Below are positions 1 to 32,492 of a stretch of 32,492 nt of DNA, piece after piece. Positions within the stretch are counted from its first letter, which is position 1, and each line of letters starts with the position of its first letter. This DNA comes from Bacteroidota bacterium. GTDB taxonomy: Bacteria; Bacteroidota; Bacteroidia; NS11-12g; UBA955. The notes under the pieces are model-generated. The model saw only the letters and a program-made list of their open reading frames with translations. It was not told the origin of the DNA and searched no databases. Where the stretch lies: NCBI GenBank assembly GCA_027490055.1, contig JAIXYV010000076.1, positions 1 through 32,492 of the forward strand. Direction: 5' to 3'. The translations under genes and the position numbers were made by a program.

Positions 1-1533
1 GACGATATTTTCAAATCTGGTTTCAGTCAGCATGAGGCTGCATTCGACCCTGCCGCGTGGGACCACATGCAGACCTTGCTGGATAAGGACGATGAACTGA
101 AACCTGTTATCTTTGTTCCAGAAAACACCGGCAAAAAACGCAAACAATTATTAATTTTAATCCTTACAATTATGAGCATTTTAACGCTTTTGACTTTAGC
201 AAGCACCTTGCTAATCAACAACCATACTGCAACTGCCAGTAAAAAATCGGCAGCAGATCCTGCCAGTATCCATCAGGCAGACCACAATGCCTTAAATGAG
301 AAGTCTGAAGTAACATCACCTTCAGTCGCCCCAAATACCCCAAAGAAGAAGTCGGCCTCAAAAACCACATCCAAAGCTTCTGTAGGTTCTTCCTCTTCTA
401 ACTCTGAAAACAAGTCAGTAACAGCCGCTTCAGAATCTGAATCAAATTTAAATTTACCATCAGACAACGAGCCTATCAAACCTGTAAAACCAAGTGTAGA
501 CTCCTTCATTACAGCTACTAAAAACGGCAAGATGTTCAAAGTTTTAACCCGCACTACCTGGGTGCCAGAGCAATACGACTGGGTAGCTGACAACAGCAAT
601 AAAACCATTACAGATGGCTTTATAGGCATGCACTTTACTGCACAAAAAGACAGAGGCGGTGACAGCAGTTCTGCCGGGTTCAATTTCCAGATCATGTCAG
701 GTAACACTATTTACAGTGAATACTGGGGCTTGTATGGCGGAATCGACTGGGGGATGCAGTTCTACGAGAAAGGCAGAAAAAGCAATGTTGCACTTAACAA
801 TACCAGAGGTGATAGTGGTTTTGCCAGATTGAGAAGTCATTCTATGGATTTTCTGGGAAGAGGACACTTAGAATACGCCAGATACGCTTTGATTCCATAT
901 TTTAATGTAATGGCAGGACCGAGAATTTACGCCACTAATCAGCAAGTTGAATCGTATGTTACTTTGAAAGAAACAGAAAGTGGTTCAAGTAATAATGTTC
1001 ACACCTCGGTTTCAATGCTCTACGGATTTGGTGCAGGTTTGCGATTAAGAATTTCACCAACTATTAGTCTGGATGCCAGATATGAGTGGATCAATGGCAG
1101 CAGAGTAAAACGGGTTGACCTCAACAATAGCAGGTTCAATGGCTTGAGTCACGATCTCAATTACTACACCTCCAGTCCACGTCAGGAACAATTCAAATTT
1201 GGTATTCTTATAGATCTTTCAGAGCCAGATTACGAAAAGAAAATCATCAAAGAAGGCTATTATAAAGTAACGACGATTGACAGTTTAGAGATAGACGCAA
1301 AAGACAGCAACAAAGTGTACCTGCCTTGCAATTGCGATCCATGTCCTAAGAACAACAGCTCGAGCAATGATGCCTATGTCTATCCTCGTGAAAGAGAATA
1401 CCGTCAGGAAGATCAGTCTAACGAGCGTGAAAGAAACAATTCTAACAGCAACAGCACAGGCAGAAGTTCAGGGTCTAAGGGTGATTTCCCAGGCATCCGA
1501 CCACCTGCACCAAAACCAGTCAAGCCAAACTAA
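1..1533 (+). CDS. Membrane-anchored outer-membrane beta-barrel protein (5' end missing)
   Basis: The reading frame is open to the first base of the window, so the true start lies upstream; the ATG at 67 is internal. The upstream residues (FDPAAWDHMQTLLDKDD) resemble the short cytosolic N-terminus with a conserved Trp that Bacteroidota anti-sigma-like and porin-family proteins carry before their membrane anchor. A basic KKRK stretch and one hydrophobic helix follow (about nt 148-216), then a Ser/Lys/Pro-rich linker (nt 235-500). An aromatic-rich domain with alternating hydrophobic residues (nt 520-1230) ends in FKFGILIDL and looks like an outer-membrane barrel of the PF13568 kind. The tail has a Cys cluster (CNCDPC near nt 1327-1344) and a charged Arg/Ser/Asn-rich end with PAPKPVKP. 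The layout suggests a protein that spans from the inner to the outer membrane, but this is inference. A strong terminator follows at once. Confidence 0.75.
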   Translation, partial: DDIFKSGFSQHEAAFDPAAWDHMQTLLDKDDELKPVIFVPENTGKKRKQLLILILTIMSILTLLTLASTLLINNHTATASKKSAADPASIHQADHNALNEKSEVTSPSVAPNTPKKKSASKTTSKASVGSSSSNSENKSVTAASESESNLNLPSDNEPIKPVKPSVDSFITATKNGKMFKVLTRTTWVPEQYDWVADNSNKTITDGFIGMHFTAQKDRGGDSSSAGFNFQIMSGNTIYSEYWGLYGGIDWGMQFYEKGRKSNVALNNTRGDSGFARLRSHSMDFLGRGHLEYARYALIPYFNVMAGPRIYATNQQVESYVTLKETESGSSNNVHTSVSMLYGFGAGLRLRISPTISLDARYEWINGSRVKRVDLNNSRFNGLSHDLNYYTSSPRQEQFKFGILIDLSEPDYEKKIIKEGYYKVTTIDSLEIDAKDSNKVYLPCNCDPCPKNNSSSNDAYVYPREREYRQEDQSNERERNNSNSNSTGRSSGSKGDFPGIRPPAPKPVKPN

Positions 1534-1536
1534 TTT

Positions 1537-1563
1537 AAAGGGACTTAAAGTCCCTTTTTTTTT
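1537..1563 (+). terminator. Rho-independent terminator
   Basis: Stem AAAGGGAC (1537-1544) pairs with GTCCCTTT (1550-1557) around a 5-nt loop, and the T run continues to 1563. It begins 4 nt after the stop codon of the upstream gene. It is the clearest terminator in the window. Confidence 0.9.
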
Positions 1564-1662
1564 GTTTCATTAAGTCACTAAAACACAAATAACAAAAACT
1601 TCGAAAACTAAAAAACTAAAAAAATATCTATAAAAACATTTTAGCATAGCACTCATTTTGCA

Positions 1663-1670
1663 TAGATTTG
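1663..1670 (+). promoter_or_regulatory. Candidate Bacteroidota -7 box (TAGATTTG)
   Basis: TAGATTTG matches the Bacteroidota -7 consensus TAnnTTTG in an AT-rich gap between a terminator and the TIR gene. It lies 70 nt upstream of the ATG at 1741, so the gene would have a leader of about 65 nt. No convincing TTG element is seen at the expected -33 spacing, so the call is tentative. Confidence 0.4.
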
Positions 1671-1740
1671 CTGCAATACTTAAATTATTTCAATTGTTGC
1701 TACATCAAAACTAAACAATTGAAAAAAACAGAAAACACTT

Positions 1741-2142
1741 ATGTCAAAAACCTATCATTTATACATTAGCTATTCGTGGCTATGCCATCCGGACGCTTGC
1801 GAGAAAAAGGTTAAATTCTTAGAAAAGGAAGGCTTACAATACAAATTTCTGGAGACCTTTAAAACTGATAATATCAGTGCAGAGCCTATTGAAGTGCGTA
1901 TGGAGAAAGCCATCATCAATTCCGACTGTTTATTGATGTTGGCAGGCGTTGGCGAGACTTGTGATGCCTGGCTGGAACATGAGATAAGGTACGCCAAAAA
2001 ACATGGCAAACCCATTATTGCGATAGAGCCATGGCTCAGTAAAAAGACCAATGAAATTCTAAAAGACAATGCCCATCATATCGTACAATGGCATGGCAAA
2101 TTAATAGCAGATGCTATTAGACAATCTGACCAGCTGAATTAA
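1741..2142 (+). CDS. TIR-like (Thoeris ThsB-type, PF08937-like) domain protein
   Basis: This 133-aa protein is a single small alpha/beta domain. It opens with HLYISYSW (residues 6-13), the strand-loop start of TIR/ThsB-like domains, and continues with LMLAGVGETCDAWLEHEI (residues 65-82) and KPIIAIEPW (90-98). W77-L-E-H-E81 forms a WxxxE motif that aligns with the Trp and catalytic Glu of NAD-cleaving TIR domains such as SARM1, so the putative catalytic residue is kept. ThsB-like proteins in Thoeris phage defence make a cyclic-ADP-ribose-type signal that activates ThsA. No ThsA, STALD, TPR or other effector gene lies nearby. The gene sits alone, with a terminator before it and a weak one after it. 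Fold assignment is fairly sure; NADase activity and a defence role are inference. Confidence 0.8.
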   Translation: MSKTYHLYISYSWLCHPDACEKKVKFLEKEGLQYKFLETFKTDNISAEPIEVRMEKAIINSDCLLMLAGVGETCDAWLEHEIRYAKKHGKPIIAIEPWLSKKTNEILKDNAHHIVQWHGKLIADAIRQSDQLN

Positions 2143-2188
2143 GCTTCCAAAATCTGGTTCAATAAGGTATTCTCCTGGTAACCAAAAA

Positions 2189-2212
2189 GATAGTAGCTAT
2201 CGCTATTTTTTT
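2189..2212 (+). terminator. Weak terminator-like hairpin after the TIR gene
   Basis: GATAG (2189-2193) pairs with CTATC (2197-2201) around a 3-nt loop, followed after GCTA by a run of seven T (2206-2212). The stem is short and AT-rich. The T run also overlaps the -33 element of the next promoter, so the role as a terminator is uncertain. Confidence 0.35.
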
Positions 2213-2240
2213 GAATAATCACCTTTATTTATTAAATTTG
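2210..2240 (+). promoter_or_regulatory. Bacteroidota promoter of the enoyl-CoA hydratase operon
   Basis: TTTG (2210-2213) and TAAATTTG (2233-2240) are separated by 19 bp, matching the Bacteroidota -33/-7 consensus (TTTG, about 19-20 bp, TAnnTTTG). This is the best two-part promoter in the window. The -7 box ends 7 nt before the ATG at 2248, so the transcript has almost no leader. Confidence 0.65.
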
Positions 2241-2247
2241 TAGTTTT

Positions 2248-3030
2248 ATGGCTTACAACTGTTTATCATACGAATCTAATAATGCTATCACAACCATTAC
2301 CCTTAACAGACCGGATGTTTTTAACGCCTTTAACGACGAGCAGAGTTACGAATTACAGGATGCTTTAAAAGCAGCCAAAAAAGACGACAACTGCCGTGTT
2401 ATTGTTCTAACAGGCGCGGGAAAAGCGTTTTGCAGTGGTCAGGATTTAAAAGCCATAGCTGGAGCAGAAAAAAGATCGTTCATCGATTCACTTCATAAAC
2501 GTTACAACCCAATTATTCGCGAAATGCGCAATATGCCAAAGCCGATCATCTGTCGCTTAAACGGCGTGGCAGCTGGGGCAGGTTGTTCACTAGCCTTAGC
2601 TTCAGATTTTATTGTTGCTTCAGAAAATGCCAGTCTGATTGAAGTATTTATCAATGTTGGATTGGTTCTGGATAGCGGTTCTTCTTTCTTTTTGCCACGT
2701 TTAGTTGGCAGTGCAAGAGCATTCGAACTTAGCACCATGGGCAGCAAGGTAAGTGCTAAACAAGCATTAGAATGGGGTATGATTAACCGCTGTGTACCTG
2801 CTGAACAATTAGATGAAGCAACAGCTGAAATCGCCAACTACTACGCTTCTGCGCCAACTAAAGCGATAGGGTTAATGAAGAAGATGCTGAACAAATCTTT
2901 TAACAGCGACTTAGAAACCATGCTTGAGTACGAAGCCTACTGTCAGGAAGTGGCTGGTAGCAGTGCCGACAACAAAGAAGGCGTGGCAGCTTTCAACGAA
3001 AAACGCAAACCTATTTTTACCGGTAAATAA
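2248..3030 (+). CDS. Enoyl-CoA hydratase/isomerase, PaaG-like
   Basis: This 260-aa protein is a full-length crotonase-fold enzyme that would act on acyl-CoA thioesters in the cytosol. The oxyanion-hole segments AFCSGQDL (60-67) and GVAAGAGCSLALASD (106-120) are intact. The acidic residue D142 in VGLVLDSG and the C-terminal GSSADNKEGVAAFNEKR match the pattern of PaaG (ring 1,2-epoxyphenylacetyl-CoA isomerase) more closely than that of a plain FadB-type hydratase, because the second Glu of hydratases is absent from the expected loop. No other phenylacetate (paa) gene is in the window, so the substrate is open. The start is fixed by a promoter box 7 nt upstream. It is followed after 3 nt by the M43 protease gene, probably as an operon. 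Confidence 0.87.
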   Translation: MAYNCLSYESNNAITTITLNRPDVFNAFNDEQSYELQDALKAAKKDDNCRVIVLTGAGKAFCSGQDLKAIAGAEKRSFIDSLHKRYNPIIREMRNMPKPIICRLNGVAAGAGCSLALASDFIVASENASLIEVFINVGLVLDSGSSFFLPRLVGSARAFELSTMGSKVSAKQALEWGMINRCVPAEQLDEATAEIANYYASAPTKAIGLMKKMLNKSFNSDLETMLEYEAYCQEVAGSSADNKEGVAAFNEKRKPIFTGK

Positions 3031-3033
3031 TTT

Positions 3034-4380
3034 ATGAAAAATTTTAACATCTGTTTTAGCCTATTACTTTCTGTTTTTAATTTAAATGCACAGAATACGC
3101 CTCATGAAATTTGCGGCTACCAGCACGAGGTAGAGCGCATTATGAAAAGTAAACCTAATTTCCTGAAATGGCAGGAAGCCTGGTTCCGCGAAGCCTTAGA
3201 CAAATACAACGAATTACAGAGTTCTAAACGCGGCGACATTACTGCTGATACGCTTTATTTCGAAATTCCTGTTGTCTTCCATATACTATACAACAACAAT
3301 GCAGAAAACATCAACGATTCGTTGATTCACAATCAGATTGTTGAGCTAAATCGAGCGTTTAGAAAAATGACCAAAGACACATCAAGAATCAGAAATATTT
3401 TCAAACCAATCGCTGCTGATGTGCGCATACAGTTTAAACTGGCTACGATTGACGAAAACGGCAATCCTACCTCTGGCATTACCAGAACATTTACTACCAG
3501 AACAACTTTTGCCACCAATATCTACGGCAGCTATTCTAACAATATGAAAGTTGGCGGCAGTGGCGGTAAAACAGCCTGGAATCCAGCGCGCTACATGAAC
3601 GTTTGGGTGTGCGACATGGAATTCCCTAATTACATAGGCATAGTTTATGGATTTGCTACGCCTCCAACTGGCGCTCCGAACTGGGACAACAGCATAACAA
3701 AAGACACCAGCGATTTAGAATCTGGCATTGTTTTGCATTACAAAGTTGTTGGTGTTAAAAACCCACTCGCTCCTTCTAAATACGTTGAAGGTAAAACTGC
3801 AGTGCACGAAGTGGGGCATTACCTCGGATTAAGACACGTATGGGGTGATGGAAATTCCGCTAACGGTTGCTTAGTCGACGATGGCATTTTCGACACACCA
3901 AATGCAAGGGTAGCCAATGCTACCTGTGGCGGACAGAATACTTGTGTAGACGCCTCAAACGACAAGCCAGACATGACTGAAAACTATATGGATTATGCCC
4001 TGGATGGTTGTGCCGCTATGTACACCAAGGAACAGGCCTTTATCATGCGTTATGTTCTGAATAATCTCAGACCTGGTCTGCCTTACAGAGAAATTGTATT
4101 TGATACCGCAGTGGCACCGATCGAAGGCCTGCAGGTAAATGTATACCCTAACCCAATCGGCGGCAGCAAAACCCTTAAAGTAAAAATTACTGAAGCGGTT
4201 TCACAGCCCTATACACTGAACATTATCGATATGAGTGGCAAACAAGTAATCACTCAGAACTTCATGTCGAATGTTGTAACGCCTGTCGAGGCTGCCGAAC
4301 TTGCAAATGCTGTTTATTACCTGACCATCAGCAATCAGTCTGGTAGAATTTTCTATAAAAAAGCCATCATCACTCAGTAA
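3034..4380 (+). CDS. Secreted M43 (pappalysin-family) zinc metalloprotease with T9SS sorting domain
   Basis: The 448-aa product starts with a signal peptide (MKNFNICFSLLLSVFNLNAQ). The central part holds the zinc motif HEVGHYLGLRH (H258, E259, H262, H268) and, about 50 residues on, the Met-turn NYMDYA (M319). These are the marks of the M43 cytophagalysin/pappalysin branch of metzincins. Between them lies a Cys-rich segment (GCLVDDGIFDTP and the NATCGGQNTCVD part), typical of the family. The last 80 or so residues contain VYPNP and a beta-rich type A sorting domain, so the protein should leave the cell through the type IX system and be anchored or released outside. It lies 3 nt after the enoyl-CoA gene and 8 nt before a glycosyltransferase gene. 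The target protein is unknown. Confidence 0.9.
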   Translation: MKNFNICFSLLLSVFNLNAQNTPHEICGYQHEVERIMKSKPNFLKWQEAWFREALDKYNELQSSKRGDITADTLYFEIPVVFHILYNNNAENINDSLIHNQIVELNRAFRKMTKDTSRIRNIFKPIAADVRIQFKLATIDENGNPTSGITRTFTTRTTFATNIYGSYSNNMKVGGSGGKTAWNPARYMNVWVCDMEFPNYIGIVYGFATPPTGAPNWDNSITKDTSDLESGIVLHYKVVGVKNPLAPSKYVEGKTAVHEVGHYLGLRHVWGDGNSANGCLVDDGIFDTPNARVANATCGGQNTCVDASNDKPDMTENYMDYALDGCAAMYTKEQAFIMRYVLNNLRPGLPYREIVFDTAVAPIEGLQVNVYPNPIGGSKTLKVKITEAVSQPYTLNIIDMSGKQVITQNFMSNVVTPVEAAELANAVYYLTISNQSGRIFYKKAIITQ

Positions 4381-4388
4381 AAACTGAA

Positions 4389-6104
4389 ATGTATCAGGCA
4401 GAAAGGCTAAAACGCTGGCTTCCGGCAATCGTTTTTGTTTGTTTTTGCTGCTCCTATTTACATCAACTGACCAACACACTAAGTCGTTACGACCGCAGTG
4501 AGAAAGTTATTAATGAGGATGCCTTTGGCTATTATGCCATTTTACCTGCCTATTTTAAGTACCACGATCCGAATTGGAAATTCCTTGACTCTGTCACCAG
4601 CAAACAAGAAAAATACGCCAATTATATTCCGCCAATAGTCAATCAAATTGACCAAGACAAAAGCGTTTGCAAATACTATTCTGGTCCCGCGCTCTTGCAA
4701 CTGCCCTTCTATTTCATGGCAGAGTTAAGTTCAAACAACAAGGACCCTTTTGATCAGTCACATCATTTTTACATTCTTTTATCTGTTATCTTCTATGTTG
4801 TATGCGGATTTTTACTGATCTACCGTCAGCTTTTACAGTGGCAATATTCACCGCTTCAGGCAGGTGCTTTTATAAGTTTTGTTTTGTTCGGGACTAACCT
4901 TTTTGTGTACACGGCATATGACCCCGCATACAGTCATGCCTATTCCTTTTTTGCCTTCTCGGCTTTTGCCAGTTTACTTTTAAGCATCAAACAAAAACCC
5001 GGACCCGTTAAATTCATTGCAAGCGGTTTAGTATTTGGACTAATTTTAATCATCCGACCATTGAACGGAATTGTCATTGTGCTGGTCCCGATTATTTTAT
5101 ATGGGCAGCTGACTACCATCTTTAAAACGCATTTCAGGTACATTCTGGCAGCCACAGTAACAGCAATGATGTTTCCGGCTATTCAATCTTACCTGTGGCA
5201 TTGGCAGACAGGCGAGTGGTATGTTTATCCATACGGCAATGAAAAACTGAACCTTTTACAGCCACAGTTACTTGAGTTTATTTTTGGATATAATAGTGGC
5301 TGGACTTTATACACGCCTGGTGCTTTTCTGATGGTGATTTTTGGTTTAGCCGGATTAGTAGTAAAGAAACAATATGTCAGAGCTGTATTAAGTTTTTTAA
5401 GTGTAACAACGGTGCTTTATCTGATGTCTTGCTGGTACTATTTGCATTACGGCTGCACAGCGGGGTGCCGACCAATAACAGACTACTACGGATTGTTTGT
5501 CTTGTTAATGGCCTATGGCTTCAGAGAACTCACAAAAAACCTATGGATAAAGTATCTTTTGCTTACACTTTTAAGCAGCAGTTTTATGTATTGGCGGATT
5601 GTACAATATCAGTTCATGAATCACATTATCAACTGGTGTGATATGGACAAAGAGCGCTTCGAAATGGTGTTTTTAAAGACCCACGAAGTCTATCATTACA
5701 GCACCTACCCTTTCTGGGATTTTTCGGACAGCGAAAACAATCCTGTTATCAGCGAAACCATCATCAATAAAACATTGCACTTAAATGAAAAGGTTACACC
5801 TTATTCTATTCAGCTTCCTGAGACAGATTGCAAAGATTCTTCCTTGTTAATTAGCTTTAGTATTAGGGCTGACAAGGGCAACAAAGATGCTTATCTCCGT
5901 ATCCTGATAACTGACGATGGACAATATGTTGAACAACAAACCTTGCTATTACAACGCAAGGCCACATCTGGAGGTAAATTCAATTTTCAGTTTCTGATAC
6001 GAAAGAGTCTTAGAAAAGGACGGGCAGAAGTTCGCCTGGAAAGCACTGGCAGTTTAGAAACCTGCAGTGTGCATTTAGAAAAACTTAAAATTCAGAGGCT
6101 TTAA
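4389..6104 (+). CDS. GT-C fold polytopic glycosyltransferase-like membrane protein
   Basis: This 571-aa protein has roughly ten hydrophobic helices between residues 10 and 400, followed by a soluble C-terminal domain of about 150 residues that looks beta-rich. The first extramembrane loop holds INEDAFGYY (E43, D44). Such acidic residues after helix 1 are characteristic of GT-C glycosyltransferases that use polyprenyl-phosphate sugars on the outer face of the inner membrane. The loop also has FKYHDPNW, seen in Bacteroidota proteins of this type. The acceptor cannot be predicted. It is the third gene of a tight operon (8 nt after the protease). Two other GT-C genes lie downstream beyond cphA. 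Family is likely; exact class is uncertain. Confidence 0.7.
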   Translation: MYQAERLKRWLPAIVFVCFCCSYLHQLTNTLSRYDRSEKVINEDAFGYYAILPAYFKYHDPNWKFLDSVTSKQEKYANYIPPIVNQIDQDKSVCKYYSGPALLQLPFYFMAELSSNNKDPFDQSHHFYILLSVIFYVVCGFLLIYRQLLQWQYSPLQAGAFISFVLFGTNLFVYTAYDPAYSHAYSFFAFSAFASLLLSIKQKPGPVKFIASGLVFGLILIIRPLNGIVIVLVPIILYGQLTTIFKTHFRYILAATVTAMMFPAIQSYLWHWQTGEWYVYPYGNEKLNLLQPQLLEFIFGYNSGWTLYTPGAFLMVIFGLAGLVVKKQYVRAVLSFLSVTTVLYLMSCWYYLHYGCTAGCRPITDYYGLFVLLMAYGFRELTKNLWIKYLLLTLLSSSFMYWRIVQYQFMNHIINWCDMDKERFEMVFLKTHEVYHYSTYPFWDFSDSENNPVISETIINKTLHLNEKVTPYSIQLPETDCKDSSLLISFSIRADKGNKDAYLRILITDDGQYVEQQTLLLQRKATSGGKFNFQFLIRKSLRKGRAEVRLESTGSLETCSVHLEKLKIQRL

Positions 6105-6150
6105 AACCCTCGGCAAACCCGCTATTTTAAATTCATAGATTAATTCGTTA

Positions 6151-6181
6151 TTGGTTTGTTTATTTGGCAAAACTATGTTTT
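6151..6181 (+). promoter_or_regulatory. Candidate promoter for cphA
   Basis: TTGG (6151-6154) and TATGTTTT (6174-6181) are 19 bp apart. The -7 box differs from TAnnTTTG only in the last base. A small hairpin, CAGGT (6186-6190) with ACCTG (6198-6202), lies in the leader just before the ATG at 6212. Confidence 0.4.
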
Positions 6182-6211
6182 ATTGCAGGTACTAAGAACC
6201 TGTAGAAAAAT

Positions 6212-8845
6212 ATGAAAATCATTGACATCAAAACCATGAATGGTCCAAACTACTGGAGCATCAGAAGACACAAACTGATTGTGATGCGTCTTGACCTGGA
6301 AGACATGGAAGAAAAGCCCACCAATAAGATAGATGGATTTTCGGAGCGTTTAAAAACCCTCTTCCCTTCTATGTACTCTCATCGCTGCAGTCCGGGTGTA
6401 CCGGGAGGATTCTTCCAGCGTGTAGAAGAAGGCACCTGGATGGGGCATGTCATTGAACATATCGCATTAGAAATTCAAACACTTGCCGGTATGAACTGCG
6501 GATTTGGTCGCACACGCCAAACCTCTGCTCACGGCGTTTACAATGTTGTATTCAATTATTGGGAAGCCAAAGCTGGCGTCTATGCCGCCAAAGCCAGTGT
6601 TAAAATAGCAGAAGCTTTAATCAACAATACACCCTACACCCTTGAAGAAGATATTCAGCGTCTGAGAGAAATTCGCGAAGAAGAACGCCTCGGTCCCAGT
6701 ACCGGTAGCTTGGTTGAAGAAGCCATTAAACGCAATATTCCATTTATTCGTCTTAACGGTCGCTCTCTGGTACAACTCGGCTATGGCATTAATCAACGCC
6801 GCATACAGGCCACTGTTGCCAGCACCACCAGCAGCATTGCAGTCGAAATTGCCTGCGACAAAGAAGACACTAAATTACTTCTTGAATCGGCAGAGATTCC
6901 GGTTCCTAAAGGTAAAATCTGCTACGACCTGGAAGACCTTGAGCTGGCAGCTTCCAGAATTGGCTATCCTCTGGTTACAAAACCTATCAATGGCAATCAT
7001 GGAAAAGGCGCTACCACCAATATCACTAACTGGGAAGATCTTAAAATAGGATTTGACGCCGCCAAGCACTATTCCAGATCGGTTATCGTAGAGAAATTTA
7101 TTTCAGGGTATGATCACCGCATACTGGTAATTAATTACAAGTTTGTAGCTGCGGCAAAACGCACACCAGCCTGTGTCATCGGCGATGGCAAACACAGCAT
7201 ACAAGAACTGATAGACATTGTAAACTCTGATCCACGCAGAGGATATGGACACGAAAAAGTACTAACTGCAATCAAAGTAGACCATTTCACACAACAAATA
7301 TTAGACGACAAAGGTTATACACTCGAAACGGTATTGCCTAAAGACTACGAATTACTGTTAAAACCAACTGCTAATATCAGTACTGGTGGAACTGCCGAAG
7401 ACATCACCGACCATGTTCATCCAAGTAATATTTTCATGTGCGAAAGGATAGCAAGAATTATCGGACTAGATATTTGTGGTATCGATATCATGTCACCAGA
7501 CTTATCTGTGCCGATTTCAGAGATTGGCGGCGCTGTATTAGAAGTTAATGCCGCACCAGGTTTCAGGATGCACCTCGAACCAACCGTTGGTATTCCACGC
7601 AACGTCGCAGAGCCTGTTATCGATATGCTTTATCCTACAGGTACCAGTGCACGCATTCCAATCATTGCCGTATCAGGAACCAATGGCAAAACGACTACAA
7701 CCAGATTGATGGCACACATCTGTAAACAGGTTGGTCATAAAGTTGGTTATACCACCACAGATGGTGTATACATCCAGAATGAAATGATGATGAAAGGCGA
7801 TTGTACCGGACCAATTTCAGCAGAATTTGTATTGAAAGATCCGACAGTTGACTTTGCTGTTCTCGAATGTGCCAGAGGTGGCATTTTAAGAGCAGGTTTA
7901 GGCTTCCACAATTGCGACATTGCTATCATTACCAATATAGCAGCTGATCACCTCGGACTGCAGGGCATAGACACTTTAGAACAATTAGCCAGAGTAAAAG
8001 CTGTTGTCGCAGAATCTGTGTTCCCTGAAGGTTTTGCTATCCTAAATGCTGATGATGACCTGGTATACAAAATGCGTGAGAACATCACTTGTAAACTCGC
8101 CCTGTTCAGCATGGACGAGACCAATCAGCGCATCATCGACCATTGCAAAGCAGGTGGAATTGCTGCAGTATACGAAAATGGCTATGTTACCATCATGAAA
8201 GGTACCTGGAAAATCAGAGTTGATAAAGTTACCAATGTGCCTATGACCTTCGGAGGCAGAGCCGAGTTTAATATTGCGAACTGCTTACCAGTTATACTGG
8301 CAGCCTTCTTAAGAAACTTCAAGATTGAAGATATTAAATCAGGCTTGCAAACCTTTATTCCATCGCCTGCACAAACACCTGGCAGAATGAACCTGTTCAA
8401 CTTCAAACACTTTAGTGTGATGGTAGATTATGCCCATAATACTGCAGGTTTAAAAGCCATTGGTAAATTCTTGTCCAATACAGAAACTGGCAAGAAGGTC
8501 GGCATCATTGCTGGAGTTGGCGACAGACGCGACGAAGACACGATCTCTTTAGGTGAAGAAGCTGCAAGAATCTTTGATGAGATCATCATCCGTCAGGACC
8601 GCAATCTGAGAGGCAAAAGCGAACAAGAGATTATCGACCTAATGCTAAAAGGCATAAAGCAAATAGACCCAGGTAAAAAAGTGACGGTGATACAGGCTGA
8701 AAAAGCCGCTATCGACCATGCGATTCAAAGCGCAGAAATGGACTCCTTCATAGTAATATGCAGCGATGTTATTCCAGATGCGCTTGAGCAGATCATGGAA
8801 CTAAAAGCACAGGAAGAATCCGGCAAACTACATTTAAACGCTTAA
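6212..8845 (+). CDS. cphA: Cyanophycin synthetase
   Basis: The 877-aa length and three-part layout match CphA. It would polymerise aspartate and arginine into multi-L-arginyl-poly-L-aspartate (cyanophycin), a cytosolic nitrogen store. The N-terminal domain runs to about residue 210. An ATP-grasp domain follows, with YDHRILVIN (from D301 region) and the metal-binding LEVNAAPG (443-450). The Mur-ligase-like domain has the P-loop SGTNGKTTT (488-496), ECARGGILRAGLG, and C-terminal PGRMNLF and DYAHNTAG. The HLEP...GIPRNVAEPVIDML bridge is typical of true cyanophycin synthetases rather than MurC or MurE. No cyanophycinase (cphB) or isoaspartyl dipeptidase is next to it; the gene is followed after 1 nt by a glycosyltransferase with a TTG start. 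A related amide-ligase product cannot be ruled out, but assignment is strong. Confidence 0.93.
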   Translation: MKIIDIKTMNGPNYWSIRRHKLIVMRLDLEDMEEKPTNKIDGFSERLKTLFPSMYSHRCSPGVPGGFFQRVEEGTWMGHVIEHIALEIQTLAGMNCGFGRTRQTSAHGVYNVVFNYWEAKAGVYAAKASVKIAEALINNTPYTLEEDIQRLREIREEERLGPSTGSLVEEAIKRNIPFIRLNGRSLVQLGYGINQRRIQATVASTTSSIAVEIACDKEDTKLLLESAEIPVPKGKICYDLEDLELAASRIGYPLVTKPINGNHGKGATTNITNWEDLKIGFDAAKHYSRSVIVEKFISGYDHRILVINYKFVAAAKRTPACVIGDGKHSIQELIDIVNSDPRRGYGHEKVLTAIKVDHFTQQILDDKGYTLETVLPKDYELLLKPTANISTGGTAEDITDHVHPSNIFMCERIARIIGLDICGIDIMSPDLSVPISEIGGAVLEVNAAPGFRMHLEPTVGIPRNVAEPVIDMLYPTGTSARIPIIAVSGTNGKTTTTRLMAHICKQVGHKVGYTTTDGVYIQNEMMMKGDCTGPISAEFVLKDPTVDFAVLECARGGILRAGLGFHNCDIAIITNIAADHLGLQGIDTLEQLARVKAVVAESVFPEGFAILNADDDLVYKMRENITCKLALFSMDETNQRIIDHCKAGGIAAVYENGYVTIMKGTWKIRVDKVTNVPMTFGGRAEFNIANCLPVILAAFLRNFKIEDIKSGLQTFIPSPAQTPGRMNLFNFKHFSVMVDYAHNTAGLKAIGKFLSNTETGKKVGIIAGVGDRRDEDTISLGEEAARIFDEIIIRQDRNLRGKSEQEIIDLMLKGIKQIDPGKKVTVIQAEKAAIDHAIQSAEMDSFIVICSDVIPDALEQIMELKAQEESGKLHLNA

Positions 8846-8846
8846 C

Positions 8847-10262
8847 TTGAAAAAACTGACAGAGCACCCATACTTCAGATATTTCTGCGTAGCAGTTGTA
8901 GCCCTGTATGTGCTCTTTTTACAGTTTTATCATCTGGGTGAGTTACCGATAGTACAATGGGACGAATCGCGACTGGCAGTGAATGCCGCCGAGATGAGTC
9001 AGTCTAACAATTTCCTCGTCAGCACTTTCGAAAACAAAGCTGATTTATACAACACCAAACCCCCATTGCTGGTGTGGATACAGACTTTGTGCATAAAGGT
9101 ATTCGGCTTAACTGAATGGTCGGTGCGACTGCCTTCAGCCCTTGCAGCACTTGCCTGTTTTTTCGCTGTATTTTATCTTGTTTTTGGCATTAGCAAGAAC
9201 CTTTACTTTGGTTTACTGGCTACAATATTACTGGCTACTTCTGGCGGCTTCATACAGTTGCACGGGAGCATGACTGGCGATTACGACACCTTGTTAACGG
9301 CTTTTGTACTAGCCGCTATGATGTATTTCCGATCATTTATCGTTGATCAAAACGACAAAGCTTTAATCGGCTTTACCATCTTTCAGAGCCTGGCATTACT
9401 CTGTAAAAGTGCAGCAGCGATCATTCCAATACCGGTGTATTTAATTGTTTGGTTTGCTTACAAAGACTACAGCAGACTGAAACCATTGCTGATGGCATTG
9501 TTGATTTCGGTAATGCCATTTGTGTCATATATTTTTATAAGAGAGATGGCAGAAGGCGGCTATTTACAAGCCATCTGGAACAACGATTTCCACGGCCGTT
9601 TTTCGAAAGCACTGGAAGGACATACTTCTGAGTGGTATTATTATATCGTCAACTTATTTGACTATCGATTCCATTACTGGATCTGGTTATTGCCAGTTAT
9701 CCTATTGACATGTCCATTTATAAAAGACAAGAACCTCCGTTTTTTCTGCTTAAGTTTCTCATCATACTTGTTTTTCCTGAGCCTGGCCAGCACCCGAATC
9801 CATTGGTATGACATGCCTTTATTGCCAATGGTTGCCATACTTTTAAGTTATGGATTATTTGTTTTGCACAGCAAGATAAAACAGCCGGCCTTGAAGACTC
9901 TTTTTACGATAGGCATACTTGGAGCTTTAGTGATTCCGATCAAAGATAAATTTGAGTTTATTGTTTATCGCAAAGGCTTGTTATTAGATCCGGGGCACTA
10001 CGAACTAAGTCATAGAATGAAGGCACACGACAAGAAACAAAAGGCCAAGTATATTGCCAACTGGTATGACGCAGAATTTTTCTTTTACACCAGGCAGCAT
10101 CCCGAGATCAGCAGAGGTCAGTTCAGACAATTAAACATTGGCGACACCGTCATGATGGGGAATTTATACAAAGACAGTTTACCTTTGCGTTACGAATTTA
10201 ATTTAATAGACAAGACCGAGAATGCTCAGACAGTCGTTATTACAGGCCATAAAAACCCATAA
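8847..10262 (+). CDS. ArnT/GT39-like glycosyltransferase (PMT_2 family)
   Basis: The 471-aa protein is polytopic, with about 10-11 membrane helices. After helix 1 comes VQWDESRLAVNAAEM (D39, E40) and then KPPLLVWIQ (71-79). This is the DE...R...EM...KPPL signature of ArnT-like and PMT_2 glycosyltransferases, which move a sugar from a polyprenyl phosphate to lipid A, protein or other envelope acceptor. A second acidic site, MTGDYD (D145, D147), is also kept. The start is a TTG one base after the cphA stop; no in-frame ATG occurs before residue 50, which is already inside the motif, so TTG is needed. The 3' end overlaps the next glycosyltransferase gene by 41 nt. The acceptor is unknown. Confidence 0.85.
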   Translation: MKKLTEHPYFRYFCVAVVALYVLFLQFYHLGELPIVQWDESRLAVNAAEMSQSNNFLVSTFENKADLYNTKPPLLVWIQTLCIKVFGLTEWSVRLPSALAALACFFAVFYLVFGISKNLYFGLLATILLATSGGFIQLHGSMTGDYDTLLTAFVLAAMMYFRSFIVDQNDKALIGFTIFQSLALLCKSAAAIIPIPVYLIVWFAYKDYSRLKPLLMALLISVMPFVSYIFIREMAEGGYLQAIWNNDFHGRFSKALEGHTSEWYYYIVNLFDYRFHYWIWLLPVILLTCPFIKDKNLRFFCLSFSSYLFFLSLASTRIHWYDMPLLPMVAILLSYGLFVLHSKIKQPALKTLFTIGILGALVIPIKDKFEFIVYRKGLLLDPGHYELSHRMKAHDKKQKAKYIANWYDAEFFFYTRQHPEISRGQFRQLNIGDTVMMGNLYKDSLPLRYEFNLIDKTENAQTVVITGHKNP

Positions 10263-11463
10263 ACATTTGCTGTGGGCGGGTGTTATTGCCTATGCAATAT
10301 TACTTGTAGTGATGCCTAATTTCGGTCATGCCTGGGATTGCGCCTGCTGGGGCATGTGGGCCACCCGAATGAATAGTCATGGTATCGCTTCGGCCTATAC
10401 AGAGGGCAGCACAGTGAATTATCTGCCTTTGTATTTGTATGTATTGAGAGGTTACGGGTATTTAGTTGGAACAGAGAAAATCTTTCCCCTGATATACACC
10501 TTAAAAGTTGTTACACTATTATTTGACGTCGGATCAGCCATCATTATCAGTTCGTTTTTCAGAGAAAAGAAACGCACCTGGCAGTATATTATTTTTACCC
10601 TGGTCAATATTGGATTTATTTACAATACCATTATCTGGAATCAGGTAGACAGCATCCTCAGTTTTTTCTTACTGGCATCTTTTACTTTATCTTATAAGAA
10701 GCATTTAAGTGCAGGCATCTTACTATTTCTACTGGCTTTAAACGTCAAGTTACAGGCCATAGTATTTTTGCCGGTGCTTGGATTATTGTGGTTACCATTA
10801 TTCACCTGGCGCTCAGCATTAAAAGCACTGGCCGTATCGGTCGTAGCAGAATTAATTATTTTATCACCATTCATTGTAGCTGGTGTTACCAGCAATATCA
10901 GTGTGGTTATAACAGGATCTGTCGATTACTATCAGTCTGTCAGTATGAATGCCTTCAACTTGTGGTATTTGTTGTTAGACGGCGACCTGATGTTTGTGAA
11001 GGACACTATTAGAACAGCGTTTGGATTAAGTTATAAGCAAGTTGGACTATTACTATTTTTCGGCAGTTCTTTATTGGTGATGTGGGGAGCATTAAAGGAC
11101 TGCTGGCAGGTGATGGTAAAGAAAGCAGAGAGCAAGATGCAGCTGGATCATTGGTTATGGATTATGAGCCTGGTGCCAATATTTTTCTTTTATTTCAACA
11201 CCCAGATGCATGAGCGCTACATCCATCCTGCGATTGTCTTTTTAACCTTGCTGGCTTTCAGGCAAAAGCTTTACGGACCATGGGTACTGATTAGCCTGGC
11301 ATACGCGTTAAGTTTAGAATCGATTTGCAAATATTTAGGCTTGAATAATTACGGCACATTAATCTTTCATCCGGATTTTATAGCGGGTTTGTTTGGGCTG
11401 GGGATGATTTGGATTTTGGCGAAAAAACCGACCTTCCAGGTCGACGACCTGGAAGGTCGGTAA
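10222..11463 (+). CDS. GT-C mannosyltransferase-like protein (Gpi18-related, COG5542-like), C-terminus made by a palindrome
   Basis: The 413-aa protein has about ten hydrophobic helices. Motifs are HAWDCACWGMWATRM with D39 in the first loop, NYLPLYLYVLRG (66-77), IIWNQVDS (137-144) and MHERYIHP (329-336). The pattern resembles bacterial relatives of the GPI mannosyltransferase PIG-V/Gpi18, which take mannose from a polyprenyl-phosphate donor. The ATG at 10222 gives a 41-nt overlap with the previous gene; a TTG just after that gene's stop would remove the overlap and still keep helix 1, so the start is uncertain. The last 11 codons (PTFQVDDLEGR) are exactly a 33-nt perfect palindrome, directly followed by TAA. 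These residues probably do not belong to the original protein. Confidence 0.75.
   Translation: MLRQSLLQAIKTHKHLLWAGVIAYAILLVVMPNFGHAWDCACWGMWATRMNSHGIASAYTEGSTVNYLPLYLYVLRGYGYLVGTEKIFPLIYTLKVVTLLFDVGSAIIISSFFREKKRTWQYIIFTLVNIGFIYNTIIWNQVDSILSFFLLASFTLSYKKHLSAGILLFLLALNVKLQAIVFLPVLGLLWLPLFTWRSALKALAVSVVAELIILSPFIVAGVTSNISVVITGSVDYYQSVSMNAFNLWYLLLDGDLMFVKDTIRTAFGLSYKQVGLLLFFGSSLLVMWGALKDCWQVMVKKAESKMQLDHWLWIMSLVPIFFFYFNTQMHERYIHPAIVFLTLLAFRQKLYGPWVLISLAYALSLESICKYLGLNNYGTLIFHPDFIAGLFGLGMIWILAKKPTFQVDDLEGR
11428..11460. repeat. Perfect 33-nt palindrome inside a coding 3' end
   Basis: The arms CCGACCTTCCAGGTC (11428-11442) and GACCTGGAAGGTCGG (11446-11460) are perfect inverted copies around a 3-nt GAC spacer. 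The core ACCTTCCAGG is shared with the palindromes at 24701 and 25808 and with the partial copy at 11554, so these look like one dispersed family. It sits in frame, giving the last 11 residues of the upstream gene, and could also work as a two-way terminator between convergent genes. Confidence 0.85.
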
Positions 11464-11471
11464 ATTCTAAA

Positions 11472-11487
11472 ACGGCTTTAAGCCCGT
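11472..11487. repeat. Short palindrome in the convergent junction
   Basis: GGCTTTAAGCC (11474-11484) is a perfect 11-nt palindrome within the wider near-palindrome ACGGCTTTAAGCCCGT. It lies between two convergent genes and may be a remnant of a second dispersed palindrome family or a bidirectional terminator stem. Confidence 0.4.
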
Positions 11488-11543
11488 CAATTAAAGAAAC
11501 CTTTTAATTTTACAGAAAACGGCTGGTGTAAAAAATACAACCC

Positions 11544-11567
11544 GGAAAGTTGACAACCTTCCAGGTT
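11544..11567. repeat. Degenerate copy of the palindromic element next to a stop codon
   Basis: GGAAAGTTG (11544-11552) pairs with CAACCTTCC (11554-11562) with one mismatch. The overlapping AACCTTCCAGGTT (11555-11567) repeats the core of the palindrome at 11428. It ends one base before the stop codon of the minus-strand peroxidase gene, so both convergent genes end at copies of this family. Confidence 0.55.
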
Positions 11568-11568
11568 C

Positions 11569-12660
11569 CTAAAAAGGCGATTTAAACTTCGGATTCGTTA
11601 AAAAACTTTGATCCGTTAATGTCTTTAGAAATTCGATGATATCTTCTTTCTGCTGCGTACTCAGGTTTAACTGAGCATTGTGAGACAAGATATTTATATC
11701 CAGATTGGGTGAGTTTAGTTTTATACCTGAACCATAAAAGTCCATTACCTCCTCCAGATTATCAAACCTGCCATCGTGCATATATGGCGCGCTTACTTCG
11801 ACATTACGCAAAGATGGAATCTTGAACTTGCCATTATCACTTTCTAAACCGCTAACACTTCCAAGACCTTTGTCGGTGAATACCGCATCAAGTCCGTTGT
11901 TTACCAGTGACCCCGAAAAACTGGTATTGCCAAAGAAAGGCATATTGCTATGGCAGTGGAAACAATCTGCTCCACCCTGTTCTATGGGTTGTAAAAACAA
12001 TTTCAATCCTCTTAAGGCTGAAGCACTGATAACATTAAGAGTATCGGTGCGGAATTTCAACTGATCAATTGGTGCATTGAAAGACACCATTGATACCAGA
12101 AACTGTTCTAATGCTTTACTTATCGTTACTGGCGTAATTCCATCACCACCGAAAGCCTTTTTAAACATAGGCGCATAGCGCGGCGAAGCTTTGAAGATCT
12201 GCACCAGGTCGTACAAATTCATATCCATTTCGTTGTGAGCCTGAATAGGAATTAATACTTGCTCTTTTAATGAGGTTGCGCGACCATCCCAGAAGAAACG
12301 CTTGTTCCACATCAGATTGTACAGCGGCATTGAATTTCTGCCAAGTATCTGCCCTCTGATACCTTTTGATGTCTTGGCCCCATCGGTAAAGGCAAACTCC
12401 TGTTTATGACAAGACGCACAGGAAATACTGCTGTCTTTAGACATGATAGGATCATAAAACAACATTCTTCCCAACAATATCCCCTCTTCCGTCAATGGAT
12501 TATCGCCTGGCAATAAAAATGGCGGATACGCAGAAGTTCTTTCCAAAGTAACCGGGACCGGCTTTGCTTCTTCTTCTGATATTACGACAGGATCCTTGCT
12601 GCATGATTTTACAATCAGTGCCAGTGCAAGCAGAAAAATGACTGATACTTTGAACCTCAT
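11569..12660 (-). CDS. Di-haem cytochrome c peroxidase, MauG/MbnH-type lipoprotein
   Basis: The 363-aa product begins with a lipoprotein signal ending LIVKSC (C20). Two c-type haem sites are present: CASCHK (81-86) and CFHCHS (233-238). Around the first is the classic block RNSMPLYNLMWNKRFFWDGR (108-127), and APYMHDGRF (291-299) lies near the C-terminus. Members of this family either reduce hydrogen peroxide in the periplasm or, as in MauG and MbnH, use a high-valent di-haem to oxidise residues in a partner protein. The gene lies 8 nt after an MbnP-family gene. MbnH/MbnP pairs are known to convert a Trp of MbnP to kynurenine, so a modifying role is favoured over simple peroxidase, but this is inferred from context. 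Confidence 0.9.
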   Translation of the reverse strand: MRFKVSVIFLLALALIVKSCSKDPVVISEEEAKPVPVTLERTSAYPPFLLPGDNPLTEEGILLGRMLFYDPIMSKDSSISCASCHKQEFAFTDGAKTSKGIRGQILGRNSMPLYNLMWNKRFFWDGRATSLKEQVLIPIQAHNEMDMNLYDLVQIFKASPRYAPMFKKAFGGDGITPVTISKALEQFLVSMVSFNAPIDQLKFRTDTLNVISASALRGLKLFLQPIEQGGADCFHCHSNMPFFGNTSFSGSLVNNGLDAVFTDKGLGSVSGLESDNGKFKIPSLRNVEVSAPYMHDGRFDNLEEVMDFYGSGIKLNSPNLDINILSHNAQLNLSTQQKEDIIEFLKTLTDQSFLTNPKFKSPF

Positions 12661-12668
12661 GCCTTCTT

Positions 12669-13421
12669 TTATTTAAAACTTACAAACTCGAAAACACCAT
12701 TCATGTTCTGAATAAATTTGTCCATTACTGGATCAACATCCGCACTGTGAGAATATGCGCCATCTTTCTTAATACCAAATGTTATTACATTATCAAAGTA
12801 TTTGTCGAGATGAATATCCATAACCATGCGACTGTTTTTTGACATCGTAAAATTCTCTACAAAACTATGGGTTCTTGAATTTTTTTCTAATGCAACGTGA
12901 TAAGAAAATGCTGCGTTAGCACCATTGTTTTTGTAGTAACCCTCAACTATGTTGAAGATGTAGCCACCAGCCCAGCCCCAATGCATTTCGTTTAAAGAAG
13001 GACTCAATGGATGATCGAGTGCTCTACCCGCAGGATCAGAATGGTTAACAACCGAATCGAGACCAACAGTAAAGCGAATCGACTTGAAATTACCAGTAGG
13101 CAGGTTTTTAAACACTACGCTATCACGGCCATCTTTCAGACTTAAATAAGCGTAGCCATCTGTAATATAAAACAACTCGCCATTCTCTTTTTCGAGCACA
13201 AAATTCGACATCAGATATTTTACTTTATCAAAAGACATGGTATCTGCTGAGGCATTGATGTATGCCACTGCCCAGGATAAAGGTGCGCCTTTAAATTTAG
13301 GGGTAAACTTTATGGTCAGAGAAACCCCTGTTGATGCAGGTGGATCTACTTTAGGTTCTTCAGGCTTGCAAGCAGAAAAACCAAGAATTGAAACGGCGAG
13401 GATTAATGCAAATTTATACAT
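12669..13421 (-). CDS. MbnP-family copper-binding lipoprotein
   Basis: The 250-aa protein carries a lipobox LGFSAC (C18) and would sit in the periplasm or outer membrane. Family marks are GLDSVVNHSDPAGRALDHPL (120-139) followed by MHWGWAGGY (146-154), the conserved segment of MbnP. His127, His137, His147 and nearby Trp148/Trp150 are candidate metal ligands and modification sites; in characterised MbnP a Trp is oxidised to kynurenine by MbnH and the protein binds copper. A further conserved half includes SYHVALEKN and MDIHLDKYF. It lies between the M1 peptidase (11 nt) and the MauG-type peroxidase (8 nt) in one operon. No methanobactin or TonB receptor gene is present, so a role in copper handling is inferred from the family. 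Confidence 0.85.
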   Translation of the reverse strand: MYKFALILAVSILGFSACKPEEPKVDPPASTGVSLTIKFTPKFKGAPLSWAVAYINASADTMSFDKVKYLMSNFVLEKENGELFYITDGYAYLSLKDGRDSVVFKNLPTGNFKSIRFTVGLDSVVNHSDPAGRALDHPLSPSLNEMHWGWAGGYIFNIVEGYYKNNGANAAFSYHVALEKNSRTHSFVENFTMSKNSRMVMDIHLDKYFDNVITFGIKKDGAYSHSADVDPVMDKFIQNMNGVFEFVSFK

Positions 13422-13432
13422 ATTGGTATTGT

Positions 13433-15355
13433 TTAATTTTTAATGATTTTTTTAGTGATGGTTCTATCCGAACCTTTTAATTTGAGCATGTAAACACCAT
13501 CGCTTAAAGCATTGGCATCTATGGTTTCTATACTTCCCTGCGCAATAGGGAAACTGTATTTTTTCGATAATATTAACTGACCAGTGGTGTTGAACATTTC
13601 CCATTCTGAGACTTCCATTTCTTCAGAAGAAAAATAAACAAACCCATTGAAAGGATTAGGATACAGACTGAGTGCGATACTCTCTGGCAATGGAAATCTG
13701 AGTGTAAACTTAGCCAGAATTTGTTCGCGAGGATCTACTATCACTTCCCTGACTTTAAAATCAACTTCAAACTCAACTTTACCACTCAACTGATTAACAG
13801 GGATGCGCAACATTTTGCTGGCATTTACGCCCACAACCATGACAGGCACTGGCACATTAAAGACATCCACTGAAGTATGTGAAGGCACTTGCACATAATC
13901 GAAGACTAGCTTCTTCCCTTTTTGAGTCCACTGCAAATCATACTGAGGGTAGCCCTCTCCTATGACCCATTCATTGAAATAATCGTCCAGCGAAGCACCA
14001 TACAGCGCTTCAAAATGGGCTTTCAGCTGGTCTTGACGGGCAAAACCGTAAGCATGAGAGGTGTCGGCTAAATAATTTCTCAAAGCCGCAAAGAAAACAG
14101 AATCGCCAATAACATAACGAAGCTGGTGCAAAATCATCGCACCTTTCTGATAGGTTGTGCGATAATTAAACAAGGCCGAAACGGATGTTGTATCGTTGGC
14201 ATAGACAGATCCATCTGGTTCAGACAAGACATCTTCTTTCGTGTCTCTGAGTTTTGACAGCCATTCGGCATCGGTATTCAGGAAATCGTAGCAGAGCAGA
14301 TTGCAATATGTAGCAAACCCTTCGTTCAGCCAGATATCTTTCCAGGTGCCGCAGGTTACTTTATCGCCAAACCACTGGTGCGCCAGTTCATGAGCAATTA
14401 AATCGTAATTAAAATTCGCCATAAAACTCATCGTCTGATGTTCCATGCCACCACTCCAGGAGAACTGGGCATGACCGTAGTGTTCTTTATGAAACGGATA
14501 GGTTCCGAACAAACTATCAAACAAATGCATCATCGGAATGGTAGCCGCTGTGCGCTGACGGTTCTGAAGATTATCGTTATGAGGGAATACATGGTTAATG
14601 ATATCTATTGGCTGAGAGATACTTGCCAGAAAAGCCGTCTCCTTGTATTTGACATATTCTGAAAACGACACTGCAATCAGATAATTCACGATAGGATAAG
14701 AATGGCTGTAATGAAACGTCCGCAAACTATCGGAGCTGGTTTCAGAAATCAGCACCCCGTTAGACACCGCATAAAAAGGCGTATCAACGGTCAGGTAAAC
14801 ATCTAAAGAATCTATTTTATCATAGAGATTTTCTCTACAAGGCCACCAGAAATGGGCGCCATAAGGCTGAGATAAAGTAGAGATATTCGGACCAGTGATA
14901 TTGACATTTCGGGAATAGGCTCTGGTTGTCATATCGGGTGTGCCGCGGTAAAAGACCTTGAAAGAGTCAATTGCTCCTGCGCTTATAGCAGTAGGAAAAT
15001 TAATGGTCAGGATATGATTATTGGCATGCACAAAGCCTATTGAACTACCGTGGTAAACGACAGAATCTACAATAAGTGGTTTGCGCAAATCTAATTCCAT
15101 TTCTGAGCGTGCAACCTGGGTTTTAAAGGTAAAACCAACCTTTCCTGCCAGGATGGCACCGCTTGACATCTGTGGCTGGATTGACAGAGACACATGCAGG
15201 AGGTCGACCGACTGATCGGCACTTCTTTTATTGCCCGCATTTGCCAGTTGCAGGTAACGGCTAATTTCCTGTTTGGTGTAACTCTCCATAAAAGGCTGGG
15301 CATTCAGTCCGTTTATAAGACACAGTAAAAACAATATTGTTGCAAGTCGTGACAC
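13433..15355 (-). CDS. Secreted M1-family aminopeptidase with T9SS sorting domain
   Basis: A start at GTG 15355 gives 640 aa and a clean signal peptide (MSRLATILFLLCLINGLNAQ); a longer reading from 15430 would add 25 unlikely residues and place the start upstream of the promoter box at 15371-15378. The exopeptidase motif is GGMEH (302-306), and the zinc site is HELAHQWFGD (H322, E323, H326) with the distal ligand E345 in WLNEGFA. The enzyme should trim N-terminal residues from peptides outside the cell. The last 80 residues hold LYPNP and a type A sorting domain ending in KKIIKN, so export goes through the type IX system. It is the first gene of the operon with MbnP and the di-haem peroxidase. 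Its link to these is unknown. Confidence 0.92.
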   Translation of the reverse strand: MSRLATILFLLCLINGLNAQPFMESYTKQEISRYLQLANAGNKRSADQSVDLLHVSLSIQPQMSSGAILAGKVGFTFKTQVARSEMELDLRKPLIVDSVVYHGSSIGFVHANNHILTINFPTAISAGAIDSFKVFYRGTPDMTTRAYSRNVNITGPNISTLSQPYGAHFWWPCRENLYDKIDSLDVYLTVDTPFYAVSNGVLISETSSDSLRTFHYSHSYPIVNYLIAVSFSEYVKYKETAFLASISQPIDIINHVFPHNDNLQNRQRTAATIPMMHLFDSLFGTYPFHKEHYGHAQFSWSGGMEHQTMSFMANFNYDLIAHELAHQWFGDKVTCGTWKDIWLNEGFATYCNLLCYDFLNTDAEWLSKLRDTKEDVLSEPDGSVYANDTTSVSALFNYRTTYQKGAMILHQLRYVIGDSVFFAALRNYLADTSHAYGFARQDQLKAHFEALYGASLDDYFNEWVIGEGYPQYDLQWTQKGKKLVFDYVQVPSHTSVDVFNVPVPVMVVGVNASKMLRIPVNQLSGKVEFEVDFKVREVIVDPREQILAKFTLRFPLPESIALSLYPNPFNGFVYFSSEEMEVSEWEMFNTTGQLILSKKYSFPIAQGSIETIDANALSDGVYMLKLKGSDRTITKKIIKN

Positions 15356-15370
15356 TAAAAAATTAATAAA

Positions 15371-15378
15371 CAAATATA
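15371..15378 (-). promoter_or_regulatory. Promoter -7 box for the M1 peptidase/MbnP/peroxidase operon
   Basis: The minus strand reads TATATTTG here, a full match to TAnnTTTG, 15 nt upstream of the GTG at 15355. It lies inside any longer version of the peptidase ORF and so supports the GTG start. No good -33 element is seen at 19-20 bp. Confidence 0.55.
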
Positions 15379-15413
15379 CAATAAAAAATGTAGTCATTAA
15401 GTGACAAAAGTCT

Positions 15414-15421
15414 GAAATTTG
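15414..15421 (+). promoter_or_regulatory. Weak -7 box for the rRNA methyltransferase gene
   Basis: GAAATTTG differs from TAnnTTTG only at the first base and ends 8 nt before the ATG at 15430, the same spacing as several better boxes in this window. The divergent peptidase promoter is only 36 nt away. Confidence 0.35.
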
Positions 15422-15429
15422 CAAACTCA

Positions 15430-16614
15430 ATGAACAGTTATCCCAATTTAAAACTAAAACCCGGAAAAGAGAAGTCTTTGCTTCGCAAACATCCCTGGGT
15501 ATTCAGCGGTGCCTTAACCAATGATATTCGTCAGACCCCTGAAGGCAGCCTGGTGAATGTCACCGACATCAACAACCGCTACCTTGGCACTGGTTATGTT
15601 CAGCACGGTAGCATTGCTGTAAGGATCATCAGTTTCATTGAATGTGAAATCGACCTTATATTCTGGACGGATAAAATCCAGAAAAGTTTCAACTTACGTC
15701 AATATTTACAATTAGGTGACAATGCCTCTACCAATTCTTACCGTCTGATGCACGGCGAAGGAGATGATATTCCCGGACTAATTATTGACATCTACAATGA
15801 CACTGCCGTAATTCAATGCCACACCAGCGGCATATACATGCACATCGGTCACATCTGCGAAGCATTACAGAAAGTATTAGGCACTCGCTTAAAAGCAGTG
15901 TACGACAAGAGCAAAGAGACATTACACGGCGCTGTGGCCACTGCCAGCAATGGTTTGTTATGGGGTGAAGCAGGCGATGGCATTGTGACAGAGAATGACT
16001 ACCGTTTTCACGTCGACTGGGTGAGTGGTCAGAAGACAGGTTTCTTCCTCGACCAGAGAGATAACCGCGCTTTATTGGGCCGATATGCCAAAGGCAAAAC
16101 GGTGTTAAACACCTTTGCTTATACAGGTGGCTTTTCGGTTTATGCCTTAATGAACGGCGCTAAGCAAGTCGATTCAGTAGATGTCTCTAAAAACGCCATA
16201 GAAGTATTAAACCGCAACATGGAATTAAACCAGGCAGGTGCCAGCAACCATGCCAGCTATGCTGAAGATACCTTTAGTTTCTTCAAACGCAGTGAGCAGT
16301 TATATGACATCGTAATTTTAGATCCGCCAGCCTTTGCCAAAAACATAGGCGCCAGACATAATGCCATCATGGGTTATAAGCGTTTAAACATCGAAGGCAT
16401 CAAAAAAGTTAGTCAAGGTGGTTTACTATTTACCTTCAGCTGTTCGCAAGTAGTAGATGCGCACACGTTCCTGCAAACTGTGATGTCGGCAGCCATGGAG
16501 AGCGGCAGAAATGTCAAAGTATTGCATCGCTTAAGTCAGCCCGCCGACCATCCAGTGAACTTGTTTCATCCTGAAGGCGAGTACTTAAAAGGACTGGTTC
16601 TTTGGGTAGAGTAA
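15430..16614 (+). CDS. rlmI: 23S rRNA cytosine-5 methyltransferase, RlmI-like
   Basis: The 394-aa protein has the layout of RlmI, which makes m5C in 23S rRNA (C1962 in E. coli). The N-terminal PUA domain includes SLLRKHPWVFSGAL (16-29). The SAM-binding Rossmann domain has GFFLDQRDNR (204-213), NTFAYTGGFSV (228-238), LDPPAFAK (297-304) and the catalytic-type Cys in FSCSQ (C338). Length matches the family. It is divergently placed from the peptidase operon and stands alone; 110 nt separate it from the next gene. The exact rRNA position in this organism is assumed from homology. Confidence 0.85.
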   Translation: MNSYPNLKLKPGKEKSLLRKHPWVFSGALTNDIRQTPEGSLVNVTDINNRYLGTGYVQHGSIAVRIISFIECEIDLIFWTDKIQKSFNLRQYLQLGDNASTNSYRLMHGEGDDIPGLIIDIYNDTAVIQCHTSGIYMHIGHICEALQKVLGTRLKAVYDKSKETLHGAVATASNGLLWGEAGDGIVTENDYRFHVDWVSGQKTGFFLDQRDNRALLGRYAKGKTVLNTFAYTGGFSVYALMNGAKQVDSVDVSKNAIEVLNRNMELNQAGASNHASYAEDTFSFFKRSEQLYDIVILDPPAFAKNIGARHNAIMGYKRLNIEGIKKVSQGGLLFTFSCSQVVDAHTFLQTVMSAAMESGRNVKVLHRLSQPADHPVNLFHPEGEYLKGLVLWVE

Positions 16615-16697
16615 GCTAAGCTGTCATAAATTTGACATATGTTCGTCACCAGAGTGTCAAGTTCTGAAAATCAGTATGTAATGAAAATCCATAGCCT

Positions 16698-16705
16698 TAA
16701 CTTTG
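16698..16705 (+). promoter_or_regulatory. -7 box for the tandem adhesin genes
   Basis: TAACTTTG fully matches TAnnTTTG and ends 19 nt before the ATG at 16725. About 60 nt further upstream TGTCA (16622-16626) and TGACA (16633-16637) form a small inverted repeat that could be an operator, though this is weak. Confidence 0.5.
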
Positions 16706-16724
16706 TATCAAAGAATCTGGGCTT

Positions 16725-19649
16725 ATGAAAAAACTACTACTAATTCTCTTTTTTGCTTCTCCTTTCCTTTCTATCATTGCGCAGCGAATTGCGGGTAGTG
16801 ACATTTACTATAAACGAACAGGCAACAGACAATATTCGGTGACGGCAGTGGTGTATCGCGAGTGCGATTCTGACCCATTAACGAGCATTAGCGGGTATGT
16901 TTATGCTGGCAATATCTCAATGAATCTACCTTTCAGCAGGGTTGCCATTCAGAAGATTAATGATACATGCAATCAGCCTTGCCAGAACCTTAACGATTAT
17001 TCAAATGCAGGCTTTGAGCGACACACTTATGTTGCTAACGTCGACTTCAACGATAATTCCTATAAAAGCTTCCTCTCCTTTTGTCAAGTTAGTTTTGCCA
17101 TTCGTCAGGGCGGCAGAGATAACCGCACTACCACTACTCCTGCAGGCATGTATTACAACGAAGCCATTGTCAATATTTGCGATTCAACCCTTAGCAATAC
17201 ATCGCCCAGGTTTAGCATGGATCCGAAGTTCAAAGCGGCCGCTAACTGGACCCTAGAATACAGTCCGGGACCCATAGACACCATGGACTTCGACTCACTG
17301 GCATTTGAGTTAGTCGATATACAATCTGCTTACCAAACTGTTTTAGGATTCAATTCTCCATTTAGATATGATATTCCTTTAACTGGCTATTGTCCGCCCA
17401 ACAACACCATTTGCACTGCAATTCCAACAGCGAAACCCGCCAGAGGTTTTTACTTTGACAGAGCACGTTGTCAAATCATCTTTACGCCAACTAATATTGG
17501 CGAATTGGGGTATGTCCGCATCAAGGTCAGCGAATACCGAAGAGTCAATAACAAGATGGTGTATCTGGGCTCCGTTTTCCGTGAGATGCTGGTCAATGTC
17601 GTTGGCAGAACCAATGCACCTCCTTACTTCAGTACCTCTAATTCGAGCGCAGCCATCGACAATTGTTCAGGCATCTTTAATCTGAACTTAAAAGCCAAAG
17701 ACGATCCTTTTTTACCGAATCAAACTACACCCGACACGACCAATATATTTTATGATCGTGCTTACCAGACCGCCACATATACCCCTAACTACAGTCAAAG
17801 AGAAGCTTCAGCGCTCATAGCTTTAAAGAACAAAGCAGGCACCAGCAGAGCTCAGTTATTTACAGTGGGCATCTCCGACCAGCAATGCAATATCGGACTG
17901 GTGAGTCGCTCTTACCTTGTAAGACAATATCCTGTTGTCGACTATACCCCAAACTACAAAATAGACACCTGCAATATGCTAAGTGCAGATGTTACTTTAA
18001 AAGATAGCACCCTGACCAAATCAGGCTATACCATCGTGATAGAGCCTAATGGCCTTAACAAGATCATCAATGGCAAATACCCATTGAATCAAAATGGACG
18101 CTACATCTTACAATACAATTATACCTCAACAGGCAATTTCTGCAATACCATTAAATACGACACTTTTTACATCAACAATGCTTTTCCGAAACCTGAACTG
18201 AATCAGAAAAGCGACACGATTGTCTGTCGTTCCACCCCAGTGAATTTAAATTTCAGACCTTCGGGTATTAAAGATTTAGTGTCGTGGACCTGGTATAGAA
18301 ACGACAGCATCATCAATACCACGGACAGTGCTATTACTTATCCGTTATACAGCAACTCATTGTTCAAACTCGAGTTAAACAATTCAAAAGCCTGTCAAAG
18401 CAGTCGCGCATATACCTTTATCATGAGGACACTCAATCAGAACATTTTACCAATTAACCAATTAAAAATTTGTTCAGGAATCGACACTACGATTGGAGCG
18501 TACAGTCTTAATCTCAAAGACCCTGTTAGTTATAAATGGATGTACAATGGCGATACGGTGATGCAGAGTTCTAACCTCTTTTCATTCAAAACCCATGGCC
18601 CCTTAAGCACTAAAACTTTGTCGGTGTATGCGGTAGATGACAACCATTGCGAGGTTGTTGATTCTTTCCCTATCAGCACTTATAGTCAGCCAAGTTATGT
18701 GGTGCATTACGACAAACCTGGCTTTTGCAAAGACTCCTGGGTAGAATTTAGAATCGATAGTTTAACAACTAAGAACATCAAACAGATTCGCTGGTCGACG
18801 CCAAGCTATATCCTTGCTACTAACACAATGATGATAAGACGTATTGTAGACAATATTCCTACACAATTATTAAGCTATGTTTTAGACAGCAACAATTGCA
18901 TTCACAGAGACACTCAAACGATAGTACCATTGATAATTCCAGATGTTACAATCAGCAATATCAACAGTCAATATTGTCCGGATCAACCCATCACAGCTAT
19001 CGCTAAAATCAACAAAGGTTACAGTGCCAATATCAATTGGTATCTCAATAATACACTGGTAAAAACCGGAGATACTTTTTACAGCACCAAAGCACTGAGC
19101 AATGGCATAATCCATCTTCGTGTTAACAATGCCAATGCTTGTTTCGACAGCGACTCAGGAACTTTCACCATTCTACCATATCCAAGATTCAACATCATTG
19201 GAGATACGCTTTACAATTACCGCAACAGAATTGATTTACGAGCAGACAGAACTTTATCGAATTATTACTGGTCGACCGGCAGTGGCTTACCAAACATTAC
19301 ACCTTGGGCCAGCGACTTCGGCCCCCCAGGCAGGTATCGTATTTGGTTACGGTCGTATAACCGTTTAGGCTGTTCAACCTTCGACACCGTGTACATCAGA
19401 ACGGATGCTTATACAGATATTGAGCAAGTCACAAAAGGCCGATTGATTATTTATCCAAATCCAGCCGAGCATGTTTTAAGAATTGAGAGCACGCAAGCTG
19501 CAGCTTACCGACTCATGGATATTGAAGGCAGGGAACTGATGAAAGGCGAGTTGGAAACTGGCACTGCTACGATTGATATCTCCTCATTGAGTAAAGGCAT
19601 TTATCTGATAGAAAGTGGAGGACAAATCATTAAATTTGCCAAGCAATAG
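16725..19649 (+). CDS. Large secreted adhesin-like surface protein with T9SS sorting domain (paralogue 1)
   Basis: The 974-aa protein starts with a signal peptide (MKKLLLILFFASPFLSIIAQ). Next comes AGSDIYYKRTGNRQYSVTAV with VYREC, the opening of a domain family common in large Bacteroidota surface and gliding-associated proteins. Around residues 222-300 lie CPPNN, ARGFYFD, IIFTPTNIG and VSEYRR. The centre is a series of Cys-bearing, beta-rich Ig/PKD-like units (for example SWTWYRNDS and SYKWMYNGD, a repeated W-Y-N-D/G pattern). The C-terminus has IYPNP and a type A sorting domain. It probably acts outside the cell in adhesion or surface structure; there is no catalytic motif. A paralogue follows 37 nt downstream, and the two share the N-terminal domain throughout. 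Confidence 0.82.
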   Translation: MKKLLLILFFASPFLSIIAQRIAGSDIYYKRTGNRQYSVTAVVYRECDSDPLTSISGYVYAGNISMNLPFSRVAIQKINDTCNQPCQNLNDYSNAGFERHTYVANVDFNDNSYKSFLSFCQVSFAIRQGGRDNRTTTTPAGMYYNEAIVNICDSTLSNTSPRFSMDPKFKAAANWTLEYSPGPIDTMDFDSLAFELVDIQSAYQTVLGFNSPFRYDIPLTGYCPPNNTICTAIPTAKPARGFYFDRARCQIIFTPTNIGELGYVRIKVSEYRRVNNKMVYLGSVFREMLVNVVGRTNAPPYFSTSNSSAAIDNCSGIFNLNLKAKDDPFLPNQTTPDTTNIFYDRAYQTATYTPNYSQREASALIALKNKAGTSRAQLFTVGISDQQCNIGLVSRSYLVRQYPVVDYTPNYKIDTCNMLSADVTLKDSTLTKSGYTIVIEPNGLNKIINGKYPLNQNGRYILQYNYTSTGNFCNTIKYDTFYINNAFPKPELNQKSDTIVCRSTPVNLNFRPSGIKDLVSWTWYRNDSIINTTDSAITYPLYSNSLFKLELNNSKACQSSRAYTFIMRTLNQNILPINQLKICSGIDTTIGAYSLNLKDPVSYKWMYNGDTVMQSSNLFSFKTHGPLSTKTLSVYAVDDNHCEVVDSFPISTYSQPSYVVHYDKPGFCKDSWVEFRIDSLTTKNIKQIRWSTPSYILATNTMMIRRIVDNIPTQLLSYVLDSNNCIHRDTQTIVPLIIPDVTISNINSQYCPDQPITAIAKINKGYSANINWYLNNTLVKTGDTFYSTKALSNGIIHLRVNNANACFDSDSGTFTILPYPRFNIIGDTLYNYRNRIDLRADRTLSNYYWSTGSGLPNITPWASDFGPPGRYRIWLRSYNRLGCSTFDTVYIRTDAYTDIEQVTKGRLIIYPNPAEHVLRIESTQAAAYRLMDIEGRELMKGELETGTATIDISSLSKGIYLIESGGQIIKFAKQ

Positions 19650-19686
19650 GCAACTATTCAGACTGTTTACGTGTCTATCCAATTGA

Positions 19687-22398
19687 ATGAAAAAACTATT
19701 ACTATCCTTTTGTCTTTTTCAGTTATCAGGACTATGGGCACAGAAATTTGCGGGCGGAGAAATCTATTACGAGCAGCTGAGCAGCAAGAAATATAAAGTG
19801 ACGGCACAGGTTTACAGAGTTTGTTCGGACAGCAGTTTAAACAGTTTGAATGGCTTTGTCATATCTGATAGTTTTAAAACTTCTATGAACTTTAAAAGAG
19901 TGTCGATTGCGCGCATCAATGACACTTGTGGTAATCCATGTAATGTACAGAATAAATCGTCTAATCCTGGATTTGAGAAGCATGTATATGTAGACACTGT
20001 AGATTTCAACAAAGCGCCATTTAATAAATATGTCAAGGCCGGCAATTGCTTTGTCAATTTTGCCATTCAGCAATACAAGAGAGATAGTAGCAGCAACATC
20101 AAAAGTTCAGGCAATAATCTGTTTTATATAGAATCAAAAGTGAATATCTGTTTTAACATCACTAAAAACAAATCTCCGGAATTTGCTTTCGAACCGAAAT
20201 TTTTGACATGTTGTAATCAGCCATTCATCTACAATATGGGCATTATTGATTCGAGTGATGTGGACTCACTGGCTTTAGAACTGGCACCTGTGTTTAGCGA
20301 CTATGCCACTCCCGTGTCATACAATGGCAGTTATACTGCTCAGATTCCCATGACACCTTATTGTCCACCCAATCCAGGTATTATCAATTGCAGAGCATTG
20401 CCAAATGCCAAACCACCACGTGGTTTCTATTTCGATAAAGAAACTGGAGACATCAACTTTACACCCACCAACTGTTATGAAATTGGGGTAATCAGAGTAA
20501 TGGTGAGCGAATACCGCAAAGACAGCACCAACAAGTTTATATTATTAGGTCAGGTTAGCAGAGAAATGCAGGTAAAAGTTAAAATATGCAGCGACAATAA
20601 TCCTCCTTACTTTACGGGTAATAATAAATATTCGGTATGCGAAAACAGTCAGATCTGTTTAACAATAGCGACAAAAGATGACCCATATCTCCCAACTCAG
20701 ACAAAGCCCGATACTATAAGCGTTTTATGGAACCAAGGTATTTCCGGGGCGACTTGTAAAGTAAAAGACCCAAGTGCCAGAGAAAAAGAAATGGAATTTT
20801 GCTGGAAAACACCTTACTCGCAAGCCCCTACCTATAACCGTTTTGCTGTGATAGCTTACGACAAGATGTGCAATATTGGCATGAGTAGTAAAGGTTATTT
20901 CATCTCTAAAAAACCATTGGCTAAAACAGAGAGAGTATATACCATTGATCAATGCTCACAGTTAAAATACCAGATCAAGCCAATAGACAGCATCAATACC
21001 CCATTAAATAAATACAGCTATATCACCACCATAGCAGCGGCTGATAATCCGACAAAAACGCTGTTCACCAGCTATAAAAACATTGATTCGTTTAAAGCAC
21101 CCTACAGAGGTAAATACCTCATCAAAACTCAAACGAACAATCTTAATTTCAATTGCCCATCAAACACTATAGACACGATAGAATTATTTACGGCAAAAGC
21201 TGTGGTGGTAAGCACCAAAGACACTTTAGTCTGTCAGGGCGATTCCCTATTTCTTAGTCCGTATAACGACAATTTCAGCCAATACCGATTCAAGTGGTAT
21301 GACAGTGATTTTGGAAAAGCAGTAGCAGATACCCAGGCTATTTATGCTTGCAAACAAAATGGTTTAACTAAAAAAATCCGTTATGAAATCACCCTAAACA
21401 AAGGTTGCGTTTATCAGGATAGCTTTACGATGACCAGTCGCGGTGCCTTTAGCATACAACCCAATGGCAAGAACCATACCCTGTGCAGTGGCGTTATAGA
21501 CACATTAATCGCCAGTAATTTCAAGGGCACAGCACCATTTAATTTAGAATGGACTGTAGATGGACAGTTAACATCAGGCAATGACACCTTTAGCATACGA
21601 TTATACAAAGATGCCACCATTAAATTGCGTGTCAGTGATATTACAGGTTGTGCGGCAGAGGACACCATTCGTATCCATGTTATCCCATTGCCTAAAATAG
21701 GATTATCAGACACTACGCTTTGTTATAATGACACAGCCATCATCAAGAGTCAGCTCAGCATCAAAGACCCCAACTTTAGTTACGAGTGGTTGGTGGATAA
21801 TGTGCTAAGTCAGCAAAAAACAGACTCATTGCGATTGATTGTAAAAGGCAATCACACCCTTCAATTCACTGTAAAAAGCAGTGGAGCTTGCCGCAACACC
21901 AAGATGGCGATTGTGACTTTCAAGCCATTGCCGGTAGTGCAAATAGTAGGCGACACTGTATTCAACAAAGCGCATTTAATTGTATTGAGCGCGAGCAAGG
22001 ATTACAGCAGTTATCGCTGGTCTAACAATGCCACTGGCAAAACCAATACCTTCTGGGCCTACAGTTTGGGCAATCCAGGTGTGTACAGCATCAAACTCGA
22101 GGTGACCGACAGCAACGGCTGCAAGAGCACTGAGACGCATTGGTTTAGAACCAATGGCTTGACGGGGATAGATAACCATGTGGGTAATTTATGGCACATC
22201 TACCCTAATCCGGGCAGTGGGCAATTTACGGTTGAGGCATTGGAAGATATCGCAATGGAAGTGTACAGCAGTGATGGCAGATTAGTCAAAAAACTGAATT
22301 TAAATTTCGGGTTAAATCAGGTCGACTTAAGCGAACTGAGCACTGGATATTACCATTTGCGCAGTGGCAATTTTGGCAGCGTCTTAATGATTGAATAA
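19687..22398 (+). CDS. Large secreted adhesin-like surface protein with T9SS sorting domain (paralogue 2)
   Basis: The 903-aa protein has a signal peptide (MKKLLLSFCLFQLSGLWAQ) and the same N-terminal domain as its upstream neighbour: AGGEIYYEQLSSKKYKVTAQ with VYRVC, RINDTCGNPC, then CPPNPG, PPRGFYFD, INFTPTNCYE, VSEYRK and NPPYFTG. Beta-rich units with FKWYDSD, LEWTVDG, YEWLVDN and YRWSNNA follow, each carrying the Trp of an Ig/PKD-like strand. The tail holds IYPNPGSGQF and a type A sorting domain. It is clearly a tandem duplicate that has diverged strongly from the first copy in the middle part. It most likely shares that gene's promoter. Function is inferred as surface adhesin only. Confidence 0.82.
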   Translation: MKKLLLSFCLFQLSGLWAQKFAGGEIYYEQLSSKKYKVTAQVYRVCSDSSLNSLNGFVISDSFKTSMNFKRVSIARINDTCGNPCNVQNKSSNPGFEKHVYVDTVDFNKAPFNKYVKAGNCFVNFAIQQYKRDSSSNIKSSGNNLFYIESKVNICFNITKNKSPEFAFEPKFLTCCNQPFIYNMGIIDSSDVDSLALELAPVFSDYATPVSYNGSYTAQIPMTPYCPPNPGIINCRALPNAKPPRGFYFDKETGDINFTPTNCYEIGVIRVMVSEYRKDSTNKFILLGQVSREMQVKVKICSDNNPPYFTGNNKYSVCENSQICLTIATKDDPYLPTQTKPDTISVLWNQGISGATCKVKDPSAREKEMEFCWKTPYSQAPTYNRFAVIAYDKMCNIGMSSKGYFISKKPLAKTERVYTIDQCSQLKYQIKPIDSINTPLNKYSYITTIAAADNPTKTLFTSYKNIDSFKAPYRGKYLIKTQTNNLNFNCPSNTIDTIELFTAKAVVVSTKDTLVCQGDSLFLSPYNDNFSQYRFKWYDSDFGKAVADTQAIYACKQNGLTKKIRYEITLNKGCVYQDSFTMTSRGAFSIQPNGKNHTLCSGVIDTLIASNFKGTAPFNLEWTVDGQLTSGNDTFSIRLYKDATIKLRVSDITGCAAEDTIRIHVIPLPKIGLSDTTLCYNDTAIIKSQLSIKDPNFSYEWLVDNVLSQQKTDSLRLIVKGNHTLQFTVKSSGACRNTKMAIVTFKPLPVVQIVGDTVFNKAHLIVLSASKDYSSYRWSNNATGKTNTFWAYSLGNPGVYSIKLEVTDSNGCKSTETHWFRTNGLTGIDNHVGNLWHIYPNPGSGQFTVEALEDIAMEVYSSDGRLVKKLNLNFGLNQVDLSELSTGYYHLRSGNFGSVLMIE

Positions 22399-22456
22399 TC
22401 AAAATTTTGCTTAAAAATTGTTGAAACATCGGCTTCTTTCAGATGCTTAAAAAGCG

Positions 22457-22464
22457 TATTTTTG
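22457..22464 (+). promoter_or_regulatory. -7 box for purL
   Basis: TATTTTTG matches TAnnTTTG and ends 7 nt before the purL ATG at 22472, predicting an almost leaderless transcript. No PurR-type or purine riboswitch structure was recognised in the 73-nt gap. Confidence 0.5.
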
Positions 22465-22471
22465 CAGCAAA

Positions 22472-24679
22472 ATGGAAGCAACCTTAGAACAAGCGCAGCA
22501 ATTGGGATTATTACCAGAAGAATTTGACAAAATCAAAAGTATTCTCGGTCGCACCCCTAACTTCACTGAACTCAGCATTTACTCCGTTATGTGGAGTGAG
22601 CATTGCTCATATAAAAACTCTATTACCTGGTTAAAGACCTTACCTAAAGAAGGTCCCGCCATGCTGGCAAAAGCCGGTGAAGAGAATGCTGGTCTCGTTG
22701 ACATCGGTGATGGCTTAGCGGTTTGTTTTAAAATTGAATCTCACAACCACCCTTCAGCTATTGAGCCATACCAAGGTGCAGCAACAGGTGTGGGCGGTAT
22801 CAACAGAGATATTTTCTCTATGGGTGCCCGTCCGATTGCTCAACTAAACTCTTTGCGTTTCGGCAATATCGACACCGCCAGAACCAAATGGTTATTGAAA
22901 GGTGTGACAAAAGGTATCGGCGATTATGGCAATGCCTTTGGTATTCCAACCGTTGGTGGCGAAGTGTATTTTGACGATTGTTACGAAACCAATATCCTGG
23001 TAAATGCCATGAGTGTTGGTATCGCTAAAGTAGGTACTACCATTTCTGCGATTGCAGAAGGTGAAGGCAACCCTGTATACATCTTCGGTGCTGCAACAGG
23101 CAAAGACGGTATTCACGGTGCAGCATTTGCAAGTAAAGACATTTCAGAAGACAGCGTTAAAGATTTGCCAAGTGTGCAAGTAGGCGATCCATTCTGGGAA
23201 AAATTGATTCTTGAAGCGTCAATGGAACTGATCCAAACAGGTGCTATCATTGGTATGCAAGACATGGGTGCAGCGGGTATCACTTGTAGCACCAGCGAAA
23301 TGGCAGCAAAGAGCGGTACAGGTATGTTGATTCACCTCGATAAAGTTCCGCTTCGTCAGGAGAACATGAAAGGCTGGGAAATCCTTCTTTCAGAAAGTCA
23401 GGAGCGCATGTTGGTGATTCTTGAAAAAGGCACAGAACACAAAGCAGAAGCCATCTTCAAAAAATGGGAACTGACCTACGCACAGATTGGTGAAGTAACC
23501 AATACCGGCAGAGTGCAGTATTATATGAATGGTGAACTGGAAGCGGATATTCCGGCGGAAAGTTTAGCTTTGGGTGGTGGCGCTCCGGTATACAAACGAG
23601 AGTGGACTGAGCCGACCTATTTCGAAAAAATCAAAGCTTATAACATCGACCACGTATCAGTTCCATCTGATTTAAAAGCGGTGGCCGAGTTCTTATTACA
23701 AGAGCCAAATATTGCTTCAAAACGTTGGGTATTTAACCAATACGATAGTATGGTAGGTACAGTGAATCAAAGCACCAATATTGCCAGCGATGCTGCAGTT
23801 GTTAAAGTAAAAGGTTCTAATAAATCATTGGCTTTAACGGTTGATTGCAACAGCAGATATGTGTATGCCGATCCTGAAACGGGTTGTGCTATAGCTGTAG
23901 CTGAAGCTGCAAGAAATATTGTTTGCACAGGTGGCAGACCATCAGCCATCACCAATTGTTTGAACTTCGGTAATCCATACGATAAAGAAGTATACTACCA
24001 GTTCAAACACAGTATCGATGGTATGGGTAAAGCCTGTTTGAAATTTGGCACACCAGTAACTGGTGGTAACGTAAGTTTCTACAACCAGAGCACTGATGGT
24101 GTAGCAGTATATCCAACCCCAACCATTGGCATGGTAGGCATCATTGAAAAACCAGAACATCATACAGGTTCAGCGTTCCAGAACAATGGCGATTTAATCT
24201 ATCTGGTGGGTGCATCACAAAACGACATCAGCAGCTCGCAGTATCTTGCTAAATACCATAAAGTAAGTCATTCTCCAGCACCTTATTTCGATTTAGATGC
24301 AGAGAAACAATTACAGGACGCTATCTATGCAGCCATTGAAAAATCGATTGTTACTTCTGCTCACGACATCAGCGAAGGTGGTTTATTTATCACTTTAGCG
24401 GAGTCAGCTATGCAAGGCGGCAAAGGCTTTGATGTTTGCACCGATGCTAATTACAGAAAAGACGCCTGGTTATTTGGCGAGGCTCAAAGCAGAGCGGTTA
24501 TTAGTGTAAGTCCGGAAGCCAAAGCTGACTTCGAAGCACATTTTGCAGGCATGCAGGTTCCGGTATTACAGATTGGTACAGTAAAAGGCGACGACATGGT
24601 GATTGACGGCAACAGTTTCGGCACTGTGAATGGTGTAAGAAATCGTTACGACAATGCTTTGGCGGCGAGATTGGGTTAA
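22472..24679 (+). CDS. purL: Phosphoribosylformylglycinamidine synthase subunit PurL
   Basis: At 735 aa this is the small, stand-alone type of PurL. It uses ATP and ammonia to turn FGAR into FGAM, step four of purine synthesis. The N-terminal SVMWSEHCSYKNS (38-50) contains the catalytic-region His (H44). ATP/Mg-binding SHNHPSAIEPYQGAATG and the GGINRDI block follow, and the second half has DCNSRYVYADPETG, GGNVSFYN and SAHDISEGGL. The small type works in a complex with PurS and the glutaminase PurQ; neither is in this window, so they must be encoded elsewhere. The gene stands alone, and a 34-nt palindrome begins 21 nt after its stop. Confidence 0.96.
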   Translation: MEATLEQAQQLGLLPEEFDKIKSILGRTPNFTELSIYSVMWSEHCSYKNSITWLKTLPKEGPAMLAKAGEENAGLVDIGDGLAVCFKIESHNHPSAIEPYQGAATGVGGINRDIFSMGARPIAQLNSLRFGNIDTARTKWLLKGVTKGIGDYGNAFGIPTVGGEVYFDDCYETNILVNAMSVGIAKVGTTISAIAEGEGNPVYIFGAATGKDGIHGAAFASKDISEDSVKDLPSVQVGDPFWEKLILEASMELIQTGAIIGMQDMGAAGITCSTSEMAAKSGTGMLIHLDKVPLRQENMKGWEILLSESQERMLVILEKGTEHKAEAIFKKWELTYAQIGEVTNTGRVQYYMNGELEADIPAESLALGGGAPVYKREWTEPTYFEKIKAYNIDHVSVPSDLKAVAEFLLQEPNIASKRWVFNQYDSMVGTVNQSTNIASDAAVVKVKGSNKSLALTVDCNSRYVYADPETGCAIAVAEAARNIVCTGGRPSAITNCLNFGNPYDKEVYYQFKHSIDGMGKACLKFGTPVTGGNVSFYNQSTDGVAVYPTPTIGMVGIIEKPEHHTGSAFQNNGDLIYLVGASQNDISSSQYLAKYHKVSHSPAPYFDLDAEKQLQDAIYAAIEKSIVTSAHDISEGGLFITLAESAMQGGKGFDVCTDANYRKDAWLFGEAQSRAVISVSPEAKADFEAHFAGMQVPVLQIGTVKGDDMVIDGNSFGTVNGVRNRYDNALAARLG

Positions 24680-24700
24680 GATAATTTTATTTAATACGTC

Positions 24701-24734
24701 TAACCTTTCCAGGGTTTAAACCCTGGAAAGGTTA
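24701..24734. repeat. Perfect 34-nt palindrome, copy A
   Basis: TAACCTTTCCAGGGTTT is directly followed by its reverse complement, giving a 34-nt palindrome with no spacer. The same 34 bases recur exactly at 25810-25843. Its core is related to the element at 11428. It lies after purL and could end transcription, although no T run follows. Confidence 0.9.
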
Positions 24735-24893
24735 ATATGATAACTAAGCATTTAGTCGTTTAAATATCATTCAATCACCTAATTATCAGCACTTTAAAAA
24801 CTATACTTTTTAATTTATCCAAAAACAACATAAGTAACTATTAATCAATTACTTATCCTATAATTCTTCTATTCCCCAGGCCCACTTTTATTA

Positions 24894-24907
24894 TAAAAAG
24901 CCCATTT
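24894..24907. repeat. Left arm of a 14-bp inverted repeat around the barrel gene
   Basis: TAAAAAGCCCATTT here is the exact reverse complement of 25649-25662, just past the stop of the gene it flanks. The similarity goes on with one indel into TATAT. It lies directly upstream of the -7 box. Confidence 0.55.
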
Positions 24908-24908
24908 G

Positions 24909-24916
24909 TATATTTG
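24909..24916 (+). promoter_or_regulatory. -7 box that fixes the start of the barrel gene
   Basis: TATATTTG matches TAnnTTTG and ends 4 nt before the ATG at 24921. A TTG at 24906 could extend the ORF by five codons, but it lies within the promoter, so ATG 24921 is the start. The transcript would be essentially leaderless. Confidence 0.5.
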
Positions 24917-24920
24917 TTTT

Positions 24921-25637
24921 ATGAAACTGAGACTCTTATTACTTGTAACTTTTACTTCTTTAACGCTTCAGGCTCAGAGCGAATGGACTGTAGGTGCTAT
25001 CTTCAGACCTGATGTTGGCAACAGGCATTTGGTTCTCAAAAATGAATCCGGTACCGTACCCAATATCATCGGAATGCGAAACGACAACGAAACATCGAGA
25101 TTGTGTTATACTGCAGGTATTGGCACAAGGTATGATTTGTCGAAAAACCTATTTCTTGAAAGTGGTATTTACATTAGTGATAAAGGCTACCAAACAATTG
25201 CCATTCCTGTTGTCACGTTAACTAATCCTGATCCAGCTATCAATTCTTCGACAATGCAATTTGTTTACCACCATTATTACATTGACATTCCGATAACAGC
25301 ACATTACCAATTCCAATTGAACGATAAAAACCACTTACAAATTGGGGCTGGCATTTGTAACAGCCTAAAAACAGATGTGTATCAAACATCTTATTTCACG
25401 GATGCCTTTGGTGTCACAACCCGCAAGAAATCGACTGACAAAGACCGTTATAATTATCAGACGTATTTGTTGAGCAGTGTTTTCAGTGCACGAATTGAAA
25501 GACATATTACTGAACAATTAAGTGTTTCGCTTGATTTGAGAGGTCAGTATGCTAACAGCACAACCGTTAAAAGTAACAACATCGGAGAACACCGATGGAC
25601 AGCTGGATTGGGTATCGGAACCTGGTGGAAGCTATAA
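24921..25637 (+). CDS. Outer-membrane beta-barrel protein (PorT/PF13568-like)
   Basis: The 238-aa protein has a signal peptide (MKLRLLLLVTFTSLTLQAQ) and then a full-length small barrel: alternating hydrophobic strands such as YTAGIGTRYDL, LFLESGIYISDKG, YYIDIPITAHYQF, HLQIGAGI and a last strand TAGLGIGTWWKL ending in an aromatic pair and Leu. This is the pattern of PF13568-type Bacteroidota barrels. It has no catalytic motif, and the ligand or cargo is unknown. The gene is alone, with about 240 nt of AT-rich non-coding DNA on each side. It is bracketed first by a 14-bp inverted repeat and then by two identical 34-nt palindromes, unlike any other gene here, so it could have arrived as a cassette. 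Confidence 0.8.
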   Translation: MKLRLLLLVTFTSLTLQAQSEWTVGAIFRPDVGNRHLVLKNESGTVPNIIGMRNDNETSRLCYTAGIGTRYDLSKNLFLESGIYISDKGYQTIAIPVVTLTNPDPAINSSTMQFVYHHYYIDIPITAHYQFQLNDKNHLQIGAGICNSLKTDVYQTSYFTDAFGVTTRKKSTDKDRYNYQTYLLSSVFSARIERHITEQLSVSLDLRGQYANSTTVKSNNIGEHRWTAGLGIGTWWKL

Positions 25638-25648
25638 TTCAAAATATA

Positions 25649-25662
25649 AAATGGGCTTTTTA
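25649..25662. repeat. Right arm of the 14-bp inverted repeat around the barrel gene
   Basis: AAATGGGCTTTTTA is the reverse complement of 24894-24907. Part of it also forms a small hairpin, GGCTT (25654-25658) with AAGCC (25662-25666), that may serve as a weak terminator, although no T tail follows. Confidence 0.5.
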
Positions 25663-25807
25663 AGCCTTAATGACAAATCCATCATAGCGTATATTTCTGA
25701 AAATCAGCGACTAATGTAAATACTCATCAAAAACTAATCGCATTTTATTAATATTTGACAATCAGCGAATTAAATAGAAATTAGTGAGTTAATTGCTTGA
25801 TTTTCAT

Positions 25808-25845
25808 CCTAACCTTTCCAGGGTTTAAACCCTGGAAAGGTTAGG
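25808..25845. repeat. Perfect 38-nt palindrome, copy B
   Basis: The 34 bases at 25810-25843 are identical to copy A at 24701-24734. The palindrome here extends two more bases on each side (CC...GG) to 38 nt. It lies 28 nt before the mazG promoter box, in the gap between the barrel gene and mazG. Confidence 0.9.
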
Positions 25846-25872
25846 GGAAATAAAATATCCCCTCCCTTCCAC

Positions 25873-25880
25873 TAACTTTG
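25873..25880 (+). promoter_or_regulatory. -7 box for mazG
   Basis: TAACTTTG matches TAnnTTTG and ends 5 nt before the ATG at 25886. Transcription would start at or next to the start codon. Confidence 0.55.
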
Positions 25881-25885
25881 CCCCC

Positions 25886-26653
25886 ATGCAGGATACGCGC
25901 TTAATCGCCTTCAAAAGGCTGCTGGATATCATGGATGAGCTTAGGGCTAAATGTCCGTGGGACCGCGAACAAACGACCGAATCTATTCGCCACCTTACCA
26001 TCGAGGAAACCTACGAACTCAGCGATGCCATCATCGATGGCGACCCGGAAGAAATCAAAAAAGAACTGGGCGATATTCTTCTGCATATTGTTTTCTATGC
26101 CAAAATTGGTTCCGAACGCAACGAATACAATATTGAATCGGTGATCGATCAGCTCTGCGAAAAACTTATCCGTCGTCACCCTCATATCTATGGCGAAGTG
26201 GTGGCCGACGACTCTGATACCGTGAAGCAAAACTGGGAACAGATAAAACTCAAAGAGAAAGGCAAAGAGAAAAAATCGGTGCTCAGTGGCGTTCCCAAAT
26301 CTATGCCGTCTCTTGTGAAAGCCTATCGCATGCAAGAGAAAGCCGCTCAGGTGGGATTCGACTGGGAAAACAAAGATCAGGTCTGGGAAAAGGTTGAAGA
26401 AGAATTACTGGAATTTAAAAACGCTACTACCAATGAAGAGAGAGAAAATGAACTTGGTGATCTCTTATTTTCTCTGGTCAATTATGCGCGCTTCGACCAC
26501 ATCAATCCCGATGATGCCCTCGAAAAAACCAACCGCAAATTCAAAACCCGTTTTGAATACATAGAAAGCAAAGCTGAAGAAGCTGGCAGAGACCTGAAAT
26601 CACTCGGACTGGCACAAATGGATGCCTGGTGGAAAGACGCCAAAAAACTTTAA
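25886..26653 (+). CDS. mazG: Nucleoside triphosphate pyrophosphohydrolase MazG
   Basis: The 255-aa protein has the two tandem MazG domains of the E. coli type (263 aa). It hydrolyses (d)NTPs to NMP and pyrophosphate, cleaning the nucleotide pool. The first domain has LRAKCPWDREQT, EETYEL and KKELGDILLHIV; the second has VEEELLEFKNA and ENELGDLLFSLV. Both keep the EExxE...ExxD metal ligands, so both could be active. The end, MDAWWKDAKK, is typical for the family. It has its own promoter directly next to a palindrome, and 108 nt separate it from the next gene. No MazEF toxin genes are linked. Confidence 0.95.
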   Translation: MQDTRLIAFKRLLDIMDELRAKCPWDREQTTESIRHLTIEETYELSDAIIDGDPEEIKKELGDILLHIVFYAKIGSERNEYNIESVIDQLCEKLIRRHPHIYGEVVADDSDTVKQNWEQIKLKEKGKEKKSVLSGVPKSMPSLVKAYRMQEKAAQVGFDWENKDQVWEKVEEELLEFKNATTNEERENELGDLLFSLVNYARFDHINPDDALEKTNRKFKTRFEYIESKAEEAGRDLKSLGLAQMDAWWKDAKKL

Positions 26654-26761
26654 TCATTTAAGCGCTTTCACCAATCCACATTGGTGGTATAACTTAAATT
26701 TCTGTTGCCATTCTTTATTACTAATTTCGTCACAATTTTAGACACAGCCACGCGTTTATTG

Positions 26762-28045
26762 ATGATGAAGAAAATTGTACTACTTGTTATATTGTTTCAG
26801 GGAATTACCGGTTTAATGGCCGAGCCTTTGGACTCCACCTATGCCAGAGATCCATACTTCCTGAAATTAATAAAAACGAATTCGCAAGTACCCATTTTTT
26901 ACAACGAGCAAGTTAAACGTCAGATTGCAGTATACGTCAGAAATCTCAACAACAGTACCGCAGCATTACTCGGGAAAACCCAATACTACCAGAATCTTTA
27001 CGGCGCTAAGTTTGATTCTGCCGGCATTCCAAGACAATTGTTTTTAGTAGCTGCAGCCTTTAGCAATAGCGATTTACTATATGTTGATGCTGATGGTGGA
27101 AGTGGCATGTGGGCACTTAGTTACGCTATCGCAAAGAAGTATGCATTGAATACCAACAGCTACGTCGATGAACGCCGCAATCCCGAAAAAGGCACCGATG
27201 CCGCTGTAAATTATTTCAAGGATTTAAATGTTATTTACCAAGACTGGCTAAAAACTTTAGTAGCCTTCAGAACTGGTCCGATTAACATGAATATGGCCAT
27301 TCACAAAGCCAACAATTCATTAGACTACGCTAAGATTCACAACATGCTTAGTGTAGAGCATCAAAATGCCGCCGTTAATTATATGGCCTTCTGGTATATC
27401 TGGAACTACCACAACGAGCACAAAATCATTCCGGTTAAATACAAGTTACCAGATACAGATACGGTGCAGGTTCAGAGAGAGATTGGCTTGAATGCTATAG
27501 CATATAACCTTAACCTATCTGAAGATGTTTTAAGACAAAGCAACGCTGAATTGCGCCTTGACATTGTTCCTGTAACCTATAACAACAAAGGCTTAAAACT
27601 ACCGAAGGATAAGATTGCAGAATACCATTCAAAACTGCTGATTCTTTTCCCTCCGCCGGTTGTGCTTGATTCGACCTTAACAGACTCAATCATCCTCGAC
27701 GATCAGGGTATACTGCCACGCATCGCCAAACCTTCTGATACACTGATTACAGAAAACGACGAAGACGAAGAAGATGATCAGGTAGTAAAACCTAAAACAC
27801 CAAAGCCTGACAGCAAAACTGTTACGATTACCTATGTGGTTAAAAAAGGGGATGGTTTATTGCTGATTGCTGACATCTTCGACTGCCGTGTAAGCGACTT
27901 GAAAAAATGGAATGGCATAAAAAAAGATGCGATCTTCAAAGGTCAGAAACTCAAAATAAAAGTCCCGAAAGCCAAGGCTGCGACCTTTAAGAAAATCAAT
28001 ACCATGACCATGGCGCAGAAACGAAAACTAGCCAAAAGAAGTTGA
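26762..28045 (+). CDS. Lytic-transglycosylase-like protein with LysM, catalytic Glu missing
   Basis: The start is taken at ATG 26762 (ATG 26765 is equally possible), giving about 427 aa with signal peptide MMKKIVLLVILFQGITGLMA; a TTG at 26705 would add 19 residues that spoil the signal. Residues about 88-210 follow the MltD-type SLT fold: GIPRQLFLVA, GGSGMWAL, YVDERRNPEKGTDAAVNYFKD. The segment that should read ...ESAF is instead AAAFSNSD, so the catalytic Glu aligns with Phe100. The GLWQF glutamine is Ala, and the AAYNxG motif is VAFRTG. An acidic linker (ENDEDEEDD) and one LysM unit (about 357-402) follow, then a basic tail. It probably binds peptidoglycan without cutting it; this role is inferred. 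Confidence 0.8.
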   Translation: MMKKIVLLVILFQGITGLMAEPLDSTYARDPYFLKLIKTNSQVPIFYNEQVKRQIAVYVRNLNNSTAALLGKTQYYQNLYGAKFDSAGIPRQLFLVAAAFSNSDLLYVDADGGSGMWALSYAIAKKYALNTNSYVDERRNPEKGTDAAVNYFKDLNVIYQDWLKTLVAFRTGPINMNMAIHKANNSLDYAKIHNMLSVEHQNAAVNYMAFWYIWNYHNEHKIIPVKYKLPDTDTVQVQREIGLNAIAYNLNLSEDVLRQSNAELRLDIVPVTYNNKGLKLPKDKIAEYHSKLLILFPPPVVLDSTLTDSIILDDQGILPRIAKPSDTLITENDEDEEDDQVVKPKTPKPDSKTVTITYVVKKGDGLLLIADIFDCRVSDLKKWNGIKKDAIFKGQKLKIKVPKAKAATFKKINTMTMAQKRKLAKRS

Positions 28046-29508
28046 GCAAACTAAGTATCACTGTTCCGACAAAAACGCAGATTCTGGCAAGTTTACCAGG
28101 TGTATTGGCCTATGTGTTTTTTGCTTTCCTGCATCCCCACCCTGCTTCCGATAATACCTTTTATATTTCAATTGGTATTGCTGTATGCGTTGTCAATCTT
28201 TGGATTGCCGAACCTGTTCCAATTTGGCTATCTTCACTAATTCCTTTTGTGGCCTTGCAGGCACATGGCGTTATTGACATCAAAACAGCACTTTCAGCCT
28301 ATTTCAACACCACTATATTATTATTTCTTGGTGGTTTTTTGCTTGCCTACAGTGTCGAAAAATGGCACTTACACAAACGAATAGCTTTTAAACTATTAGC
28401 CCTTACCGGCGACAATCCGCGCGGTATCGTCTGGGGCATGATGCTCACCACCTGCCTTATCAGTATGTGGATCAGTAATACCGCTACTGCTATCATGATG
28501 CTCCCTGTGGCCATCTCTATCACCAAAATGATTAAAGACCAGGAGAGTGCCACCAACAAAGCTTTTTTCACCTGCTTAATGCTCGGCATCGCCTACGGCG
28601 CCAATATTGGTGGTGTTGCAACCATCGTTGGCACGCCTCCAAACATCGTTTACAAAGGTTATGTCAACGATTTGCTGCACATGGAACTGAGCTTTCTGAA
28701 ATGGATGATTATTGGAGTGCCTCTAAGTTTGGTTATGCTTTGGTTATCCTATTTGTTAATGACCAGAGTAATTTTCAAAGTACGTAAAACATCTTTACCA
28801 GAGGTGGCACACATGCTCGATAATCAAGCTGAACAGTTGGGCAAAATGAAAACTTCAGAAAAACGAACCCTGATCATTTTCTCAATTGCAGCTGCTTTGT
28901 GGGTCTTTGGAGAACCAATCAATAACCTCCTTAAAAGCTACAATATCGCCTTTAAACTCGACGAGTACAAAGTCGCAATCATTTTTGGTCTCTTATTGTT
29001 TTTCATCCCAAAAGACAATTCATCACGCGAAAAACTATTAGTACCTGGCGATCTGAAACATATTAGCTGGAGCATCTTATTGTTATTTGGTGGAGGTATT
29101 TGTCTGGCAAAAGGCCTCGAAGCCACTGGGGTTATTAAAGCCATGGGAGAACTCATAAAGAACTCCTACAATGGCAATATCGATTTGTATATTTTGATTG
29201 TCATCGCCACGGCCTTGTTCCTTACAGAGATGATGAGCAATGTGGCATTAGCTCAAATATACATACCTGTTGTGTTTGCAATATCAAGTTCTGTAGGCTT
29301 ATCTAACCCGCATATTTTGGGCATTACAGTAACAATCGCTACAAGTTTCGACTTCATGTTTCCAATTGGAACACCACCCAATGCCGTAGTATTTAGTTCA
29401 GGTAAAATTAAGATGAAGGATATGGCATTTGCTGGATTTTTAATTAATATTGTAGGAATCTTATTACTATGGGCTGTCGCAAAATTTGTTATTCCTTACT
29501 TGTTCTAA
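28042..29508 (+). CDS. DASS/SLC13-family anion:sodium symporter
   Basis: The 488-aa protein has 11-12 predicted membrane helices and the two SN-(T/V) hairpin sites of the divalent anion:Na+ symporter family: SNTATA (145-150) with GTPPN (197-201), and SNVALA (399-404) with GTPPN (443-447). It should import a dicarboxylate such as succinate or malate, or a similar anion, with sodium; the exact substrate cannot be read. The start is a TTG that overlaps the previous stop in TTGA (4-nt overlap), which points to translational coupling. No ATG occurs before residue 133, inside the fold. The last 40 nt overlap the next lipoprotein gene. Confidence 0.88.
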   Translation: MSKLSITVPTKTQILASLPGVLAYVFFAFLHPHPASDNTFYISIGIAVCVVNLWIAEPVPIWLSSLIPFVALQAHGVIDIKTALSAYFNTTILLFLGGFLLAYSVEKWHLHKRIAFKLLALTGDNPRGIVWGMMLTTCLISMWISNTATAIMMLPVAISITKMIKDQESATNKAFFTCLMLGIAYGANIGGVATIVGTPPNIVYKGYVNDLLHMELSFLKWMIIGVPLSLVMLWLSYLLMTRVIFKVRKTSLPEVAHMLDNQAEQLGKMKTSEKRTLIIFSIAAALWVFGEPINNLLKSYNIAFKLDEYKVAIIFGLLLFFIPKDNSSREKLLVPGDLKHISWSILLLFGGGICLAKGLEATGVIKAMGELIKNSYNGNIDLYILIVIATALFLTEMMSNVALAQIYIPVVFAISSSVGLSNPHILGITVTIATSFDFMFPIGTPPNAVVFSSGKIKMKDMAFAGFLINIVGILLLWAVAKFVIPYLF

Positions 29509-30074
29509 GTAGCTTGATTGCCTGTCAGAATTCAGGCAACAATAGCAATCAGTCTTCTTATATCACCAGAATAGAAACCATCAGAGCCGAAAAAGACAAA
29601 GAAGTGCTTACTGAAGGCATCATTGAAGACGAAGCAATTGAAGGCTTCAAAGGTTTACACTACTTTCCAGTAGACACCAATTACAGAGTGCTTGCCTCTA
29701 TCAAAATGGCAGACATGAGTAAAGTTGATTTCGGCACAACCAAAGCAGAAATACAGACCTATTATAAATACTGTTACCTCACATTCAAAATTGGCGACAG
29801 TACCTCAACCCTGACGGCTTATGCATTTGATTCCACTAAGGTTGATTTCCTCTTTATTCCGTTTAGAGACAAAAGCAGTGGGAAAGAAAGTTATGGTGGC
29901 GGTCGCTATATCGAAATGCCTTACAATGGCGAAAAGAAGGAAATACTCATTGATTTTAATTTAGCCTTTAATCCTTATTGCCACTATAACAAAGACTACA
30001 CATGTCCGTTGGTGCCAGCTGACAATACTTTAACTGTTGCCATCAATGCCGGTGAAAAAAAATTCCATGATTAA
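29469..30074 (+). CDS. DUF1684-family lipoprotein
   Basis: The 201-aa product starts inside the transporter gene (40-nt overlap, different frame) and has a lipoprotein signal ending SLIAC with C19 as the acylated residue. The body matches the DUF1684 (PF07920) pattern: FKGLHYFPVDTNYRV, then FLFIPFRDKSSGKESYGGGR, then LIDFNLAFNPYCHY, CPLVPADNTL and INAGEKKF. The family has no known biochemical role but is widespread in Bacteroidota and Actinobacteria. The conserved PF.D.TSG and DFN..(Y/F)NPYC segments are intact. It overlaps the next gene by 8 nt (ATGATTAA). Confidence 0.85.
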   Translation: MGCRKICYSLLVLSSLIACQNSGNNSNQSSYITRIETIRAEKDKEVLTEGIIEDEAIEGFKGLHYFPVDTNYRVLASIKMADMSKVDFGTTKAEIQTYYKYCYLTFKIGDSTSTLTAYAFDSTKVDFLFIPFRDKSSGKESYGGGRYIEMPYNGEKKEILIDFNLAFNPYCHYNKDYTCPLVPADNTLTVAINAGEKKFHD

Positions 30075-30603
30075 ACCCATCACACTATTGCTTGCTTTGT
30101 TTTTTGGCTTTTCTGTAATGGCTCAGAAAGCGAAAAGAGAATTGCTGTTCATGGAAGATTCGGCAATCATTAAAACTATTAAAGACTACGAAGAATTTAG
30201 TTTCACTGATACCGGTGGCAGAGTGATCAGTGGCAAAGTATTTTTGAAAAACGATTCTCAGTTCTATTTCCTGAACTACTTCAACGAGCAAAAAGGTCCG
30301 ATCCACCACCTCAACGAAATTAAAGGCACCTATGTCAATTTGACGATGCTGAGTGGGGGTAACGAGCGCAGAGGCAGCGGACAAAAATACTTTCTCTCTC
30401 CGGGAGCTGTGGCAGCGATATATATTTTGTCTGGTGGCTTTGCTGCACCAATTCTGATTATCAGAGAAATTATTTTGTATTACAGATTTGGACCAGGCCA
30501 TTCACTCGACCGCCCCACGAATCGCCGCGAAAAAGCGAGTTCATCTATTGTATACAAAACCAAGCTGCAATACAAAATACAGCGCATTAATTCGGGTTCC
30601 TAG
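30067..30603 (+). CDS. Small exported protein with a membrane segment, unknown function
   Basis: I do not recognise this family. The start is taken at ATG 30067, where ATGATTAA overlaps the previous stop; longer readings from 30037 add residues before the signal peptide. The 178-aa protein has a signal peptide (MIKPITLLLALFFGFSVMAQ), a short beta-rich domain (EEFSFTDTGGRVISGKVFLK, then QFYFLNYF), a hydrophobic stretch (AVAAIYILSGGFAAPILIIR) and a basic tail. The stop TAG at 30601 shares CTAG with the stop of the minus-strand Nudix gene, a 4-nt convergent overlap. It is co-transcribed with the DUF1684 gene, so the two may work together. Confidence 0.65.
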   Translation: MIKPITLLLALFFGFSVMAQKAKRELLFMEDSAIIKTIKDYEEFSFTDTGGRVISGKVFLKNDSQFYFLNYFNEQKGPIHHLNEIKGTYVNLTMLSGGNERRGSGQKYFLSPGAVAAIYILSGGFAAPILIIREIILYYRFGPGHSLDRPTNRREKASSSIVYKTKLQYKIQRINSGS

Positions 30604-31235
30604 TGTTTCGGTTTTTTAGGAAATTCGATGGCCTCAAACAAATCGCGAAGCGAATCATAGGTATCGAAATCTTTAGCTTTTATAAAAGCTTTCTCTACCC
30701 AGCGTACTTCTGTGATTCCTTCTTCCAACTGAGGTGTTACTGAAACATCGCCCCAGGCTGCCATTCGGTACCAGGCTGATTTTTTCAGAATCCATCTGCC
30801 TTTCAAATGATAGACATGATAGGTATTAGCCACTTTACCTAATATACCCAGGAAGTTCAGTCCGCATTCCTCATGTACCTCGCGCAGTGCCGCTAAACGC
30901 TGATCTTCTCCCGGTTCTAATTTACCTTTTGGCAGATCCCATAAACCGAGACGTTTGATAAGGAGTAACTGACCATCTTCATTGAAGACTACGCCACCTG
31001 CTGCTTTAATCAACTTAAAGTGTTTCCTTAAGCGCTTAAACAATTCGCCTGGATGTTCTGATTTAAAGACCAGGTATTTCTTGCCCTCAAAGGTTCCGGA
31101 GGTAAGTTGATGCAAGACTTTATCCAGCGAGTTACTGCGGAAGTTTTCACATTCCTTATTGTTGGCAAATTGATTATTATTTGTCAGGACAATGGTATGT
31201 TGATTAATGAATATTTTATAGTTTTGTTCCGCCAT
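30600..31235 (-). CDS. Nudix hydrolase
   Basis: The start is ATG at 31235, giving 211 aa (MAEQNYKIFINQHTIVL...); a longer reading to 31358 would lie wholly within pyrE and is rejected. The Nudix box GX5EX7REUXEEXGU is complete: G104 KLEPG E110, R118 E119, H121 E122 E123, G125 L126, preceded by LWDLPKGK. The enzyme would hydrolyse a nucleoside diphosphate linked to another group, substrate unknown. The N-terminal 70 residues form a separate domain, typical of the Bacteroidota proteins found next to pyrE. Its start codon overlaps the pyrE start by 2 nt on the other strand (CCATGG), and its stop overlaps the convergent gene in CTAG. Confidence 0.9.
   Translation of the reverse strand: MAEQNYKIFINQHTIVLTNNNQFANNKECENFRSNSLDKVLHQLTSGTFEGKKYLVFKSEHPGELFKRLRKHFKLIKAAGGVVFNEDGQLLLIKRLGLWDLPKGKLEPGEDQRLAALREVHEECGLNFLGILGKVANTYHVYHLKGRWILKKSAWYRMAAWGDVSVTPQLEEGITEVRWVEKAFIKAKDFDTYDSLRDLFEAIEFPKKPKH
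31219..31226 (+). promoter_or_regulatory. -7 box for pyrE, inside the Nudix gene
   Basis: TAGTTTTG matches TAnnTTTG and ends 7 nt before the pyrE ATG at 31234. It lies within the first codons of the minus-strand Nudix gene. TTG at 31200-31202 is 16 bp upstream, shorter than the usual spacing. Confidence 0.5.
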
Positions 31236-31887
31236 GGTATCATCTGAAATCAGTGCAAAAATAGCACAATACTTATTAGAATGCGAAGCTGTAAAGCTAA
31301 ATGTAGAGAATCCTTTTACGTGGACCAGCGGAATGCGCTCTCCAGTGTATTGTGACAATCGCGTGACGCTTTCCTATCCTCACATTAGAAAGTACATAAC
31401 CAATTGCCTGAGTGCTGTCATCAGAGAACAATATCCTGAAGTAAAAGGTATAGTTGGTGTTGCTACAGCCGGGATTCCACAAGGCGCATTGATTGCAGAC
31501 GAACTTAATATTCCATTTGCCTATATCCGTTCTGAAGCCAAAAAACATGGCCTAAAAAACGCGATCGAAGGTCACCTCGAAGCTGGCTGCAAAGTAGTAG
31601 TTGTTGAAGACCTGATCAGCACTGGCAAAAGCAGTTTAAAAGCTGTAGAGGATTTAAGAGAGAATGGTTTTGAAGTTATCGGACTGGTTTCAATTTTCAA
31701 CTACGGATTTGCCGCTACCCATCAAAAATTCGTGGAGGCCAATTGCCCATACATTTCTCTTTGCGATTTCAATACCTTAGCGGCAGAAGCAGCCAAAACC
31801 AATTACATTAGCGAGGATGCACAAGCCAAGGTTGCTGAGTGGAGCAAAGATGCTCAAGCCTGGAGCGATGCGTTCCAAAGCAATTAA
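31234..31887 (+). CDS. pyrE: Orotate phosphoribosyltransferase
   Basis: The 217-aa protein joins orotate to PRPP to make OMP, the fifth step of pyrimidine synthesis. It has KLNVENPFTWTSGMRSPVYC (21-40), the substrate loop RSEAKKHG (99-106) and the PRPP motif VVVVEDLISTGKS (121-133). Full length and start agree with other Bacteroidota PyrE proteins (start followed by SAKIAQYLLECEAVKL). The gene is divergent from a Nudix gene with overlapping start codons, so both promoters lie inside coding sequence. There is no gene after it for at least 600 nt. No UTP-sensing attenuator was recognised, and the near-leaderless start leaves little room for one. Confidence 0.96.
   Translation: MVSSEISAKIAQYLLECEAVKLNVENPFTWTSGMRSPVYCDNRVTLSYPHIRKYITNCLSAVIREQYPEVKGIVGVATAGIPQGALIADELNIPFAYIRSEAKKHGLKNAIEGHLEAGCKVVVVEDLISTGKSSLKAVEDLRENGFEVIGLVSIFNYGFAATHQKFVEANCPYISLCDFNTLAAEAAKTNYISEDAQAKVAEWSKDAQAWSDAFQSN
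31256..31263 (-). promoter_or_regulatory. -7 box for the Nudix gene, inside pyrE
   Basis: The minus strand reads TATTTTTG, a full TAnnTTTG match, 20 nt upstream of the Nudix ATG at 31235. It lies in codons 8-10 of pyrE. It forms an interlocked pair with the pyrE box at 31219-31226. Confidence 0.45.
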
Positions 31888-32245
31888 TATTCAATGTGAT
31901 TTTTCCTTTTTTTTGACACATAGATATTATGTTGTTCCGTACGTTTTTTAGTAGACATAGAACACATTAAGATTCTATAATAACCATGCGCGCGTTTGAC
32001 TCGCTTTGCGAGTTGATGGTGGTAATTTAATGATCCTTTTTTACATATAGTACAGCGTACCCAAGCCCGGAGCGATGCATTTCAGGGATAATGGATTTAG
32101 GTATCTGTGACTTGCCATAAACAACCAGCATCCATGTGCCAGCGGCACTGAACAATCTTTATTTATAGAAGAACAAATCTGGTAGCCTGGCGCCAGCGGT
32201 GCCGGTAGACAATAAAATATCCGTCGGACCCGCGGTCCACGGTAA
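31888..32245. other. Non-coding, hairpin-rich intergenic stretch
   Basis: No convincing gene is seen here. Four compact hairpins with 3-nt loops occur: ACTCGC-TTT-GCGAGT (31999-32013), GTGCC-AGC-GGCAC (32136-32148), CTGGCGCC-AGC-GGTGCCGG with two wobbles (32187-32205) and GGACC-CGC-GGTCC (32226-32238). The second and third share the loop and flanks (GCC AGC GG). The GC-rich hairpins contrast with the AT-rich DNA around them and look like fragments of dispersed palindromic repeats. A T-rich stretch at 31902-31915 lacks a stem, so a terminator for pyrE is unclear. Confidence 0.6.
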
Positions 32246-32492
32246 AATGCGAAGCGAGAACGACAATTACAAGAAACTTGACACTGAACCGGTATTTGTT
32301 GTTATCGGTTTGCAGGACGAAGTTTTCGAAGTCGAAAAATGCGGAATGAACTCCTTGTTCATGAGCAATTTTGAGACAAGAAACCTGAAATAATGCGAAG
32401 CGAGAACAATAATTACAAGAAACTTGACACTGAACCGGTATTTGTTGTTATCGGTTTGCAGGACGAAGTTTTCGAAGTCGAAAAATGCGGAA
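32246..32492 (+). repeat. 146-bp tandem repeat, running off the window
   Basis: A unit starting at 32246 (AATGCGAAGCGAG) begins again at 32392; the 101 bases of the second copy that are visible differ from the first at only two sites (CGAC versus CAAT after GCGAGAA). Each unit opens with an ATG (32247, 32393), and the first ORF (MRSENDNYKKLDTEPVF..., 48 aa) stops at TAA 32391-32393 in TAATG, overlapping the next ATG by one base. Because 146 is not a multiple of 3, units form separate stop/start-linked ORFs rather than one long protein. Each unit also carries the stem-loop AACCGGTA/TATCGGTT (copy 1: 32287-32310). No protein family was recognised, so coding is doubtful; the repeat itself is certain. 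Confidence 0.9.

Follow-up and report, generated by a model that had tools for sequence, protein, structure and literature searches.

Does the short tandem repeat that closes this stretch of DNA encode a chain of small proteins, or is it an element whose folding leaves a reading frame open? The window, i.e. the whole stretch of 32,492 nucleotides analysed here, is contig C110 of a draft genome of 121 contigs that is 96.8% complete. A first-pass annotation of the same letters described units of 146 bp at its right end, with open reading frames (ORFs) joined by TAATG. It proposed either a recently expanded repeat array of an unknown element or a chain of micro-genes, and our results support the repeat array.

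Extent and location of the array

The tandem repeat has a period of 146 bp and the contig ends inside it. The two copies in the window are identical at 99 of 101 bases, which agrees with the two differences counted before. The array was also said to run past the window, and it does resume on C54, another contig of this genome. Specifically, C54 begins with a 25-bp tail followed by a full unit (unit 3, 97%), a divergent unit (unit 4, 90%, 142 bp) and, directly against the lpxA stop codon, a final piece of 24 bp. Extending and counting in this way gives at least four units over C110 and C54, and further units may be lost at the contig break. No other match to the repeat was found by searching the draft genome beyond these two contig ends. 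From the near-identity of the units we infer a recent expansion. The features of the window are as follows:

31234-31887 (+): left neighbour, read from its sequence and synteny as pyrE (orotate phosphoribosyltransferase)
32246-32391 (+): unit 1 as delimited in the first-pass annotation, full, 146 bp; holds the 48-codon ORF 32247-32393
32247-32270 (+): right arm, ATGCGAAGCGAGAACGACAATTAC, of the truncated element that opens the array on the left; holds the ATG of the ORF; sequence as in the right arm of the complete elements
32271-32291 (+): 21-nt spacer AAGAAACTTGACACTGAACCG between palindrome ends
32292-32416 (+): complete palindromic element 1, with left arm 32292-32340, tip 32341-32367 and right arm 32368-32416, drawn from inverted-repeat pairing in the aligned C54 copies
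32341-32367 (+): tip hairpin GCGGAATGAACTCCTTGTTCATGAGCA, a variant member of the cross-phylum tip family whose loop has 5 nt, placed by covariance model R2, pattern scan and covariation
32392-32492 (+): unit 2, 101 bp, ended by the contig end
32417-32437 (+): second 21-nt spacer, from the unit alignment
32438-32492 (+): element 2, left arm and first tip bases, ended by the contig end, from the unit alignment

Synteny shows that, in four species of the genus, pyrE homologues and lpxA are convergent. The ends of C110 and C54 are therefore most simply one locus, in which the repeat occupies the space between the converging genes pyrE and lpxA. With a model built from the units we found single divergent copies beside lpxA, on the same strand, in two relatives, G006 (E 1.5e-5) and G014 (E 2.6e-4), as well as candidates at scattered places in other parts of the genus. 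At the orthologous place in a third relative, G012, an apparent remnant of the element can be seen by eye. Outside the tip, the arms of the array's own copies and of the relatives' copies at this gap are hard to align, so that independent insertions are possible. Note that the same pyrE-lpxA gap of G014 (L087, G014:C99, about 830-1800) carries a 1-kb array of other hairpins (GCGAGACTTGTCGAGCA, TGCGAGCCTGAACAGGCGAGCA, CATGGGGTG-CACCCCATG). Other intergenic tandem repeats occur in the window's genome as well, with periods of 114, 200 and 104 bp (L061 1243-1551, L065 1751-2143 and L075 2140-2331, respectively).

The open reading frame and the palindrome

Unit 1, with the ATG at 32247, and the full unit on C54 both contain the 48-codon ORF and its TAATG junction, and the description of joined ORFs is correct for these two. 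Unit 2 is ended by the contig end. In the last, divergent unit the 48-codon frame contains two in-frame stops, and stops in later units were what the first-pass annotation itself had set against micro-genes. It had also advised comparing synonymous with non-synonymous changes. Units 1 and 3 differ by five base changes that alter three residues; changes between units are mostly non-synonymous and they respect base pairing, i.e. they track pairing and not codons. Moreover, the length of the ORF is within chance for a tandem unit of such composition. An ATG ORF of at least 48 codons appeared in 38% of trials with dinucleotide-shuffled tandem units, and in 18% the ORF stop also overlapped an ATG. 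Published miniature inverted-repeat transposable elements (MITEs) of similar size often have uninterrupted ORFs too (PMC2229807, PMC2759123).

Searches for relatives, which had been suggested for other Bacteroidota, speak in the same direction. The 48-residue peptide has no relative in 70 genomes of the family and 395 of the phylum, none in 84,980 species genomes or IMG/VR, and no match in Pfam or NCBIfam. At the DNA level the 146-bp unit has no relative among 17 genomes of the genus; searching the order with it gave chance matches only (17-42 bases), and it matches no plasmid and phages only at chance level. That each unit encodes a 48-residue peptide, translated from coupled micro-genes by reinitiation at TAATG, is consequently very improbable, although the frame is open in units 1 and 3 and its TAA overlaps an ATG. 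The start codon sits within the right arm of a palindrome. The 48-codon ORF is a by-product of a stop-poor palindrome.

When the repeat unit is re-centred, it consists of a 125-nt imperfect palindrome and a 21-nt spacer. The ends read GTAA...TTAC, and the terminal inverted repeats GTAATTGTTGTT / AACAACAATTAC agree at 12 of 12 positions in the last copy. According to structure prediction the element can fold into one long hairpin, with -54.9 kcal/mol for the last copy and -37.8 kcal/mol for the full C54 copy. The + strand of the units is predicted to fold far better than shuffled sequence (z -3.6, -2.9 and -5.8). When the differences of unit 4 are applied to unit 1 or unit 3, the predicted fold is better than that of 999 out of 1000 random mutants carrying changes of the same types; the remaining comparisons between unit pairs are weaker. 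Covariation among the array's own units is not significant because the units are too alike, and the claim of covariation therefore rests on the cross-phylum set described below.

The stem-loop AACCGGTA/TATCGGTT reported in the first-pass annotation is present as sequence but is not part of the predicted fold, where its bases enter longer and stronger pairings. A first structural reading with two hairpins per unit was also given up: its first "hairpin" comes from pairing between neighbouring elements, the right arm of one with the left arm of the one that follows.

A hairpin tip found in several phyla

Judged by sequence, the tip of the array is a member of a family with representatives in several phyla. 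The 26-base pattern GCGnAGTnnRCTnnTGYnnATGAGCA that describes the tip occurs in at least 118 stretches of sequenced species genomes, while about 8 would be expected by chance according to our own arithmetic (18 base equivalents, 257 Gb, two strands). Among 108 genomes of the order it has 5 matches and the reversed control none. The 80 matches listed include loci in Pseudomonas, Stutzerimonas, Shewanella, Mariprofundales and Desulfobulbaceae, and further carriers among them are Bdellovibrio, Clostridium, Listeria, Prevotellaceae (Bacteroidota) and others, with frequencies that are not comparable between taxa. Most tip loci among the matches listed have palindromic arms, and these differ by lineage. 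Tandem pairs of tips are found also in Mariprofundales (165 bp apart) and in Listeria grandensis (148 bp).

Since the search pattern itself prescribes part of the conserved tip bases, the independent evidence comes from its free positions and from model R2. Each of two stem pairs that the pattern leaves free is complementary in 84 of the 86 copies. Pairing holds in 91% of cells over 42 distinct tip sequences, and their covariation score is higher than in all 500 shuffles and all slid versions. Covariance model R2, which was built from these sequences and contains nothing from the window's genus, recovers the array at L007 258-301 (E 3.5e-10) and at positions 32332-32376 of the window (E 4.4e-5); the second full unit, L007 112-156, is a weak hit (E 0.037), and all these E-values are rough. 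In the 395 genomes of the phylum R2 finds copies in 30, with up to 10 per genome in one Bacteroidota family. In that family the closing pair of the tip has changed from G-C to C-G, a change that the search pattern excluded.

Many copies (L111-L190, L099, L100 and L235-L251) carry a second, non-complementary pair of motifs, CAAGG to the left and AACG to the right of the tip. A related palindrome, unannotated, lies at 2501-2604 of L229 and L230 (plasmids NZ_CP066271.1 and NZ_CP123227.1); on these plasmids of the Pseudomonas syringae group it stands between a transposase gene and the coronafacic acid genes.

The tip family was found in no RNA library, and neither the tip sequence nor MITEs of this kind were found in any paper within the literature searched, which covers few subscription journals. 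At the curated threshold no Rfam family matches the array, the relatives' loci or those of other carriers, and nothing convincing appears at E up to 5. Skipping-rope RNA gave a sub-threshold value at the array (E 2.1), not reproduced in relatives or other carriers. An integron attC site was considered and dropped, as no GTTRRRY/RYYYAAC boxes are seen by eye. With the family absent from Rfam and its copies unannotated in the plasmid records opened, small ORFs inside such repeats may be mislisted as proteins. The present case shows how a folded repeat can look like a chain of small ORFs.

One rival reading would be a structured RNA gene or RNA-processing signal under selection, for which tandem copies raise the dose and mobility is secondary. 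In its favour are a conserved unpaired loop (GnA opposite GA), a G-U wobble and covarying stems in distant phyla where arms and ends differ. The + strand folds much better than the - strand, and the structure is retained in the divergent unit. Against it, the loop and wobble bases are mostly fixed by the pattern, so their conservation is partly sample selection; no Rfam family matches, and the copies lie in all gene orientations. On balance we regard an RNA role of this kind as rather unlikely.

The orientation of the gaps bears also on a second idea, that the element is a bidirectional terminator of convergent pyrE and lpxA, multiplied by chance. The gap is convergent here, and a run of A and a run of T flank the tip stem in the relatives G006 and G014, which would suit a two-way terminator there. 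Yet a consensus scan of the array and of the G014 gap gave no terminator-like match, and divergent gaps are as common as convergent ones in other genomes. Among the matches listed, 34 copies lie in co-directional gaps, 16 in divergent and 14 in convergent ones. Copies in all gap orientations are not simply terminators, and we hold this explanation to be improbable.

Mobility, origin and known small repeats

In the Bacteroidota family with up to 10 copies per genome, the copies have GGG[C/A]A[C/T]CTC and its complement at their ends, with identical 4-bp duplications on either side in all 11 readable cases. Copies with GTAA...TTAC ends have exact 8-bp duplications in 3 of 16 cases, with a background of 0. 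The combination of GTAA ends and 8-bp duplications is known from the IS66 family. The end of copy L154, GAGACCTCTGCA, resembles the IS5-type repeat GAGACCTTTGCA that is listed in PMC4596501. With terminal inverted repeats and target-site duplications at these other places, the family behaves like MITEs, and its members would be moved by transposases in trans.

The array element, at 125 bp, is too small for a transposase gene, and its only ORF matches no protein family. Its flanks have no readable target-site duplication, and the host draft genome holds copies at this locus only. Because of the single locus we do not file the copy here as a mobile MITE. No partner insertion sequence (IS) with the array's own ends was found in the host draft genome. 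A search of five carrier genomes for an autonomous IS with the exact 13-mer of the terminal repeats returned only pairs about 140-175 bp apart and single ends.

Taking these results together, we consider it likely that a non-coding, MITE-like palindromic element was amplified locally in tandem to form the array, starting from an old single insertion at the pyrE/lpxA gap. The ancestral single copy would have arrived by transposition in an ancestor and stood between the convergent genes, where three related species have a copy or remnant. In this lineage replication slippage or unequal recombination, both of which long palindromes favour, would then have produced head-to-tail copies of it together with its 21-nt spacer. 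The structure itself may be used as RNA or as single-stranded DNA. More tentatively, one hairpin module whose non-Watson-Crick loop is conserved may be common to small mobile palindromes of several phyla with different transposition signatures (GTAA/8-bp and GGG/4-bp). The module would then serve as a signal, in RNA or in single-stranded DNA, which unrelated non-autonomous elements acquired or kept because it is recognised by a widely conserved host factor, a possibility that we rate below even chances.

Small palindromic repeats have been described genus by genus and are mostly thought to be lineage-specific. A tip that is shared across phyla while its arms and terminal repeats vary suggests a common functional part, one open to direct testing. 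ERIC/RU-1, Ypal/RU-2 and NEMIS/Correia MITEs are similar in being about 100-200 bp long, mostly intergenic and able to form long imperfect stem-loops (PMC2229807, PMC2759123). They share with the present family terminal inverted repeats, target-site duplications and often a chance uninterrupted ORF. These families, with ERIC/RU compared by kind only, differ in being specific to a genus or order with one consensus, whereas here the tip alone is shared across phyla and arms and ends vary. Unlike dispersed MITEs, the element occupies a single tandem locus in its host genome.

MIRU minisatellites of Mycobacterium tuberculosis are likewise intergenic tandem units of similar size. MIRU units hold small ORFs with overlapping start and stop. 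They occur at 41 places, mostly in operons (PMC2734929, PMC3635867), while the array studied here is one locus between convergent genes, is palindromic and has its ORF broken in the last unit. BrickBuilt of Porphyromonas gingivalis (PMC4596501) is also from Bacteroidota, MITE-like, intergenic and tandemly repeated, and some members of the tip family, such as L154, have IS5-type ends. In BrickBuilt a 23-nt unit is repeated inside one MITE found at 19 places (PMC4596501); in the present array the repeated unit holds a whole palindrome, and the place is a single one.

REP/BIME repeats and the GTAG/CGTC palindromes (PMC3733652) are intergenic palindromes as well, sometimes clustered and between convergent genes. 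Spread of the element by a RAYT transposase, as a repeat of this type, would fit its palindromic, intergenic and tandem nature, the one Y1 transposase gene in the genome and the CGTC-type hairpin directly left of the array. By the definition in PMC3733652, REPs measure 20-40 bp and bear a GTAG or CGTC tag, in contrast to the 125 bp of an element that has neither tag and lies at one locus instead of many. We therefore give this origin very little weight.

The adjacent hairpin itself, CGTCGGACCCGCGGTCCACGG at 32217-32249 of the window, has at least 15 similar places in the genome and resembles the CGTC-tagged REPs of PMC3733652, which have been reported in Bacteroidetes. Only one Y1 transposase domain (PF01797, RAYT/IS200-like) was found in the genome; it is at G000:C67:35440-35745 (L096), and this transposase is a possible mover of the genome's REP-like hairpins. 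Two more interspersed repeat families lie at 31906-32024 and 32129-32207 of the window; both have many copies in the genome, often near contig ends.
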